DNA of 64,000 bases, taken from Sulfurimonas sp. HSL1-2. Its GTDB lineage: Bacteria > Campylobacterota > Campylobacteria > Campylobacterales > Sulfurimonadaceae. A program made the position numbers and the translations under genes. Each line of letters starts with the position of its first letter. The first letter of the stretch is position 1. The stretch spans positions 310,001 through 374,000 of the forward strand of contig NZ_CP147914.1 in NCBI RefSeq assembly GCF_039645565.1. Direction: 5' to 3'. Positions 1 to 64,000 of the stretch are shown in pieces. A model generated the notes under the pieces. It ran no database searches and was not told the origin of the DNA. It saw nothing but the letters and a program-made list of their open reading frames with translations.

Positions 1-432
1 GTCCAGCACCGAGCGCTGTTCGGAGACGATTCCGCCGTGTTCGTGAAACTCGTCGACGAGGAAACCGTCCGCGTAGATGATGATGCCGCCCAGTGTCGGG
101 TAGTCGTAGGATTCGGGGCGGTGGCGCACCATCATGCAGGCGTAGAAGGCGATGAGGACTTTCATCTCCTCCGTGACCTCGATCCCGACCCCGCTGAAGG
201 GCTTCGTGTGGACAAAGCGCAGGACGGCGCGTTCGATCTTCCGGCGGGCTTCATTTTCCAGCTGCGGGTAGTGGAGCGTCCGCTCCAGGTAACGTCGCCA
301 CTGTTCGGGAAAAGGCATGGTACGCAGGGTTTCCAGTAGCCTGCTTTGCCGGCGGCTTCGATAAAAGGAGATGAAGGCCCAGATCAGAAAAAGTAAAAAA
401 AAGATGGATAAAAGCGCGAGAGGATACGTCAT
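1..432 (-). CDS. MtfA-like zinc peptidase, N-terminal part (runs off window start)
   Basis: An open frame of 144 codons begins with ATG at 432 and continues past base 1. It opens with a hydrophobic helix (about residues 4-18). Next comes a region resembling the MtfA/YeeI family: a PFPEQWRRYLERTL stretch, an ExARRKIERAVLRF helix, VTEEMKVLIAFYACMM, and DYPTLGGIIIYADGF. In MtfA this region precedes the HExxH zinc site, which lies outside the window, so catalysis cannot be checked. E. coli MtfA is a cytosolic aminopeptidase that binds the Mlc repressor. This copy has an added membrane anchor, as many homologues do. The start lacks a clear Shine-Dalgarno sequence; upstream in-frame GTG/TTG codons near 470 are alternatives. 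Confidence 0.72.
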   Translation of the reverse strand, partial: MTYPLALLSIFFLLFLIWAFISFYRSRRQSRLLETLRTMPFPEQWRRYLERTLHYPQLENEARRKIERAVLRFVHTKPFSGVGIEVTEEMKVLIAFYACMMVRHRPESYDYPTLGGIIIYADGFLVDEFHEHGGIVSEQRSVLD

Positions 433-549
433 GGTATGCGCCCATTCGTTGGAGCAAACGGCCAACACTCCAGGGAGGCCGTCTGATAGTGCAATCTTAA
501 CACAGCTTGCTTAGGCAGGTCTGAGGGGTACAGGCCCTCTGCGGACGGC

Positions 550-1260
550 TTAAGCATCGGCGGGAGAACGCAGGTCGATGAGGCGCGCATCCGGGATCTG
601 CTTTTGGATGATCCAGCCGGCGAGGTCGAACCATGCCACCCCGCTGGCGAGGATCTCCGAATCGGCGGTGACGGCGACGCCGCCGCACCGTTTCACCTTG
701 GCATCGACCTCGTCGGCCGTGAGCGCCTCCATCGGGACCGAGAGCCTGCGCGCGGTACCGTTGACGAGGGCGGCCACTCTTCCGCTGTTGGAAACGGGTC
801 GGTCGAAGAGCCATTGCGCTTCGGCGATCCCGGCCTTTTTGAGCGAAGTTGCGGCGAGAACGATGGCATCCTCGGTCTCGGCCCGCAGGGCATAAGAGCC
901 GTGGATATTGGCGATATCGCGGTAACAGCCGTCCGTCCCGATGAGGATGATGCCGCCGCCCAGCGCCGTTTCGAGGGTGATGAGCAGGTTGAAGCCGTCG
1001 ATGCAGAGTGTTTTGCCCCGCAGCGCCCCGAACGCCAAGGGGGTGTTACGCACCGCGCCGTCACCGGCGGTGTGCACGATGGCGAGCCGTTCGCGCTCGA
1101 CGAGCTGGAAATGGTTGCCGACCAGCGTCAGGGCGGCCTTGGTGCTGTAGCCGCGCCGCAGCAGCCACGAGAGGTCGCCGACCGCCTGCCGCAGCACGGC
1201 AAGCCGCTCCGGATCGAAAAAGAGGGTGTCTTCGGGGGCCAATCCACGATGTTTGCGCAT
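550..1260 (-). CDS. DUF434/DUF5616 protein, possible PIN/NYN-like RNase
   Basis: A 236-residue soluble protein. Residues 10-65 match the DUF434 pattern (a helix pair followed by VGNHFQLVERERLAI) and the rest matches the DUF5616 region. No function is established for this family as far as I know. I see acidic residues arranged as in NYN/PIN ribonucleases: CIDGFNLL (D88), LFDRPVSNSG (D153), TADEVDAK (D183, D186) and VTADSEIL (D200). The ATG at 1260 is preceded by GAGG. It is divergent from rnz with only 44 bp between the starts, so the two share a promoter region and perhaps an RNA-processing role. Family assignment is fairly sure; the nuclease idea is inference. Confidence 0.72.
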   Translation of the reverse strand: MRKHRGLAPEDTLFFDPERLAVLRQAVGDLSWLLRRGYSTKAALTLVGNHFQLVERERLAIVHTAGDGAVRNTPLAFGALRGKTLCIDGFNLLITLETALGGGIILIGTDGCYRDIANIHGSYALRAETEDAIVLAATSLKKAGIAEAQWLFDRPVSNSGRVAALVNGTARRLSVPMEALTADEVDAKVKRCGGVAVTADSEILASGVAWFDLAGWIIQKQIPDARLIDLRSPADA

Positions 1261-1292
1261 ATAAGGGTACCTCTGGAAACCCTATATTGTAC

Positions 1293-1298
1293 TATACT
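1293..1298 (+). promoter_or_regulatory. -10 box of rnz, six bases before the start codon
   Basis: TATACT is separated from the rnz ATG (1305) by six bases. Transcription from this box would begin at or next to the A of ATG, so the mRNA would be leaderless. No Shine-Dalgarno sequence is present. See the finding on leaderless genes. Confidence 0.5.
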
Positions 1299-1304
1299 AT
1301 CCGT

Positions 1305-2255
1305 ATGAAACTGACCTTCCTTGGAACGAGCGCGGGGAAACCGACGAAGGAGCGCAACGTCACGGCGCTGGCGCTTCAGATGGAGCAGGACCCGCAGTGG
1401 TACCTCTTCGACTGCGGGGAGGGGACGCAGCACCAGCTGCTGCGTACGCACCCCTCCGTCGGAAAACTGGCCGCGATTTTCATCACCCACATGCACGGCG
1501 ACCATATCTTCGGGCTGCCGGGGCTGCTGGCCTCAAAACGGATGGACCGGGCCTTCCGGCCGCTGCGGATCTACGGCCCCAGGGGAATTGCCGCGTTCAT
1601 CAACTGCTTCATGCAGACCGATGCCGACTACCTGGGGTACGATCTGCAGATCATCGAGTACGCTGCGGGGGAACAGTTTGTCTTTGACCGCTTCCGCGTC
1701 ACCGTTTTGCCGCTGGTGCACTCCATCGAGAGCCATGCCTTCCTGATCAAGGAGAACGACACCGCCAACCGGCTCGACGAGGCGAAGCTGCGCCGTGACG
1801 GGCTGGAACCTTCATCGCTTTACGGCGAGCTGAAAAGGGGTCTGACCGTCACCCATGCGGGGCGGGTCTACGAACCGCAGGCGTACATGCTGCAGCCGGT
1901 GCGTGGACGTTCACTCCTTATCGCCGGCGATAATGCGGAGCCTGCCGTGCTGGGCGCGGCACTGGAGGGGCTCGACCTTCTGGTGCACGAATGCACCTAT
2001 ACCCAGGAGATCTACGACAGCCTCGTCGAAAAACAGCTGCACACGACGGCCCGCGATCTGGGCCGTGCCGTAGGGGCTGCCGGCGTCGGCGCGCTCATCG
2101 CGACGCACATCAGTCCCCGCTTCGGCAGGGGCGGTCCCCACGAATTGACGGAAATAGAGCAGGAAATCCGCTCGGCCTACGGCGGCCCACTCTTTATCGC
2201 CGAGGATTTCGACGTGTTCCGGCTCGGGCGGGACAGGAAGATTGAACGGGAGTGA
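1305..2255 (+). CDS. rnz: ribonuclease Z
   Basis: A 316-residue metallo-beta-lactamase-fold endonuclease that removes 3' trailers from tRNA precursors. The N-terminus MKLTFLGTSAGKPTKERN is the family hallmark. The metal-binding motif HMHGDHIFGLPG is at about residues 63-74, and later ligands are visible in LLIAGDN and in THISPRF near the C-terminus. The LVHECTY element is also present. Length is normal for the bacterial short form. ATG at 1305 is chosen because it gives the canonical N-terminus; the longer upstream reading frame is not protein-like. It converges tail-to-tail with the flavin reductase gene, with no base between the stop codons. Confidence 0.96.
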   Translation: MKLTFLGTSAGKPTKERNVTALALQMEQDPQWYLFDCGEGTQHQLLRTHPSVGKLAAIFITHMHGDHIFGLPGLLASKRMDRAFRPLRIYGPRGIAAFINCFMQTDADYLGYDLQIIEYAAGEQFVFDRFRVTVLPLVHSIESHAFLIKENDTANRLDEAKLRRDGLEPSSLYGELKRGLTVTHAGRVYEPQAYMLQPVRGRSLLIAGDNAEPAVLGAALEGLDLLVHECTYTQEIYDSLVEKQLHTTARDLGRAVGAAGVGALIATHISPRFGRGGPHELTEIEQEIRSAYGGPLFIAEDFDVFRLGRDRKIERE

Positions 2256-2849
2256 TCAGGGGATCGGCGGCGGGGTGCGCTCCTCGCCGAGGTAGGCGTA
2301 GCTTTTGCCGATCCGCGCGATGGGATCGAAGGTAATCGTCATGCGCTCTTCATCCGTGATGCAGACAACGTCGACGAACTGCGACTTGATCTCGACAATG
2401 AGCGGGATCGTCTTGCTCTCCCCCAGGTCGACTTCGCTGTAGAAGTCGCAGAAAAAGGCGACGGGGGCACCCTCGATCATCGGCGGGTACCCCGGCACGG
2501 GGCGCGTGTGGGGGATGGCGAAGTGTTCCGCTTCGCTGACGTGGGCTTCAAGCTCCTTGGAGGAGAGGTGCAGCTGTTCAAGCTGCGCTTCCGAAGCGAT
2601 GCAGACGGTGCATTTTTGCGTTTCGCGCAGGTTGCGCAGGGTGTCCTTGGGCGTGCCGTCACTTTTGTGTCCGACGGAGAAGAGCATCGTCGGCGGGTTC
2701 GAGGAGAGGCCGGTGAAGTAGCTGAACGGTGCCACGTTCACGACGCCGTTGCTCTCGGTGACGACCCAGGCGATGGGACGGGGAATGACGGATTGCGACA
2801 TCAGTTTATAGATGTCCGAGGCGGATACGGTGTCGTAGTTAACGAGCAT
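2256..2849 (-). CDS. flavin reductase-like FMN-binding protein
   Basis: A 197-residue protein of the flavin reductase-like split-barrel family. The signature SQSVIPRPIAWVVTESNGVVNVAPFSYF near the N-terminus, followed by LSSNPPTMLFSVG and KDTLRN, is the FMN-binding region. These proteins bind FMN and often reduce flavin or act as NADH:FMN oxidoreductases; the substrate is unknown here. The ATG at 2849 has a strong AAGGAG upstream and overlaps the end of the transglutaminase gene by 11 bp. It is therefore the last gene of the MoxR / DUF58 / transglutaminase operon, although no functional link is obvious. Confidence 0.88.
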   Translation of the reverse strand: MLVNYDTVSASDIYKLMSQSVIPRPIAWVVTESNGVVNVAPFSYFTGLSSNPPTMLFSVGHKSDGTPKDTLRNLRETQKCTVCIASEAQLEQLHLSSKELEAHVSEAEHFAIPHTRPVPGYPPMIEGAPVAFFCDFYSEVDLGESKTIPLIVEIKSQFVDVVCITDEERMTITFDPIARIGKSYAYLGEERTPPPIP

Positions 2850-4875
2850 CAGGGTCTCCTTGGGAGGGTTTCTCGCGCAAAAAGGCGCGGATGGATTTTT
2901 TGAATTGTACTGCATCCTCTTTGCCACTGCCGTACTGCTGCCGGTGGTAGAGGCGGTCGACTTCGGCCAGAGCGCTGCCGGGGTGGGCCGCGAGGTAGCG
3001 TGCGAAAAATGTGTGCAGGGTCTCCCCCTCCTCCCGAACGAAGCCGCTGCGCTGCAGCCTTGAGAGCAGGGGGCGCAGCAGGCAAAGGAGCCTGTTGCCG
3101 CAGCGTGGGCGGCGCAGCCAGAGGAAGAGCGCCGCGCTCGCCAGCACGAGCAGGGCGAAGGCGGCGGCGAGTCTGGCGGCAAAGGCCGGGTCTTTTTTGA
3201 CCTTTTCGAGCAGCCGCATCTGCCGGAAGTGGCTGTACTGCAGCACCCAGGTTTCCACCTGGTACTTGACATAGAGCAGGTAGAGATTCAGGCGGGTGAG
3301 GCGGTCGCTGTTGTCTTCGAGGGTACCGGTCCGGCGCAGCAGCTCTGCGCTCTCGTCGTCGACAAAGGCGGCGGCCGCCGTTGTTTCGACGCGCTGCCAG
3401 TGGCCGTTGACATAGACCTCGGCCCAGGCATGGGCATCGCGCTCCTTGACGGCGAGGTAGTTGTTGACGCTGTTTTTGCGGTCGGCTTTGTAGCCGGTCA
3501 CGACGCGGGCGGGCAGGCCTGCCAGCCTTGAGAGCGTGACGAAGGCGCCTGCAAAATGGACGCAGTACCCCTTGCGTTTGTCAAAGAGGAAGCTGTCGGC
3601 CGTACGGTTCAGGTCGAGGGGTTCCGGGCGCAGGCTGTAAGTGAGGTTCTGGTCGCGGAAAAAACGGAAAAGGGCACCGAGGCGCTGTTTCGGGTCGGGG
3701 TTGGCCGCCACGATGCTTTCGGCCGCGGCACTGCTGCGCGGATGGGCGCTGCGGTTGACGTCGAGGGCGTAGGCCAGCACCGTGCGTTCGGTCCTACTGC
3801 CGTAGCGGTAGACGAGGGCCGAGCCCGCATCGTAGTGCTGCGGTTCGTCGATGGGCTTCTCCAGCGTCGTTTCGAAATCGGCGTTGATCGTTGCCCCCTC
3901 CGGGGCTTCGAGCGGCAGGTCGAGAAGGTAGAGCCACTTCTTGTGGGTCGGGTAGAGCGACACCTTGTAAGCGGTTACCTTCTCGATCGTACGGTACATA
4001 CCCTCCTGGGCACGCTGTTTCGGTGCAAAGGCTCTTCGGACATAGGCCGGGAGCGGTTCCCAGTGATCTTTTTTGTCGCGGTAGAGGACACTGCCACGGA
4101 AATAGAGCTGCTCCTCGGGCGGGATCGCGCCCAGGAACCCCACCTCCATGACGATGCGTTCGGAGGGCACGAGCAGGGCGGCGCCGTCCATGCGCATCGT
4201 ACCGTCGTGGCCGGTGCGGGTGATGTCGTCGCCCCGGAAACCGTAGGAGGCGTGCTCGAAGGAGATGCGGGGGAAAAAGAAAAAGAGCAGCACGACCCAG
4301 GGCAGGGAGAGGGCGAAGAGCATCCCCGTGATCCGGAGGCTTGAGAGCGCATCGGCACGGGTACGGTAGGCGAGGATCAGCCACAGCAGCACAAAGACCT
4401 CGAAAACAACGTAACCAAGCATCGCGATGGAGTCGAAAAAGAAGAGCGACAGGGCCAGCAGCAGTACGGGGGAGATGAGCAGGTAGAAGTTGATCGTGCG
4501 GGTGAGCCGCTGCAGGCTGACGGCGAGCAGCAGCAGGTAGAGGATCAGCTCGACGAAGAGTTTCAACCGCGAGAGGCCTGCGAAGTTGAATGCCCCGTAG
4601 ATGGAGAAGAAGACGGCAAGCAGGCCGGTCAGGGCGACGAGCATGAGGGTCGCCGTACTCCCCTTTTTCCCGACGAGCAGCAGCGTGAGCACGAGCAGCA
4701 GGAAAAGCAGCATCGGGGCTTTGACGAGCAGCAGAAGGGGCGTGATGACGGCGAGGTAGGCGAGGTCCAGCAGAAAGAGCTCGCGCGATGCGCTCCAGCC
4801 CTGCAGGCGGGCGGCGATGCGTCCCGGCTGCTTCGCCGAGGGATCAGTAGAGCGCCAGAGTAGTGAGAATCGCAT
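2839..4875 (-). CDS. TgpA-type membrane transglutaminase-like protein
   Basis: A 678-residue inner-membrane protein with DUF3488 / transglutaminase-core / DUF4129 layout. About six hydrophobic helices lie in residues 35-205. A periplasmic domain follows, then a helix near 525-545 and a cytosolic tail. The core contains KGYCVHFAGAF (catalytic Cys438), LPARVVTGY, and DAHAWAEVYVNGHW (His482). Where related proteins read RVDPT, this one reads RVETT, so the third triad residue would be Glu497, not Asp. It overlaps DUF58 by 32 bp. MoxR / DUF58 / TgpA trios are widespread, and Pseudomonas TgpA is essential, but the substrate is unknown. Confidence 0.9.
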   Translation of the reverse strand: MRFSLLWRSTDPSAKQPGRIAARLQGWSASRELFLLDLAYLAVITPLLLLVKAPMLLFLLLVLTLLLVGKKGSTATLMLVALTGLLAVFFSIYGAFNFAGLSRLKLFVELILYLLLLAVSLQRLTRTINFYLLISPVLLLALSLFFFDSIAMLGYVVFEVFVLLWLILAYRTRADALSSLRITGMLFALSLPWVVLLFFFFPRISFEHASYGFRGDDITRTGHDGTMRMDGAALLVPSERIVMEVGFLGAIPPEEQLYFRGSVLYRDKKDHWEPLPAYVRRAFAPKQRAQEGMYRTIEKVTAYKVSLYPTHKKWLYLLDLPLEAPEGATINADFETTLEKPIDEPQHYDAGSALVYRYGSRTERTVLAYALDVNRSAHPRSSAAAESIVAANPDPKQRLGALFRFFRDQNLTYSLRPEPLDLNRTADSFLFDKRKGYCVHFAGAFVTLSRLAGLPARVVTGYKADRKNSVNNYLAVKERDAHAWAEVYVNGHWQRVETTAAAAFVDDESAELLRRTGTLEDNSDRLTRLNLYLLYVKYQVETWVLQYSHFRQMRLLEKVKKDPAFAARLAAAFALLVLASAALFLWLRRPRCGNRLLCLLRPLLSRLQRSGFVREEGETLHTFFARYLAAHPGSALAEVDRLYHRQQYGSGKEDAVQFKKSIRAFLREKPSQGDPDAR

Positions 4876-5686
4876 TGATCCCCTCCTTCTTGCTGTCGAG
4901 TACCTTGCGGGGCATGACGATGGTAAAAGGGAGCCGTGCCGCCTCGCATTCGAGGGCCCAGAGGGTCAGTTGCGAAAGGCGGCTCTCGTCGTCCCTGCCG
5001 CTGCGCAGAAATTCGAACCGGAGGGTCTCCGTCTGCCGTTCCCGGTCGAAGTTTTTAACGGCGAGTTCCCCCCTGGCGACGGAGGGCCAGTGGATGCGCG
5101 AAGGGCTCTCCGCCCCGCTGTAGCTGCGCAGACCCTCGAAATCCGTCTCGTCCCCGAAAGGGGAGCGCTGGCGCAGCAGAAAACTGCGCAGGGGTTCGCC
5201 TTTGGGTTCGGGGAAGACGATGCGCTCGCAACTCTTGCCGATGTCGAGGACGAAACGCACCGTCGAGAGGGGAAAGAGGCTTTGAAGAGTGCAGGGGCCC
5301 GCTTCGAACCGGCCGCGCCGTTCGGGGGCGAGCGGCAGTGCGGCGGTCACGGTCGTATGCGGGGGGATCTCGGGCAGAGGCTTGACGCTTCCGGCGCCGT
5401 GGAGCTCCACGGCCCAGGCGCCCAGGGCGGAGGTGTTGCGGATCTTGAAGTGGCAGGTTCCGCCCCGACGGGCGAAAAGCCGTTCGCAGCCGCTTTGTTC
5501 CGCTTCGAGGCAGCCGAGGTTACGCAGCCCGAGCGGCCCGGCGGCAAACGCGCTGGCAAAGACGAAAAAAAGGGTGATATAGACGAGGTTGAAGTTGTGC
5601 ATGTAGGCCTCGAGAAAGAGGCCGAACAGCAGGACGACGACGAGGAGGCTGAAACGCGTTGCCCGCTGGCGGACGCGTTTACGCAT
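4844..5686 (-). CDS. DUF58 domain protein
   Basis: A 280-residue protein with a basic N-terminus, two hydrophobic segments (about residues 12-50), and a C-terminal DUF58 domain marked by DFEGLRSYSGAESPSRIHWPS and LAVKNFDRE. DUF58 resembles a degenerate von Willebrand A domain and is typically encoded next to MoxR AAA ATPases. The ATG at 5686 overlaps the moxR stop by 8 bp, a typical coupling arrangement. An in-frame ATG at 5713 would add nine residues and cannot be excluded, since neither start has a good Shine-Dalgarno sequence. Confidence 0.88.
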   Translation of the reverse strand: MRKRVRQRATRFSLLVVVLLFGLFLEAYMHNFNLVYITLFFVFASAFAAGPLGLRNLGCLEAEQSGCERLFARRGGTCHFKIRNTSALGAWAVELHGAGSVKPLPEIPPHTTVTAALPLAPERRGRFEAGPCTLQSLFPLSTVRFVLDIGKSCERIVFPEPKGEPLRSFLLRQRSPFGDETDFEGLRSYSGAESPSRIHWPSVARGELAVKNFDRERQTETLRFEFLRSGRDDESRLSQLTLWALECEAARLPFTIVMPRKVLDSKKEGINAILTTLALY

Positions 5687-6599
5687 CCGCCGAAACGTGC
5701 GAAAAGAGCTCATGGCGGAGGCGTGCGAGGGTCGTGACGCCCTCTTTGAAGGCGAGGCGGTGGAGACAGACTTCGCCGGCCACGGCCTGGACGTCGTCGG
5801 GGATGGCATAGTCGCGTCCGTGCAGGTGCGCCCAGGCGCGGGTCATGGCCGTCATGGCCAGGGCGCCGCGGGTGGAGAGGCCGTAAACGAAGCGGCCGCT
5901 GTCACGGGTATAGGTGATCAGTGACTGGAGGTAGTCCAGCAGCATCGGGCTGAGGTGGACGTTCTGCACGGCATTCATTGCGGCTGTGATGGCTGTGGCA
6001 TCAATCAACGGCACTGCCGCGGCGGCGCGCCTTCCTCCTCCCAGCAGCACCGCGCGTTCCGCCTCCTTGTCGGGGTAGCCGATCCCGAACGAGCAGAGGA
6101 AACGGTCCAGCTGGGAATGTGGCAGTGCGAAGGTACCGACCTCTTCGTAGGGGTTCTGGGTCGCGATGACGAAGAAGGGCTCTTTGAGATCGTGGCTTTT
6201 GCCGTCGATGGTGACGTGGTGCTCCTCCATCGCCTCGAGCAGCGCGGACTGGGTCTTGGGCATGGAGCGGTTGATTTCGTCGGCGAGGAGGAACTGGGTG
6301 AAGATGGCCCCCTTTTTCAGGACGAACTTGCCGCTCTCCTGGTCGAAGTAGCTCACCCCGAGGATGTCCGAGGGGAGCAGGTCGCCGGTAAACTGGATGC
6401 GCCCGAAATCGAGCCCCATCACGCCGGCGAAGGTTTTGGCGAGGGTCGTTTTCCCGACGCCGGGGATGTCCTCGAGCAGGACGTGCCCCCCGGCAAAGAA
6501 GGCGGCGAGCGTCAGGGAGATGGCGTGGCGTTTGCCGAGCAGGTGCGCTTCGACGGCGTCGACAAGCGGCAGGAATTCCGGGGCGATAGTCTCATTCAT
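5679..6599 (-). CDS. MoxR family AAA+ ATPase
   Basis: A 306-residue AAA+ protein. Walker A is GVGKTTLAK at about residues 43-51. Walker B lies in LLADEINRSMPKTQSALLEAMEE. Sensor 1 is in FVIATQNPYEE, followed by the MoxR sequence TFALPHSQLDRFL and a C-terminal lid domain. MoxR ATPases act as chaperones that mature or load partner complexes, usually containing VWA-like proteins; the adjacent DUF58 protein is the likely partner. It is the first gene of a four-gene minus-strand operon. The ATG at 6599 has AAGG upstream. Confidence 0.95.
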   Translation of the reverse strand: MNETIAPEFLPLVDAVEAHLLGKRHAISLTLAAFFAGGHVLLEDIPGVGKTTLAKTFAGVMGLDFGRIQFTGDLLPSDILGVSYFDQESGKFVLKKGAIFTQFLLADEINRSMPKTQSALLEAMEEHHVTIDGKSHDLKEPFFVIATQNPYEEVGTFALPHSQLDRFLCSFGIGYPDKEAERAVLLGGGRRAAAAVPLIDATAITAAMNAVQNVHLSPMLLDYLQSLITYTRDSGRFVYGLSTRGALAMTAMTRAWAHLHGRDYAIPDDVQAVAGEVCLHRLAFKEGVTTLARLRHELFSHVSADA

Positions 6600-6691
6600 G
6601 GCCTTATCATAGCATAGGCTCTGCTGCGATGCTCAAAAAGTTTGAATGATTTTAAAAATAATATTGATTTATTGTTTATATTTATCTGTAT

Positions 6692-6697
6692 TATAAT
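6692..6697 (+). promoter_or_regulatory. -10 box of the 43-residue membrane protein gene
   Basis: TATAAT lies in an AT-rich island (about 6640-6725) that stands out against the GC-rich surroundings. Possible -35 elements (TTGATT at 6664, TTGTTT at 6672) are badly spaced. This fits Campylobacterota sigma70 promoters, which rely on the -10 box and phased T stretches. A segment overlapping the leader (6708-6721) is identical to part of the arsB operator at 20892-20905. Confidence 0.55.
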
Positions 6698-6732
6698 TAT
6701 GAAAACAAATAAATATTGATAAAGGCTCTAAC

Positions 6733-6864
6733 ATGATCAGACGTATTCCCTGGTGGCTCGGCGGTCTGCTGATGGCCCTGCTGCTGGGCGCGCTGGTCGC
6801 CGTGAGCATCCTGCTCCCGCTGAGGCAGGCGTTCGACGAAGCGGACCTTAACCGGCTCGGTTGA
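6733..6864 (+). CDS. 43-residue single-helix membrane protein
   Basis: ATG at 6733 follows AAAGG at good spacing and opens a 43-codon frame to TGA at 6862. The product starts MIRRIPWW, continues with one very hydrophobic helix (about residues 7-29, rich in Leu, Gly and Ala), and ends in a short acidic tail (FDEADLNRLG). Basic residues before the helix predict N-in topology. A clear promoter island and Shine-Dalgarno sequence argue that it is expressed. It ends 13 bp before the converging histidine kinase gene. I do not recognise the family; a regulator or accessory of a membrane complex is possible. Confidence 0.6.
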   Translation: MIRRIPWWLGGLLMALLLGALVAVSILLPLRQAFDEADLNRLG

Positions 6865-6877
6865 GCCGCATCCCGCG

Positions 6878-8047
6878 CTATACCGCAGCCGCTTCTTGCG
6901 GGAAGCAGAGGCGGAACTGCGTCCCCTTCCCCTCTTCAGAATCAAGTGTCAGCGTGATACCGTAGGCGCCGCAGATCCGTTTGACGATGGAGAGCCCCAC
7001 GCCGAAGCCTCCGCCGACTTCCGTGGCACGGGTGAACTGTTCAAAGATCCGGTGCCGCTGCTCCGGTGGAATCCCCATCCCTTCATCCGTGACAGTGATG
7101 CAGCGCGCGTCCATCTCGAGATGCACGGTCGCGCCCGGCGGGGAGTATTTGACGGCGTTGCCGATGAGGTTGCCCAGCAGCAGCTGCGCCTCCGCTTCCT
7201 GGATGGCAAAGCGGAGGGGCTGGGTCTGCAGGGCGAGGTGCTGCTGTTTGCTCTCCATCAGCGGACGGTAGTATGCCGCGCTTTTTTCCGCCACCAGGGC
7301 CAGATCGATGGGGAGTGGCGTTTCCGGTTTGCGTGCGAAATTGAGGTAGGTCAGTGAGCGGTAGATGTCATAGAGCTGCCGGGTGCTCGCGGTGATGTTG
7401 CGCAGGGTCTTTTCACTGCATCCTCCCCGCAGAAGGAGCTGTTCGGCCGCCATGGTGAGGGCGGTTACAGGGGTGTTGAGTTCATGAGTGACGTCGTTGA
7501 CGAAGCGTTCGGTCTGTACGACGCGCTGGTGCAGGGGACGCATGAAGAGTTTGGAAAGTGTCCAGGCGACGGTGGCGGCGAGCAGTGCGATGGCGGCCAT
7601 CATCGCCAGCACGATTTCGCGCAGCTCTGCGAGCACCCCGAAGAGCGTATCGGAGCTGACGATGACATAGCGGATGTTCAGGTGCTCCTTGGGGGCATCG
7701 GAAATGAGGACCATGCGGCCGTTGTATTCGCGGTAATCGGGGAGCTCCGGAATAAGGCCGGAGGGGAGCTCCCCCGAAACAAGCCGGCCGTCTATGCCGA
7801 TCAGCGCGATACGGACATCCCCGCCGTGCAGCTCGGGAATCTGCAGGGGGGTACCGTGCATATGGGCCATGATAATCGCCGTGCCGATGCGGTCTGCGAT
7901 ATGCTCCAGCCGGTAGTGCTCGTTGTTTTCGAAGGCGTGTTTCTGGGCCGTGTAGTACCAGAAGCCCGTCAGCAGAATAAAGAGAAAAGAGGAGACGACG
8001 TAGAGCCCCAGAAAAGAGTAGAATGAACGTTTTTCGAGTTCATTCAT
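6878..8047 (-). CDS. two-component sensor histidine kinase (probable metal sensor)
   Basis: A 389-residue kinase. Transmembrane helix 1 is at about 12-32 and a periplasmic sensor runs to about 140. Transmembrane helix 2 (about 143-163) follows. HisKA has FVNDVTHELNTPVTAL (phospho-His in THELN). The ATPase domain has LLGNLIGNAVKYSPPG (N box), VTDEGMGIP (G1) and GFGVGLSIVKRI (G2). The sensor contains MAHMHG with Met60, His62, Met63 and His64, plus ELHGG (His74), a plausible soft-metal site. It overlaps the response regulator gene by 8 bp. The neighbourhood of metal efflux genes suggests copper or silver sensing. Confidence 0.93.
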   Translation of the reverse strand: MNELEKRSFYSFLGLYVVSSFLFILLTGFWYYTAQKHAFENNEHYRLEHIADRIGTAIIMAHMHGTPLQIPELHGGDVRIALIGIDGRLVSGELPSGLIPELPDYREYNGRMVLISDAPKEHLNIRYVIVSSDTLFGVLAELREIVLAMMAAIALLAATVAWTLSKLFMRPLHQRVVQTERFVNDVTHELNTPVTALTMAAEQLLLRGGCSEKTLRNITASTRQLYDIYRSLTYLNFARKPETPLPIDLALVAEKSAAYYRPLMESKQQHLALQTQPLRFAIQEAEAQLLLGNLIGNAVKYSPPGATVHLEMDARCITVTDEGMGIPPEQRHRIFEQFTRATEVGGGFGVGLSIVKRICGAYGITLTLDSEEGKGTQFRLCFPQEAAAV

Positions 8048-8693
8048 AGCGGTAGCCTATGCCGCGCACGGTAGTGATCCGCTCGCTGCCGACCAGTTCG
8101 CGCAGGCGGCGGATATGCGAGCGCAGAGTCGCATCGCTGGGGAGCTGGTCGAATTCCCAGAGGTTCTGGACCAGCTCCTCCGCGGAGAGGGTGCGGCCAG
8201 GATGGGCGAGGAAATACTCCAGCATCGCGGCCTCTTTCGGGGCGAGAGATTGGCGCCCCTGTGATGTTTCGATGCGTTTGGCATCCGGGTCGTAGAAGCA
8301 GTCGCCGCCGAGCAGGACCTTCTGTTTCTGCTCGATCTTGAAGAGCCGTTTGCTGTTCTCGACGCGCAGCCGCAGCTCTTCGAGGGCGAAGGGTTTTCGG
8401 ATGTAGTCGTGGGCACCGGCGTCGAAACCGGCCTTGAGCCGGGCCGTGTCTTCATAGGCGGTGACGAGGATGGCGGGGGTGGTGACATTGAGTCCGCGCA
8501 GGCTCTTCAGCAGGGCGATGCCGTTCTGGCCGGGGACGTTGATGTCGAAAATGAAGAGGTCGTAGCGCTTCTGTCCGATCAGGGCCGTTGCCTCGTCAGC
8601 CGTGTAGGCCCGGTCCGTCTCGTAGTGCTCCGCAAGGTAATCGCCGACGATGTCGGAGAGCACGGGGTCGTCTTCGAGCAGCAGTATGCGCAT
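8040..8693 (-). CDS. OmpR-family response regulator
   Basis: A 217-residue regulator. The receiver domain has the acidic pair EDD (residues 7-9), phospho-acceptor Asp50 in DLFIFDINVPG, the Thr/Ser position in ILVTAYE, and the lysine in YIRKPF. The C-terminal winged-helix domain (about 125-217) ends TTVRGIGYRYE, as in OmpR/PhoB proteins. Such regulators bind tandem direct repeats spaced about 11 bp. Exactly that arrangement occurs at three promoters in this island (9388, 11487, 18737), so this protein is the best candidate to bind them. GGAGG precedes the ATG. It follows the SHOCT gene by 65 bp. Confidence 0.94.
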   Translation of the reverse strand: MRILLLEDDPVLSDIVGDYLAEHYETDRAYTADEATALIGQKRYDLFIFDINVPGQNGIALLKSLRGLNVTTPAILVTAYEDTARLKAGFDAGAHDYIRKPFALEELRLRVENSKRLFKIEQKQKVLLGGDCFYDPDAKRIETSQGRQSLAPKEAAMLEYFLAHPGRTLSAEELVQNLWEFDQLPSDATLRSHIRRLRELVGSERITTVRGIGYRYE

Positions 8694-8758
8694 GGCCCGC
8701 CTCCATTGGGAATCAACTATCTTAATCTTTTCACGGTTAGAAGCGGCTTTTTACCGTT

Positions 8759-8965
8759 TCAGTCGTTTTCGGTCAACTCCGCTTTGAGTCGTTCGTAGGT
8801 ACCGATGTCGATCTCCCCGCGGGCCAGGCGCTCATCGAGGATTTCGAGGGCCCGGGAGCGGCTGCTGCGGCCGTTGCGTCCGGAAGCCACGTAAAGCACG
8901 GCGGCGATGATCAACAGGGGAAGCAGCCACCACAGCCACATCCAGCCCATGCCGAAGGTATGCAT
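8759..8965 (-). CDS. small SHOCT-domain membrane protein
   Basis: A 68-residue protein: a Trp/Met-rich membrane helix (about residues 6-28), then a basic linker and a C-terminal SHOCT motif (ALEILDERLARGEIDIGTYERLKAEL). SHOCT is a short helical module that occurs at the ends of many membrane proteins and may mediate oligomerisation; its function is not settled. AAAGGAG precedes the ATG. It sits between the Met-rich protein and the response regulator on the same strand, so all four genes probably share the promoter at 9375. The Met and Trp content of the helix start fits a metal-stress setting but proves nothing. Confidence 0.85.
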   Translation of the reverse strand: MHTFGMGWMWLWWLLPLLIIAAVLYVASGRNGRSSRSRALEILDERLARGEIDIGTYERLKAELTEND

Positions 8966-9003
8966 CTTCTCTCCTTTGAGGCAGGGGAGCTAAGGCTGCG
9001 GCC

Positions 9004-9345
9004 TTAGTTGCCCCCGCTGCACTTCTTCTGACCGCCCATGCCCTGGCCACCCATATTTTTGCCGTCCATGCCCTGCGGCATCATGGGACCGCCTTTGCGC
9101 ATCTTCATGTTGCACATATTGAGCTCCTGCGTCGTTGTGGCGCTGTTGACGCAGCTCTTGACGTTGTCGAGGTGCTGCATCATCATCATACGGTCATGAT
9201 CCATATCACCGTTCATCATCATTTTGCCCTGTTGCATGTTTCCTTGCTGCATCCCCATACCGTTGCACTTGCCCATTTGGGCGGCCGCCGTTGTCGTCAG
9301 TCCGAGTGCCAGCAGCGATGCCGCAGCGAGAGTGATCGTTCTCAT
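9004..9345 (-). CDS. Met-rich periplasmic protein (probable Cu/Ag binder)
   Basis: A 113-residue protein with a signal peptide cleaved near TAAAQ (residues 19-23). The mature part is unusually rich in Met, with MxM and MMMM clusters, His in a DHDRMMMMQH segment, and four Cys (CNG, SCVN, MCNM, KKCSG). Periplasmic Met clusters bind Cu(I) or Ag(I). The gene starts 30 bp downstream of the predicted -10 box, has AAAGGA before the ATG, and leads the operon with the SHOCT protein and the two-component system. I know of no named family; a periplasmic metal buffer or chaperone is inferred from composition and context. Confidence 0.75.
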   Translation of the reverse strand: MRTITLAAASLLALGLTTTAAAQMGKCNGMGMQQGNMQQGKMMMNGDMDHDRMMMMQHLDNVKSCVNSATTTQELNMCNMKMRKGGPMMPQGMDGKNMGGQGMGGQKKCSGGN

Positions 9346-9374
9346 TCTTCATCCTTTGAATGGTATTGACAAAG

Positions 9375-9406
9375 AGTGTAGTGGGATAGTGTGCAGAGAG
9401 TGTGCA
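9375..9406 (-). promoter_or_regulatory. direct-repeat activator site and -10 box of the Met-rich / two-component operon
   Basis: Read toward the gene: TGCACACT, CTC, TGCACACT, seven bases, TACACT. The two octamers (9399-9406 and 9388-9395) start 11 bp apart, one helical turn. They cover the place where a -35 box would lie. The same layout with the same 7-base gap to the -10 box occurs at 11474-11505 and 18724-18755. This is the usual geometry of an OmpR/PhoB-type activator site. The link to the local response regulator is inference. Confidence 0.65.
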
Positions 9407-9415
9407 TACCGGGCC

Positions 9416-11443
9416 TCAGTGCGCCGCCCGTTTGAGCAGCTGCGCATTCAGGGCGACGATAACGGTGCTTATGGACATCAGCACGGCGCCGAACGCGGGG
9501 CCGATAACGATGTGCCAGGGGGCGAGTACCCCGGCCGCGAGGGGGATGGCAACGAGGTTGTAGCCGCTGGCCCACCAGAGGTTCTCTTTCATTTTGCCGT
9601 AGGTGCGGCGCGAAAGCCGTACGGCGTCCACGACGCTGCGCAGGTCGCTCTGGGTCAGGATGATGTCGGCGCTGTCGATGGCGATGTCGGTGCCTGCGCC
9701 GACGGCGATGCCGATGTCGGCCCCGAGGAGGGAGGGAGCGTCGTTGACGCCGTCGCCGACCATCGCGACACGCCTGCCCTCGGCCCGGCGCGCTTTGACA
9801 AAGGCGAGTTTCTCGTCGGGCAGCAGCCCGGCGCGGTAATGGTCGATGCCCGCCTTCTTGGCGACGGCGGTGGCGACCGCTTCGTTGTCGCCGGTCAGCA
9901 TCCAGGTCTCGATGCCGAACGATTTGAGCGCCGCGACGGCATCCGCAGAGGTGTCACGGATCTTGTCATCGAGGAGGATGACACCGACGAGGCGGCGGTC
10001 GATGACGACCCAGACGGTCGTCGAGGCCGTCTTCTCGAACTGGCGCAGTGGCGGCGGGATGTCGAGGTCTTCGCGTGCAATGAGCTGCGGGCCGCCGACC
10101 ATGACCTTATGCCCGTCGATCTCTGCCGAGGCCCCGATGCCCGGAAGCGCCTTGAACGCGCCGGCCTGGACCGGACGGATTCCCACACTGTCGGCATAGA
10201 CGGCGACGGCGCGGGCGATGCTGTGTTCGGAGTTTTGTTCCAGTGCAGCCGCATAGGCGAGCAGGGTCTCTTCATCCTCCAGGGCCACTGTTTTGCTGAC
10301 GGCAAGGCGCCCTTCGGTGACGGTCCCCGTTTTGTCGAAGCAGATCGTATCGATGCCGCGGAGGGCTTCGAACGCCTGACGGTTGCGGATAAGAATGCCC
10401 GATTTCGCCGCGAGCGATGTTGAGATGGCGACGACCAGCGGTACGGCAAGCCCCAGGGCGTGGGGACAGGCGATAATAAGCACGGTCACACTGCGCAAAA
10501 CGGCATCGGCGGGGGAGAGCAGCACAGACCAGACGGCGAAGGTGCCACTCCCGGCGGCGAGCGCCGCATAGAAAAGCCACCCGGCGGCGCGGTTGGCCAG
10601 GTCCTGGGTATGCGAGCGGCTCTGCTGGGCCTCCTTGACGAGGGCGATCACCTGAGAGAGGTAGCTCTGTTCGCCGGGTTTCGTAATCCGCACACGCAGG
10701 GCACCGTCGAGGTTGAGGGCCCCCATGAAGAGCGTCTCGCCTGCCGTTTTGAAGACGGGTTTCGACTCCCCCGTGAGCAGGGCTTCGTTGACGGTGCTCT
10801 CCCCCGCTTCGACCGTGCCGTCCGCGGCAATGTTCTCGCCGGGCCGTACGAGGATGCGGTCGCCCGGCTGCAGGGCACTGACGTCGACACTTTCCGAGGT
10901 GCCGTCCCGGTTCAGGCGCGTTGCCGTTTTGGGCATCAGCCGTACGAGGTCTTCGAGGGCATTGGAGGCGCCGAGGATGCTTTTGGCTTCGATGTAGTGG
11001 CCGATGAGCATGACGTCGATCAGGGTGGCCAGCTCCCAGAAAAAGGCTTTGCCGCCGGGGAAAAAAAGGGTGGAGACCGAGTAGCCGTAGGCGACGGTGA
11101 TCGCCATTGAAATCAGGGTCATCATCCCCGGTTGGCGCGATTTGAGTTCGTCCAGGGTCATCGTCAGGAAGGGTTTGCCGCCGTAAAAGTAGATGAACGT
11201 GGCAAGCAGGGCGGTGATGCCGTCACGGTAGGGGAAGTCGAAACGGATGCCGGCCCAGCCCTGGAGCATCGGCGAGAAGAGGAGGATGGGAACGGTGACG
11301 ATCAGCGAAACGATGAAGCGCAGCCGCATCTCCTCCATGTGGTGCATGTGCCCCATGCCGCCGTGCCCATGCCCTGCATGCGCATGCGCAGAGTGGTCAT
11401 GCGATTGACCGTGATCATGGTGCATCGTGTGGTCGTGTTCCAT
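9416..11443 (-). CDS. copB: CopB-type P1B heavy-metal ATPase
   Basis: A 675-residue P-type ATPase. The first 40 residues are extremely rich in His (repeated HxH and MHH), replacing a classical CxxC metal-binding domain. The transport motif is CPH (residues 326-328), the CopB/P1B-3 signature associated with Cu(II)/Cu(I) and Ag export, not the CPC of CopA. The phosphorylation site DKTGT has Asp370. TGES (about 224-227), HP-like and [10 protein letters not shown] motifs are present. ATG at 11443 has AAGGAG upstream. Its promoter carries the shared direct repeat, and the porin/cytochrome operon diverges from the same site. Confidence 0.94.
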
Positions 11444-11473
11444 AGGGGCTCCTTTGTCATGCTGCTTTGTATC

Positions 11474-11522
11474 ATCATAGAGTGATTGTGTGCACACAGT
11501 GTGCACACTATGCTGATAGGCT
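11474..11522. promoter_or_regulatory. bidirectional direct-repeat operator between copB and porin genes
   Basis: Two copies of the self-palindromic decamer GTGTGCACAC (11488-11497 and 11499-11508) lie 11 bp apart. Read toward copB: TGCACACT, GTG, TGCACACA, seven bases, TATGAT (-10, 11474-11479). Read toward the porin: TGCACACA, GTG, TGCACACT (ending 11509), seven bases, TAGGCT (11517-11522). Because each half-site is a palindrome, one operator can serve both promoters with identical geometry. Confidence 0.65.
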
Positions 11523-11585
11523 TTATGCAGACACCATCCGGGTGCCTCTTCAAACATTGGCCGGCACCTGGTCCAAGGAGCAGTC

Positions 11586-12707
11586 ATGAAACGTTTGAAG
11601 GTGCAGGGAGTCCTGCTGTTTTCCCTGGCCACGGTGCTGGCGGCGCAGGACGATATCGCGCAGATGCGCGAGGAGATCACTGCGCTGAAAACATCCGTGG
11701 CCGAATTGCAGCGTGCCCGGGAGACGAACGCCGATGCCGCCTTTATGCTCTCGGGATATGCGGCGGCGGGGTATGTCTATTCCGAACACACCAACGGCGG
11801 GTTCGACCTGGTGCAGTTCTCGCCGATTTTCCAGTACGCCTATAAAGACCTTGTCCTCTTTACCGGAGAGCTTGAAACGAAAATGAATGACGATCTGGAA
11901 ACGAGCGTGGAGCTGGAGTATGCCTCGGCGAGCATCTTCTTAAACGACTACATGGTGCTGGTTGCCGGGAAGTTTCTCTCCCCGCTGGGGCAGTTCCGGC
12001 AGAACCTGCACCCTTCGTGGATCAACAAACTGCCGACGGAGCCGATCGGTTTCGGGGAGGACGGCGCCGCCCCGATCTCCTTTACCGGCCTCGGCTTGCG
12101 CGGCGGGCTCCCGCTTGGGGCGCTGCCGAGCAACTACACCCTCTTCGTGGCCAATGCACCCGTGCTCGAACTCTCCGATGATAACAACACGACCATCGGC
12201 GCGATCGCGGCGGAGGGCCCTACATCCTCCGATACCGCGGGCTATACCGTCGGGCTGCGTTATGCCGTAGATCCGCTGCCCAACTGCGAGATCGGTGTCT
12301 CCGGTGCGTACGGCAAGGCGGCACTCGAAGGTGAATCGAAACGCGATTACAGCGTGTTCGACGCGGACCTCTCGTGGCACTACGACGGCGCGGATCTGAA
12401 AGCGGAATACAGCCAGCAGAAAGTCGGGAAGCAAAACAGCAGTATCGCCCCCGACGCCTTCACCTGGAAAGCGTGGTATGCGCAGCTGGCCTACCAGTTC
12501 GATGCGCTGTCCCTCGAGCCCGTCGTGCGCTACGGGGCGTTCCGCCCGGCCGATTCCGACCTCGACCGCGACCAGGTCTCCGTGGGGCTCAACTATCTGT
12601 TCGCCCCGAGCGTTATCGCCAAGGTGGCGTACGAATTCAATAATGCGGACAAGGCGCCGGAGTACGATGACAACCGCGTCCTGGCCCAGTTTGCCTTCGG
12701 TTTTTAG
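11586..12707 (+). CDS. outer-membrane porin-like protein
   Basis: A 373-residue protein with a signal peptide (cleavage near VLAAQ), then a short coiled coil (about 22-48, DIAQMREEITALKTSVAELQ) and a beta-barrel of alternating hydrophobic strands ending in a terminal Phe (AQFAFGF). The layout of an N-terminal coil plus barrel resembles phosphate-selective (OprO/P-like) porins. AAGGAG precedes the ATG. It diverges from copB across the shared operator and is followed 6 bp later by a cytochrome c gene. A role in the metal response, such as altering outer-membrane permeability, is suggested only by context. Confidence 0.82.
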   Translation: MKRLKVQGVLLFSLATVLAAQDDIAQMREEITALKTSVAELQRARETNADAAFMLSGYAAAGYVYSEHTNGGFDLVQFSPIFQYAYKDLVLFTGELETKMNDDLETSVELEYASASIFLNDYMVLVAGKFLSPLGQFRQNLHPSWINKLPTEPIGFGEDGAAPISFTGLGLRGGLPLGALPSNYTLFVANAPVLELSDDNNTTIGAIAAEGPTSSDTAGYTVGLRYAVDPLPNCEIGVSGAYGKAALEGESKRDYSVFDADLSWHYDGADLKAEYSQQKVGKQNSSIAPDAFTWKAWYAQLAYQFDALSLEPVVRYGAFRPADSDLDRDQVSVGLNYLFAPSVIAKVAYEFNNADKAPEYDDNRVLAQFAFGF

Positions 12708-12713
12708 GAGGGG

Positions 12714-12977
12714 ATGATGAACCGGTTTGCACAATTAATCTGTATCCAGGCGATGGTGGCTGGTGCCCTTTGCGCGGCGCCCGCCGGTGAGGGCGACCCT
12801 GTCAACGGGGCGAAGGTGTGGGCCGACACCTGTGTACGGTGCCACAACATGAGGCCCCCTTCGAACCTTTCCGAACGCGCATGGCGCATCTCCATGCAGC
12901 ACATGCGGGTCCGCGCCAACCTGACGGGCAAAGAGGCGCGTGATACGCTGGCGTTTATTCTGCAATCGAAAGAGTGA
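12714..12977 (+). CDS. small periplasmic monoheme cytochrome c
   Basis: An 87-residue protein with a signal peptide (cleavage near ALCAAP), one heme-c motif CVRCH (about residues 40-44), and a candidate axial Met in ISMQHM (about 61-66). This is a compact class I-type cytochrome c domain. AGGAGGGG precedes tandem ATG codons at 12714 and 12717. It lies 6 bp after the porin gene and so is probably cotranscribed from the metal-responsive operator. Its redox partner is unknown; oxidation of Cu(I) in the periplasm is one possibility, not supported directly. Confidence 0.85.
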   Translation: MMNRFAQLICIQAMVAGALCAAPAGEGDPVNGAKVWADTCVRCHNMRPPSNLSERAWRISMQHMRVRANLTGKEARDTLAFILQSKE

Positions 12978-13002
12978 GCGCGGCGCGGACTTTGAGGCCG
13001 CC

Positions 13003-13021
13003 TGCCCCCTTTATGGGGGCA
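13003..13021. terminator. hairpin between converging cytochrome c and lipoprotein genes
   Basis: TGCCCCC and GGGGGCA form a 7-bp stem around TTTAT. A T-rich stretch (CCTTTTTT) follows on the plus strand, but about seven bases away. The site lies in the 56-bp gap between convergent genes. A terminator is likely, mainly for the plus-strand operon. Confidence 0.45.
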
Positions 13022-13033
13022 TTCCCACCTTTT

Positions 13034-13345
13034 TTATTTCGACACGTTGTACTCGAGCGTCAGCTTGCCGGTGTCGGGGTCCCGGACGCAGTCGTAGACC
13101 GCTTCAACCGTCTTCGCATTCATGACGCATCCCATGCGCGGGTCGTCCGTTGACATCTGGGTGAGGACAGAGCGCTGTTTCTTCGCCAGTTCCGAACTGC
13201 CGCTGACCATATTGGCCCCGCATTTGCCGGCCCCGCATTTCATGGCACCGGCGGTAGGGGTGTCGGAGGCTTTTTTCTGATCGCTGCAGCCTGTCAGGGC
13301 GACGAGCGCTGCGAGCAGCGCGGTGGTATAAAGAGTCTGTTTCAT
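13034..13345 (-). CDS. small Cys-rich lipoprotein of the RND efflux operon
   Basis: A 103-residue protein with a lipobox LTGC (Cys20). The mature part contains KCGAGKCGANM, where the repeated KCG units resemble the EGKCG/GKCG motifs of copper-binding bufferin-like peptides. A conserved-looking tail has MGCVMNAKTVEAVYDCVRDP. Its ATG overlaps the cusA stop (ATGA), so it is the fourth gene of the tolC-cusB-cusA transcript. No multinuclear iron oxidase (DUF692) gene that would modify such Cys residues is visible nearby. Periplasmic Cu(I)/Ag(I) delivery to the pump, analogous in role to CusF, is inferred. Confidence 0.75.
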   Translation of the reverse strand: MKQTLYTTALLAALVALTGCSDQKKASDTPTAGAMKCGAGKCGANMVSGSSELAKKQRSVLTQMSTDDPRMGCVMNAKTVEAVYDCVRDPDTGKLTLEYNVSK

Positions 13346-16300
13346 CTGTTTTCCTTTTGTGTGGTGTGGGCAGTGTTGCCCGGTTGTTTGTTCAAGTGGC
13401 GCCGCTCGTACATTTCGTAGAGAATCGGGATGATGAGGAGGCTGAGCAGTGCCGAGGTGACGATCCCGCCGAGCATCGGGGCGGCGATGCGCTGCATCAC
13501 CTCGCTGCCGACCCCGTGGGTGTACATGATGGGGGCGAGGCCGGCGAGGATGGAAAAGACCGTCATCAGCTTGGGCCGCACCCGTTTGACGGCCCCCTCA
13601 TTGATCGCCGCCTTCAGGGCTTGGGCGTCGAAACGTTCGCCCAGCGCCGCGCGGGAGGCCTCCACGCTGTCGGTGAGGTAGACGATCATGACGATGGCCG
13701 TCTCCGCGGCGATCCCCAGCAGGGCGAGGAAACCGACGATGACGGCGATGCTCATGCTGAAACCGAGCATCCAGACGTAGACGACCCCGCCCAGCAGCGC
13801 AAAGGGCAGTGTCAGGAAGACGATCAGGGTCGCGGCGAAGCGCCGCAGCGAGAGGTAGATGAGCAGCAAAATCACCGCCAGCACCGCCGGGATGATCCAG
13901 CGCATCTTCTCCATGGCCGAGGCGAGGTACTCCGCCTGGCCCGCCCACTCCATGTGGTAGCCCGGCGGCAGCGGGAAGTCCGTGAGTGCCTTCAGGGCCG
14001 CTTCTTTGTAGGCGACGGCGCCCACGCCCGGGCGCGGCGTGATGTAGACATAGGTGACCGGCGTCGCCATTTCGCTCTTGATGACCGAGGCGCTTTCACG
14101 GTAGCGGACGTCGGCGAAGGTAGAGAGGGGGACGAACCCCAGCGGCGTCTTGACGGGAAGGGCGCGGATATCGTCGAGGTTCCGCCGCTCATCCTCCTCG
14201 AGCCGCAGGGCGACCGGGTAGCGTTCGATCCCTTTGTAGAGCGTCGTCACCTTCATCCCGCCGATGGCCGCGCGGGTGGTTTCGAGCAGGGCCGTCTTTG
14301 CCAGCCCGTAGCGCTGCAGCGCCGTTTCGTCGATGTCGATGTCGATATAGTAGCCCGCGGCGGAGCGGTCGGCGAAGACCGACTGGGATTCGGGCAGCGG
14401 CATCAGTTTCTGTTCGATGGCTTGTGCCAGCCGCTGCAGCGTCGCGGCGTCGCTACCGTAGAGTTTGATGCCCACGGGGGTGCGGATGCCGCTTAGGAGC
14501 ATATCGATCCGGCCGCGGATGGGGTAGGTCCAGGAGTTGACAAGCCCGGGGACCTGGAGGGCCGCTTCCATATCGTTTCGCAGCTGCTCGTAGGTCATTC
14601 CTTCCCGCCACTGGGAGGGATCTTTGAAAGTAATGATGGTCTCCAGCATCCCCAGGGGAGCGGGGTCGGTGGCAGTGTCGGCGCGCCCCCCTTTGCCGAA
14701 GACCGTCTCCACCTCGGGGAAGCTCTTGAGGATCTTGTCCGTCTTCTGCGTCAGCGCCTTGCTCTGGTCGATGCTGATCCCGAACGGCGTCACCGGCATG
14801 TACATGAACGTCTGTTCATTGAGCATCGGCATGAACTCCCACTCGAGCTTCTCGTACAGCGGCGCGATGGCGACGAGCAGCGCGAGGGAGGCGGCCAGGA
14901 CGACGTAGCGCAGCTTCAGCCCCCACGCCAGCAGGGGCTGGTAGAGCCAGAGGAAGAAGCGGTTGATGGGGTTGGCGGTCTCTTCGCGGATGGGGCCGCG
15001 GATAAAGGAGACCATCAGCACCGGCACCAGCGTGACGGCGAGAATGGCGCCCGCGGACATGGCGAAGGTTTTGGTGAAGGCCAGCGGGGTAAACAGCAGC
15101 CCCTCCTCGCCCGAGAGCGCGAAAATGGGGAGGAAAGAGACGACGACGAGGGCGAGGGCGAAGAAGATGGGGCGTCCCACCTGCTGCGCCGCCGCCACGA
15201 CCGTCTCAGCGTGTTCGGCCGGTGTGAGCTCGCGGCCCAGCTCCCCGCGCTTTTTACGCAGCCGCTTATGGGCGTTTTCGATCATGACGATGCTCGCGTC
15301 CACGACGGTACCGAGCGCAATGGCGATCCCGCCGAGGCTCATGATGTTGCTGCCGATGCCGGCCAGTTTCATCAGCCCGAAGGTCGCACCGATGACGAGC
15401 GGCAGCACGAGCAGCACGATGAGCGAAGAGCGCAGGTGCATCAGGAAGAGGCCGATGATGATCACGACGATGACGCTCTCCTCGACGAGGGTGTCAGTCA
15501 GGGTACCGATCGCCTTGTCGATCAGCCCGGAGCGGTCGTAGGTGGTGACGACGTCGACGCCGTCGATATGCAGGGCGGCCATTTTCGCCTTGATCCGCTT
15601 GATGACGCTGTAGACGTCCTCGCCGTAACGTACCATGACGATCCCGCCGACGACCTCGCCCTCGCCGTTAAGGTCCGCCACACCGCGGCGGGCGGCGGGG
15701 ACTACTTCCACCCTCCCCAGCTGCGCGAGGGTGACGGGGATGCCGTTTTTGACGGTGACGATGAGCTTTCCGATGGAATCCAGATCTTTGAGGTAGCCCT
15801 TCGCCTGCACCATCCATTCGAAGCCGTTCTGGATGACGATACGCCCGCCGGTGTCGTTGTTGTTCTGCCGCAGCACCCGCGCGACGTCGCCGACGGAGAG
15901 GCCGTAGCGGATGAGGGCGTCGTTGTTGACGGTGAGCTGGAAGGTCGGTACGAAGCCGCCCACGGTGGCCACGTCGCTGACGCCGTCGACGCCCATCAGG
16001 GCGTATTTGAAGTAGTAGTCCTGCAGGGTGCGCAGCTCGGCGAGGCTCTTCGTTTTCGACGTCAGGGCGTACTCATAGACCCAGCCCACCCCCGAGGCGT
16101 CCGGCCCCAGGGCGACTTCCATCCCCTCGGGCAGTTTGCTCTGGATGGCGGCAAGCTGCTCCAGGACCCGTGACCGGGCCCAGTAGAGATCAGTCCCCTC
16201 CTTGAAGATGATATAGACGAGCGCGTTTTCATAGGTGGAGAAGCCGCGCACGGTGCGGATGTCGGCGATGGAGAGGAACTGCGACACCAGGGGGTAGGTC

Positions 16301-16494
16301 CCCTGGTCCTCGACGATTTCGGGGCTCTGCCCCTTCCAGGTGACCTGCACGATTACCTGGGGCGGGGAGAGGTCCGGCAGGGCGTCGAGCGGCGTCGTCA
16401 TCATCGCCCGGTAGGCGCCGAAGATGAGAAAGAGCGTCGCCATAAGGACGAGAAACCGGTTTTTGACGCTGAAGGCGATAAGACGTTCGATCAT
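13342..16494 (-). CDS. cusA: CusA/CzcA family RND heavy-metal efflux pump
   Basis: A 1050-residue inner-membrane transporter of normal length. The N-terminus MIERLIAFSVKNRFLV, the LDALPDLSPPQVIVQV stretch, GPDASGVGWVYEYAL and a dozen hydrophobic helices in two sets are typical of CusA. The large periplasmic loops contain many Met residues, such as MPMLNEQTFMYMPVTPFG, consistent with monovalent copper or silver export. It lies 3 bp after cusB and overlaps the lipoprotein gene by 4 bp. With the TolC-like protein and CusB it would form a tripartite pump spanning both membranes. Metal specificity cannot be proven from sequence alone. Confidence 0.95.
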   Translation of the reverse strand: MIERLIAFSVKNRFLVLMATLFLIFGAYRAMMTTPLDALPDLSPPQVIVQVTWKGQSPEIVEDQGTYPLVSQFLSIADIRTVRGFSTYENALVYIIFKEGTDLYWARSRVLEQLAAIQSKLPEGMEVALGPDASGVGWVYEYALTSKTKSLAELRTLQDYYFKYALMGVDGVSDVATVGGFVPTFQLTVNNDALIRYGLSVGDVARVLRQNNNDTGGRIVIQNGFEWMVQAKGYLKDLDSIGKLIVTVKNGIPVTLAQLGRVEVVPAARRGVADLNGEGEVVGGIVMVRYGEDVYSVIKRIKAKMAALHIDGVDVVTTYDRSGLIDKAIGTLTDTLVEESVIVVIIIGLFLMHLRSSLIVLLVLPLVIGATFGLMKLAGIGSNIMSLGGIAIALGTVVDASIVMIENAHKRLRKKRGELGRELTPAEHAETVVAAAQQVGRPIFFALALVVVSFLPIFALSGEEGLLFTPLAFTKTFAMSAGAILAVTLVPVLMVSFIRGPIREETANPINRFFLWLYQPLLAWGLKLRYVVLAASLALLVAIAPLYEKLEWEFMPMLNEQTFMYMPVTPFGISIDQSKALTQKTDKILKSFPEVETVFGKGGRADTATDPAPLGMLETIITFKDPSQWREGMTYEQLRNDMEAALQVPGLVNSWTYPIRGRIDMLLSGIRTPVGIKLYGSDAATLQRLAQAIEQKLMPLPESQSVFADRSAAGYYIDIDIDETALQRYGLAKTALLETTRAAIGGMKVTTLYKGIERYPVALRLEEDERRNLDDIRALPVKTPLGFVPLSTFADVRYRESASVIKSEMATPVTYVYITPRPGVGAVAYKEAALKALTDFPLPPGYHMEWAGQAEYLASAMEKMRWIIPAVLAVILLLIYLSLRRFAATLIVFLTLPFALLGGVVYVWMLGFSMSIAVIVGFLALLGIAAETAIVMIVYLTDSVEASRAALGERFDAQALKAAINEGAVKRVRPKLMTVFSILAGLAPIMYTHGVGSEVMQRIAAPMLGGIVTSALLSLLIIPILYEMYERRHLNKQPGNTAHTTQKENR

Positions 16495-16497
16495 TCC

Positions 16498-17502
16498 CTA
16501 CTCCAGTCCGCTGATCTGGGCGTCGGCGTCGAGCATGAAGAGGGCGTCGCCGGCGACTTCATCCCCGGCGTTCAAGCCCGAAACGACCTCGAAACGATCC
16601 TTGTCGAGGGGTTTGACCACGATCTTGACAGGTTCGAAAACCCCCTTGAAATCCCCGGCGCGGAAAACGTACCATCCGCCGTGCTTGCGCAGCACCGCCG
16701 TGCGGGGGAGGGTGAGCAGCGGCAATGCCGCCGCCGCCGCAGTGACCGTGGCGTACATGCCCGGCAGCAGCTCGCCGCGCGGGTTGTCGACGGCGAGACG
16801 CAGGGTGACCGTGGCCGCCTTGGGGTCGATGTCGGGGTAGAGCGTGAGTTTTTTGGCGGGGTAGGCCCGCTCCACGCCGCTGGCCCTGACGGTGAAATTG
16901 TTCAGAGAGGCGAGCCGCGGCAGTTCCTGCTGGTAGAGCGCGGCCTCGACCCAGACGCGCTCAAGGTTGACGATGGTAAAGAGCTTCATGCCCGCTTTGA
17001 AGGCGGAGCCCTCAACGACGCTCTTTTCAAAAAGCCACCCCGATGCCGGGGCGTGGATCGTGGTGAGGGAGGCGGCTTTCATCCCGGAGCGGACCGCGTC
17101 GATCTCGGCGCGGCTGACACCGAGCAGCGTCAGTTTTTTGCGGAGGCTGCGCAGCATCTCCGGGCTGGGGCGCGTCGCGTTGAAACGCAGGGCGGTGAGG
17201 TAATCCTCCTTCGCCTGGAGCACTTCGGGCGAGTAGACCTCGGCCAGCGCCTCGCCCTTCTTGACCCGGCGGTAGCGTGTATCGGCGTAGAGTTTCTGGA
17301 CATAGCCGCCGAACCGCGGCGATACGTCGTACATGCGGGAATCTTCGGCGCGGACATAGCCGTAGTTGGTCTGCGCCCGCGCGGCGCTGGTCTGCTGCAC
17401 TTTGACCGTTTTGACGGCGAAGAGCTGTTCGACGCTCGGCCGCTCATCGGCACATAGCAGCAGGGGCAGCAGGGCTGCGAGCACTAGGATGTGTTGTCTC
17501 AT
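16498..17502 (-). CDS. cusB: CusB-like RND periplasmic adaptor
   Basis: A 334-residue membrane-fusion protein with a signal peptide (cleavage near LLCADE). Features are NYGYVRAEDSRMYDVSPRFGGYVQKLYADTRY-type barrel-sandwich strands, a short helical hairpin around VYSPEVLQAKEDYLTALRF, then a second lipoyl half (IHAPASGWLFEKSVVEG) and a beta-barrel domain. The VSPRFGGYV and YSPEVLQAKEDYL elements are typical of CusB. It couples the inner-membrane pump to the outer-membrane channel. Its ATG overlaps the stop of the TolC-like gene (ATGA). Confidence 0.93.
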   Translation of the reverse strand: MRQHILVLAALLPLLLCADERPSVEQLFAVKTVKVQQTSAARAQTNYGYVRAEDSRMYDVSPRFGGYVQKLYADTRYRRVKKGEALAEVYSPEVLQAKEDYLTALRFNATRPSPEMLRSLRKKLTLLGVSRAEIDAVRSGMKAASLTTIHAPASGWLFEKSVVEGSAFKAGMKLFTIVNLERVWVEAALYQQELPRLASLNNFTVRASGVERAYPAKKLTLYPDIDPKAATVTLRLAVDNPRGELLPGMYATVTAAAAALPLLTLPRTAVLRKHGGWYVFRAGDFKGVFEPVKIVVKPLDKDRFEVVSGLNAGDEVAGDALFMLDADAQISGLE

Positions 17503-18698
17503 TTGATCTCTCCCGTCAATGCTTTGAGGCGCGCGCCGGCGCGGAGGTAGTCGGCTTTCGCGGCGATGCGCTGTTCGTCGAAGCGAAGCTTGCGTTCAAG
17601 CAGGTCGAAATAGTTGAAGAGGTCGCTGCCGCTGCGCAGTTTCGCGTCGCTGAGATCGACCATGTGTTCCACCTGGGGCAGGCTCTCCTCGGTGATGATG
17701 CGGTAGGTGCGGTAGGCCTCGGTCAGCGCCGCGTACGCCGCTTCGATCTCGCTGCGAAGCTGCAGGCGGTAGTCGGCGGCCGCTTCCGCTGCTGCCAGCT
17801 CCGCCTGCCGCGCCGCTTCGGTGTCGTCGCGCTCCGCGCCGTAGAGCGGCAGCGCCGCGCCGACGGTGACGCTCAGGTAGTCGGGGTGGGCTTCGCGGTA
17901 GTAGTAGCCGACCATCACGAAGGGGTCGGCGTTGGCCGAGAGCGCTTTGACCTTCGTCTCCGCCGCCGCGGCCTTTTGGTCGGCCGCTTTGACGCGGTAG
18001 ATCCGGTTGTTCTCCAGCTGCTGCAGGTAGGTCTCCAGGGGCGGCGGGGGCGTGACCGCTTCGTCGGCCTCGACGGTGTCGAAGGGGGCCTGTACGAGGT
18101 AGGCCAGACGCGCTTTCTGCGCCGTGAGCATCGCCGTAAGCTTTTCCCGGCGCACGGCGATGTCGGAGCGGAGCAGTTCGGCGGACATTATTCCCATATG
18201 GCGGTCGCGCTGGGTGGAGGCGTAGGCGGTGTTGAGGGTGATGTTCTGGTTTGTTAGTTCCAGGTAGTTTTGCAAGACGCCCAGGCGCGCGTTCAGTTCG
18301 GCGACGGTGTAGGCGCGCAGCCGGATCCGCTTGGCCAGCTCCGCCTGCGCCGCCTCGAGGGAGGCGAAGAGCACGGCTTTCTGTGCCCGCACCTTCTCAC
18401 CCGCCGCGCCGCGCTTCCCGAACCAGGGGAATTTCTGCTTCAGGGTGACGGAGGTGAACTGCATCGGCTCGAGGGTGCGGTCCGTGGGGTCGTCGAACTG
18501 GACGTCGTTGATGCCAACGAGCAGCTCCGGGTTGGCGAAGAGGGTGCTTTTGTCCTCCATGGCGTCATAGGCGCCGAGGCGCTGTTCGATCATCTTCAGC
18601 GAGTGGTGCTGTTCTAGCGCGCGGTCGATCAGGGTGTCGATCCCCTCGGCCCGGAGCGCGGCGGCAGCGAGCAGCAGGGCTAAGAGCGGACGGAACAT
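17499..18698 (-). CDS. TolC-family outer-membrane efflux channel
   Basis: A 399-residue protein with a signal peptide (cleavage near ALRAEG) and long, Ala/Leu/Glu-rich helices in two repeats, as in the OEP/TolC family. FPWFGKRG at about residues 92-99 is a frequent signature of metal-efflux TolC homologues. ATG at 18698 has AAAAGGAG upstream; the longer reading frame upstream is not protein-like. It is the first gene of the RND operon, with the shared direct repeat 39 bp upstream of the start. It would provide the outer-membrane exit duct for CusAB. Confidence 0.92.
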   Translation of the reverse strand: MFRPLLALLLAAAALRAEGIDTLIDRALEQHHSLKMIEQRLGAYDAMEDKSTLFANPELLVGINDVQFDDPTDRTLEPMQFTSVTLKQKFPWFGKRGAAGEKVRAQKAVLFASLEAAQAELAKRIRLRAYTVAELNARLGVLQNYLELTNQNITLNTAYASTQRDRHMGIMSAELLRSDIAVRREKLTAMLTAQKARLAYLVQAPFDTVEADEAVTPPPPLETYLQQLENNRIYRVKAADQKAAAAETKVKALSANADPFVMVGYYYREAHPDYLSVTVGAALPLYGAERDDTEAARQAELAAAEAAADYRLQLRSEIEAAYAALTEAYRTYRIITEESLPQVEHMVDLSDAKLRSGSDLFNYFDLLERKLRFDEQRIAAKADYLRAGARLKALTGEIK

Positions 18699-18723
18699 CG
18701 GTCTCCTTTTGAGTGAATAGGGA

Positions 18724-18755
18724 ATGATACTGGTGCTGTGTGTAAGAAGTGTGCA
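18724..18755 (-). promoter_or_regulatory. direct-repeat activator site and -10 box of the RND operon
   Basis: Read toward the gene: TGCACACT, TCT, TACACACA, seven bases, TATCAT. The octamers (18748-18755 and 18737-18744) again start 11 bp apart and the -10 box (18724-18729) is again seven bases away. This is the third copy of the island's promoter architecture. Unlike the 11487 site, the repeats are not palindromic, so it should act only toward the RND operon. Confidence 0.65.
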
Positions 18756-18858
18756 GGTCAACCTTAGCGCCCGGACATAAAAACGGTAAGATTGACGGAT
18801 AAAAGCGTGTTATAAAACGTTTCGTCGGACAATGGCGTTTTTGGAAGAAGGGAAAGCA

Positions 18859-20007
18859 ATGGAGTATCTGGTCCTCTTTTGGGGTGCGCTTGTCGACCTG
18901 AGCAATGCGATGGCCCCCTATATCGTTTTCGGCCTCCTCTTCGCGGGGGTCCTGCATGAGCTCGTGCCCGATGCGCTGGTCACGAAGCACCTGGGCAGCG
19001 ACAACGTGGCCTCCGTCGTCAAGTCGACCCTCTTCGGCATTCCGCTGCCGGTCTGCTCCTGCGGGGTGATCCCGCTGGCGACCTCCATCAAGAAGAGCGG
19101 GGCGAGCCACGGCGCGACGCTCAGTTTCCTCATCTCGACGCCCATCACGGGGGTGGATTCCATTCTCGCGACCTACGGGATGTTCGGGTGGGCCTTTACC
19201 CTCTACCGCGTCTTCACCTCCATGCTCATGGCGATGATTGCCGGGATCCTGACAAACCTGTTCGGTTCGGAGCCTGAACCCGCGCCCGCGCCGAAGGCCC
19301 CGGCCTTCTCGATGGCCGCCCCGCCGAAACAGGCCGCGCCGGTCGGCTTCAGCATGGCGTCTCCCCAAAAAGAGGAGGAGAGCTGCTGCAGCTCCGGCTG
19401 CGGCTGCGAAACGGAGGAGAAAAAACGTTTTGCGCCCGGCGGGGCACTGCGCTACGCCTTCGTGACCCTGCTCGGCGACATCGCCAAACCGCTCTTCTGG
19501 GGACTCATCGTCGGGGCGCTGATCACGGTGGCGATCCCCGAGGACCTTGGCACACTGCTGGCCGAGAACAGCTGGCTCTCCTACCTCATTGTCATCGCCG
19601 TCGCCGTGCCGATGTACGTTTGCGCGACGGCGTCTTTGCCGATCGCGGCGGGGCTGATGCTCTCGGGGGTGAGCGCCGGGGCGGCCTTCGTCTTCCTCAG
19701 CGCGGGCCCCGCGACCAACACCGTCACCATCGGCGTCGTGAAAAAGATGTTGGGAACAAGGGCCCTCGCCATCTACCTGGGCACCATCACCGTCGCCAGC
19801 GTCGTTTTCGGGCTCATGCTCGACTGGCTCTTTATCCGGGCCGAGATCGACCCGAAGGCACTGGTGCATCTGCATGAAGAGGCGGGCATCATCGCCGTCG
19901 CTTCGTCACTGCTGCTCTGGGGGCTGGTACTTTACTTTATCGCCAAACCGTGGTTCGCGAAAAAAGAGGCGTGCTGTTCGGGGGAGTCCTGCGGCTGCGA
20001 AAAGTGA
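18859..20007 (+). CDS. SO_0444-family Cu/Zn efflux permease
   Basis: A 382-residue membrane protein with about eight to ten helices, related to the ArsP/DUF318 permease family. PLPVCSCGVIPLATSIKKSGAS is the core motif. A central cytosolic loop carries the Cys cluster SCCSSGCGCE, and the C-terminus ends CCSGESCGCEK, as in SO_0444 proteins, where the Cys clusters may bind metal. The ATG at 18859 has GAAGGGA upstream; an earlier in-frame start near 18832 would add nine residues without a better ribosome site. It diverges from the RND operon, so it belongs to the metal island, but its own promoter lacks the direct repeat. Confidence 0.88.
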   Translation: MEYLVLFWGALVDLSNAMAPYIVFGLLFAGVLHELVPDALVTKHLGSDNVASVVKSTLFGIPLPVCSCGVIPLATSIKKSGASHGATLSFLISTPITGVDSILATYGMFGWAFTLYRVFTSMLMAMIAGILTNLFGSEPEPAPAPKAPAFSMAAPPKQAAPVGFSMASPQKEEESCCSSGCGCETEEKKRFAPGGALRYAFVTLLGDIAKPLFWGLIVGALITVAIPEDLGTLLAENSWLSYLIVIAVAVPMYVCATASLPIAAGLMLSGVSAGAAFVFLSAGPATNTVTIGVVKKMLGTRALAIYLGTITVASVVFGLMLDWLFIRAEIDPKALVHLHEEAGIIAVASSLLLWGLVLYFIAKPWFAKKEACCSGESCGCEK

Positions 20008-20013
20008 TCGGAC

Positions 20014-20820
20014 TCAGTGCAAAAATGCGGGCTTGAACCACTCGATCAGTCCCATGCCGATCTCGACGGCGATAAGGACGATGATGATCCACTCCAGAAA
20101 CGAACTGTGCTTATGGTTGGTGATATCCATGACCATGATGATATCGTCCTTGATGCTGCCGAGCTTGTAACTGACGACTTCGAAACGGTCGCTGAGTTCC
20201 AATGCGGTTGCCAGGCTGTTGTAGAGCGCTTCGGCATCGGCGTTGTCCCATAAAATGTTGGGTTTGTCCAGCAGGTAGAGGTCGATAAGGAGGTCGTGGC
20301 GGATAAGCACGAGCTGCTTGGCGAAACGGGCGAGACGGGTCCGTTTGAAGAGCGAATAGCTGTCGGAATCCTCGATCAGGGTCCGGCTCCGTTCGGAGTA
20401 GTCGGCCAGCTTCTGTTCATAAACGTCCAGGGCAACGCTCTGGGCGATCACATAGGCGATGATGACCATATTCAGATCCGAGGCGCTTTGAAGGGTGATC
20501 GCTTCATTGCTGACGGTAAACGGGGAGGTCAGCGCCGGGTCGAAGCAGATATTGTAGTCCTGGTAGACCATCTGTTTCATGTCATGTTCGGCGGCATCGA
20601 TCCCGAGCGCCTGAAGCAGGGCGATGCGTTCGGGCGGCGGCATGTTGACCATCGCCAGTACGTTGAACTGCGTGAAGACGACGATAAAGTCATCTTTGCG
20701 CAGATAGTAGGTTCCTTCCAGCCGTTTCTGCATCTCCGCCCCGAGGGCAAGCTGGAGCCTCTTGTAGTTCAGCGGTTTGGGGAGATAGAGGGCGAGCAGT
20801 TCTGTGGATGCCGTATTCAC
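20014..20820 (-). CDS. RMD1/YagE (DUF155) family protein
   Basis: A protein of about 268 residues. The central and C-terminal parts match the RMD1/DUF155 family: a long helical region, then a C-terminal membrane anchor introduced by MDITNHKHSSFLEWIIIVLIAVEI. Mitochondrial members support respiratory assembly; bacterial function is unknown. I prefer the GTG at 20820 because GGAG lies eight bases upstream. The ATG at 20856 would add 12 residues without a ribosome site. It converges with the permease gene six bases away and diverges from arsB. Confidence 0.8.
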   Translation of the reverse strand: MNTASTELLALYLPKPLNYKRLQLALGAEMQKRLEGTYYLRKDDFIVVFTQFNVLAMVNMPPPERIALLQALGIDAAEHDMKQMVYQDYNICFDPALTSPFTVSNEAITLQSASDLNMVIIAYVIAQSVALDVYEQKLADYSERSRTLIEDSDSYSLFKRTRLARFAKQLVLIRHDLLIDLYLLDKPNILWDNADAEALYNSLATALELSDRFEVVSYKLGSIKDDIIMVMDITNHKHSSFLEWIIIVLIAVEIGMGLIEWFKPAFLH

Positions 20821-20885
20821 AGGAGACTCCGTAATTGAAATAACACAGCATAGCATTTTTCGGGGCGATCGGCAGCAGAGTTGAT

Positions 20886-20907
20886 TATATCAATAAATAT
20901 TGATATA
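20886..20907. promoter_or_regulatory. perfect 10-2-10 palindrome before arsB (ArsR-like operator)
   Basis: Arms TATATCAATA and TATTGATATA flank AA. The core ATCAA-N6-TTGAT resembles operators of ArsR/SmtB repressors. It lies 33-55 bp before the arsB start in an AT-rich patch, where it could overlap the promoter. No arsR gene is visible in the window. Confidence 0.5.
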
Positions 20908-20940
20908 TTTACGGCTGAACTTTCGGTGAGGACGGAACTT

Positions 20941-22197
20941 ATGTTGACGGCAGCCCTGCTTTTTCTTGTGACACTTCTTTTCGTCATCTGGCAGCCCAGG
21001 GGGCTCCAGATCGGTACGACGGCCGTCATCGGCGCCATCATAGCCGTCGTACTCGGCGTCGTAAGTATCGGTGACGTCTGGACGGTGACGGGAATAGTCT
21101 GGGATGCGACGCTCGCCTTTATCGGGATCATCCTCCTCTCTCTTGTCCTGGACGAGATCGGCTTCTTCGAGTGGGCGGCGCTGAAGATGGCAAAGCTTTC
21201 CGGCGGCAGCGGCAACAAAATGTTCGTCTACATCCTGTTGCTCGGCGCCCTGGTGGCGGCCTTCTTCGCCAACGACGGGGCGGCGCTGATCCTCACACCG
21301 ATCCTGCTGGCGAAGATGAAACACCTGAAAATGAACCCCGTTGCCGTGTTCGCCTTTTTGATGGCGGGGGGCTTTATCGGCGACAGCGCCTCCAACCCGC
21401 TGGTGATCTCCAACCTCACCAACATCGTCACGGCGGGCTATTTCAACCTTGGGTTCTGGGAGTACGCACAGGCGATGTTCCTGCCGAACCTTTTGAGCAT
21501 TATTGCTTCGATCATTGTGCTCTGGCTCTATTTCCGCAAAGATATCCCGCTCAAAGTCGACGTCTCTGAACTCCCCGAGCCCGCCAGTGTCATCAAGAAT
21601 ATGACGATGTTTAAGCTCAGCTGGGGCTTTCTCGCCCTTTTGATGGCGGGCTACTTTATCGGCGACCGCTATGACCTCCCTGTTTCCCTCTTCGCCCTGG
21701 GCGGGGCGGTTATTTTCCTCTTCATCGCCAACTACTACAAGGCGGTCAAACCCATAATGACCGTCAAGGCGGCGCCGTGGCAGGTCGTCTGGTTTTCCAT
21801 AGGCCTCTACGTCGTTGTCTACGGCCTGAAAAACGCGGGGCTGACCGATTACCTTGCCGATGCCGTATCGGCGATGGCGGCGCAGGGAGAAGCAGTTGCG
21901 GTTATCGGGACCGGCTTCCTCTCCGCCGGCCTCAGTGCCGTGATGAACAATATGCCCACCATTATGATCATGGACATCGCCATCGCCGACGCGGGCCAGA
22001 ATGCCCTTGCGTACGCGAACATCCTCGGGGCAAACCTGGGGCCGAAGATGACGCCGATCGGCTCGCTGGCGACCCTTCTCTGGCTGCATGTCCTTGCCAA
22101 TAAAGGCGTGAAAATAGGGTGGGGGGAGTATATGAAAGTCGGCCTTGTCATTACGCCGCCTGTTCTGCTGGCGGCGTTGGTCGGGTTGCTTTTCTAA
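20941..22197 (+). CDS. arsB: ArsB/NhaD-type anion or arsenite transporter
   Basis: A 418-residue protein with about 11-12 helices of the ArsB/NhaD ion-transporter superfamily. Repeated motifs include AAFFANDGAALILTPILLA, GGFIGDSASNPLVISNLTN and, in the second half, MNNMPTIMIMDIAIA with ILGANLGPKMTPIGSLATLLW; the latter is characteristic of ArsB. It would export arsenite or antimonite. The ATG at 20941 follows GAGGACGGAACTT; a longer frame from 20881 runs through the palindromic operator and is unlikely. No arsC or arsR adjoins. A general anion permease remains possible. Confidence 0.85.
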   Translation: MLTAALLFLVTLLFVIWQPRGLQIGTTAVIGAIIAVVLGVVSIGDVWTVTGIVWDATLAFIGIILLSLVLDEIGFFEWAALKMAKLSGGSGNKMFVYILLLGALVAAFFANDGAALILTPILLAKMKHLKMNPVAVFAFLMAGGFIGDSASNPLVISNLTNIVTAGYFNLGFWEYAQAMFLPNLLSIIASIIVLWLYFRKDIPLKVDVSELPEPASVIKNMTMFKLSWGFLALLMAGYFIGDRYDLPVSLFALGGAVIFLFIANYYKAVKPIMTVKAAPWQVVWFSIGLYVVVYGLKNAGLTDYLADAVSAMAAQGEAVAVIGTGFLSAGLSAVMNNMPTIMIMDIAIADAGQNALAYANILGANLGPKMTPIGSLATLLWLHVLANKGVKIGWGEYMKVGLVITPPVLLAALVGLLF

Positions 22198-22364
22198 AGG
22201 GTTTTTTGTTCCCTTTCTTCTTTGCTCGCACAAAGAAGAAACCGAACCCGAAAGAAGAAAGTGCGAAAGGCTGCCGCTTTCGGGAGATTCCAAGCGTCAT
22301 AGGTCCGCTCGACCCGCTAATTTCCGTTTCGGCCTTGACAGAAGAAGCGGATTGTCGCACGTTT
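22197..22364. other. intergenic region with three hairpins
   Basis: No gene is visible. Three inverted repeats follow the arsB stop: AAAGGG/CCCTTT around a T-rich loop (22197-22216), an 11-bp stem TTTCTTCTTTG / CAAAGAAGAAA around CTCGCA (22214-22241), and CCCGAAAG / CTTTCGGG (22247-22284). The first two overlap and are mutually exclusive. They may act as a terminator for arsB or be a dispersed extragenic repeat; no protein-like frame is present. Confidence 0.5.
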
Positions 22365-22436
22365 CTCTTAACTCTTAACTCTTAACTCTTAACTCTTAAC
22401 TCTTAACTCTTAACTCTTAACTCTTAACTCTTAACT
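22365..22436. repeat. heptanucleotide tandem array CTCTTAA x about 10
   Basis: Seventy-two bases of perfect period-7 repeat. On the minus strand the unit reads TTAAGAG, and the array begins at the stop codon (TAG, 22435-22437) of the MMPL gene. Each unit contains TAA, so all three frames are closed. Such arrays change length by slippage. Here the coding sequence would be unaffected but the 3' end of the transcript would vary. Confidence 0.9.
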
Positions 22437-24555
22437 AAATCGTGCAGTGGTCCTTGTGGATCTCCCTGCTTTTGGGGTAGGGGTCGATGGAGAGCAGGAA
22501 GACCGGGAGCAGGAGCAGGTCGGTGGCGAGGGAGAGGGTGATGAGCTCAGCACCGAATTTGCCGATGTCACGCAGGCTCGCGATCGATGTCATCATCAGC
22601 GACGCGAAGAAGATGACGAGCACGAAGGCGCCGATGACGACGGGGACGGCACCGTAGAAGAAGGTGATCTCCAGGGCGTGTTTGCGGCTGCGGCCGAAGA
22701 AGCGGGCGCGGAAATATTTGAAGGCGAAGTGCACCGTCGCGTCGGAACCAAGCCCGACGGAGATGGACATGGCAATGAGCATCTCGAGGTTGACGGGGGT
22801 ATCGAGCATCTCCATGGCCAGCCCAAACCAGGCAATGGGGATGGCATTGGTGATGAAGCCGATGTAGATCATCCGCCCCGACCCGAAGATGATCCCCATG
22901 ATGAGCCCGATGATGACAAGGGCCGTAAAGAGCGAGGCGGCGAGCACGACAATCTGCTGCTGTTTGGCGCTGCGTACGAGGGTCTGGACGTCGCTGAAGT
23001 GCAGGGGGAGGGCCTGGTAGCCGCGCAGGTAGGTGAGCAGCGCTGCCGTATCGACGCCGGGTTCCATGAAAAGGGTAAGTTTCAGGGTCTGTTTTTCGTC
23101 ATCGAAGTAGCGCTGGTTGAGGTCGTACATGTCGATAAAGAAGAGCGCACGCAGGATTGCCTGGTCGTCCATCGGCTCACCGGGGGCTTCGGCCTGGTGG
23201 ATGAGGTGCAGCAGCGCGGCGACGCTGTCGACCCTGTTGACGCTGGCGAAACGGTGTGTCAATTCCGAGGCGAAGGTGTCGATCTGTTCCACGGTGGCGG
23301 GGTCGATCTCGTCGAACGGCACGGTGAGAACGAGGGTGCGGCCGCTCTGCCCTGGGGAGAGAAGCAGGTCGGCGCGGGTCAGAAAGAGGCTGAGGCCCAG
23401 CAGCAGGATGCCGATGGTGGCCAGGTTGAGCAGGCGCAGAAGTTTGGGATTGTACTCCAGTTCCCGGCTGACGAAGTAGTAGACGGGCCGGCTGAAACGC
23501 ACCCGGGGGTGGCGCACCCGGAAATAGCTGAGCAGTGCAATCAGCAGGGTCGTGTTGAGCAGCAGTGCAATGAGGGAGGCGCCGATGATACTGATACTGA
23601 GCATCCGGACGATCTCGTTTTCCGAAAAGAGCAGGGTTCCCAGCCCCACGGCGGTGATGACCGTGGTCCAGAGTGCTGGGGTGACGGTCCGGTTGAGGGA
23701 CTTGAGTAGGGCGCGGTGGGAGTCGTCGCGGTACTGGGTGACATGCCAACGGTAGTAGAAGTAGAGATAGTCTACCAGGGCAATGGCGATAATAATGAGC
23801 CCCAGGGCGAGATGCAGTTCGTGCAGTCCGGTGATGAGGTAGATGAGTTCAAAGGTAAAGAGCAGGGTGCCCGAGACGACAATGAGTGCGGCGAAGGCGG
23901 AGACGTAGTTGTGAAAGATGAACCGGAAAAAGAAGATGACGGCCAGGACGATCAGCCCCAGGTAGAGCAGGGTCTGCCGGTAGCTGAAGCTGCTGTCGGT
24001 CTCATCGAGCGTATAGGCGAAAGGGATGGAAAGCTGTGCTTCGGCCAGCCGTTCATCCCCGTAGAGGTAGAAGTCAAAGGCGTCGAAGTGCTCCGTAACG
24101 TAGCGGCGGTAGGCGTCGGGCAGGGCGCGGATGAATGCGTACGCCTGGGCCGCGTTCAGTTCGGAGAGGGGAAGGGCCTTGATGAGCGACGACCCCTCGG
24201 TTGCCTTGTCGTTGTAGATGTATCGGCTGCTAAAGAGCGAATCGACGTGCCGTACCCCCGGGACCTCTGTCAGCTGCGTATGGAGCGCCGCCAGTTTCGC
24301 CTTGGTGTCGTCGTCGAACCGGTCGACGTAGACCCGAAGGTGCTGCACGTTTTCCGGTACGATCCCCAGGGCCTTCGTCATGGCCAGCTCCTGCGAACCT
24401 CCCAGCCAGAACCGTTCGTCGCTGAGGACAAAACTGAAACGCCCCAGGGAGAGCGTCAGGATTGCAAGCAGCAGGAAAAGCCCGATCACGGCGGCACGGT
24501 TACGGGCAATGAAGGTGACGTAGCGGCTGACTTTGGGGGTCTCTTGGTATCTCAT
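22435..24555 (-). CDS. MMPL/RND-superfamily exporter
   Basis: A 706-residue protein with two repeats of one helix, a periplasmic domain and five helices, as in MMPL/HpnN-like exporters (about 12 helices total). Motifs such as LHLALGLIIIAIALVDYLYFYYRWH and MLIAMSISVGLGSDATVHFAFKYFR fit the conserved helix-4/10 regions; the acidic D residues there are the likely proton relay. Substrates in this family are usually lipids or hydrophobic compounds. Its start overlaps the end of the thioredoxin-fold gene by 4 bp, so the two are cotranscribed and may work together at the envelope. The cargo is unknown. Confidence 0.87.
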   Translation of the reverse strand: MRYQETPKVSRYVTFIARNRAAVIGLFLLLAILTLSLGRFSFVLSDERFWLGGSQELAMTKALGIVPENVQHLRVYVDRFDDDTKAKLAALHTQLTEVPGVRHVDSLFSSRYIYNDKATEGSSLIKALPLSELNAAQAYAFIRALPDAYRRYVTEHFDAFDFYLYGDERLAEAQLSIPFAYTLDETDSSFSYRQTLLYLGLIVLAVIFFFRFIFHNYVSAFAALIVVSGTLLFTFELIYLITGLHELHLALGLIIIAIALVDYLYFYYRWHVTQYRDDSHRALLKSLNRTVTPALWTTVITAVGLGTLLFSENEIVRMLSISIIGASLIALLLNTTLLIALLSYFRVRHPRVRFSRPVYYFVSRELEYNPKLLRLLNLATIGILLLGLSLFLTRADLLLSPGQSGRTLVLTVPFDEIDPATVEQIDTFASELTHRFASVNRVDSVAALLHLIHQAEAPGEPMDDQAILRALFFIDMYDLNQRYFDDEKQTLKLTLFMEPGVDTAALLTYLRGYQALPLHFSDVQTLVRSAKQQQIVVLAASLFTALVIIGLIMGIIFGSGRMIYIGFITNAIPIAWFGLAMEMLDTPVNLEMLIAMSISVGLGSDATVHFAFKYFRARFFGRSRKHALEITFFYGAVPVVIGAFVLVIFFASLMMTSIASLRDIGKFGAELITLSLATDLLLLPVFLLSIDPYPKSREIHKDHCTI

Positions 24556-25040
24556 GGCTGCTTCTTTTTGTCGAGGATGAGGTAGGGGCGTTTGTCGACG
24601 CCGATCTGCTCCGCCGCCGTCTTGATACGGGCGACTTTGACGTGGATCGAGGGCGGGGTGAGGCGGTTGAGTTTGGGCAGGGGCGCGCGCCCCTGCATAT
24701 AGTCCAGCATTGCCTCTTTGGGACGGGGGGCGTTGTAGATGGCGTTAATGACGGCCTCGGACTTGAACATGGGGTGGGCGTAGAGAAAAAAGTAGTAGTG
24801 GTAACGCTCCTGCATCTTATCACTCTCGGTGATCATGCCGACGAAATCCCGCGAATGGGGGCAGCGCGGATCGATAAAGGCGTACACGTCCGTCGGGCCT
24901 TTTCCCAGTTCGATGGCATCGTCCCTTATGGTGAGCAGAACGGGCAGCACTTCGTTCAGTGGTTTTTTGGCGGTTGCCCCGGCGGCATAAGGGACGATAA
25001 ACAGCAGAACCGACAACAGGCTGAAGAACAGAAATTTCAT
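24552..25040 (-). CDS. exported thioredoxin-fold protein with CPHS motif
   Basis: A 162-residue protein with a signal peptide (cleavage near AAGATA). VYAFIDPRCPHSRDFVGMI at about residues 52-70 resembles the DsbC/DsbG active-site strand-helix (FxDPxCPxC), but the second Cys is Ser. A C-terminal KRPYLILDKKK fits the cis-Pro end of the fold. With one Cys it might act as a mixed-disulfide or metal-binding protein, not a disulfide oxidase. The gene precedes and overlaps the MMPL exporter gene. ATG at 25040 is the only sensible start. Confidence 0.7.
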   Translation of the reverse strand: MKFLFFSLLSVLLFIVPYAAGATAKKPLNEVLPVLLTIRDDAIELGKGPTDVYAFIDPRCPHSRDFVGMITESDKMQERYHYYFFLYAHPMFKSEAVINAIYNAPRPKEAMLDYMQGRAPLPKLNRLTPPSIHVKVARIKTAAEQIGVDKRPYLILDKKKQP

Positions 25041-25174
25041 GATGAATGACGATTATAGTATACCTTCTTCCCATTTGGAGGTATAAATAGAACAAATAGG
25101 TGGCAGCCGGAGGGGTTTCGTCATCCTAAAGTGCTACAATAATAGGCAATACAAACGGCTGCAGGAGAGAGAGT

Positions 25175-26170
25175 ATGGACGAAGTTTACAACCTGGCGAT
25201 CATCGGGGCGGGCCCCGCGGGAATCGCCGCAGCGGTAGAGAGCTACCTGCTGGGGATGCGCGACATCATCATCCTGGAGAAGGGGCAGAGCCACAACGAG
25301 ACGATCCGGAAATATTACAAGGACAACAAACGTGTCGACAAAGACTGGCAGGGTCAGAAGGTCGAGCTCGACGGCAACATCTACTTTATCGACGGCACGA
25401 AAGAGAGCACCCTCGACTTTTTCGATGAGGTACTGGAGAAACACTCTGTCAAACTGCAGACGCAGACGGAAGTGCAGAAGATCGTCAGAGGCGACGACGG
25501 CATCTTCGATGTCATGGTCCCCGGCGGCAGCATCCGTGCGCGCTATGTTGTCGTCACCATCGGCCGGATGGGCAAACCGAACAAACCCGATTACAAGATT
25601 CCGCCTTCGATCCGCAAACAGGTCAACTACACCCTCGACGACGTGACGGAGAACGAGAAGATTCTTGTTGTCGGCGGGGGGGATTCGGCGGTCGAGTATG
25701 CCGTCGACCTGGCCACGAAAAACAATGTGGCCATCTGCTACCGCCGTGCGACGTTCCGACGCGCCAACCCGACGAACCAGACCGATATCGCCAATGCCAT
25801 TGCCCATGGCGAGGTACGCCCTATTCTCAATACAAACATCGAAGGCCTTGAAGAGGAGGACGGCAAAGTGAAGGTGATCTTCGAAGATCGCGAGCCGGAG
25901 ACCTTTGACCGCGTCGTTTACGCCATCGGCGGGACGACACCGAGTGCCTTCCTGACGGGATCGGGCATTGGGATCGAAGAGGGGTGCCCGGTCCACGATG
26001 AAAACTACGAGAGCGACGTCCCGGGCATCTTTGTTGCCGGGGATATCACCCAGGAGCGTGGTGGCTCCATCGCACTTGGGCTGAACCACGGATTCTATAT
26101 CGCGCGGCACATTCTCGACAACGACAAGACGCTGCGGCGTGACGACGACGTTATCAAGCGGCTCAATTAA
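25175..26170 (+). CDS. TrxB-like FAD/NAD(P)-dependent oxidoreductase
   Basis: A 331-residue flavoprotein. The FAD dinucleotide motif is IIGAGPAGIAAA at about residues 8-19, the NAD(P) motif VVGGGDSAVEYA at about 168-179, and the C-terminal FAD motif GIFVAGDI near 287. The thioredoxin-reductase CxxC pair is absent, which places it with YpdA/ferredoxin-NADP reductase-like enzymes. The likely role is reduction of a low-molecular-weight thiol, ferredoxin or other acceptor; the substrate cannot be read from sequence. It is a single gene with GGAGAG before the ATG and converges on the repeat lipoprotein gene. Confidence 0.88.
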   Translation: MDEVYNLAIIGAGPAGIAAAVESYLLGMRDIIILEKGQSHNETIRKYYKDNKRVDKDWQGQKVELDGNIYFIDGTKESTLDFFDEVLEKHSVKLQTQTEVQKIVRGDDGIFDVMVPGGSIRARYVVVTIGRMGKPNKPDYKIPPSIRKQVNYTLDDVTENEKILVVGGGDSAVEYAVDLATKNNVAICYRRATFRRANPTNQTDIANAIAHGEVRPILNTNIEGLEEEDGKVKVIFEDREPETFDRVVYAIGGTTPSAFLTGSGIGIEEGCPVHDENYESDVPGIFVAGDITQERGGSIALGLNHGFYIARHILDNDKTLRRDDDVIKRLN

Positions 26171-26335
26171 GGGCTTGAAGACTGAGTGGGCAACCAAGGA
26201 TGGCGTGATCTACAGGCGAATGTATTTGAAAACATTATTGGACTCTCGCAGATTACGATATGAGTGAAAGAAAGCAGGACTTTAACATTCAACGAGAGTG
26301 TTTTTTCATTTGATGAACGTTCTTTGGTGAGAGAT

Positions 26336-26384
26336 GATGTTTCTGCTGCGAGAGCAGAAACATCTAACACAGCCCCCAGGCTGT
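26336..26384. terminator. two hairpins between convergent genes
   Basis: A perfect 12-bp stem (GATGTTTCTGCT / AGCAGAAACATC, loop GCGAG, 26336-26364) is followed by ACAGCC-CCCA-GGCTGT (26369-26384) and TTATTT on the plus strand. The second has the form of a terminator for the oxidoreductase gene; it abuts the stop of the minus-strand lipoprotein gene. The 165 bases before (26171-26335) contain no gene I can support. Confidence 0.5.
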
Positions 26385-28037
26385 TTATTTAAAATAGAAG
26401 CGGGTGTCGACCAGTTTCGCTTCTGTGGAGCCGGATGTTGCTGCTGCATCATAATTGCCCCACAAGAGCTGCTGATTCGGGGTATTGCCGCGTCTACAGT
26501 CAATACCGCCTGAACCGCCTGTACCTCTGATCTCGAGTACCAGGTTGGAAACACCGTCATATTTGAACGGCTTCGTCAGATTGATACCGACCCAGTCCCC
26601 CGCTTTTACTGCAGGCGTGTTGATCATGCCGGAATAGACAACGGTTTTATCGGACACAAGGTTGTCCGCAAAAACAGTACCTAAATCCATGGCGGTCGTA
26701 TGTGCCATAGAGACATTGTAATCATAGCCCGTATCGGCTGCTTGGTCATTGTTCGCTCTACACTCGATGCGGTTGATGGTACCTGCAGAACCCAGTTGAT
26801 ACGCACTGTAAAGATGCTGCATAGAACCTTCTGTGGCCCAGAATGGGAAAGCCTGACCTGTTTGGTTTGTCGACATCAGTACGCTCATACCTGCACCATT
26901 GAAACGGAACTTGGCATTGTTGACATAGCCGTCTACCGTGCCCGTAGCGACGTTGTTCCCATAAACACGCTGGCTGCCGCCCAGATTGACCGCTTCGACA
27001 TAGTTCAGGTCCCCTTGTCCAGCGGACGTAGTGAAATCGACGACAAGGTTGTCTGTCCCGTTATAGTTGAAGGTGCCGTTCAGAGGAATCCATACCCATC
27101 CGCCGGCCGGAATTCCGGCCGGGACATGGACGGTGACATCCTGTGCTACGGTCACAAATTTGTCGGCATTGTCGGCAAAGGTCGCCGAAAGCACATCAGA
27201 TGAAGTATGCCCCATCTTCACGGTCATCGTATAGTTCCCTTCGACGGAGAGCTTGTTCAGCCGCAAGGCATAGCCGGTAACGGGACCGGAACCGTTGATA
27301 TCGGCTGCCATGTACATGTTTTGCATACGGAGATTTGCCCCTGTCGTCAATGGGTAGGCATGGTCGAGCCCTGTACCGTAATATTGGGTGTTGTCACCGC
27401 CGCCGAACGCAAATGTCGCTTTCAACAAAGTTCCATCAAGACCGGTGGCTGTCGGTGAAACGGCGCCAAAATTATAGGCTCTACGCGGCTCGGGCCTATC
27501 ACCTCTCTGGGCATAGAGGTTGGCCGAACATGCTGCGCTTCTTTCAAATTCAATGACAAGGTTGTCTGTACCATTGTAGGCAAACGGTTCATCAAGGGTG
27601 ATGTCAAATGCTTCTCCAGCATTGCCGGCTGGGATGGTCAGTGTTCTGTTGTCGAAAACAGTCTGCAGTGAACCATAGCCATTTTCCACGTTGTCAGCGT
27701 AGGTGGCTGTCAGGTTCGATTCGCTGGTATGTCCCAGCCTAATGGTCATCTGCGGACACGAAATCTCGGATGCTTCATCATAAAAATAATAAAGGGAGAT
27801 CTTCTCTATATTACCCGAGCCCTCGATTTCCGAAGCCAGGTATAGATTCTGATACTTTTGATAGGCATCATCATTATTTAGCGGATACCTATTGCCTGAT
27901 GTTACGCTGTCAATTACCGTTTTCAGAAACACCCCTGCCGGTGTTGACGATCCGCCACCACCACCGCCACAAGCCGTCATAGCCACAATTGCTGCCGTTG
28001 ATACAGCTGCTGTCAGCATTTTGCTTACCAAATTCAT
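26385..28037 (-). CDS. lipoprotein with three tandem beta-sandwich-like repeats
   Basis: A 550-residue exported protein. The lipobox MTAC is followed by a Gly run (CGGGGGGSS) as a linker. Three repeats of about 150-170 residues follow (about 50-205, 225-380, 395-550). Each shows NLYLAS-x-GSG, a GHTS or AHTT motif, (A/V)xxADN, and PF-x-Y-(N/D)G-x-(D/S)NLV-(I/V/L). Cys occur in pairs in repeats 1 and 3. Similar modules occur, as I recall, in secreted surface proteins of Bacteroidota; no function is known. AAGGAG precedes the ATG. The gene and its flanks look less GC-rich than neighbours, which suggests transfer or relaxed constraint. Confidence 0.72.
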   Translation of the reverse strand: MNLVSKMLTAAVSTAAIVAMTACGGGGGGSSTPAGVFLKTVIDSVTSGNRYPLNNDDAYQKYQNLYLASEIEGSGNIEKISLYYFYDEASEISCPQMTIRLGHTSESNLTATYADNVENGYGSLQTVFDNRTLTIPAGNAGEAFDITLDEPFAYNGTDNLVIEFERSAACSANLYAQRGDRPEPRRAYNFGAVSPTATGLDGTLLKATFAFGGGDNTQYYGTGLDHAYPLTTGANLRMQNMYMAADINGSGPVTGYALRLNKLSVEGNYTMTVKMGHTSSDVLSATFADNADKFVTVAQDVTVHVPAGIPAGGWVWIPLNGTFNYNGTDNLVVDFTTSAGQGDLNYVEAVNLGGSQRVYGNNVATGTVDGYVNNAKFRFNGAGMSVLMSTNQTGQAFPFWATEGSMQHLYSAYQLGSAGTINRIECRANNDQAADTGYDYNVSMAHTTAMDLGTVFADNLVSDKTVVYSGMINTPAVKAGDWVGINLTKPFKYDGVSNLVLEIRGTGGSGGIDCRRGNTPNQQLLWGNYDAAATSGSTEAKLVDTRFYFK

Positions 28038-28302
28038 CGTGTACTCCTTATATGATTCTGGTCGAGTTTCATTACCTAAAAACTATTGTACACCTTTCAA
28101 TAATGAGATAACTTAAATAGAAAATAATAGGATATGATTAGGATATAGAAGTTTTTAAATATTTCATACAATTTAAATATATTAAATATTGCGATATGCA
28201 TTGGCGTATGTCAAATATTGAAGTTGGATTCATTGTACGTCAGAGGGGGCCGCTTTTGGTAAAAGGTGTTTTAGGCAGTGCAGCAGAAGCGCTCTTCCGC
28301 GG
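28038..28302. other. AT-rich intergenic region
   Basis: This 265-base stretch holds the promoter side of the repeat lipoprotein gene and the 3' side of the Memo-like gene. It is markedly AT-rich between about 28070 and 28200. TCAAATATTGAA near 28209 is an imperfect palindrome. No coding frame, tRNA or clear terminator is visible. Confidence 0.5.
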
Positions 28303-29082
28303 TTAGTAGAAGACCGCCGAAGTATATCCGACGACGTTGCTTGTATCCTTGGTCGTCCAGCTGCTGGTGCGGTAGTCGAGGAGCTTGACATTGAGGTCGT
28401 CGTTCTGGGCAGCAATAAGTACCCCTTCCACCCCGATGGCGCCGCAGGCTTCGCATCCCGAATGCATCATGGAAGGCTCCCGTTTGTTAATGGCGTTCAG
28501 GCAGATATTGTCGAGCCTGTTCGCCTCTTCTTCCGTATAGAAGTGGCTGAGGTCCGTGCTGATGACGACGACGTTCTCCTCGTCTTTGAGCAGGTCGGTA
28601 ATGATGACGCCGAGTGTGTTCGGGTCGAAGGCGCCGTAGACCATCTCCACGACTTCCAGCTGCGGGGCGTAGTGCTTGATAAAGGGCATCTGTACCTCCG
28701 TCGAGTGTTCCATGTGCATTGCGGGCTCGAACGCGAGCCCGTATTTCTCCTTCAGCTTCTCGGCATAAGTCCTGTCGATGGTCAGGTCCCCCAGCGGGGT
28801 GGAGAACTCGTCAAAAAGCGAGACGCTCATCCCGTGAAAGGCGACCCGGTGTGAAGGGCCGATGACGATGGCGCGTTTGGCGGTTGAATGGCGCAGCTGC
28901 TCAAAGGCCAGGTGCGCGGTAAAGCCCGAATACATGTAACCGGCGTGGGGGACGATCAGCGCCCGCGGCGTTTCGGGAACGTCGACGTTTCCCATCTCCT
29001 CGAACGCTTTGAAAAAACGTTCAATTTCCGAAGCCTGGGCCGGGTAGAAGGTCCCGGCATGTGCGGTTGTGCGTGCGCTCAT
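28303..29082 (-). CDS. Memo-family protein (AmmeMemoRadiSam system protein B)
   Basis: A 259-residue protein of the MEMO1 family. TAHAGTFYP at the start, LIVPHAGYMYSGFTA, VIGPSHRVAFHGMSVS, MHMEHSTEVQMPFIK, STDLSHFY and SGCEACGAIGVEGVLIAA are all family motifs. The His residues, with Cys in the SGCEACG region, make a metal/thiol centre similar to that of extradiol dioxygenases. It overlaps the AMMECR1 gene by 4 bp. The usual third partner, a radical-SAM enzyme, is not in the window. The reaction is not firmly established in bacteria. Confidence 0.94.
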   Translation of the reverse strand: MSARTTAHAGTFYPAQASEIERFFKAFEEMGNVDVPETPRALIVPHAGYMYSGFTAHLAFEQLRHSTAKRAIVIGPSHRVAFHGMSVSLFDEFSTPLGDLTIDRTYAEKLKEKYGLAFEPAMHMEHSTEVQMPFIKHYAPQLEVVEMVYGAFDPNTLGVIITDLLKDEENVVVISTDLSHFYTEEEANRLDNICLNAINKREPSMMHSGCEACGAIGVEGVLIAAQNDDLNVKLLDYRTSSWTTKDTSNVVGYTSAVFY

Positions 29083-29660
29083 AATACACCTCCTTGTTCC
29101 AGGGGAGCATCCTCGAAATGCTCCGCCTGGTAGGTGAAGATATCGGGATGGTGGTTGAGGACGTCCGTCCCCAGGCCGGCCTTGAGGCCGAGGTGGGCGA
29201 AGAAGGAATCAAAGTCGGGCAGCTCCTCCCAGACCTGCGGCAGGAAGGTCGCGCTGCGGCCATTGAACTGCAGGATAACGCCGTCGACGTTCGGACGAAT
29301 TTTGCGCCGTAGGTCGTCGGCATCTTCATACGGGAGATTTTCCGGAACACTCAGGAGCGAGATTTCTACGCTGCAGCGGCGGTATTCACGATCGGTCAGT
29401 TCCGAAAAGCGGGGATCGCTGAAGGCCGCGGATCGAGCGTTGGCGATGACATCCTCGTAGAGCGAGGTGTGCGGGACGATGGAACCGATGCAGCCGCGCA
29501 GTGCTTTTCCCCCGATCTTGAGGGTGACGAAGGTGGCGCGGGGTTCATCCAGTTCCGGGAATTGAGCAAGCAGTTCGGCTTTATCGAAAGGGAAAGGTTC
29601 GCCGAACGCCGATGCGATCGCTGCGCGTGCAAGCTGCAGCAGGAGGGTCTGAAGCGTCAT
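29079..29660 (-). CDS. AMMECR1-family protein (AmmeMemoRadiSam system protein A)
   Basis: A 193-residue protein with the AMMECR1 core: ATFVTLKIGGKALRGCIGS at about residues 48-66, FSDPRFSELT, VEISLLSVPE and GVILQFNGRSATFLPQVWEEL. AMMECR1 domains are small alpha/beta proteins of unknown catalytic role, coupled with Memo and a radical-SAM protein. The ATG at 29660 is chosen because AAGGAG sits seven bases upstream; the upstream ATG at 29675 is part of the ribosome-site region. First gene of a two-gene operon. Confidence 0.92.
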   Translation of the reverse strand: MTLQTLLLQLARAAIASAFGEPFPFDKAELLAQFPELDEPRATFVTLKIGGKALRGCIGSIVPHTSLYEDVIANARSAAFSDPRFSELTDREYRRCSVEISLLSVPENLPYEDADDLRRKIRPNVDGVILQFNGRSATFLPQVWEELPDFDSFFAHLGLKAGLGTDVLNHHPDIFTYQAEHFEDAPLEQGGVL

Positions 29661-29721
29661 AGCCGTCTCCTTCATGCCATATCAGATGATTATAGCACAA
29701 AATGTTACGTATAGTGACAGG

Positions 29722-30885
29722 TCAGCCATGCAGCTCCTCGGCCGGCATCCGGACGATATGGAGCAGCTTGATGGCGATCATGACGACGATGACTTCGAAG
29801 AGCGAGGCAAGGATCAGCGCATAATAGTGGAGCTTGTCGATACTGTTGCTGGTGTAGGCGAGGGTCGTAATGGCGATAAGGAGCGTCAGCGGCATGGCGT
29901 GACTGAGCCCGATACGCAGGGCGTCGCGCCACCCCATCGCGGGGGCGAAGATCTGCGCCGCGATGAGCCGGATCGCGATCATCACGAAGGTGACCATCAG
30001 CGCTTTGGAAATCAGCCCCTCCATCATCAGCGCATTGAGGTCAAAAGTCGTCCCGATGTAGATGAAGAAGAGGGGGACGAGGAAGCCGAAACCGAAACTT
30101 CCGAGTTTCTCCGGGAGCTCATGCTTATGCTCGAAAAAGGTCGGGATGAACATCCCGGCGATGAAGGCGGCAAAGGCGAGCTCGAGGTCGAGATAGAGCA
30201 TGATGGCCACCAGCAGGAAGAGAATACCGATGGAGAGGCGGACGTCCTGTTCGCGGTTGTCCACGTGGGGCATCAGCATCGTCGCCACCTCGGGGTACCA
30301 CCAGAAAAAGAGCTGCAGCAGCTTGAACAGCAGGGTGATGATGACGATAAAGAGGACGAGCGAACCGATGGTTTTGAAGAGCCCGATGCCGTCGCCGTAC
30401 TCGAGCGCGGCGGAGGAGACGGTGAGGATGGCGATGGAGACGACTTCGCCGATCCCCCCGGCGAGCATCGCCAGCGCGAGCCACTCGGACTTGCCGTACT
30501 CCTTGTTGAGCGCGGCGACCAGACCGACGGAGATGAGCGGCAGCAGGACCATGAAAATACGGCCGAGTTCAAAGTACCAGACGGCGATGCCCGAGAGGGT
30601 ATAGAGTGCCATGAGGTAGAGGGTGATACGCCGCAAAACGGTACGGTCCATACGCCAGAAGGTGCGCAGGTTGATCTCCATCCCGGCCAGGAACATGAGG
30701 AAAAGAAAGCCGACCTCCGCGATGAATTCGAAGAAGTGGCTGCCGTGCAGCAGTCCGGCATAGCCGAAAAAAGCCCCGAGGATGATCTCGATCGGCGTGG
30801 TGGGGATTTTGAACAGTTTGGCGAGGAAAGGAGAGAACATGATGATCAGCGCGAGGGTGATGATCAGCGTGATATCATGATCCAT
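29722..30885 (-). CDS. CPA2-type cation/proton antiporter
   Basis: A 387-residue membrane protein with about 12 helices of the monovalent cation:proton antiporter-2 family (KefB/NapA/NhaS3-like). FLAKLFKIPTTPIEIILGAFFGY, FIAEVGFLFLMFLAGMEINL and LAFAAFIAGMFIPTFFEHKHELPEKL are family-typical. The usual double-Asp antiporter site is not obvious, so it may be a K+-type or electroneutral carrier. There is no C-terminal TrkA domain. It ends the cluster beginning with topA: it starts 3 bp after bioB, and the transcript order topA, phosphodiesterase, bioB, antiporter is tight. It would serve pH or cation homeostasis. Confidence 0.88.
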   Translation of the reverse strand: MDHDITLIITLALIIMFSPFLAKLFKIPTTPIEIILGAFFGYAGLLHGSHFFEFIAEVGFLFLMFLAGMEINLRTFWRMDRTVLRRITLYLMALYTLSGIAVWYFELGRIFMVLLPLISVGLVAALNKEYGKSEWLALAMLAGGIGEVVSIAILTVSSAALEYGDGIGLFKTIGSLVLFIVIITLLFKLLQLFFWWYPEVATMLMPHVDNREQDVRLSIGILFLLVAIMLYLDLELAFAAFIAGMFIPTFFEHKHELPEKLGSFGFGFLVPLFFIYIGTTFDLNALMMEGLISKALMVTFVMIAIRLIAAQIFAPAMGWRDALRIGLSHAMPLTLLIAITTLAYTSNSIDKLHYYALILASLFEVIVVMIAIKLLHIVRMPAEELHG

Positions 30886-30888
30886 CGC

Positions 30889-31737
30889 TTACTCCCCGAC
30901 GCGGTCCGCGACGGCCAGGCCGAGACTGCGCAGCATTTCGAGGTCGGCATTGCGGTCGCGCCCTTCCGTTGTGAGGTAGTTGCCGACGACGATGGAGTTG
31001 GCACCGGCGGCGAAGATTTCGTGCTGCCGCTCCCCGAACATCAGCTCCCGCCCGCCGGCGACCATGATGCGCTCGGCATCGGGCAGCATCTCCCGCGTCA
31101 GCGTGATCAGCTCCAGGGCCTCGTCCGCCGTGAGCGGGTTGGGACGCAGGGGCAGGGCCGGATTGTGGTGGTAGAAGTTGATGGGCACGGAGACCGGGTT
31201 CAGTTTCTGCAGGGAGGTGAGCATACTGAGCCGGTCCTCCTGGGTTTCGCCCAGGCCGAAGATCCCGCCGGAAATCAGTTTGAGACCGACGGCATTGACG
31301 TTCTCGCAGGTCTCGAACCGTTCGTCCCAGGGGTGGGTGGTGCAGATCTGCGGGTAGAACTCCCGGGAGGTCTCCAGGTTGTGGTTGTAGGCCTTGATCC
31401 CGGATCGTTTGAGGGTCTCGAGCTGGGAAACGGAGGCGGTACCGTTGCAAGCGATCAGGCGCAGCCCCGGCACTTCCGCGTTGACGGCCTCGGCGACTTC
31501 GCAGACGAAATCGAGTGTACGGTCATCGAGTCCTTTGTGCGCGGTAACAAGGCAGAAGCCGAGGGCGCCGGAGGCTTTGGCCGAGCGGGCCTCTTGGATG
31601 ATGTCGGGGACGGGTTTTTGCTTGTAGCGGGCGATGTCGGCTTTATAGCGGACGCTTTGGGAGCAGAACTTGCAGTCTTCGCTGCAGGTCCCGCTGTTGA
31701 TGTTGCTGATAGCGCACAGGAAAACCTTCTCGGTCAT
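30889..31737 (-). CDS. bioB: biotin synthase
   Basis: A 282-residue radical-SAM enzyme that inserts sulfur into dethiobiotin. The cluster motif is CSEDCKFC (Cys18, 22, 25), followed by QSVRYKADI. NHNLETSREFYPQICTTHPWDER, GGIFGLGETQEDR and NFYHHNPALPLRPNPL are BioB hallmarks, and the Arg ligand to the [2Fe-2S] cluster lies in the PLRPNPL/AERIMVAGGRE part. The protein is short at the C-terminus compared with E. coli BioB, as is usual in Campylobacterota. It overlaps the phosphodiesterase gene by 4 bp. No other biotin gene is nearby. Confidence 0.96.
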   Translation of the reverse strand: MTEKVFLCAISNINSGTCSEDCKFCSQSVRYKADIARYKQKPVPDIIQEARSAKASGALGFCLVTAHKGLDDRTLDFVCEVAEAVNAEVPGLRLIACNGTASVSQLETLKRSGIKAYNHNLETSREFYPQICTTHPWDERFETCENVNAVGLKLISGGIFGLGETQEDRLSMLTSLQKLNPVSVPINFYHHNPALPLRPNPLTADEALELITLTREMLPDAERIMVAGGRELMFGERQHEIFAAGANSIVVGNYLTTEGRDRNADLEMLRSLGLAVADRVGE

Positions 31738-32255
31738 TCCGATTCCCTCTCGAAACTGAAGTGCCGGGCGTGGAACGCTGCTTCGTCCAGCTGCCGACTG
31801 TACTGGGTGACGTTGAAGGCGTCATCCGTGATCTCAAGCATAGCACATTCCGAGACCGGTTTGGACCGGGCGCATGCTTCACCGGGGTTAAGATAGAGCG
31901 TACCGTTTTTGAAATCGCACTCGAAAGTGTGCGTGTGTCCGAAGAGCACGATCTGGGCGTCGGCACTCATGTAAAACGGCAGGTGCATCAGTTTGAATTT
32001 CGTCTTCGCCAGCTTGAAGTAGTGCGGCTCCTGCACCAGGTTGTAGCGGTTATGCACCGCCGCCAGGTGCGGGTCGTTGTTGCCGTAGACGGCGACGTAG
32101 CGTTTGCCGGCCGCTTTGAGCTGCTGGAGCATCTCCTCTTTGACGATATCGCCGCAGTGGATCAGGAATTCGGCGCCCTCGGCCAGCAGGTGGTCGATCA
32201 CCTGCTGGGAATACTCCACCTTTTTATGGGTGTCGGAGAGCAGCCCGATTTTCAC
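31734..32255 (-). CDS. YfcE/MJ0936-type metallophosphodiesterase
   Basis: A 173-residue calcineurin-like phosphoesterase. Metal ligands are visible as LLSDTHK (residues 5-11), HCGDIV, YGNNDPH and FGHTHTFE. These small enzymes hydrolyse phosphodiesters in vitro; the cellular substrate is unclear. The start is GTG at 32255, which overlaps the topA stop as GTGA and gives the canonical VKIGLLSDTH N-terminus. The longer upstream frame is antisense-like and discarded. Between topA and bioB in one transcript. Confidence 0.93.
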   Translation of the reverse strand: MKIGLLSDTHKKVEYSQQVIDHLLAEGAEFLIHCGDIVKEEMLQQLKAAGKRYVAVYGNNDPHLAAVHNRYNLVQEPHYFKLAKTKFKLMHLPFYMSADAQIVLFGHTHTFECDFKNGTLYLNPGEACARSKPVSECAMLEITDDAFNVTQYSRQLDEAAFHARHFSFERESE

Positions 32256-34477
32256 GCCTCTTCCTCGATCGGGGTGCGGTGCTTGCACTTGACGCACTCA
32301 TAGACCTCTTTGCCGCGGTAGGTACGGCGGGCAAGGACGCCGTCGCACCCCTCCTGGTCGCACTTCTTGTCCGTCGGCTCGAACTTCGAGATGAATTTGC
32401 AGGTAGGGTAGTTCTCACAGCCCCAGAACGCCCCGCGGCGCGACTGGCGGAAGAGCAGTTTGCCGCCGCAGTCCGGGCAGGGGACCGTTGCTGCTTTCGG
32501 GGCTTCGAGGGGACGGGTGTTTTTGCATTTCGGATAGGAGCTGCAGGCGAGGAACTTGCCGTTACGGCCGCTTTTGATGACCATCGGGCTGCCGCACTTG
32601 TCGCAGATCTCATCGGTCGTTTCCGCTTCCGGTGCCTGCTTGGCAGGTGCACCCTCTTCGGCAACCTGCTCGGTGTATTTACACTTCGGAAAGCCGCTGC
32701 AGGCGATGAATTTGCCGTAACGGCCCGAGCGCATCAGCAGTTCCGAACCGCATTCGGGGCAGTTGCGGCCGATCGGCTCCGCCATCTTGAGGCTCTTGAT
32801 CTCCGTTTTGCCCTTGGTGATCTCCTCCATGAAGGGGAAGTAGAAGTCGACGAGGACGTTCTGCCAGTCATGGTGTTCGTCGGCGATCTTGTCGAGGATC
32901 TCCTCCATGTTCGCGGTAAAGTTCGCGTCGACGATCTCCGGGAAGTGCTTCTCCAGCAGTTCGGTGACGGTAAAGGCGACCTCGGTCGGGACGATCTGGC
33001 GTTTTTCGATGTCGATATAGCTGCGCGCCTGGAGCGTCGAGATCGTCGGGGCGTAGGTCGACGGACGGCCGATCCCTTCGGCTTCGAGCTTCTTGATCAG
33101 GCTCGCTTCGGAGTAGCGTGACGGCGGCTCGGTAAAGTGCTGCGTCGGCGCGATCGACTCGAGGGCGATCCTCTGCCCCTCTTCGAGGGCCGGCAGCAGT
33201 TTGTCCTTGTCATCGGTACCGAGGACTTTGTAAAAGCCGTCAAAGAGGAGTTTGCGGCCCGTCGCCTTGTACTCGGCGCTATCGCTTTGGAAGGTGATGG
33301 ACTGCTGCTCGAAGAGCGCATCGGTCATCTGGCAGGCGAGGAAGCGGGTGTAGATGAGGCGGTAGAGCTTCAGTTCGTCGGGTTTGAGGTACTGGGCCGC
33401 GACCTGCGGGGTGAAATCGAGCATCGTCGGGCGGATTGCTTCGTGGGCTTCCTGGGCCCCCTTTGCCTTTTTGCCGTAGGCTTTGGGGGATTTCGGAAGG
33501 TACTTTTCGCCGTAGGTCTTCACGATGGTGTCGCGGGCCGCTTCGACGGCCTCTTTGGCCATATTGAGAGAGTCCGTACGCATATAGGTGATGACCCCGG
33601 AGGTGCCGCTGGGGGTTTTGACTCCTTCGTAGAGGGTCTGGGCCAGCATCATCGTCTTTTTCGGAGAGAAGCCGAGCTTGCTCGAGGCCGTCTGCTGCAG
33701 GGTCGAGGTCATGAATGGCGGCGGCGTGGAGGTTTTGCGCTGCTTGGTTTCGATCGCGCTGACGCTGAAGGCCTCGCCGCGGATGCGCTCGGTCATCGCT
33801 TCGGCCTGGGCCTGGTTCTTGATGGAGAGTTTGTCGAGCTTTTCACCATCGTAGCTGTAGAGGCTGGCGTCGATGCCAGGGGTGAAAACCGTATCGATGG
33901 TCCAGTACTCTTCGGGTTTAAAGGCCTTGATTTCCCGTTCGCGGTCGACGATGATCTTGAGTGTCGAAGACTGGACGCGGCCGCCGGAGAGCCCCTTCTG
34001 GATCTTGGAGCTCAGCAGCGGGGAGAGCTTGTAACCGACGATACGGTCGAGCAGACGGCGGGTCTGCTGGGCGTTGACGCGGTCCATGTCGATGGCGCGG
34101 GCCGTCTCCAGGGCGTGCTCGATAGCGGTTTTGGTAATCTCGTGGAAGACGATGCGCGGCAGGGCGGCAGGGTCTTTTTTGATCGCATGGGCGATGTGCC
34201 ATCCGATCGCTTCTCCTTCGCGGTCCTCATCGGTCGCGATGTAGATTTCATCCGCTTTCTTGGCCAGATCCTGGATCTGTTTGACCGTGGGCGCATTCTC
34301 CTTGGAGACGCTGTATTCAGGGGTGAGCGTGCGTGCCTCCTCGTCGACCTTGATGCCGAAGCGGCTTTTGGGGAGGTCGCGGATATGCCCCTTGGAAGCG
34401 ATGACTTCGTACCCTTTTCCGAGGAAGTTCTTGATGGTTCTTGCCTTGGCCGGGGACTCTACGATAATCAGTTTCAA
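32252..34477 (-). CDS. topA: DNA topoisomerase I
   Basis: A 741-residue type IA topoisomerase that relaxes negative supercoils. The Toprim domain starts LKLIIVESPAKARTI and has TDEDREGEAIGWHIA. The active-site tyrosine is in GVITYMRTDSLNM. Four C-terminal zinc ribbons (CPECGSELL, CDKCGSPMV, CPDCGGKLL and a divergent CDQEGCDG unit) follow. The start is TTG at 34477: it has AGGAA upstream and gives the conserved N-terminus, whereas the longer frame runs into the divergent promoter. First gene of a transcript that continues through the phosphodiesterase, bioB and the antiporter. Confidence 0.96.
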   Translation of the reverse strand: MKLIIVESPAKARTIKNFLGKGYEVIASKGHIRDLPKSRFGIKVDEEARTLTPEYSVSKENAPTVKQIQDLAKKADEIYIATDEDREGEAIGWHIAHAIKKDPAALPRIVFHEITKTAIEHALETARAIDMDRVNAQQTRRLLDRIVGYKLSPLLSSKIQKGLSGGRVQSSTLKIIVDREREIKAFKPEEYWTIDTVFTPGIDASLYSYDGEKLDKLSIKNQAQAEAMTERIRGEAFSVSAIETKQRKTSTPPPFMTSTLQQTASSKLGFSPKKTMMLAQTLYEGVKTPSGTSGVITYMRTDSLNMAKEAVEAARDTIVKTYGEKYLPKSPKAYGKKAKGAQEAHEAIRPTMLDFTPQVAAQYLKPDELKLYRLIYTRFLACQMTDALFEQQSITFQSDSAEYKATGRKLLFDGFYKVLGTDDKDKLLPALEEGQRIALESIAPTQHFTEPPSRYSEASLIKKLEAEGIGRPSTYAPTISTLQARSYIDIEKRQIVPTEVAFTVTELLEKHFPEIVDANFTANMEEILDKIADEHHDWQNVLVDFYFPFMEEITKGKTEIKSLKMAEPIGRNCPECGSELLMRSGRYGKFIACSGFPKCKYTEQVAEEGAPAKQAPEAETTDEICDKCGSPMVIKSGRNGKFLACSSYPKCKNTRPLEAPKAATVPCPDCGGKLLFRQSRRGAFWGCENYPTCKFISKFEPTDKKCDQEGCDGVLARRTYRGKEVYECVKCKHRTPIEEEA

Positions 34478-34661
34478 TGAGTTTCCTATATATATAGTAT
34501 TGCGGTTTTGAGTTCGCAAGTGTAGCGAAAAAAGTTTTAACGCTCTGAAAACGGTTTGCCAGATTAAGGCAGAGACAAGTTTTTCGGACGGCCTTGGGGA
34601 GGTGCAGGGTTTTGAAGGCGGCGGTTTTGTATAATGGTCCGAAATCATGAATGGGGGAACC

Positions 34662-35489
34662 ATGGAGCTGACAGAGAACCGCCTTGTAGACGAGGCCCGC
34701 CGGGAGCCGGTGAAGAACGCGTTTCGTCTGGGGTGGGAATTCGTAGAACGCAACCGTACGCTGGCCCTGACAACCCTGGCCGCTTTTATACTGCTCTCCT
34801 TGCTGGAGCTGATACCGCTGCTGGGGATGGTCGCTGCCGTGGCGCTCGGCGTTTTTGCCCAAGCGGTACAGATCTACGTCGGACGCACCCTGGTCAATGC
34901 CGATACCATCGGCACCTTTATCGCGTCAGCGGAACAGACGACGTTCGCAGCGTTTATGACCCGCTACCAGGCACCCGCTTTCGGTGCCTGGCTGGCCTGG
35001 TTTGTAATGGGGATGGGGCTGTTCCTGCTCTGGATGGTGCTGGTGTTTGCCGTGGGAATAGACCCGGCCGTCCTCGAGGAGTCCGCCACGGACGAAGCGC
35101 AGCTGATCGCCTTCATGGAAGCGATGGGGATAACGGTGATCCCCGTGCTGGTCGTCGGGATGCTGATCGCCTACGTCTACCCCATCGCCCAGGGACGGGT
35201 GATCCTCTCGGATACCTTCGGGGAAGCGTTCAAGGCGGTTTTTTCGGTCTTCACACCTGCGGTGTGGCAGGTCGCGGCCAAGGGGGAGTATTTCCGTTTC
35301 GTCTTTTATCTCGGGCTGGCATTCATGGGGATCGCCGCGCTGGCGATGGTTGTCGTAATGCTGCTGATACTGGTCCCTTTCCTGGGGCCGGTCGTGATGG
35401 TCTCTCTGATGGCCGGACTCTTCTATCCTGCCATGATGATCCTCGGCATTGCCAACGTTCTGGCGCTGCGGATTGCCGTGGGCGACTAA
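34662..35489 (+). CDS. uncharacterised polytopic membrane protein
   Basis: A 275-residue protein with a cytosolic N-terminus (ELTENRLVDEARREPVKNAF) and five to six hydrophobic helices. I do not recognise a family; the helix arrangement and Gly/Pro content resemble DUF4013-like or YciC-like membrane proteins. A TATAAT box (34630-34635) precedes it. The ATG at 34662 is preferred over 34647 because GGGGGAA lies just upstream of it and the earlier ATG is almost at the transcription start. It is divergent from topA and overlaps the converging DegT-like gene by 4 bp. Confidence 0.75.
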   Translation: MELTENRLVDEARREPVKNAFRLGWEFVERNRTLALTTLAAFILLSLLELIPLLGMVAAVALGVFAQAVQIYVGRTLVNADTIGTFIASAEQTTFAAFMTRYQAPAFGAWLAWFVMGMGLFLLWMVLVFAVGIDPAVLEESATDEAQLIAFMEAMGITVIPVLVVGMLIAYVYPIAQGRVILSDTFGEAFKAVFSVFTPAVWQVAAKGEYFRFVFYLGLAFMGIAALAMVVVMLLILVPFLGPVVMVSLMAGLFYPAMMILGIANVLALRIAVGD

Positions 35490-36559
35490 AAGCGGCATCC
35501 CCGGTAGGCGTATTTCTCCGTCGCTTCAAGCAGGACCGCGGCGACCTGTTCCGCTTCCGACGATGTAAGCCGGTGGTGGCAGGGCAGCTGCAGCAGGGCT
35601 TTGTAGAAATCCTCCGTCACCGGTAAACGGACACTGTCATCTTTAAAAGCGGTTGTTTTGTAGAGCGGTTTGCAGCAGACGGCTGCCTCCACCCCCTTTG
35701 CGCTGATACCGGTATAAATATCCTCTTTGGGGCAGTAAAGCTGCGGCGTCAGTAAAACTGGGTAGCTGGCCGGTGCATCGTCGGGTGCGCGTTTCATGCG
35801 GTCGAAAAGGGTCGAAGCGCCCAGCCGTTCATCCAACAGTGTACTGTTTTCGCGGCGGCGTTCGCAGGCAGCTTCCAGCTGTGTCATCTGTTCCAGTCCC
35901 ACGGCGGCGGCCAGGAGGTCCAGCGTGCAGTCGGCGCCGCGCAGGGGGAGGTCGTAGTTCCAGAGGCTGCCCGGTTTCCGGCCAGCGCTCCGGAAGAGGC
36001 GTGCGTGCGCCGCACTCGCATCGTCGTCGGTCAGCAGAAAACCGGTGGGGCTGACGCCTTCGGGCATAAGGGGCGACAGGGACCAGACGGCCGTCGCGCT
36101 GATGGGGGCCGGGGCAAGCGAGGCGGTGATGTCTTCGATCAGTGTCAGTGCCGGGGGCAGCGCGGGGCACTGGGAACGGATGCCTTCGAAATGGGCAAAG
36201 AGCACGGTCGTCGTTTCGGCATTGACGGCGTCGGCGATGGCGCTGCCTATAAGGACGCCGCCGAGGCCGATATCGGCATAGACCGTTTGCGCGCCGCTGC
36301 GCGAGAGTGCGGTGTGGCGATGGGGCGGGGCCATGGCGTCGGTGATGACCCTGCCTGCACCGTTAAGGGCCGCTTCGAGTGCGGAAGCCGGCGTGTCGAA
36401 TGCGACGGCATGCGCGCAGCCGTGATAGGCCGCGACGGCCGCTTCCAGCTGCGGTAGCGCTTTGCCGTCCAGCGCGAACGTCCGTTCGGCGAGGGCGGCG
36501 CGTTCCCGTTCACGCGGGGAGAAGGGGATCAGTGCGGCGGCACTGCTGGGGAGACTCAT
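35486..36559 (-). CDS. DegT/DnrJ-fold protein lacking the PLP lysine
   Basis: A 357-residue protein with the DegT/DnrJ/EryC1 sugar-aminotransferase layout: AHAVAFDTPASALEAAL (cofactor phosphate region), VITDAMAPPHRHTALSRSGAQTVYADI, LIEDITAS (Asp143, which would contact the pyridine nitrogen), and C-terminal YPVLLTPQ and ALLQLPCHHRLTSSEAEQV. Where the family has HPxKxxTTGEGG, this protein reads SPLMPEGVSPTGF, so the Schiff-base lysine is Met165. It is therefore probably not a transaminase; a lysine-less dehydratase-type use of PLP normally has His at this place. A four-base overlap couples it to the upstream membrane protein gene. Confidence 0.75.
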   Translation of the reverse strand: MSLPSSAAALIPFSPRERERAALAERTFALDGKALPQLEAAVAAYHGCAHAVAFDTPASALEAALNGAGRVITDAMAPPHRHTALSRSGAQTVYADIGLGGVLIGSAIADAVNAETTTVLFAHFEGIRSQCPALPPALTLIEDITASLAPAPISATAVWSLSPLMPEGVSPTGFLLTDDDASAAHARLFRSAGRKPGSLWNYDLPLRGADCTLDLLAAAVGLEQMTQLEAACERRRENSTLLDERLGASTLFDRMKRAPDDAPASYPVLLTPQLYCPKEDIYTGISAKGVEAAVCCKPLYKTTAFKDDSVRLPVTEDFYKALLQLPCHHRLTSSEAEQVAAVLLEATEKYAYRGCRF

Positions 36560-36969
36560 TGTTTCGGCGACTCCATGGCGTCACCCAGATCGGCATAGCG
36601 GGTCTCGTCCTCCGGTTCGGGTTCGTCCTCGATGACGTAGTGGCTGTTGTGCCGGGTCAATCGCGGCGCCACCGTATGGGCGGTGCGCCGCCGAAGCAGG
36701 TAGCGTTCGGTACGGTAGCCGCCGAAGGTGAGCGCCCCGAGCAGGGCCAGGACGAAACTGCCGATGATCCACGTCTTGACAAAGGCATTCCACTCGCCCT
36801 GCCAGACGGTTTCGGCCAGGAGGAACAGGTCAAGCTCCCCCGTCACCACCACCAGCAGACCGAGAAAGAGCACATAGGGGGCAACCAGCAGCATGAGAAA
36901 GAGCAAGAAAGGGTTGACGCTGACGGTTCCACCCTTCATCCGTGAATGTTCCAACTGCGTTGCCGTCAT
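36556..36969 (-). CDS. small two-helix membrane protein
   Basis: A 137-residue protein: short polar N-terminus, two hydrophobic helices (about 20-45 and 65-87), then a basic region and an acidic C-terminal tail (EDEPEPEDETRYADLGDAME). I do not recognise the family. ATG at 36969 has AAGGAG upstream; the longer frame is discarded. Its stop overlaps the start of the DegT-fold gene (ATGA), so the two are one transcript. The pairing suggests a membrane-associated complex, but there is no direct evidence. Confidence 0.75.
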   Translation of the reverse strand: MTATQLEHSRMKGGTVSVNPFLLFLMLLVAPYVLFLGLLVVVTGELDLFLLAETVWQGEWNAFVKTWIIGSFVLALLGALTFGGYRTERYLLRRRTAHTVAPRLTRHNSHYVIEDEPEPEDETRYADLGDAMESPKQ

Positions 36970-37102
36970 GTCCGCTCCTTGCGCTGTGAGTCTATAATCA
37001 TAGCATAGCTGGTGATATTCCGGTATTTTAACGTGCCGACGGGAAACGGGAGACGTGTCTGCGGCGGTTACGCTCTTAAGCAAAATCTAAAGTAGGAGGA
37101 GC

Positions 37103-37108
37103 TATAAT
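37103..37108 (+). promoter_or_regulatory. -10 box of tRNA-Val
   Basis: TATAAT lies 18 bases before the mature tRNA-Val 5' end and is the only consensus -10 box near it. No good -35 hexamer is seen. Confidence 0.6.
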
Positions 37109-37126
37109 TTCGGCCTCTTAACTGAT

Positions 37127-37202
37127 GGTCCCATAGCTCAGTTGGTAGAGCACCACCTTGACATGGTGGTGGTCACAGGTTCAAGTCCTGTTGGGGCCAC
37201 CA
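37127..37202 (+). tRNA. tRNA-Val (anticodon GAC)
   Basis: A 76-nt cloverleaf. The acceptor stem GGTCCCA pairs with TGGGGCC, followed by discriminator A and an encoded CCA. The D arm is in AGCTCAGTTGGTAGAGC, the anticodon loop in CTTGACATG (anticodon GAC), and the T arm contains GGTTCAAGTCC. It stands alone between the small membrane protein and thrS. Confidence 0.95.
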
Positions 37203-37270
37203 TTCTTCCAAACAAAATTAAATCCCACTCTTTATCCGATCCTTTAACGAAGTTCCATAGGAAAATGCGC

Positions 37271-37309
37271 TAGAATCACGCCATTATTTCCGGACGTCTT
37301 CGGGTGTCC
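37271..37309 (+). promoter_or_regulatory. thrS promoter and cUUCGg leader hairpin
   Basis: TAGAAT (37271-37276) is a likely -10 box. In the resulting leader of about 60 nt, GGACGTC (37292-37298), loop TTCG and GGTGTCC (37303-37309) form a 7-bp stem with two G-U pairs. The stem ends 32 bases before the thrS start. In E. coli ThrRS represses its own mRNA through leader hairpins; whether this one acts similarly is unknown. Confidence 0.45.
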
Positions 37310-37341
37310 CGTGACAAAATGAATGTTAGGAACAGAGATTG

Positions 37342-39150
37342 ATGGATGCTATTGCACTCAAACACAACGACGATATCATAGACCTGCAAACTGCCGAGGC
37401 CCTCGGGATCAGCGGAGAAGCGATCGTGCTGGATAACTCGGATGCCGCCCTGGAAGTGCTGCGCCACTCAACGGCGCACCTGATGGCACAGGCGATCAAT
37501 TCGCTCTACACCAATGCCAAGTTTTTCGTAGGTCCCGTTGTCAAAGAAGGGTTCTATTACGATTTCAAAGTCGACGAAGAGATCGGCGAAGCGGACCTGA
37601 AGAACATCGAGAAAGAGATGCTCAGACTGGCGAAAAAGAAGTATGACATCGAACGCTACGAGATCTCGATGGAAGAGGCCAAACGCAAATTCGGCAACGA
37701 CGAGCTGAAACTCGATGTCCTGAAGCGGATCCCGGAGACAAAAGTCTCCATCTACAAGCAGGGCGATTTTGAAGACCTCTGCCGCGGGCCACACCTGCCG
37801 AGCATCGGCCATATCCGCCACTTCAAGCTGACGAAGATCGCCGGGGCCTACCGCGGCGGCGACAGCAAGAACGAGATGCTGACCCGGATCTACGGGATCG
37901 CGTTTGCGGACAAGGAGAGCCTCAAGGCCTACCTCGACCGTATGGCCGAAGCGGAGAAACGCGACCACCGCAAGATCGGGAACGAGATGAAGCTCTTCAC
38001 CTTCCGCGAAGAGGTCGGTGCGGGCTTCCCGATCTGGCTGCCGGCCGGAGGACGCCTGCGCTCCCGCCTGGAGGGGCTGCTGTTCAAAGCCCACCGCAAG
38101 CGCGGCTACGAGCCGGTCCGCGGGCCGGAGATGCTGCGTTCGGACCTCTGGAAGACCTCCGGGCACTACCAGAACTACGGCGAGAACATGTACTTCACCA
38201 ACATCGACGAGATCGAGTTCGGCGTCAAACCGATGAACTGCGTCGGGCATATCAAGGCGTATGAACACGATTTGCACTCCTACCGCGACCTGCCGCTGAA
38301 GTACTTCGAATACGGCGTCGTCCACCGCCACGAGATGACGGGGGCCCTGCACGGGCTTTTCCGTGTGCGGGAGTTTACGCAGGACGATGCCCACATCTTC
38401 TGTACAGCGGATCAGATCGAGGGGCAGATCATCGAGATCGTCGATTTCATCGACAAGATCATGAAGACCTTCGGGTTCGACTACCAGATGATGATCTCCA
38501 CCAAGCCGGAGAAGGCCGTCGGCGACGACGCGATCTGGGAGACGGCGACCAACGCGCTCAAAACCGCGATGGACCGCAACAGCCTCACCTACGGGATTGA
38601 CGAAGGGGGCGGGGCCTTCTACGGGCCGAAGATCGACATCAAGATTACCGATGCCATCGGCCGCGAATGGCAGTGCGGTACGGTGCAGCTCGACTTCAAC
38701 CTGCCGGAACGTTTTGAGCTTGAATACACCGGCGAGGGCAACAGCAAAGTGCAGCCGGTCATGATCCACCGTGCGATTTTAGGTTCATTTGAGCGATTTA
38801 TTGGTATATTGACAGAGCATTACGCTGGGGAATTCCCGATGTTCGTCGCACCGACGCAGGTGGCGATCATCCCGATTGCCGAGACACACAACGCTTATGC
38901 GAAGGAACTTTCCGACATGCTGATGGATATCGGCGCCGATTCGGAGATCTTCGATAAGAACGAGAGTCTGAACAAACGGATCCGTACAGCGGAAAAAGGA
39001 CGGGTGCCTATGATCATCGTTATCGGTGACGAAGAGGTAAGCAATAAAAAAGTGGCGGTACGCGACCGCCGCGAACGGACACAGTACGAACTCCCGGAAG
39101 CGGAGTTCATGGGGCTGATCCAAAAGAAAATTAATGAGGTACATTTTTGA
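37342..39150 (+). CDS. thrS: threonyl-tRNA synthetase
   Basis: A 602-residue class II synthetase. It has the N-terminal TGS-like part (shortened), the editing domain [11 protein letters not shown] at about residues 44-54, and a second HxxxC-type element near [11 protein letters not shown]. The catalytic core includes motif 2 ([33 protein letters not shown]) and motif 3 ([21 protein letters not shown]). The C-terminal anticodon-binding domain is present. The protein lacks much of the N1 domain, as is usual in this phylum. ATG at 37342 is used; the TTG just before it is not needed. infC follows with a TTGA overlap. Confidence 0.97.
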
Positions 39151-39680
39151 GTAAAAAACAAGACCGCGTCATCATGAACGATGACATCCGAGCTCACGAG
39201 GTACGCTGTGTTGTAGACGGCGGAGAGGCACTGGGCGTCGTCCCGACAGAAGTCGCGATGGACAAGGCGAATGAGCTCGGACTCGATCTTGTTCTGATCT
39301 CACCGACGGCGAAACCGCCGGTCGCGAAGATCATGGATTACGGTAAATTCAAGTACCAAGAAGAGAAGAAGAAAAAAGAGGCCAAAAAGAAGCAGGTCAA
39401 GATCGAGGTCAAGGAGATCAAGCTCTCCGTCAAGATCGCCGAGAACGACGTCGGCTACAAGGTCAAGCACGCCCGCGAGTTCCTCGAAGAGGGCAAGCAC
39501 GTCAAATTCCGCGTCTTCCTGCGCGGCCGTGAAATGGCCCACCCCGAAGCGGCAAAGGATGTCCTGCTCAAAGTGTGGCCGATGGTCGAAGATATCGGCG
39601 TCATGGATAAAGAGCCCCGCCTGGAAGGGCGCTATTACAACATGCTCGTCCTGCCGAAAAAAGACGACAAGAAGAAGTAA
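39147..39680 (+). CDS. infC: translation initiation factor IF-3
   Basis: A 177-residue protein with the two IF-3 domains joined by a Lys-rich linker: [27 protein letters not shown], then [25 protein letters not shown] and [14 protein letters not shown]. The start is TTG at 39147, overlapping the thrS stop (TTGA) with GAGG upstream; the next ATG (39174) would remove conserved residues. Use of a non-AUG start recalls the AUU start of E. coli infC, where IF-3 limits its own synthesis. It heads the infC-rpmI-rplT translation cluster. Confidence 0.96.
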
Positions 39681-39690
39681 CGCTTTCCCC

Positions 39691-39720
39691 CGCTGCCGGC
39701 CGCTGCCGGCCGCTGCCGGC
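39691..39720. repeat. three exact copies of CGCTGCCGGC
   Basis: A 10-base unit repeated three times directly after infC. Each unit contains the self-complementary GCCGGC, so alternative short hairpins can form. It lies upstream of the rpmI promoter and could act as an attenuator or simply be a slippage product. Confidence 0.85.
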
Positions 39721-39760
39721 ACTTTCCAATCACTCTATTCCATTTTAACACTTTATACGC

Positions 39761-39766
39761 TATAAT
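39761..39766 (+). promoter_or_regulatory. -10 box of rpmI-rplT
   Basis: TATAAT in an AT-rich stretch between infC and rpmI, 58 bases before the rpmI start, suggests a second promoter for the ribosomal protein genes. Confidence 0.55.
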
Positions 39767-39823
39767 CGCGTCCTCATTTTATGCCCACGGGTGTAAATGT
39801 CGAGATTACAGAAAGGATGCACG

Positions 39824-40015
39824 ATGCCAAAGATGAAATCGGTCAAGGGCGCTGTCAAGCGTTTCAAGGTCAAGAAAAGCGGCAAAGTCAAACGCGGTAC
39901 AGCGTTTCGCAGCCACATCCTGACAAAACAGGATGCCGGTACACGCCGTAAGCAGAACGCGCCGAAGTATCTGACGAATACAGATGCCAAAGCCGTCAAA
40001 GCGATGATCGCGTAA
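39824..40015 (+). CDS. rpmI: 50S ribosomal protein L35
   Basis: A 63-residue basic protein of normal L35 length. [25 protein letters not shown] and the [14 protein letters not shown] segment are typical. The ATG at 39824 follows GAAAGGA; a longer in-frame start at 39797 is outside the family's N-terminus. It is a component of the large ribosomal subunit and part of the conserved infC-rpmI-rplT order. Confidence 0.97.
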
Positions 40016-40114
40016 GCGGTCCAACAGTCAACTCTCCAGTCCAGACTGGGCAAGTCCGCACAGCGGCACCCGAAACATTGAAAGATATGAACGGGTAAAG
40101 AAAGGAAACAGAAT

Positions 40115-40468
40115 ATGCCAAGAGTAAAAACAGGTGTCGTCAGACGCCGCCGTCACAAAAAAGTACTGAAACTTGCACGCGGTTTTTATAGCGGTCGCCG
40201 CAAACACTTCCGCAAAGCGAAAGAGCAGCTCGAGCGCAGCCTCGTTTATGCTTACCGTGACCGCAAGCAGAAAAAACGCGATTTCCGCAAACTGTGGATC
40301 GTTCGTATCAACGCGGCATGCCGCCTCAACGATATGAACTACTCTACGTTCATGAACGGTCTGAAAAAAGCAGGCATCGAGCTTGACCGTAAAATTCTTG
40401 CCGATATGGCGATGAACGACGCCGCGGCTTTCTCCGCCGTCGCTGCACAGGCCAAAGCGGCCCTGTAA
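40115..40468 (+). CDS. rplT: 50S ribosomal protein L20
   Basis: A 117-residue basic protein with the L20 signature [24 protein letters not shown], then [12 protein letters not shown] and [11 protein letters not shown]. It binds 23S rRNA early in assembly and, in other bacteria, represses its own operon by binding the leader. It lies 99 bases after rpmI with AAAGGAAA before the ATG and is followed by a GC-rich hairpin. Confidence 0.97.
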
Positions 40469-40473
40469 TCTTC

Positions 40474-40489
40474 CGGGGCTCCGGCCCCG
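40474..40489 (+). terminator. probable terminator of the rpmI-rplT transcript
   Basis: CGGGGC and GCCCCG pair around TCCG, followed by a pyrimidine-rich tract with two TTTT runs. It lies 5 bases after the rplT stop. Confidence 0.5.
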
Positions 40490-40554
40490 ACTCCCTTTTC
40501 CCCTTTTAGACAATCTTCTGTACAATTGATGACCTCGACGATGAAGGTTATCCC

Positions 40555-41175
40555 ATGGTCCACGAACTCTCTACGCCCCTGGCGACCCATCTTGTAAACA
40601 GGCTGCGTGACGAAGCCACCGACGCCGAACGTTTTCGACGCCTGATAGCCCAACTGACCCTGCTTCTGGCGGACGCTGCGATCGGGACGGACGATCTGAA
40701 CCCGGTAAGGCTTCAGACCTGGCGGGGGGAGGCCGAGTACCCGCTGGTCGCGGAGTCGGAGCTCCTCTTTGTGACGATCCTGCGGGCCGGGCTGCCGATG
40801 CTCGAAGCGGCCATGGAACTTTTCCCGCAGGCGTCGGCCGGGTTCCTGGCAATGAAACGGGACGAAACGACACACGAAGCGAAGCTCTACTATGACCGTG
40901 TCCCCGACTGCCGCGGCAAACATGTGGTGCTTGTCGACCCGATGGTCGCCACGGGCGGTTCCCTTGCCGATGCCGTGACGCTGCTCCGTCAGAAAGCGCC
41001 GGCGCGGATCACGTCGCTGCATATCATCGCTTCGCCCGAGGGACTGGAGAGGGTGAGTGCCGCGCATCCGGATCTTGCCCTCTTTGTCGCCCGGATCGAT
41101 CCGGGGCTGGATGCGGATAAGTTCATTCAACCGGGCCTCGGCGATGCGGGGGACCGGGCGTTTAATACGCTTTAA
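40555..41175 (+). CDS. upp: uracil phosphoribosyltransferase
   Basis: A 206-residue salvage enzyme that makes UMP from uracil and PRPP. The PRPP loop is VVLVDPMVATGGSLADAV at about residues 123-140, and ILRAGLPMLEA lies earlier, as in the family. The C-terminal uracil site is in ARIDPGLDADKFIQPGLGDAGDRAF. Length and order of motifs are normal. It is a single gene with a likely -10 TACAAT about 40 bases upstream. Confidence 0.96.
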   Translation: MVHELSTPLATHLVNRLRDEATDAERFRRLIAQLTLLLADAAIGTDDLNPVRLQTWRGEAEYPLVAESELLFVTILRAGLPMLEAAMELFPQASAGFLAMKRDETTHEAKLYYDRVPDCRGKHVVLVDPMVATGGSLADAVTLLRQKAPARITSLHIIASPEGLERVSAAHPDLALFVARIDPGLDADKFIQPGLGDAGDRAFNTL

Positions 41176-41259
41176 ACATATATAAACGCAGTTTTTAACG
41201 ATCTCCTTATATTTTCTCGTATAGTATAGGTCTATGGCATATTCTATTCAGGTTGATCG

Positions 41260-43308
41260 GTGAAATTAGGAGCCCTATGGAGCTGCGCCGTTCCGCTCGT
41301 GCTCCTTGCTTCCGGAACGGGTGGGGACGAACTGGCGGCACTGCTGGAAGAGGCAAACCGGGATGTGTCCGAGGCGGGGCTGAACCTTGACTACACGACG
41401 TCGGTCGTCTCGGTACTCGAACACGATCAGCTGTTCCGGCTGGGGGTGAACACCCTCTTTGAAGCCCTCTCGATCGTCCCTGGGGTAGAGACGAGTATCA
41501 GCCAGTTCGGGGTGAAGAAAGTCATTGTACGCGGTTTTGACAACCCTGACACCTTTACCTTTGACAAAACACGCCTCGAACTCGACGGCGTCCCCATCGA
41601 AACCGCTTTTCTGTCGAATACAGCCACCTTCCTGGAACTGCCAGTTGCCGTGATCGAACGCATCGAAGTGCTGCGCGGGCCGGCGTCGGCCTATTACGGG
41701 AACGGTGCATTCAACGGGGTCATCAGCGTGACAACACGGCATATGGAAGGAGACGGCAGCGCAATGTTCTTCGGCGGGGGGAGCTACGCCTACCGAATGG
41801 GGGGCGGGCGCCTTTTCGAAGTGCTGGGGCCGGAGACGACGCTGCAGGCCGACGTCTATCTGCAGCGTTCCGAAAAATTTCTGTCTGCCGGGGACGATTT
41901 CGTGCCGAAGAACATCTATGATCCGGGGAGCGGTAACACCATTCCGTTTCTGCGGGCCCCCGAAAGTAACGAGCGTCTTAACGATTACAGTATCGGGACG
42001 ACGATCACCCACAAGGGGTGGAGTCTGAAAAGCCGTATGAAAAGCCGCGAGAGCGGGAACTACTACGGATGGAACGAGCGCCTGGAGCTTGACACGGATC
42101 CCCGCAACATCGAGCGTTATTTTTTCGTCGAGGGCGGTTACGAAGCAACGCTCAGCGGGGCGACGACGCTGCACACCACCCTGATGTACAGCTATTATGA
42201 TCTGGATATAGAGGCACAGGACTATTACAGGGACCCGGATACGAATGTCATGGTACCGTACCGTTTCAGTGTTGCCGAAAGCGAGGACAAGTTCAGGGTC
42301 GAGAGCCGTATGAGCAGTACGGAGGTGGAAGGTCATCATACGAATGCAGGGGTGCTCTGGCAGCGCATACGCGAACGCAACAGTGAGATCAGCGAGACGC
42401 TGTCGCCTTACGGCGACCGTCCGGTCGTCGAAGAAGGGTTGTTGCGGGACAACCTCGCGCTCTATCTTCAGGACAACTGGGACCTGGGTCGCAGTTTCGG
42501 GCTGCTGCTCGCTGCGCGGGGGGATTACTATACCAAGGAGAAGCAGTTCTACCCGAGTGCCCAGCTCGGGGCCCTGTATACCCCGAATGACCGGTGGCAG
42601 CTGAAGGCCAATTACGGCCATGCGTTCCGAATCCCGTCATGGGTGGAGCAGTATTCGGTCGAATACGGTCCCGGTGACGGCACCCGTAGCGGCAACCCTG
42701 ACCTCAAGGCCGAGACGACGGATACGTTTGAAGTGATCGCCATTTACAAAAAGGATTCCGCGCAGCGTTTCCAGGTCAATACCTATCACGCCCTGCAGCA
42801 TGATGTCCTTGACATCGATGATAAACCGGCGGAAGGCGGTTACAGGAACTGGCCGTCACGGACATCGACGGGTGTTGAAGTGGCCTATGACGCGATGCTG
42901 CTGGCCCAGGACCATCTGCATCTGAGTCTCTCTTATACAAACACGACGTACCAAACGGCCGGCAGCGGGATCGAGCAGTTGATGCCGACGGCGGCCATCT
43001 GGATGAGCAAGGGCTACTTTGTTCATTACCTGAGCCCGCTTTTTTCACTCTCCGTCCTGGCAAAGTATATCGGGGAACACCCTTACAACCGGGAGTTTGA
43101 GGCGCGGGCCGGGACGGTGAACATGGATCCGTACCTGATCATGGATACGACGATGGCCTATGTCAGCCCGCTGCACTGGAGCCTGCTTTTTTCCATCAAA
43201 AACCTCTTGGATGCCGACGTGCGCTACCCCAGCTACTACTCCCGCCATCCTGACGGCCTTCCGAGAGAAGACCGGAATTTTCTTGTGGAAGCCGAGTACC
43301 GGTTTTGA
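41260..43308 (+). CDS. TonB-dependent outer-membrane receptor
   Basis: A 682-residue receptor. After a short signal sequence a plug domain contains LFEALSIVPGVETSISQFGVKKVIVRGF, VAVIERIEVLRGPASAYYGNGAFNGVISVTT (residues about 128-158). A 22-strand-type barrel follows, ending in VEAEYRF with terminal Phe. A TonB box is not obvious. The start is GTG at 41260. It is the first gene of a three-gene operon with the YfiR-like protein (4-bp overlap) and the diguanylate cyclase, which implies that ligand binding or transport is linked to c-di-GMP signalling. The ligand is unknown. Confidence 0.93.
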   Translation: MKLGALWSCAVPLVLLASGTGGDELAALLEEANRDVSEAGLNLDYTTSVVSVLEHDQLFRLGVNTLFEALSIVPGVETSISQFGVKKVIVRGFDNPDTFTFDKTRLELDGVPIETAFLSNTATFLELPVAVIERIEVLRGPASAYYGNGAFNGVISVTTRHMEGDGSAMFFGGGSYAYRMGGGRLFEVLGPETTLQADVYLQRSEKFLSAGDDFVPKNIYDPGSGNTIPFLRAPESNERLNDYSIGTTITHKGWSLKSRMKSRESGNYYGWNERLELDTDPRNIERYFFVEGGYEATLSGATTLHTTLMYSYYDLDIEAQDYYRDPDTNVMVPYRFSVAESEDKFRVESRMSSTEVEGHHTNAGVLWQRIRERNSEISETLSPYGDRPVVEEGLLRDNLALYLQDNWDLGRSFGLLLAARGDYYTKEKQFYPSAQLGALYTPNDRWQLKANYGHAFRIPSWVEQYSVEYGPGDGTRSGNPDLKAETTDTFEVIAIYKKDSAQRFQVNTYHALQHDVLDIDDKPAEGGYRNWPSRTSTGVEVAYDAMLLAQDHLHLSLSYTNTTYQTAGSGIEQLMPTAAIWMSKGYFVHYLSPLFSLSVLAKYIGEHPYNREFEARAGTVNMDPYLIMDTTMAYVSPLHWSLLFSIKNLLDADVRYPSYYSRHPDGLPREDRNFLVEAEYRF

Positions 43309-43859
43309 AACGGTGGCTGCTCCTGGTCCTCCTGCTGCCGCTGTCACTGGCGGCGTACCAGTATGAACCCGTGCTGCTCGAGACCCAGGCCAAACTTGCC
43401 CCCCGGCTGCTGATGATGAGCGAGGGGGTGGAAAAGGGTCCGGCGGACCTTCTCTCGATCTGTGTCATTTACGAAGCGGGAGAGGGGGAGGTGGCGGACG
43501 CTTTTGCGGGGATGGTACGCTCGGCGTATCCGGACGGCTGGAAAGGTATGAGGATACGGATCGTCAAAAGCCGCTATGAGGCACTGGAAACACGCTGCGA
43601 CCGTTGCGAACTTCTTTTTTTTCTCAATGCGGACGAAGAGAAAGTCCGGCGCGCCGTCTCCTATGCGACCGCGCACAAGAAACTGACAATGGCCTATGAG
43701 AACCGCTTCCTCGAATACGGGGTGCTGATGTCGCTGCATGTGGGCCGGAGCGTCCGCCCCTACCTCAACCTGCAGCAGGCCAAAGAGGCGGGGATTCATT
43801 TCAGCAGCGGCCTCAAGCGTATCTCCAAGTTCCTGGAACTGCCGAAGGAGACGCCGTGA
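43305..43859 (+). CDS. YfiR/DUF4154-like periplasmic protein
   Basis: A 184-residue protein with a signal peptide (cleavage near LSLAAYQ). The core resembles YfiR (DUF4154): LAPRLLMMSEG, an IVKS(R)xE strand, LLFFLNADEEKVRRAVSYA, MAYENRFLEYGVLMSLHV and NLQQAKEAGIHFSSGLKRIS near the end. YfiR holds the cyclase YfiN inactive in Pseudomonas. The start is TTG at 43305 through a TTGA overlap with the receptor stop; the end overlaps the cyclase start as GTGA. The likely role is to relay receptor or redox state to the cyclase. Confidence 0.82.
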   Translation: MKRWLLLVLLLPLSLAAYQYEPVLLETQAKLAPRLLMMSEGVEKGPADLLSICVIYEAGEGEVADAFAGMVRSAYPDGWKGMRIRIVKSRYEALETRCDRCELLFFLNADEEKVRRAVSYATAHKKLTMAYENRFLEYGVLMSLHVGRSVRPYLNLQQAKEAGIHFSSGLKRISKFLELPKETP

Positions 43860-45175
43860 AGCCCTCCGTCCGCACCCGTATCCTCGGTACGGTCATCGTC
43901 TTTGCTCTCGCCCTTTTCCTGCTGGTGCAGTACCAGTACGAGGTCAAACTCAAAGTGATCCTCAATACGACCGAGCAGAGCAAGTATGAGACGGTGGCCG
44001 ATACGGTACTCCCCATCCTGGCGGTCAACACGGCATTTGAACTCGAACATGAGAACCGCCAGTACATTGCGGAACTGGTGCGCCAAAATCCGGACCTCGT
44101 ACGTGTCATTCTCACTGCCGAGGGCATGGCGATGATTGACATCGGGGAACATATCCCAAAGCATACGACGCTTATCCGCCTGCATAAAATCGTGCCGGAC
44201 CCGCAAGGCGGGAGTGCGCTGGGCGAAGTGACCTTCATCTTTACCAGCCGTGTGCTGCAGATGACGGAGCAGGAACACCGGACCTTCATCATCAGTTTCG
44301 TACTCGTTGCGGGGCTGCTGTTGCTGTTGCTGATTGTCATTCTGCATTACGCCATACGGCCGATCTATGTTCTGCTGACTTGGATCCGTAACTTTGATCC
44401 GAAAACCGATGATATGAGCACGATGCCCGAGGCGTGCTGTGATGAGGTGCGGATGATCGAGGAGTCTATGCAGCAGATGTTTGAACGTATCCGCCACTAC
44501 ACCTCGGAACTCGATGAACTCAACCGCAACCTGGATGAGAAGGTCCGCGAACGGACGGATGCCCTGACATGGACCAATGCGCAGCTCCAGGAGGAGATCC
44601 GTATCCGCGAAACGGCGGAGCAGGCGCTGAAGGGGGCCAATGAACGGCTGACGGCGTTGAGCCGACTGGACGTCCTGACGGGGATCGCCAACCGTCGTTC
44701 GTTCCAGGAACATCTGAACGAATCCTGGGCGGTATGCGTCCGCGAGCAGATTCCCCTCTCGCTCGTCATCTGCGATATCGACCACTTCAAGCGCGTGAAC
44801 GACACCTACGGGCACCCTGCCGGTGACGTGGTGATCCGGAGCATTGCGGAGATCCTGGGCAGTGAGATCAAGCGTGCATCCGACCTCGTGGCCCGCTACG
44901 GCGGCGAGGAGTTTGCCGTGATCCTTTTCGATACGGGGTATGCCGATGCACAGGCGCTGGTGAAACGGCTGCAGGAGAAGGTGTGGGCGATGTCGCCGCT
45001 GCCACCGCCGGCGGAAGCGGTCAGCGGTATTACGCTCAGTTTCGGGTTCTGTTCACTGGTGCCCGGGCCGCATGACAGCATCGCCAAATGCATCGCCGCC
45101 GCAGACCAGGCGCTTTACAGGGCGAAAAAAGCGGGGCGGAACCGCATCGTCTACGGAGAGTCCTCCGAGGCATAG
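43856..45175 (+). CDS. membrane diguanylate cyclase (YfiN-like)
   Basis: A 439-residue protein: helix 1 (about 9-25), periplasmic sensor, helix 2 (about 143-165), a HAMP-like region and coiled coil (to about 260), then a GGDEF domain. The active site is RYGGEEF and the inhibitory I-site RASD lies five residues before it, so product feedback is likely. LSRLDVLTGIANRRSFQEHL is the domain start. GTG at 43856 overlaps the YfiR-like stop. It synthesises c-di-GMP and is probably controlled by the upstream periplasmic protein. Confidence 0.94.
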   Translation: MKPSVRTRILGTVIVFALALFLLVQYQYEVKLKVILNTTEQSKYETVADTVLPILAVNTAFELEHENRQYIAELVRQNPDLVRVILTAEGMAMIDIGEHIPKHTTLIRLHKIVPDPQGGSALGEVTFIFTSRVLQMTEQEHRTFIISFVLVAGLLLLLLIVILHYAIRPIYVLLTWIRNFDPKTDDMSTMPEACCDEVRMIEESMQQMFERIRHYTSELDELNRNLDEKVRERTDALTWTNAQLQEEIRIRETAEQALKGANERLTALSRLDVLTGIANRRSFQEHLNESWAVCVREQIPLSLVICDIDHFKRVNDTYGHPAGDVVIRSIAEILGSEIKRASDLVARYGGEEFAVILFDTGYADAQALVKRLQEKVWAMSPLPPPAEAVSGITLSFGFCSLVPGPHDSIAKCIAAADQALYRAKKAGRNRIVYGESSEA

Positions 45176-45178
45176 CGC

Positions 45179-46300
45179 CTAATCCTCGGTGTGGTGTTTG
45201 GAGAGTTTGCGGATAATGGTATCGATCTGGGCGCTGGTCAGGGCGTGGTGGACCTTGACCACGTTGCTGATATAGGCGATTTCCGTCACCGTCACCCCGT
45301 AAGGGTCTTTTTTTACGGAATAGGGCTTGCCGTTGCGCTCGGTGATCAGTTCCAGGTTCTTGCGGCTGTGGGAGAGGAAAAAGTTGAGAATATACCCCCC
45401 GGCGTGCTCTTTCTCGATGGCGATATAGGCCCGGGCGTCATGGGGGTTCGCGATGCCGGGAAAGCGTTCGTGGAACGCCTCGGGCTCCATGTAGCCGATG
45501 TACATTTTGACGAACAGGTCGTGGTAGCGCTGGACGGTTTTGGAGAAGAGGAACTGGGTATTGATAACCCCGTTCTTGATCCGGATTTTATTGAGCACCC
45601 ACCCCAGGGTATTGTAGTAGCGGAACGGATGGATTTTCAGGTCTTCCGTGCCGACGATCTGCGCCCCGCCGATGCGTTTGAAAGGCTTGCGTTTCGGACG
45701 TTTCTCCTGCTGCAGCCATTCGAAAACACTTGCGGCACTGTAGGGTTTGGTGACCCAGGCCGTCGCGTAATCGGGCAGGGTGCTCAGCCCCGTCACCCCT
45801 TCGTTGAGGATCAGGAGGGCCTTGATGGAGTAGTGCGGGAAAAGGGTCTGCAGGAGTGCGCGTTTTTTCCGCATGCGCTTGCGCAGGTTCGTCACCGAGC
45901 CCACCAGGGTCATCTCGACGAAGTAAAGCTCTTTGTCCGTAAAGAACATGGCGTCGAATTCGCCGATCTCGTTGCGTTTGATCCGGTAGACGATCTGTCC
46001 CTTCCAGTTGACGGAGAGCGCATTGGGCTGGGCCTTCGTACGCTCCTTGTGGGGGCCCTTGACGATGAACTTTTTGATGAACTGATGCTGCTTGACGTAG
46101 CGCAGGAGCATCTCGTAGGCGTAGTTCTCGAAGACTTCGCCCTCGAAGGAGCGGTAGGCGCTCATGAAGGCGTCGTCGTCGGGACCGAGCCCCTTTTTGA
46201 GCAGGGAGAGGAGGTGCTTGACGTGGTAGTCGTAGTAGAGGAGGTTATCGCCCAGTTCGCTGTCATCGAGGTTGGCGATGGCTTTGCTGATTTTGGGCAA
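45179..46300 (-). CDS. uncharacterised protein with PD-(D/E)XK-like pattern
   Basis: A 373-residue soluble protein. The N-terminal half has SFEGEVFENYAYEMLLRY (residues 51-68), GEFDAMFFTDKELYFVEMT (Asp116, Glu129, Thr131) and a basic helix LRKRMRKKRALLQ. This order resembles PD-(D/E)XK nucleases, but with Thr at the lysine position. The C-terminal half shows no known domain. The start is TTG at 46300 with AAGGAG upstream. It converges on the diguanylate cyclase gene and stands alone. I do not recognise a named family; the fold is inferred from pattern only. Confidence 0.7.
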   Translation of the reverse strand: MPKISKAIANLDDSELGDNLLYYDYHVKHLLSLLKKGLGPDDDAFMSAYRSFEGEVFENYAYEMLLRYVKQHQFIKKFIVKGPHKERTKAQPNALSVNWKGQIVYRIKRNEIGEFDAMFFTDKELYFVEMTLVGSVTNLRKRMRKKRALLQTLFPHYSIKALLILNEGVTGLSTLPDYATAWVTKPYSAASVFEWLQQEKRPKRKPFKRIGGAQIVGTEDLKIHPFRYYNTLGWVLNKIRIKNGVINTQFLFSKTVQRYHDLFVKMYIGYMEPEAFHERFPGIANPHDARAYIAIEKEHAGGYILNFFLSHSRKNLELITERNGKPYSVKKDPYGVTVTEIAYISNVVKVHHALTSAQIDTIIRKLSKHHTED

Positions 46301-46400
46301 TAGAACTCCTTTTTTCGGGTGCCTTCGGTTTCTTGCGCACATTATAGAGAAAGTCGGCTGTGAGTTTCCCGAAGCCGTGACAGGGTTTAATTTCAGAGGG

Positions 46401-46406
46401 TATAAT
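46401..46406 (+). promoter_or_regulatory. -10 box six bases before a start codon
   Basis: TATAAT is followed by six bases and the ATG (46413) of the lipoprotein gene, so a transcript from it would have almost no leader. Confidence 0.5.
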
Positions 46407-46412
46407 AGAGGC

Positions 46413-47285
46413 ATGAAGAAATTACATAGCGCGATGATTGCCTCGGCGGCTCTCTTGGCCGTGCTCTCCGGATGCGGACAGGTCGAGGATACGCAGACCC
46501 AGGATAACAACACCATTGACCTGCCGACGACCCCGGCGAACAACTGCCCAACGGGGACGTATTCGGAGAACGATTTCGGGTGCTACGACAGCAGCGCCCT
46601 TTTCCCGAGTGCGACGGGTGAGACGGTGGTCGAGGATATGTGGAGTGTTTATTCGCAAAGCAATACGAACCGGACGGACGGTGTCGTCTTTTACGACCGT
46701 TATCAGTTCGGATACCAGTTCTCCTCACTGGGGTACGCTTTTCAGCAAAACGCGTCGGATGATTATACGTACTACGGAGAATGGGGCGTCGCCAGCAGCG
46801 GGAACCCGCTGAACGTTGGAAACTATAACGGGATACTTCACCAATACACGGCAACGGGCCAGGGGTTCCAGGGGCAGCCGAACTGTTACGAGGTGACCGA
46901 TGACGGCACCACCCTCAAGCTCTGCCATGAAACGCTGCAGAACGAGGGCGCCACGATGGGGAGCACGGGCTACTATTACGGCACCACGGTCAAGTTCGGG
47001 AACCTGCTCAATTACAACTTCACCGTTGTCGGCACGTGGACGATTTCGGGCTTTGACGCAAACCCGGCTCCCGAGACGACGGTTTATTTCAGCGACAACG
47101 GCACAATCTCGACGGGCAGCGGCGGCGAGTGGGGCGTCAGCGCGGACGGGAAAGTGATCGAGATCGCCGGGGTTCGCTACCTGGTCTTCCAGTACCTCGA
47201 TGATCCCGACGTGAACTGTATCGCGACCCTTGAGCTCGCGGGCGGAACGGCGACGTCCACGCTTTGGAAAATGTGTAAACAGTAA
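46413..47285 (+). CDS. putative lipoprotein of unknown function
   Basis: A 290-residue exported protein with lipobox LSGC (Cys21). The mature part is rich in Thr, Asn, Tyr and Gly, with four further Cys (CPTG, GCYD, NCYEV, LCHE) and two near the end (NCIAT, MCKQ), suggesting disulfides. Repeated strand-like stretches suggest a beta protein. I recognise no domain. The predicted -10 box is so close to the ATG that the mRNA may be leaderless. A GC-rich hairpin follows the stop. Confidence 0.78.
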   Translation: MKKLHSAMIASAALLAVLSGCGQVEDTQTQDNNTIDLPTTPANNCPTGTYSENDFGCYDSSALFPSATGETVVEDMWSVYSQSNTNRTDGVVFYDRYQFGYQFSSLGYAFQQNASDDYTYYGEWGVASSGNPLNVGNYNGILHQYTATGQGFQGQPNCYEVTDDGTTLKLCHETLQNEGATMGSTGYYYGTTVKFGNLLNYNFTVVGTWTISGFDANPAPETTVYFSDNGTISTGSGGEWGVSADGKVIEIAGVRYLVFQYLDDPDVNCIATLELAGGTATSTLWKMCKQ

Positions 47286-47299
47286 ACCCCTACTCCTCC

Positions 47300-47329
47300 C
47301 CGGCCCACGGCCGGTTCACCCCCTTTTTT
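47300..47329 (+). terminator. probable terminator after the lipoprotein gene
   Basis: CCGGCC and GGCCGG pair around CAC (47300-47314). A run of six T follows nine bases further on. Confidence 0.45.
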
Positions 47330-47413
47330 CTTTCACCTTCAGTGCCGAAAATTTACTCTTGTTTCCTGTGCGGAAATAGATTATGATGCTGAATATTTAC
47401 ATGGAGGAATACG

Positions 47414-47641
47414 ATGGAGTATGACGACGATGATGCTTCATTAAGCAAGGAAAACGTCACACCCTTTGACGATGATGAAGAGGACACCGTTCCGCGCAAA
47501 AAATCGCCCCGCAAAGAGCGTGCCGACGAGGAGCTGGTCAACCAGAAAAGAGGCTATACGTCTCAGGAGCGCGACATGATCGAAGCGTGGCTGAAAACGC
47601 ATAGACCGCAGCGGGATGCTCTGGACGACGAAGAGGAGTAA
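47414..47641 (+). CDS. small charged hypothetical protein
   Basis: A 75-residue, highly charged soluble protein: acidic N-terminus (EYDDDDAS, FDDDEED), a basic middle (RKKSPRKER), then a helix with YTSQERDMIEAWLKTHRPQRDAL and an acidic tail. GGAGGAA precedes the ATG, which supports expression. It is separated from neighbours on both sides. No family recognised; the charge pattern would suit an RNA- or protein-binding adaptor but this is a guess. Confidence 0.65.
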   Translation: MEYDDDDASLSKENVTPFDDDEEDTVPRKKSPRKERADEELVNQKRGYTSQERDMIEAWLKTHRPQRDALDDEEE

Positions 47642-47755
47642 TTGAAGTATGCCGGGGGATACGTTCCTTGGCACTGTTCCGAACGTCTATAACATTGATA
47701 GGATCTTAGGGATATTTTGTCTGAATCGTTCTGTAGGGAATGAAGGGTTCAATAA

Positions 47756-47843
47756 TGGCAGACAGGAAGGGATTCGAACCCTCGAAGCTGTTACACTTAC
47801 ACGCGTTCCAGGCGTGCGCCTTCAACCGCTCGGCCACCTGTCT
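47756..47843 (-). tRNA. tRNA-Ser (anticodon GGA)
   Basis: An 88-nt class II tRNA on the minus strand with a long variable arm. The acceptor stem AGACAGG pairs with CCTGTCT, followed by G and an encoded CCA. The anticodon loop CTGGAAC gives GGA, and the T arm contains GGTTCGAATCC. The first base is A, not the more usual G. Confidence 0.95.
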
Positions 47844-47931
47844 ACATTTTGAAGACCCGCATTATACTCAAACAATTCTCAATTTAGTTTTAAACGAATC
47901 GGCTAAGAAGCGGTATCGGCTTCGAAGTCGC

Positions 47932-47937
47932 TATAAT
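47932..47937 (+). promoter_or_regulatory. -10 box of mnmG
   Basis: TATAAT 48 bases before the mnmG start, in an AT-rich segment after the tRNA-Ser gene. Confidence 0.5.
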
Positions 47938-47985
47938 TCCAGTCATTAAAGGTTGAAAAGAGACCTGATTCCGGAGAGAAAAGAC

Positions 47986-49869
47986 GTGTTGGAATACGAT
48001 ATTATCGTCGTCGGCGGCGGGCATGCAGGCATAGAGGCTTCCCTGGCGGCGGCACGTATGGGCAAAAAGACCCTGCTGGTCTCCATGCTGGCCGAACAGG
48101 TGGGCGCGACGTCGTGCAACCCGGCCGTCGGCGGTTTGGCGAAGGGGCACCTGGTCAGAGAACTCGATGCTCTCGGCGGCGAGATGGGACTGCTGACCGA
48201 CGAAGCGGGGATCCAGTACCGTATTCTCAACGCGGCGAAAGGGCCCGCCGTACGCGGCAGCCGTGCACAGATCGATATGGACAAATACCGTATCGCGGCA
48301 CGCAACGTGATTTTGAACACGCCCAACCTCGACCTGCTGCAGGAGACCGTTGAAGGGCTGCTTTATGACGAGCAGACGGTCACAGGGGTGCGCACGAACC
48401 TGCTCAACGAATACCGTGCCAAACGTGTCGTCCTCACGACGGGGACCTTCCTCAAAGGGGTCGTGCATATCGGCGAGGTGAAACAGACGGCCGGCCGTTT
48501 CGGGGAGTTTTCGGCGGAGAATCTCTCCGATTCGCTCCGCGCCCTCGGGCTCAAGGTCGGCCGCCTCAAAACGGGTACCTGTCCCCGCGTCGACTCCAAG
48601 ACGATCGATTTCTCGGTGATGGAGCAGCAGCCCGGCGACGAACTGCCGAACCCTTTCAGTTTCCGGACCGACCGCAAAAAGTTTGCCGAAGAGAAGCGGC
48701 AGCTCCCCTGCTATATCGCCTATACGAATGAAGATACGCACGGCATCATCGAGGGCAACTTCCACCGCGCCCCGCTCTTTACGGGCCAGATCGAGGGGAT
48801 TGGCCCCCGCTACTGCCCCAGTATCGAGGACAAGATCAACCGTTTCCGGGACAAAGACCGTCACCACCTTTTCATCGAGCCGCAGACCGAGGAGAACACC
48901 GAGTGCTACATCAACGGGATGAGCACCTCGCTGCCGCCGGATGTACAGCAGGCGATGGTCCACTCGGTGCGGGGGATGGAGAACGCGAAGATCGTCCGCT
49001 ACGGCTACGCGATCGAGTATGACTACGTCGACCCGACGGAGCTGAAGCACTCGCTGGAGACGAAAAAGGTGCACCATCTTTTCCTGGCCGGCCAGATCAA
49101 CGGGACGACAGGGTACGAGGAGGCGGCAGCCCAGGGGCTGATGGCGGGGATCAACGCCGCGCTCTCGCTGGACGGCCGGGAGCCGCTGGTCCTGGGCCGC
49201 GACGAGGCCTATATCGGCGTCCTGATCGATGACCTGGTGACGAAGGGGACCAAAGAGCCCTACCGTATGTTCACTTCCCGTGCCGAGTACCGTCTGCTGC
49301 TGCGCGAAGAGACGGCCGACATCCGCCTGGGCAAATACGGCCACGATGCGGGACTTATCGACGATGCGACTTTCGAACGGTTCGAGACGAAACGCAAGCA
49401 GATCGAGGAGGGGGTGGCCCTCGTCAATGCGACGGAATATACCCCGAACAAGGAGTTCCTCGCCTTCCTGGAAAGCATCGGCGAGGAGCGTGTGACGGAC
49501 AAAATTACCGCGCAGCAGCTTATCGCGCGCAAGAGCTTCACCCGCGAGAAGATGCTCACCCTCCTTCCGGAGCTTGGCAAGTACGATCCGTATATCCAGG
49601 AGCAGATCATGGTCGAGGCGAAGTACGCCCGCTACGTCGAGAAGCAGCTCGACGAGATCGAGAAGATGAAGAAGAACATCAGCATCAAGATCCCTGAAGG
49701 GTTCGACTTTGCCTCCGTCAAGGGGCTCTCCAACGAGATCGTCGAGAAGCTGAAAACCTTCAACCCGCCGACCCTGCAGGCAGCCTCGCAGATCAGCGGG
49801 GTGACGCCGGCGGCGATCGAGATCCTGCACATCTATATCAAGATGGCACAGAAAAAGGCGGCAGGATGA
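47986..49869 (+). CDS. mnmG: tRNA uridine-5-carboxymethylaminomethyl synthesis enzyme MnmG
   Basis: A 627-residue FAD protein that, with MnmE, modifies the wobble uridine of certain tRNAs. The FAD motif [19 protein letters not shown] is at the N-terminus. [35 protein letters not shown], and [26 protein letters not shown] are diagnostic. The C-terminal MnmE-binding helices are complete. I use GTG at 47986 (GGAG nine bases upstream); TTG at 47989 is an alternative, and the longer frame from 47953 is less likely. The next gene overlaps by 4 bp. Confidence 0.97.
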
Positions 49870-50735
49870 GACTCTTTTACTATGTACACACCGGGCACCG
49901 CATCGGCCTGGACCGTTTCCGCCGCGCCGCGACGATCATCCGCGCCCTGGGCGACGTCGATATCACCCTGCTGACTTCCGATTTCCGTATCGCTTCGATG
50001 GCACGCGAACACGGCATCAAGCGTGCCGTCGGCGTCGACGTCGTACGCAATATCCCCCAGATCGCGAACAACGGCGACAAGATCATCTTCGACTCCGCCG
50101 AGATCAATCCGGTCATGCTCGACGACATGACCCGCTACTTCTCGACCTTTATCCGCATCAGCGACGATCCGAACGAGCAGAAGCACCCCGGCGAACTGCT
50201 CGTCTCCCCCTACCTCGAAGGTGAAGGGATCTTCAAAGGCGTCGCCGTGGACGACGCCTGGTTCGATATAAAACCCAAAACAATCAAGCGGGCCTTCTTT
50301 TTCGGCGATGACGACTACGAGGAGGACCTGGCGGCGAACGCCGAGACTTTTGCAGGGCTGGAGCTGGAGCTGCTGGAAGGGTTCTACTGGTTTTACGGCT
50401 ACGGCGGGAAGCTCAAGGAGCGTTTTACGGCGCTGCATGATGAAGAGGCGTACGATACGGTCGTCGCCGGAAGCGAATGCCTGGTGACGTCGTCTCCCCA
50501 GGCGGTGCTGGAGCACCTTGCCGCCGGCGGCAAACCGATCTACCTTCAGCGTGCCGATTACCCGACCGATTTTATCCCGCTTTTCGAATCCCTCACCATT
50601 CCCGTTATTCACGGTTTTAATAAGTCAGCATTATCGGCAGCATTAAACGAAGTGCAATCACATACCTATCACGCTTGTCCCAAAAATAGCGAAGAATTAG
50701 CAACCTTTCTTAAACAAAATCTAAATTTATATTGA
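49866..50735 (+). CDS. GT-B-like protein of unknown function
   Basis: A 289-residue soluble protein. The N-terminus ([27 protein letters not shown]) and a nucleotide-binding-like C-terminal part ([28 protein letters not shown]) resemble the two halves of GT-B glycosyltransferases or the PseG/MurG group. No catalytic signature is certain. It overlaps the mnmG stop (ATGA). I recall no characterised homologue. The last 40 codons are more AT-rich than the rest. Confidence 0.65.
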
Positions 50736-50791
50736 CTTAATCCTATTTTATATAAGATAGAGCGAAATGTTTTATAAGTGAGGACAAAACT

Positions 50792-51313
50792 ATGGAGCAA
50801 AGCCGTAGGGGTTTTATGGGTAAAGTCTTCGGAGCGGTTGCCGGTGTCGGCGCCGTCGGAGCACTTTATGCTATGAAAAAATCGTGGGACCCGCTTCCGA
50901 GCGTTAAAGCGGCGGGTTTTACGACAGTCGATCTGAGCGCTGCTGAACCGAACAAGCTGATGGTCGAGAAGTGGCGCGGGAAGCCGATTTTCATTCTGAA
51001 AAAAACGCCGGAAATGGTCGCGAAAGAGAGTGCTGAACAGTCGGCGCGCGATATCATCGTGAACGGGGAACACTTCCTGATCTGTATCGGTCTGTGTACG
51101 CACCTTGGGTGTATCCCGGCGTACCGCGAGGCGAAGCAGGACTTCAAATGTGCCTGCCACGGGGGGGAATTCGACAGCAGCGGTATCGATACCCTTGCGC
51201 CGCCGCCGAGCCCGATGGTGATTCCGCCTTTCAATGTCAAAGGCAATACCGTGGTTCTGGGCGAAGAGGGCGAAACGTATCGCCAAATGAAAGAAGCCGG
51301 CGTGCTGGCGTAA
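50792..51313 (+). CDS. petA: ubiquinol-cytochrome c reductase Rieske iron-sulfur subunit
   Basis: A 173-residue membrane-anchored Rieske protein. The N-terminus has a twin-arginine-like SRRGFMGKVFG before a hydrophobic anchor. The [2Fe-2S] ligands are in CTHLGC and CACHGG. It transfers electrons from quinol to the diheme cytochrome c. First gene of petABC, with petB 13 bp downstream. The GAGG-containing leader precedes the ATG. Confidence 0.97.
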   Translation: MEQSRRGFMGKVFGAVAGVGAVGALYAMKKSWDPLPSVKAAGFTTVDLSAAEPNKLMVEKWRGKPIFILKKTPEMVAKESAEQSARDIIVNGEHFLICIGLCTHLGCIPAYREAKQDFKCACHGGEFDSSGIDTLAPPPSPMVIPPFNVKGNTVVLGEEGETYRQMKEAGVLA

Positions 51314-51326
51314 GTGAGGAGGGGAA

Positions 51327-52541
51327 ATGGCACACTTTACTAAAGCAACCAGCGTACATGACTGGTTGAACCAGCGCCTGGCGATCGATACGCTGCAGCG
51401 CGTACTCTCAAAAGAGTATTGGATTCCGAAAAATATCAATTTTCTTTGGGCAATGGGGATGGTCCTGGCGTTTACGTTCGGCATCCTGCTCGTATCAGGG
51501 ATTTTCCTGCTGATGTACTATCAGCCACACGTCGACACGGCTTTCGACAGTGTCAACTTCACGATCATGCGCGAAGTGGAATTCGGCTGGCTCTGGCGTC
51601 ACGTCCATGCAGTCGCGGCTTCCGTCGTCTTTCTGATCATCTATATCCACATGCTGACGGGGATCTACTACGGCTCGTACAAGAAGGGCCGCGAGATGAT
51701 CTGGATCTCCGGTATGCTCCTGTTCGTCGCGTTCTCCGCCGAAGCGTTCAGCGGTTACATGCTGCCGTGGGGCCAGATGAGCTACTGGGCGGGGATGGTT
51801 ATCACCAACCTGTTTAGCCTCGGTTCACTCGAGTTCAACGGACTCGTAGAGTGGATCCGCGGTGACTACGTCCCGGGCCAGGCGTTCCTGGACCGCTTCT
51901 TCATGCTGCACGTCCTGCTGATCCCGCTGGCGATCCTGGGCCTCATCGGGCTGCACTTCGGTGCGCTGCGTATCCCGCACGTTAACAACCAGGACGGCGA
52001 GGAGTTCGATTTCGACGAGGAAGCAGCCAAGTATAAAGCCGGTAAAAAGAAAGAGTCCAAGGTCATTGCCTTCGCGAACGACTTCCTTTCCAAGGATATG
52101 TTCGTCGTGAGCATCTACCTGATCTTCTTCTTCTACCTGGTCTTCTGGCACTTCGGTTTCGCGATGGACCCGATCAACTTCGACCCGGCAGACGGCCTGA
52201 AGACACCGCCGCACATCTATCCGGAGTGGTACTTCCTCTGGAGTTATGAGATCCTGCGCCCGTTCCCGAAAGATCCGGGACTCGTCGCCTTCGGGATCGC
52301 TCAGGTGATCTTCTTCCTGCTGCCGTGGCTTGACCGCAGCCCGAACGCCGTGCCGGCAAGCCGCCGCGGCCTCTTCTTCTTCTGGTTCTGGGCGATGGTC
52401 ATCGACCTGATCGTCCTGACCGCGATGGGCAAGCTGCCGCCGCAGGGTATTTACAGCACGATCGGTCTGTATGCTGCAGGATTCTTTTTCCTGCTCTGGA
52501 TCATCCTGCCGTTCATTACTAAATCGGAAAAACGGGTATAA
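51327..52541 (+). CDS. petB: cytochrome b of the bc1 complex
   Basis: A 404-residue integral membrane protein of normal length for this phylum. Heme-b ligands are in WRHVHAVAASVVFLIIYIH and LHVLLIPLAILGLIGLH. The Qo-site PEWY motif is in HIYPEWYFLWSYEILR. Eight helices are visible. It contains both quinone sites and lies between petA and petC. AGGAGGGG precedes the ATG. Confidence 0.97.
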   Translation: MAHFTKATSVHDWLNQRLAIDTLQRVLSKEYWIPKNINFLWAMGMVLAFTFGILLVSGIFLLMYYQPHVDTAFDSVNFTIMREVEFGWLWRHVHAVAASVVFLIIYIHMLTGIYYGSYKKGREMIWISGMLLFVAFSAEAFSGYMLPWGQMSYWAGMVITNLFSLGSLEFNGLVEWIRGDYVPGQAFLDRFFMLHVLLIPLAILGLIGLHFGALRIPHVNNQDGEEFDFDEEAAKYKAGKKKESKVIAFANDFLSKDMFVVSIYLIFFFYLVFWHFGFAMDPINFDPADGLKTPPHIYPEWYFLWSYEILRPFPKDPGLVAFGIAQVIFFLLPWLDRSPNAVPASRRGLFFFWFWAMVIDLIVLTAMGKLPPQGIYSTIGLYAAGFFFLLWIILPFITKSEKRV

Positions 52542-52551
52542 GGAGAAGTAG

Positions 52552-53493
52552 ATGAAAGAATTTAAAATTTTAGCCGTTGTCATCTTCTTTACCCTGGTGA
52601 CCTATTGGTTGGTGGAGCCTTTCGCCCACTCGCAGATGCATGCGCATGTTGAGAGCGAAGGCTTCTCCTATGATGACCTTCCGCCGCTCGAAAAAACGGG
52701 CGACGCGACCCGCGGCCAGGACCTGGTCATGGGTGCCGGCGGCTGTATCGGCTGTCACAGCATCGAATCCGCCGGTTTCCCGGCGGCGATGGATGCGGTC
52801 ACGAACAGTGCCTCTTACGGCGTCAACCCGCCGGACCTGAGCAATGCGGGCGGCATCTATGAGCCGAAGTTCCTTGCCGCCCTGATCAAGAACCCGACGC
52901 AGGCGCTGATGGTCGAGCACAAGTTCACGCCTGAAAGCGGGAAAATGCACCCGATGATCGCCTTCTACGGTGCCGGCGGAGATATCGACCAGGAGGTCGC
53001 CGACATGGTCGCCTACCTGCAGTCCATCGCTCCGAAACCGGACCAGATCACGCCGGCTCAGGCGTTTGAGACGGCCTGTGGCCGCTGCCACTCCGTCAAG
53101 TACGAGAACTGGACGCAGATCGGCGAGAAACCGGTCTTCAAGAAGAAGCGCGACGAGCTGGTCTTCCTGACCCAGCTCGAGGATTACAACGCGAACCTGA
53201 TGGGTTACATGGGTAAACTCCCGCCGGATCTCTCCATGTATATCCGTTCCCGCGGTGAACACTACCTCTCGACTTTTATCGAGAACCCGCAGAACCTGCT
53301 GCACGGTACGGCGATGCCGCGTGTCGGTGTCAGCAAGGACGGGGCTGAGAAGGTACTTGAGTACCTCGTCGAGGCCGGTGACCCGAAGCATGCCGAACGC
53401 GACAGTGTCGGTGTCAAGGTCATGATCTTCCTGCTTGTCTTCGCGGCAGCATCCTATCTCTGGAAAAAAGAGATCTGGAAAGATCTGCACTAA
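52552..53493 (+). CDS. petC: diheme cytochrome c subunit of the bc1 complex
   Basis: A 313-residue protein with an N-terminal membrane anchor (about residues 5-22) and a second anchor near the C-terminus (VKVMIFLLVFAAASYLWKK). Two heme-c motifs are visible: CIGCH and CGRCH. This diheme replacement for monoheme cytochrome c1 is typical of Campylobacterota. MPRVGVSKDGAEKVLEYL provides a candidate axial Met. Starts 10 bp after petB with AAGGAGAAG upstream. It completes the quinol-oxidising complex in the respiratory chain. Confidence 0.96.
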   Translation: MKEFKILAVVIFFTLVTYWLVEPFAHSQMHAHVESEGFSYDDLPPLEKTGDATRGQDLVMGAGGCIGCHSIESAGFPAAMDAVTNSASYGVNPPDLSNAGGIYEPKFLAALIKNPTQALMVEHKFTPESGKMHPMIAFYGAGGDIDQEVADMVAYLQSIAPKPDQITPAQAFETACGRCHSVKYENWTQIGEKPVFKKKRDELVFLTQLEDYNANLMGYMGKLPPDLSMYIRSRGEHYLSTFIENPQNLLHGTAMPRVGVSKDGAEKVLEYLVEAGDPKHAERDSVGVKVMIFLLVFAAASYLWKKEIWKDLH

Positions 53494-53566
53494 GCCCAGC
53501 GGGGCGCGGCGGCCCTGCCGCACCCTTTACTTAACCTATCTCAACCCTTTCCAATCAACTTCCCGC

Positions 53567-53572
53567 TATAAT
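53567..53572 (+). promoter_or_regulatory. -10 box of the moaA transcript
   Basis: TATAAT 12 bases before a short ORF and 89 bases before moaA. Confidence 0.5.
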
Positions 53573-53584
53573 TTCACTTTTCTA

Positions 53585-53671
53585 ATGGATTGGATACCTT
53601 TCCACACATCAAAATACGAGGCTGTTCCGGAGACGACGGGACGCAGGAAAAAGAGTAGGCATTGCTGGTAG
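53585..53671 (+). CDS. 28-residue upstream ORF overlapping moaA
   Basis: ATG at 53585 opens a 28-codon frame that ends at TAG (53669-53671), inside the start region of moaA (TTG, 53662) in a different frame. The product begins [16 protein letters not shown] and ends in a basic tail ([12 protein letters not shown]). It starts about five bases after the predicted transcription start. A ribosome finishing this ORF would end seven to nine bases past the moaA start, which suits translational coupling to a weak TTG codon. No homologue is known to me. Confidence 0.4.
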
Positions 53672-54627
53672 ACAAATTTGACAGAACCGTTGATTATCTC
53701 CGCGTTTCGGTAACGGAGCGATGCAATTTCCGCTGTCAGTACTGTATGCCGGAAAAGCCCTTCTCCTGGGTGCCCAAAGAGAACCTGCTCAGTTTCGAGG
53801 AGCTATTCGCCTTTATCAAGGTGGCCATTGACGAGGGCGTGAAGAAGATCCGCATCACCGGGGGCGAACCGCTGCTGCGTGAAGACCTCGATGTCTTTAT
53901 CAAGATGATCCACGACTACAAACCCGATGTCGACCTGGCGATGACGACCAATGCCTTTCTGCTCAAAGGCGCGGCGCAGAAACTCTACGACGCCGGTCTG
54001 CGCCGTCTCAACGTTTCCGTCGATTCGCTCAAGCCCGACGTCGCGGAGAAGATCGCCCAGAAAGATGTGCTCACCCAGGTCCTCGCCGGTATCGACGAGG
54101 CGCTGAAAGTCGGTCTGAAGGTCAAGGTGAACATGGTCCCGATGAGAGGGGTCAACGACGGTGAAATCCTTGACATCCTCGAATACTGCAAAGATCGCGG
54201 GATGGTCGTGCGCTTTATCGAGTACATGGAAAACGTCCATGCGCACTCCGACGTCAAGGGGCTCGACAGCGAGGAGCTGCTCAGCATTATCGGTAGCCGT
54301 TATGCTTACGAGGACGAGGGATTCGACGGCCACTCCCCGTCGCATTACTACAAGCTCGGTGACGGCTACGAGTTCGGCATTATCGAACCGCACAAGGATG
54401 ACTTCTGCAAAAAGTGCAACCGCATCCGCCTCACGGCCGAAGGGCAGCTGATTCCCTGCCTCTATTTCGACGAGGCGATGAGCATCAAGGATGCGGTGAA
54501 GCGGGGTGATATCAAAACCGCGGCCCTGATCCTCAAAGAGGTCGTCAAGAACAAACCGGAGAAGAACCGCTGGAGCGATCCGGACGGCGAGCACTCCAAG
54601 CGCGCTTTTTACGAAACGGGGGGCTGA
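53662..54627 (+). CDS. moaA: GTP 3',8-cyclase MoaA
   Basis: A 321-residue radical-SAM enzyme for the first step of molybdenum cofactor synthesis. The SAM cluster is CNFRCQYC (Cys21, 25, 28). [14 protein letters not shown] and the C-terminal second cluster [19 protein letters not shown] are present. The protein ends in GG (YETGG), the mobile tail needed for catalysis. The start is TTG at 53662; no in-frame ATG lies nearby upstream. The stop and the queE start share one base (TGATG). Confidence 0.96.
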
Positions 54628-55385
54628 TGCTCTACCTCGTCGAACACTTCTACTCCATCCAGGGCGAGGGGCGCTATACGGGCGTACCGTCGCTCTTTTT
54701 CCGTTTCGGCGGCTGCAATATGCGCTGCGAAGGTTTCGGCTGTACGGAAACGGCTTCCACGGGGGTGACCGTCACCGGCTGCGATACCGTCTACGCCGTC
54801 AACAAACAGCATTTCGGTGAGCAGTGGCTCTGCATCGAGCATGCCGACGAACTCATTACGATCATGAACGGCTATACCCTGCCGCCGAAAGTCGATGTCG
54901 TCATGACCGGCGGCGAGCCGCTGATCTACGCGGAGAATGAGGTCTTCACGGCCTTTGTCCGCCATCTTGTCGACCGGGGACACCGCGTCACCTTCGAGAC
55001 CAACGGCGCGATGCCCGTCGATTTCGACCGCTTCCCGGTCTACCGCGACTGTGTCTTCGCCCTCTCCGTCAAACTCTCCAACAGCGGCGAGCCGGTTGAG
55101 AAACGGGTACGCCCGAACGCCTTTGTCCCCATTGCACAGCAGGCGAAAGAGGCCTACTTCAAGTTTACGATCGACCGGGATTCCATCGGCGAGAACATGG
55201 AGCACGAGATCGACGAAATCGTCGCCCATGCGCCGCAGATTCAGGTCTACTGCATGCCCATGGGCGGCAGCCGTGCCGAGATCGAAGCCAACACCGAGGC
55301 TGTCATCGATTTCTGCAAAGCCCGGGGCTACACCTACAGCGACCGGCTCCATATCCGCATCTGGGACGCGAACAAAGGGGTGTAG
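54627..55385 (+). CDS. queE: 7-carboxy-7-deazaguanine synthase QueE
   Basis: A 252-residue radical-SAM enzyme of queuosine synthesis. FYSIQGEGRYTGVPSLFFRFGGCNMRC is the family N-terminus. The cluster region CNMRCEGFGC has an insert before the third Cys, as is usual in QueE. VMTGGEPLIYAENEVFTAFV and ETNGAM are the SAM and substrate motifs. The gene is coupled to moaA by the TGATG overlap; the two share SAM chemistry but not a pathway. It ends 5 bp before the converging TAXI gene. Confidence 0.93.
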   Translation: MLYLVEHFYSIQGEGRYTGVPSLFFRFGGCNMRCEGFGCTETASTGVTVTGCDTVYAVNKQHFGEQWLCIEHADELITIMNGYTLPPKVDVVMTGGEPLIYAENEVFTAFVRHLVDRGHRVTFETNGAMPVDFDRFPVYRDCVFALSVKLSNSGEPVEKRVRPNAFVPIAQQAKEAYFKFTIDRDSIGENMEHEIDEIVAHAPQIQVYCMPMGGSRAEIEANTEAVIDFCKARGYTYSDRLHIRIWDANKGV

Positions 55386-55390
55386 CCCTT

Positions 55391-56662
55391 CTAGCTTTGC
55401 GTGCGTAGCTTGCCCAGGATCAGCTCAAAGTGCTGGATCAGGTCGTAATACTCCCGGCGGTAGGAGAGCGGCACGTCGACTTTCTGGATCTTCTGCAGCG
55501 CCTGTTCAAGCTTATTGACCGCCTCCCGCCGCTGCGCCGCGTCATAGCTCCCCATCTCATCCTCGATGTCATTGAGCGTTCTGTACCAGCGGTAGATCTT
55601 GGAGCGGCTGCGCCACGATACGAGCGGCAGGAAGAGTTTCACCAGCGGGATCATCAGGGCGATGACCGGGATGAAGAGCAGCATCAGGCGTTTGATGATC
55701 GAAGCGATCCAGAAGGGGAAGAGGCTCTCCAGCCAGCTTTCGCCGTCGCGCAGGTAGACCTCCGCATCGGCATTGATGGGGAACTCCAGGCGCGAGGTAC
55801 CGGGGAACTCCCCCTCTTTGCGGAAGACACCCGCCCCGCCGTGGACCTCTTTCGCTGCGCGCAGGATGAGCCGGATGAGATCGGGGTGGAGACCCTCGCG
55901 GCTCACGAGCGTCGCCGTCGCGGCAATGAGGTGTTTGGTCGTTGCGGGGAGATTGTGTTCGAGGTCCATGACCCCCTCATAGAGCGTGACGGCATTGAGA
56001 AACGGGTAGCGGACGGTATAGGCGTGCGTCCGGGTGAAGTCGAGCAGTTTGATCTGCGGGTCGAGCAGCAGCGTCTTTGTCAGCGGGGCGAAGGCGCCGA
56101 TGATGCTAAAAAGCGCATCGGCGTCGCCGTCGAACAGTGCCTGCGCTCCCGCTTCGCTTCCGAGGGTCAGAAAAGAGCTGTTTTCGGGGGTGACGCCGTT
56201 CGCTTCGAGCAGCGTGATCGCAAGGGCTTTCGTTCCGCTCCCCTCGGCACCGACGGCGATACGTTTCCCCTTAAGTTCGCTGAGGTTGTGCAGTTCCATC
56301 CCTGCGGCGGAGTAGTAGACCCAGATCGGTTCGTTGTAGAGGCTGGCGAGGGAGGTGAAGGGTTCGGTTTTGAACGCATCCGTACTCCCGCTCTGCACGA
56401 ATGCGACGTCGGCCTTGTGCTCCTTGAGCAGTCCGAGCGCTTCCACCGAACCGTGGGTGGGGATGATCTCGACCGTGACATGCTGTTTGGCGAGCATGGC
56501 CTTGTAGCGCAGCGCGCTCTGATAGTAGATGCCGTTTTTCTCGCCGGTGGCGATGGTGAGGCGGTCGGGGGCCAGCGGCGGGAGGAAACGGCTGCCGATA
56601 TAGAGCAGCCCCAGGAAGAGGGCGAGGAGGAGCAGGATGATCTTACAGGCATGGCACTTCAT
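55391..56662 (-). CDS. TAXI-type solute-binding protein with membrane anchors
   Basis: A 423-residue protein. An N-terminal helix (about 7-27) is followed by a TAXI/NMT1-like binding domain: LTIATGEKNGIYYQSALRYKAML, EIIPTHGSVEALGLL, VAFVQSGSTDAF and GKRIAVGAEGSGTKALAITLL. A second hydrophobic region at about 335-360 follows, with a cytosolic coiled tail (RWYRTLNDIEDEMGSYDAAQRREAVNKL). TRAP-TAXI binding proteins normally lack this tail and pair with a permease, which is absent here. ATG at 56662 is used. It may be a tethered sensor. Confidence 0.85.
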   Translation of the reverse strand: MKCHACKIILLLLALFLGLLYIGSRFLPPLAPDRLTIATGEKNGIYYQSALRYKAMLAKQHVTVEIIPTHGSVEALGLLKEHKADVAFVQSGSTDAFKTEPFTSLASLYNEPIWVYYSAAGMELHNLSELKGKRIAVGAEGSGTKALAITLLEANGVTPENSSFLTLGSEAGAQALFDGDADALFSIIGAFAPLTKTLLLDPQIKLLDFTRTHAYTVRYPFLNAVTLYEGVMDLEHNLPATTKHLIAATATLVSREGLHPDLIRLILRAAKEVHGGAGVFRKEGEFPGTSRLEFPINADAEVYLRDGESWLESLFPFWIASIIKRLMLLFIPVIALMIPLVKLFLPLVSWRSRSKIYRWYRTLNDIEDEMGSYDAAQRREAVNKLEQALQKIQKVDVPLSYRREYYDLIQHFELILGKLRTQS

Positions 56663-56667
56663 GACGC

Positions 56668-56673
56668 TATAAT
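56668..56673 (+). promoter_or_regulatory. -10 box of the barrel protein gene
   Basis: TATAAT in the short gap between the divergent TAXI and barrel genes, 23 bases before the latter's start. Confidence 0.5.
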
Positions 56674-56696
56674 AACGAAAAAAGCGAAGCGGAACG

Positions 56697-57629
56697 ATGA
56701 CGCGAATTGCAGTGGCCCTCCTTTTGATGTCTTCAATCCTGTCGGCGGTGGATACGGCCGAAGAGGCAGCGAAAAAAGCGTACCTCGCCAACATCAATGC
56801 GCTGATGGTCTTTACGACCAAGGACGGGCTCAACTCCGGGACCTATGATTTCACCCGGGCCAATACGAGCATGTACATCATCCACCTGCCGTTTCGCTAC
56901 CAGTTCGATCCGTTCGCCCCGGACCTGAATGCCTTCGTGATCGGCGGGGTGGGCTACAGCGAAACCAGGCTGACCAACGACGTCAACACATCGACACCGC
57001 TCTCGGGTGATATCGCATTGAGTGCGACAAACATGCTGCGCACCTACACGGGCGGGATCGGTGGGGGGCTGCGCTACCGGCCGGGGCTCGGGTTCGAACT
57101 GCTCGGCGGGCTCGAAGCGATCTATTCAAGGGTCGGCATCGCTGCACGGGACAACAACGGTGCCGGGGAGACCGTCGGCGATTTTTTCGAAGAGAGCTAC
57201 AACGCGAACATCTCCTACCGCGTCTTTATGGCGCTGGAGTACCGGCAGACATGGCATCGCTACAAACCGTACGCGACATTGACCTACGACCTCTATGAGA
57301 CGAAAAGCGCCATCAGCACCAAGCAGCTGAGCAAGTTCACAACCCAGACAAGCGTTACCTCCTTCTCCATCGGCGGAGAAACGGCGCCACTGGCCGACTA
57401 CCACGGGATGTACCTGACGCTGGAGGGGTACCTGCGCGGCAGTTACCTGGGCGGCGACATTACAAGCGTGACCCATTTCGACGGGTACGGTACGCTCGGG
57501 GGTGTCGCCTACTGGTACGTCGGCGAAGCGATGAAATATATCGAGCGCTTCTTTCTCGAAGTGAGCACGATCCAGGCCGACGGGCTGCGGGGGTATAACA
57601 TCGGGCTGGGATTCACGCTGGATTATTAG
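56697..57629 (+). CDS. outer-membrane beta-barrel protein
   Basis: A 310-residue protein with a signal peptide (cleavage near SILSAVD). Amphipathic strands run through the whole chain (for example YIIHLPFRYQF, GGLRYRPGLGFELLGGLEA, VFMALEYRQTW) and the C-terminus is LGFTLDY with terminal aromatic Tyr, typical of BAM-inserted barrels. I see no enzymatic motif. It starts 34 bp from the divergent TAXI gene and ends 1 bp before the converging peptidase-barrel gene. Its function is unknown. Confidence 0.8.
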   Translation: MTRIAVALLLMSSILSAVDTAEEAAKKAYLANINALMVFTTKDGLNSGTYDFTRANTSMYIIHLPFRYQFDPFAPDLNAFVIGGVGYSETRLTNDVNTSTPLSGDIALSATNMLRTYTGGIGGGLRYRPGLGFELLGGLEAIYSRVGIAARDNNGAGETVGDFFEESYNANISYRVFMALEYRQTWHRYKPYATLTYDLYETKSAISTKQLSKFTTQTSVTSFSIGGETAPLADYHGMYLTLEGYLRGSYLGGDITSVTHFDGYGTLGGVAYWYVGEAMKYIERFFLEVSTIQADGLRGYNIGLGFTLDY

Positions 57630-57630
57630 G

Positions 57631-60327
57631 TCAGTAGGCGATGCCCAGGCCGAAGCGGATCGTGTGGCGGTCCGAGGCCAGCGGTGAGTCGCTGTAGTAG
57701 TAATCCACGGTGATGGGCAGCGGGAGTTTGTTGAACCAGAAAGTGTCGAGCGTCAACCCTGCCGAGGCCTCGGACGTATAGAGATGCGAGGCCGAGGGGT
57801 TGAAGGGTTCGAAGTCGTAGTAGGCGTAACCGGCCCGCAGGGCTTCGCGGCGGAGCGAAACGGGGAAGGTGAAGAAGTAGGCGGAGAGGTTGAACACCTT
57901 GCGCAGCTCTGCATCGGCTTTGAGCGCGCTTTTGGCATAGGTCGTATCGCGCAGGGTCGGCATGACAACCGTCGAGGGGTCGTTCTCTTTGAGCTTGTCG
58001 GCGATGCCCGTTGCGAGTTTGACGCCGCGGGCCTCCAGGCCGCTGTCGGCACTGCTTTGCGAATACTGTCCGCCGAGGGCAAGATAGAATTCGTGGCTCA
58101 GGTCGTGCTCCAGCGCCGCCTCTCCACCCCAGGCGACATCCCCCCGGTCGAAGGCACTATAGGGGGTCAGAGCGTAAAAGGCGTTGCGGTACATGCTGAC
58201 ACCGTACTGCTCGCTGCGTGCCAGGGGAAGCGCGAGGGAGATCGGGGTCCGGGTGTCCGCCTCGTAATCCTGGTAGTAGGTGCCACGCAGCGCCCCGTAT
58301 TCGTACCCGCGCCGCCAGAAGGGGAGTTCCGCTTCCGCCGCGAAGCCGAAATGGCGGGGAGCGGGTTCGGTGGCATTGCGCTCGGGGGAATCGATGACCC
58401 CGTAGGCGGTCACGGCGAACTGCAGAAGGTACTGGCTGTTGGCGTAGCGCATCCCGCCGAGGGTATAGGCGTCGACGTTCCGGGTCACGAAGGCTGAGAG
58501 GGCGTTGCGCGTCAGCGGGTCGGCGAAGTTGAGCGAGAGGGTATAGAGCAGCCCGGCGTCGCTGTCGCTGCCCAGGGCGACGTCCGTACCGCTGTAGTGC
58601 AGCTCAAGCGGCGAATGGTAGGGGTGCCCGAGGTCAATGGCCTCCGCCGAGGCATTCGTTTCCGGAGGGGTCTCCCCCGTCTTCTCGAAGAAGAGGGTGA
58701 CTTCATAGGGCGCTTCGTCGAACGTTTCGAGGGGTATCTTTTGATAGGTGTAGGCATCCGCGCCCATCACGGCGGCCAGGGCATGGGTGTCGTCGATCAG
58801 GCGTGCCTCGAAGATCGTGTCGGCGGGGTGCGCCCGGCTGACCCGTCCGTGGTCATAGCAAAAAAGGCCGGAACCGTGCGGCGAATTGGCGATGAAGTAG
58901 ATGCGGCCCCGGCTGTCGACGCCGCTGACGTTGCCATAGTACCCTCGGAGGGAGAAGAGCGGGGTTTTGTTTTTGTAGAGTGTGCGCGTTTTACCTTCAC
59001 CCTGCACGAAGTAGTAGAGGTTGTCCTCCCCGTCGATAAAGACCGAGGAGTTGGTACGGGCGTAGAAAGTGTCGCCGACATAGAGCTGCGGCTGGTCGAA
59101 GGAGGCGGGGACGTTGAAGTAGACGGGGGTGCCGTCGCGCAGGTACCCTTCGATGACGCGGCCTGCCGTACCGTCTATGAGGTGGGCGCCTTCCGTATAG
59201 AGACCGGCTTCGATGCGCAGCGGCGAGGTGTAGGCGCTGCTCTGGGTTGCATAGCGTCCTTCAGGGCTCCTGACGACCTTCCCGGTGCGGTAGCTGCCGC
59301 TTTCCCGGGTGAGCCTGCCGCTTTTCTTGTCGTAGACGATCAGCTCGGGAAAGCTTCTGCCGGTTGCGTTGACGGTGAAGTAGACGGCGTCGTCGTCGCT
59401 GTTTATCGGCGTGTAGAACTGCGTTTCGGCCAGAGGGGTGCCTTCGACGTCTTTCATTTCACGTGCTTCTGCCGCCATCTCGTCGGCCCAGGCACGAAGG
59501 GCCGTTTCAAAATCGTAGCCGATAGTGCGCCTGGTCGTGCTATTGGTGAAGAAGGGCCAGAACCAGTCATAGGAGTGCTCTTTCCAGTAGGCATTGACAT
59601 CGGCCATTCCGTATGTAAGGGCCAGGTCGTACTGGTAAAAGCCCCCCAGGGTGTAGAAGTGTGAGCCGTAGAGGAAGTCGTAATGGGCATTATAGACCCG
59701 CTCGGGGGTGAGGAGGCCTGCTTTCGCCTGCTGGAGGGTCGCGGCTTTGAAGCGGCCGCTGTAGAGGCGCCCCCCGTTGCCGTGCCACGACTCGTTCAGG
59801 ACGGCATTCCCTTCGAGCAGGAAGCTGCTCTCGACGATATTGGGCAGGGTGAACCAGGGCAGCAGCACGAAGCCGTTGCCGAACACGGTGTGCAGTGCGC
59901 CGGAGACGGGGTTGTCTTTGGCGTTCATCTGGTAGTTATGGGCGGTTTCGTGGTACAGCAGGGTGTTCAGCCAGGAGGTCGAACTGAAGTAGTCGATCAT
60001 CAGCGCCCCGCCGCCGTAGTTGATTTGCCGGTTGTTGGGATAGGGGGTCGAGAAACCGTTGGCGATCTGGTTGTGGCTGGAGAGCAGGCCGACGTAGAGC
60101 GTCTCGTCCATGCTATAGCCGTAGAGCTTGTCATATTGCGGCAGCATCGCGTTTTCGACCGCGGCCGCTTCACGGGCGACGGGGAGGTTCCCTTCCGTAT
60201 AGATCAGCTCGCAGTCGCCGAGTTCGGCCGTGAAATAGGGCGCGTCGCAGGGGACGGTACTGCTTTGCAGGAGCGCCGCGTGCAGGCCAAGGGTGGGGAG
60301 TAGCAGGAGGGATGCCAATCGGGTCAT
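57631..60327 (-). CDS. secreted metallopeptidase / beta-propeller / outer-membrane barrel protein
   Basis: An 898-residue exported protein (signal peptide to about residue 18, mature part with a C27/C39 pair). Residues 60-310 carry LLYHETAHNYQ (HExxH, 126-130) and LLEGNAVLNE (Glu172, Glu179 as candidate third ligand), as in gluzincin metallopeptidases. Residues 310-600 show repeated YFxVNATG / LYYFVQGEGK / IYFIANSPHG units like a beta-propeller. Residues 600-898 have amphipathic strands and end IRFGLGIAY, as in an outer-membrane barrel. I know no characterised family with this order. The substrate and orientation are unknown. Confidence 0.7.
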   Translation of the reverse strand: MTRLASLLLLPTLGLHAALLQSSTVPCDAPYFTAELGDCELIYTEGNLPVAREAAAVENAMLPQYDKLYGYSMDETLYVGLLSSHNQIANGFSTPYPNNRQINYGGGALMIDYFSSTSWLNTLLYHETAHNYQMNAKDNPVSGALHTVFGNGFVLLPWFTLPNIVESSFLLEGNAVLNESWHGNGGRLYSGRFKAATLQQAKAGLLTPERVYNAHYDFLYGSHFYTLGGFYQYDLALTYGMADVNAYWKEHSYDWFWPFFTNSTTRRTIGYDFETALRAWADEMAAEAREMKDVEGTPLAETQFYTPINSDDDAVYFTVNATGRSFPELIVYDKKSGRLTRESGSYRTGKVVRSPEGRYATQSSAYTSPLRIEAGLYTEGAHLIDGTAGRVIEGYLRDGTPVYFNVPASFDQPQLYVGDTFYARTNSSVFIDGEDNLYYFVQGEGKTRTLYKNKTPLFSLRGYYGNVSGVDSRGRIYFIANSPHGSGLFCYDHGRVSRAHPADTIFEARLIDDTHALAAVMGADAYTYQKIPLETFDEAPYEVTLFFEKTGETPPETNASAEAIDLGHPYHSPLELHYSGTDVALGSDSDAGLLYTLSLNFADPLTRNALSAFVTRNVDAYTLGGMRYANSQYLLQFAVTAYGVIDSPERNATEPAPRHFGFAAEAELPFWRRGYEYGALRGTYYQDYEADTRTPISLALPLARSEQYGVSMYRNAFYALTPYSAFDRGDVAWGGEAALEHDLSHEFYLALGGQYSQSSADSGLEARGVKLATGIADKLKENDPSTVVMPTLRDTTYAKSALKADAELRKVFNLSAYFFTFPVSLRREALRAGYAYYDFEPFNPSASHLYTSEASAGLTLDTFWFNKLPLPITVDYYYSDSPLASDRHTIRFGLGIAY

Positions 60328-60403
60328 ACGAAAAAACCTCGGGAGAGTTGCAACATTATAGTGCCTGAAGTGTTACAAATCAACCGGGTTCAGTCCCGAT
60401 GGG

Positions 60404-60409
60404 TATAAT
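60404..60409 (+). promoter_or_regulatory. -10 box seven bases before the rlmB start
   Basis: TATAAT and ATG (60417) are separated by seven bases, so transcription should start at or next to the A of ATG. Confidence 0.5.
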
Positions 60410-60416
60410 AACGGCT

Positions 60417-61187
60417 ATGAAAGATTCCTCAACCTACCAAAACAAGAAGCGTTTTTTCGAAAGCATGATCACCCTGTACGGGCGCAATGCTGTCGAGGAG
60501 GTCCTGGACGACCCGACGGTCGAGATCCATGCCCTCCACCTGGCCGAGTCGAACAAGCAAGAGGGGGTGATCGAGCGCATCACCGCCAAAGCAGAGGCAC
60601 GGGGCGTGGCGATCAGGTACCATGCCAAAGCGGCGCTGTCGCGTATCTCCCGGAATGCCAAACAGGACCAGGGAGTCGCCCTCGACATCATCGCGCCGAC
60701 CTACCGTAGTGCCCAGACGCTGCTGGAGACACCGGTGGCCAAGGGCCGGCTGCTGGCACTTGACGGCATCCACAACCCCCAGAACCTCGGGATGATCATC
60801 CGTTCGGCGGCGGCGGGGAACATCGACGGCATCCTCCTGCCCAAGCAGGGCAGCGCCAAACTCTCCCCACTGGTCATGAAGGCGAGCGCGGGGACGCTCT
60901 TCAAGCTGCCGGTCTACTACTGCGAGGCGCTCCCGGAGATCCTGGAGGCGCTGCAAACGCAGGGGTGGAGCATTTTCGGCCTCTCCTCCCATGCCGATGC
61001 AACGCTCCACACGCTCGCCGTTCCGGCACGGACGGTTTTCGTATTGGGCAATGAGAGCGAGGGGGTGAGCGACGCGGTGGCGGCACGCTGCAACGCGCAG
61101 GTCGCCATCCCGATGCAGCGGGGGGTTGAGTCGCTCAACGTTGCCGTCACGGCGGCGCTGCTGGCCTTTCTGCCGGCCGGGGAGTAA
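60417..61187 (+). CDS. rlmB: RlmB-type SPOUT rRNA 2'-O-methyltransferase
   Basis: A 256-residue TrmH-family enzyme. The N-terminal substrate domain contains ITLYGRNAVEEVL. The SPOUT knot has motif 1 LDGIHNPQNLGMIIRSAAA, motif 2 FVLGNESEGVSDAV and motif 3 IPMQRGVESLNVAVTAALL. It most likely methylates a guanosine ribose in 23S rRNA; another tRNA/rRNA target cannot be excluded. ATG at 60417 is chosen because the earlier in-frame ATG (60399) lies upstream of the -10 box. Followed 4 bp later by pldA. Confidence 0.92.
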   Translation: MKDSSTYQNKKRFFESMITLYGRNAVEEVLDDPTVEIHALHLAESNKQEGVIERITAKAEARGVAIRYHAKAALSRISRNAKQDQGVALDIIAPTYRSAQTLLETPVAKGRLLALDGIHNPQNLGMIIRSAAAGNIDGILLPKQGSAKLSPLVMKASAGTLFKLPVYYCEALPEILEALQTQGWSIFGLSSHADATLHTLAVPARTVFVLGNESEGVSDAVAARCNAQVAIPMQRGVESLNVAVTAALLAFLPAGE

Positions 61188-61191
61188 TGGC

Positions 61192-62343
61192 ATGAGACGG
61201 GTTGTGCTGTGGATGTTCCTGCTCTGCCTGGGGGCGATGGCGGAGAGCCGGTTCGAGACGGGGATGGAACATTACCGCCAGGGAGACTACCCCGCGGCGT
61301 TTGCGATCTTTACGGCCGCGTACGAGGCGACGGAGGATGAGGACGCGGCCTATATGCTCGCCAGGATGTATGAAAAAGGCGAGGGGGTCGAAGCCGACCG
61401 GGCCGAGGCCGCCAGGTGGTACCGCCGTTCGGCGCGGCGCTACTTCGAGGCGGCGGCGGACTCCTCCCTGCACCGGGAGAACAAGCGGCTGCTTTCGACC
61501 TACCGCGAACTCGACCCCGTCGAGGACAATGAGACCGCCGAGACGATCCGCAAAAGCATCGTTTCCGATTTCGGTCTGAAGACCTTTCACGAGAACTACC
61601 TGCTCCCCTTCGGCTACCGTGAAGGCGTGTATGACAGCTATGTGCCCTCGGACCATTACAAGAACATTGAATCGGAACTGCAGCTGAGTTTCCGCCTCGA
61701 TTTCCTCCCCAATCTCTTCGGCCTGAACGAGACCTATTCGGCGGCCTATACCCAGCGCTCCTTCTGGCAGGTGTACGCGGGCTCTTCGCCCTTCCGGGAG
61801 ACGAACTACCAGCCCGAAGTCTTCGTTACCTTCCCGACGGCGTCGCACAAAGTGCCGATCAAATCGGTGGCCGTCGGTTTTGCCCACCAGTCCAACGGTC
61901 AGGGGAATATCACCGAGCAGGATTTCGGCGATATCAATGTCAGCGATCCCGCAGCCATAGCGCCTTATCTGCGCAACCGGTCGCGCTCGTGGAACTACGC
62001 CTGGACGGAGGCTATCTTGCAGACGGGAAGCCTCTTTACGGAGCTGAAGCTCTGGTACCGTTTCAAAGAGAGCGAAGAGGATGATAACCCGGATCTGACC
62101 GACTACCTTGGGTATGGGTCGCTGCGGTTTATTCTGCCGTACGGCAAGAGTATGACGAGCCTGCTGCTGCGGCAGAACTTTGTGACGGGCAAGGGGGCGC
62201 AGCAGCTGATCTGGACCTATCCGTTCTCACACCGCGAGAATGTCTTCTGGTGCCTGAAGGCCTTCACCGGTTACGGCGAGAGCCTTATCGACTATAACAA
62301 CTACGTGACGAAATTTTCGATCGGGTTCAGTTTTTCGCGCTAG
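61192..62343 (+). CDS. pldA: outer-membrane phospholipase A with N-terminal Sel1 repeat
   Basis: A 383-residue protein. After a signal peptide (to about 18), residues 20-88 form Sel1/TPR-like helices (AAYMLARMYEKGEGVEADRAEAARWYRRSA). From about 130 a 12-strand barrel follows. The OMPLA active site is VAVGFAHQSNG with His232 and Ser234; the third residue is probably Asn268 in SRSWNYAW, farther away than in E. coli because of an insert. It ends in FSFSR. OMPLA hydrolyses phospholipids in the outer leaflet on membrane stress. Start has GGGGAG upstream. Confidence 0.9.
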   Translation: MRRVVLWMFLLCLGAMAESRFETGMEHYRQGDYPAAFAIFTAAYEATEDEDAAYMLARMYEKGEGVEADRAEAARWYRRSARRYFEAAADSSLHRENKRLLSTYRELDPVEDNETAETIRKSIVSDFGLKTFHENYLLPFGYREGVYDSYVPSDHYKNIESELQLSFRLDFLPNLFGLNETYSAAYTQRSFWQVYAGSSPFRETNYQPEVFVTFPTASHKVPIKSVAVGFAHQSNGQGNITEQDFGDINVSDPAAIAPYLRNRSRSWNYAWTEAILQTGSLFTELKLWYRFKESEEDDNPDLTDYLGYGSLRFILPYGKSMTSLLLRQNFVTGKGAQQLIWTYPFSHRENVFWCLKAFTGYGESLIDYNNYVTKFSIGFSFSR

Positions 62344-62349
62344 CGGCGC

Positions 62350-62670
62350 TCAGGAGAACATCATCTCGTAAGGGCGGCGGATCGCTTCGACGACCTCGCC
62401 GACGCTCATGTGGCGGCTTTTGCGCAGGAACTCCCGCCCGTCGAGGAAGACGAGCAGGGTCGGGATGGCGAAGACGCTGTAGTGCGAAGCGATCTCCGGG
62501 GATTCGGAGATATCGATACTGACGATCTCGACGGCATCGAAATTAGTGGTGACGGCGTCGACGAGTTTCGGTTTCAGGGCATGGCAGACGTTGCAGGTCG
62601 GGGCACTGAAGTAGAGCATGACCGCCGGCTTCTCGCGGAGGGTGTTTTCGATCTCGGTAAGTGTTTGCAT
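62350..62670 (-). CDS. thioredoxin-family protein
   Basis: A 106-residue single-domain thioredoxin. The active site is CNVC in FSAPTCNVCHALKP (about residues 21-34), and the cis-Pro is in FAIPTLLVFLDGRE. The CNVC pair differs from the CGPC of classical thioredoxin, so its redox potential and partners may differ. No signal peptide, so cytosolic. It is downstream of yaaA on the same strand with a 20-bp gap. Confidence 0.93.
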   Translation of the reverse strand: MQTLTEIENTLREKPAVMLYFSAPTCNVCHALKPKLVDAVTTNFDAVEIVSIDISESPEIASHYSVFAIPTLLVFLDGREFLRKSRHMSVGEVVEAIRRPYEMMFS

Positions 62671-62690
62671 GAGAGAATTTTACCCCACAA

Positions 62691-63428
62691 TCACGCAATA
62701 ATGTCGAAGACGGCTTCACGCTTCCCTTTTTTCTCGAGAATCTCCCGGCAGGCGAGCCCCGGGATCTGCGAAGCGAGCAGATCCTCAATGGTTTCGAAAC
62801 GGTGCTGCGCGAGGTGGCGCAGCACGATGCCGCGGTACGCCTTCGCCCAGTGGCTCACAACCTTCCCCTCCTTGATGAACTTCATCGTCGTGATCGGTTT
62901 TGTCGGTTTGAAGAATTTGTCGTAGTAGCCCGCACGCAGGTCGAGGATCTCGTCTTCGCCGATCAGGGCGTCGAGCTCGGCGTTAAACGCATCCTTATAA
63001 TAGCGTTCGGGCGCGAAGTCGCCGACGCTGTTGCCCTGCTTGACTTTATAGGCGGGGATGAGGTCGCCGCCGCGCAGCGGGCCGAAAAGGTTGGAGAAGA
63101 TAATGAGCCGCTCTTGCAGGTAGGCGCTCCCCTCCGCATCGAGGGAGGGGTAGTCAAGGTATTCGTAGGCTACGCCGTCGTAGCGTTCGACCGCGGGCAT
63201 GGTCGGCGCGCTGTAGAGGTCGGCGATGAAGGGCTGGGCATCCCCGGCTTTTTTCAGACCGAAAAGGGCAAGTACCTGGTCGAGGTCATCACCGCTGACG
63301 ATGGCATTATAGGCATCGAGAATCGCCTTGCGGGGCGGGAGTCCAAAAAGGAGGGTTTCCGTATCGAGACCGCCGAAAGCGCCGCCGGTGCGTTTGCCTT
63401 CGGAGGGGGAGAAGAGGGTGAAAATCAT
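62691..63428 (-). CDS. yaaA: YaaA-family peroxide-stress protein
   Basis: A 245-residue protein of the YaaA/DUF328 family. IFTLFSPSEGKR at the start, LIIFSNLFGPLRGGDLIPAYKVKQGN in the middle and VVSHWAKAYRGIVLRHLA near the end are family motifs. In E. coli YaaA lowers free iron and protects DNA under H2O2 stress. The ATG at 63428 gives the canonical N-terminus; the ten extra residues of the longer frame are not conserved. Followed by thioredoxin, a fitting oxidative-stress pair. Confidence 0.92.
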   Translation of the reverse strand: MIFTLFSPSEGKRTGGAFGGLDTETLLFGLPPRKAILDAYNAIVSGDDLDQVLALFGLKKAGDAQPFIADLYSAPTMPAVERYDGVAYEYLDYPSLDAEGSAYLQERLIIFSNLFGPLRGGDLIPAYKVKQGNSVGDFAPERYYKDAFNAELDALIGEDEILDLRAGYYDKFFKPTKPITTMKFIKEGKVVSHWAKAYRGIVLRHLAQHRFETIEDLLASQIPGLACREILEKKGKREAVFDIIA

Positions 63429-63476
63429 GCTGAAATCTCTTTTTTGCATATTGTACAAAATTTTTTCAATTTAGTC

Positions 63477-63505
63477 TTGACATCACGGGTGGAATCGACT
63501 ATAAT
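63477..63505 (+). promoter_or_regulatory. perfect sigma70 promoter of the tRNA cluster
   Basis: TTGACA (63477-63482), 17-base spacer, TATAAT (63500-63505): a full consensus, rare in this window. It is 20 bases before the first tRNA-Thr. Confidence 0.85.
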
Positions 63506-63525
63506 TCTGGCTCAATTTCAAATAC

Positions 63526-63601
63526 GCCGGCATAGCTCAGCTGGTAGAGCAACTGATTTGTAATCAGTAGGCCCGGGATTCGACTTCTCGTGCCGGCACC
63601 A
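63526..63601 (+). tRNA. tRNA-Thr (anticodon TGT)
   Basis: A 76-nt cloverleaf with acceptor GCCGGCA / TGCCGGC, discriminator A and an encoded CCA. The anticodon loop TTTGTAA gives TGT. First in the four-tRNA cluster. Confidence 0.96.
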
Positions 63602-63656
63602 TTTCGAAATTGTTTTTTCATTTAGAAACAGTGTTAGACCAGATATAACAGGCCGT

Positions 63657-63742
<86 letters not shown>

Positions 63743-63744
63743 TT

Positions 63745-63821
<77 letters not shown>

Positions 63822-63907
63822 CTGGGAGCTGTAGTATAAGTTGTTTACTACTTCACAACTACATAAATAGTTTTTAGTTTCCCATTATTACTTTATTGCT
63901 GTTACAT

Positions 63908-63982
<75 letters not shown>

Positions 63983-64000
63983 CGGAACGTTTGGGTACGT

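Follow-up and report, generated by a model that had tools for sequence, protein, structure and literature searches.

Propeller-Omp85 fusions were described in 2014 by Heinz and Lithgow as WD40-Omp85, one of ten Omp85 subfamilies, and were interpreted as a BamA-BamB-like fusion [PMC4104836]. The main text of that paper does not contain the word 'peptidase' and is silent on any HExxH domain at the N-terminus. Our literature search found no functional study of WD40-Omp85, and only one of the papers covered uses this term. Section 10 of the same paper sets out a 'Metallo' or 'Omp85-metalloprotease' subfamily, defined by PF00149 [PMC4104836]. This family is named Metallophos in Pfam, and the 'protease' label in that section, together with the inferences drawn from it, appears to be a misnomer. 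A third related system is PlpD, a patatin-like Omp85 protein whose enzyme domain was long thought to be exported and stays in the periplasm [PMC11116518]. All the Omp85 proteins studied before PlpD function in assembly or translocation [PMC11116518].

Here we describe a protein of Sulfurimonas sp. HSL1-2 in which a gluzincin-like peptidase domain, a propeller-like middle and an Omp85-type barrel are joined in one chain. In the original prediction, made from the DNA letters, no described family like this was known. This has to be divided: propeller-Omp85 fusions were described in 2014 [PMC4104836], while no description of the peptidase domain, or of a peptidase-propeller-barrel chain, was found in the literature searched.

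Results

The window, that is, the whole stretch of DNA analysed, comprises 64,000 nucleotides (NZ_CP147914.1, positions 310,001 to 374,000). The gene lies at 57631..60327 on the minus strand, as do all of its features given below, starts with ATG and encodes 898 amino acids; its coordinates and length, the HExxH motif with a downstream Glu and the terminal Tyr are all as originally predicted. It is present in a single copy in the genome (one 2.52-Mb contig). Of 60 near relatives, 27 carry homologues, as do 21 of the 397 Campylobacterota genomes sampled, so the distribution in Campylobacterota is patchy; most of the relatives that have a name are Sulfurimonadaceae, Sulfuricurvum or other Campylobacterota MAGs. 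Compared with three congeners, the gene as a whole has a dN/dS ratio of 0.12-0.14 and its three domains have ratios of 0.10-0.13 each, indicating purifying selection. Given the homologues in relatives and the low dN/dS, this ORF is a real gene and not a chance ORF. In the draft genome of one congener (G003, contig C81; L025, L028-L030) the gene copy is interrupted by TGA stops and shifts of frame, which reflects either decay or an assembly error. No relative was found in the viral contigs and plasmids searched.

Sequence searches of Pfam, NCBIfam and PDB, using the protein or its family profile, returned no real match; weak single matches, such as Dda helicase (E 0.03), were set aside as noise. 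Read directly, the N-terminus is hydrophobic, as it also is in homologues, and ends in an A-x-A-like site ('GLHA/AL'), so that residues 1-17 (MTRLASLLLLPTLGLHA; 60277..60327) read as a Sec signal peptide. At the other end, the C-terminus has alternating residues (...HTIRFGLGIAY), the last being Tyr. The structure of the whole protein was modelled with AF2 on 11 sequences (pLDDT 73, pTM 0.67).

The putative peptidase domain covers about residues 24-296 (59440..60258) and is helical in the whole-protein model. Its HExxH motif, H126-E127-T-A-H130 (59938..59952), is followed 42 residues later by E172 (59812..59814), the presumed third zinc ligand, in the context 'LLEGNAVLNES'. Together they present the ligand pattern of clan MA(E), HExxH plus a downstream Glu. 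In the homologue alignment of 27 sequences, 26 rows cover the zinc-site positions, and H126, E127, H130 and E172 are invariant in all 26, down to about 26% identity; the loss of HExxH in orthologues that could have spoken against the prediction was not seen. Q133, G173, E179, G186 and R187 are likewise found in every covering row. Invariant zinc-site residues would be needless in a dead enzyme. Y225, 53 residues past E172, is nearly invariant; we speculate that it could be a catalytic Tyr as in gluzincin-type enzymes.

When this domain was modelled alone (AF2 on no more than 11 sequences, pLDDT 73, pTM 0.77), the 50 matches listed by Foldseek were M1-family structures (aminopeptidases, LTA4 hydrolase), and those listed by VIA were M1-like folds and the M30 lugdulysin, with Z of 10-11.6, a range (10-12) which in helical domains can arise from common arrangements. 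The predicted fold is that of a gluzincin; in both the whole-protein and the domain model, confidence is low for the stretch that surrounds the active site (about residues 66-162). The domain is similar to M1 aminopeptidases and M30 lugdulysin of clan MA(E) in its modelled fold and in HExxH plus Glu. It differs from them in having no sequence-level Pfam or PDB match, and the GxMEN exopeptidase/substrate-binding motif of M1 aminopeptidases is absent from the 898-aa sequence.

The middle of the chain, residues 297-532 (58732..59439), has about 20 predicted strands in the whole-protein model. A propeller-like structure is suggested by these strands and by the TolB-like propeller that distant relatives have in the corresponding position (see below). 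The sequence is too diverged to be detected by the PD40 and TolB models, and direct hhalign comparison with TolB was not significant (3.6%).

The barrel occupies residues 577-898 (57634..58599). In the AF2 model, 16 barrel strands were found between residues 577 and 894, counting strands interrupted by short gaps as one. The C-terminal barrel of the original prediction is thus recovered, with no sign of an unclosed barrel. Foldseek matched the barrel model to Omp85 barrels, and all 50 of the VIA-align matches listed are Omp85 proteins (Z 15.2-18.9). FhaC ranks first (Z 18.9; 281 residues, 4.3 A), and the other matches include BamA (up to Z 18.6), CdiB (17.7), TamA (17.1) and Sam50 (16.4). Strands 11 and 12 are joined, following the strand order of the model, by a long loop (759-799) containing R767-G768 (58024..58029). 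This loop presumably corresponds to Omp85 loop 6, which normally carries the motif [VIL]RG[YF]. In the 27-sequence alignment R767 is kept in 20 and G768 in 22 covering rows, and the motif of this family is RG[VI]KL, RG being followed by V or I and not by Y or F. The model and its matches identify the predicted barrel as a 16-stranded barrel of the Omp85 fold. PF01103 does not match the protein at E <= 1 and matches only one other locus in the genome. Direct hhalign comparison of the barrel with BamA was also not significant (1.4%), and no sequence-level membership is claimed from the direct comparisons with BamA and TolB.

The homologue profile extends to Gammaproteobacteria, where close full-length copies occur in the order of Alcanivorax, and further to distant proteins of about 930-1040 residues. 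Twenty-four of the latter were collected and aligned. In this distant family HExxH is found in all 22 covering rows and the matching Glu (E166) is invariant. The middle is a TolB-like propeller (PDB TolB, E 1.3e-21), with PD40 in 17 of the 24 proteins. PF01103 (Omp85) gives weak matches in five of them, and the loop-6 RG[YF] motif (Omp85 LRGY) is present in nearly all rows. Pfam scans of either family revealed no POTRA family; in the 898-aa protein and its family they revealed no patatin domain either. In hhalign, the 27-sequence alignment and that of the distant family match along 824 columns, which start close to the N-terminus and run as far as the final residue (99.9%, E 4e-37), whereas controls with an unrelated outer-membrane protein family and with mismatched domains gave 0-4.3%. 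Taken alone, the peptidase domain matches the distant family with E 8e-35, and the barrel matches its barrels weakly (45.6%, E 2e-4, 314 columns); the propeller alone is not significant. These alignments show homology of the 898-aa protein to propeller-Omp85 proteins over its whole chain. Its propeller and barrel are assigned from the models together with this end-to-end alignment. The original claim of three parts in one chain is supported.

Among 398 sampled Pseudomonadota, roughly 17 have full-length or near-full-length relatives of the distant family. The majority of the remaining matches there are frames of 430-490 residues limited to the propeller, presumably TolB itself. A maximum-likelihood tree puts the copies from the order of Alcanivorax at two strongly supported positions within Campylobacterota, consistent with transfer between phyla. 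One of these copies (L069, in G461) groups with sequences from Campylobacterota and away from the remaining gammaproteobacterial ones; this placement could reflect either a separate transfer or contamination of that draft assembly.

The gene is tail-to-tail with another gene for a barrel protein, as predicted: a 310-aa predicted outer-membrane protein (56697-57629, plus strand) without any Pfam or significant NCBIfam match. The two genes adjoin each other only inside the genus, so the arrangement carries no functional weight, and the 310-aa protein was rejected as a partner. Beyond close relatives, none of the other neighbouring genes is found again: the flanks change from genus to genus and are common only within the genus or between the closest pairs. 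Elsewhere in the window, the gene at 61126-62343 (plus strand) encodes an outer-membrane phospholipase A1 (PF02253, E 8e-67) that carries an N-terminally fused Sel1/TPR-like stretch, and the one at 55391-56758 (minus strand) encodes an NMT1/TAXI-like solute-binding protein (PF16868) whose C-terminal hydrophobic stretch is followed by an extra region.

Discussion

The 898-aa protein is a divergent relative of WD40-Omp85. As described, that subfamily has an N-terminal propeller, closest to TolB, ahead of an Omp85-type barrel, with no POTRA found, and a patchy spread attributed to horizontal transfer [PMC4104836]. The 898-aa protein shares the Omp85-type barrel, the lack of any POTRA in the scans and the patchy spread, and its middle is propeller-like. 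They differ in that neither the barrel nor the propeller of the 898-aa protein is close enough in sequence to be picked up by the PF01103, PD40 and TolB models, and in its loop-6 motif, which is RG[VI]KL rather than [VIL]RG[YF]. Because PF01103 does not match and the propeller has no sequence match to TolB, we regard the protein as an Omp85-like relative and not as a plain member. The distant gammaproteobacterial proteins do fit the definition of WD40-Omp85, and we infer from this definition that they are the same as those in the published list [PMC4104836].

Other Omp85 proteins offer partial parallels. The 'Metallo' subfamily, as defined in section 10, also has an enzyme-like domain N-terminal to the Omp85 barrel. 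There this domain is PF00149, in contrast to the HExxH domain of the 898-aa protein. We take PF00149 to be the calcineurin-type phosphoesterase and not a HExxH peptidase. In PlpD an enzyme domain is fused N-terminally to a 16-stranded Omp85 barrel [PMC11116518], as it appears to be here. However, PlpD has a patatin-type domain and one POTRA, whereas the 898-aa protein has a gluzincin-like domain and a propeller, with no POTRA found.

The Omp85 type of the barrel was not recognised in the original prediction, and it bears on topology. The prediction placed the peptidase and propeller either at the cell surface or in the periplasm. The periplasm is now favoured, given the 16-stranded Omp85 barrel and the topology of PlpD [PMC11116518], and surface display, demoted on the same topology, is kept only as the weaker reading. 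We consider it on balance probable that the protein is a putative zinc peptidase anchored in the outer membrane by an Omp85-type barrel, facing the periplasm and acting on envelope proteins. The chain would be exported by Sec, as the signal peptide suggests, and BAM would fold the barrel into the outer membrane via its aromatic C-terminal strand. As the barrel has 16 strands, the N-terminus should be periplasmic; both barrel ends would then lie in the periplasm, as Omp85 topology and PlpD suggest, and the propeller and peptidase would hang there. The propeller may provide a platform for docking or gating, as the propellers of TolB and BamB do, and envelope proteins brought to the gluzincin domain may be cleaved by it. 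The most plausible substrates would be misfolded or stalled outer-membrane proteins or lipoproteins, in the way that BepA acts on LptD. BepA is a soluble M48 periplasmic protease with TPR repeats that works at BAM. The likeness to BepA concerns the proposed working place and the type of substrate, by analogy only; unlike BepA, the 898-aa protein is fused to a barrel, and no homology between them was seen. A substrate among unfolded outer-membrane proteins is likewise suggested by analogy only, and no conserved neighbour backs a role in quality control.

Several other readings deserve consideration. That the zinc ligands and the catalytic Glu never vary in the rows covering them, in either of two divergent families, weighs against a BamA-BamB-like insertase or translocase in which the propeller and peptidase fold are substrate-binding scaffolds and proteolysis is secondary or absent. 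So does the absence of any POTRA family from the Pfam scans, and the patchiness of the gene (21/397 Campylobacterota genomes) indicates that it is not a core assembly factor. Such a reading would agree with the activities of all Omp85 proteins studied before PlpD, which assemble or translocate [PMC11116518], and with the view of WD40-Omp85 as a BamA-BamB fusion put forward by Heinz and Lithgow [PMC4104836]; we nevertheless think it rather unlikely. Alternatively, the barrel might thread the peptidase and propeller of the same protein out to the cell surface, in the manner of a two-partner system combined in one chain and following the old model of PlpD. The first-ranked barrel match, FhaC (Z 18.9), is indeed a protein exporter, but BamA is within 1 Z unit of it. 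Moreover, the enzyme domain of PlpD stays periplasmic, and by the argument made for PlpD a folded propeller and helical peptidase, together more than 500 residues, would need to be unfolded to fit through a narrow barrel, with no ATP to drive the passage [PMC11116518]. Surface export by this route seems quite improbable to us.

If the protein is a periplasmic peptidase at the outer membrane, it might also mature or shed a specific envelope or surface substrate instead of serving quality control. The patchy spread and the transfer between phyla look more accessory than housekeeping, which would suit such a role. On the other hand, no candidate substrate is linked to the gene, the flanking genes being different between genera, and we give this variant as little credence as export to the surface.

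Conclusions

The interest of these observations lies less in a single gene than in a testable enzymatic activity for the WD40-Omp85 group: the invariant gluzincin zinc site gives this group, together with its diverged Campylobacterota branch, an activity that can be tested directly. Tentatively, and with clearly less confidence than in the periplasmic peptidase itself, we raise the possibility that WD40-Omp85 proteins as a group are overlooked gluzincin proteases anchored in the outer membrane, which would receive substrate through or beside the Omp85 barrel with the propeller as a gate. If true, a protease, an adaptor and a membrane insertase or translocase would be united in one WD40-Omp85 chain. 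The invariant zinc site also suggests that Omp85 barrels have served more than once, with a patatin and here with a putative peptidase, as an anchor holding an enzyme beneath the outer membrane.
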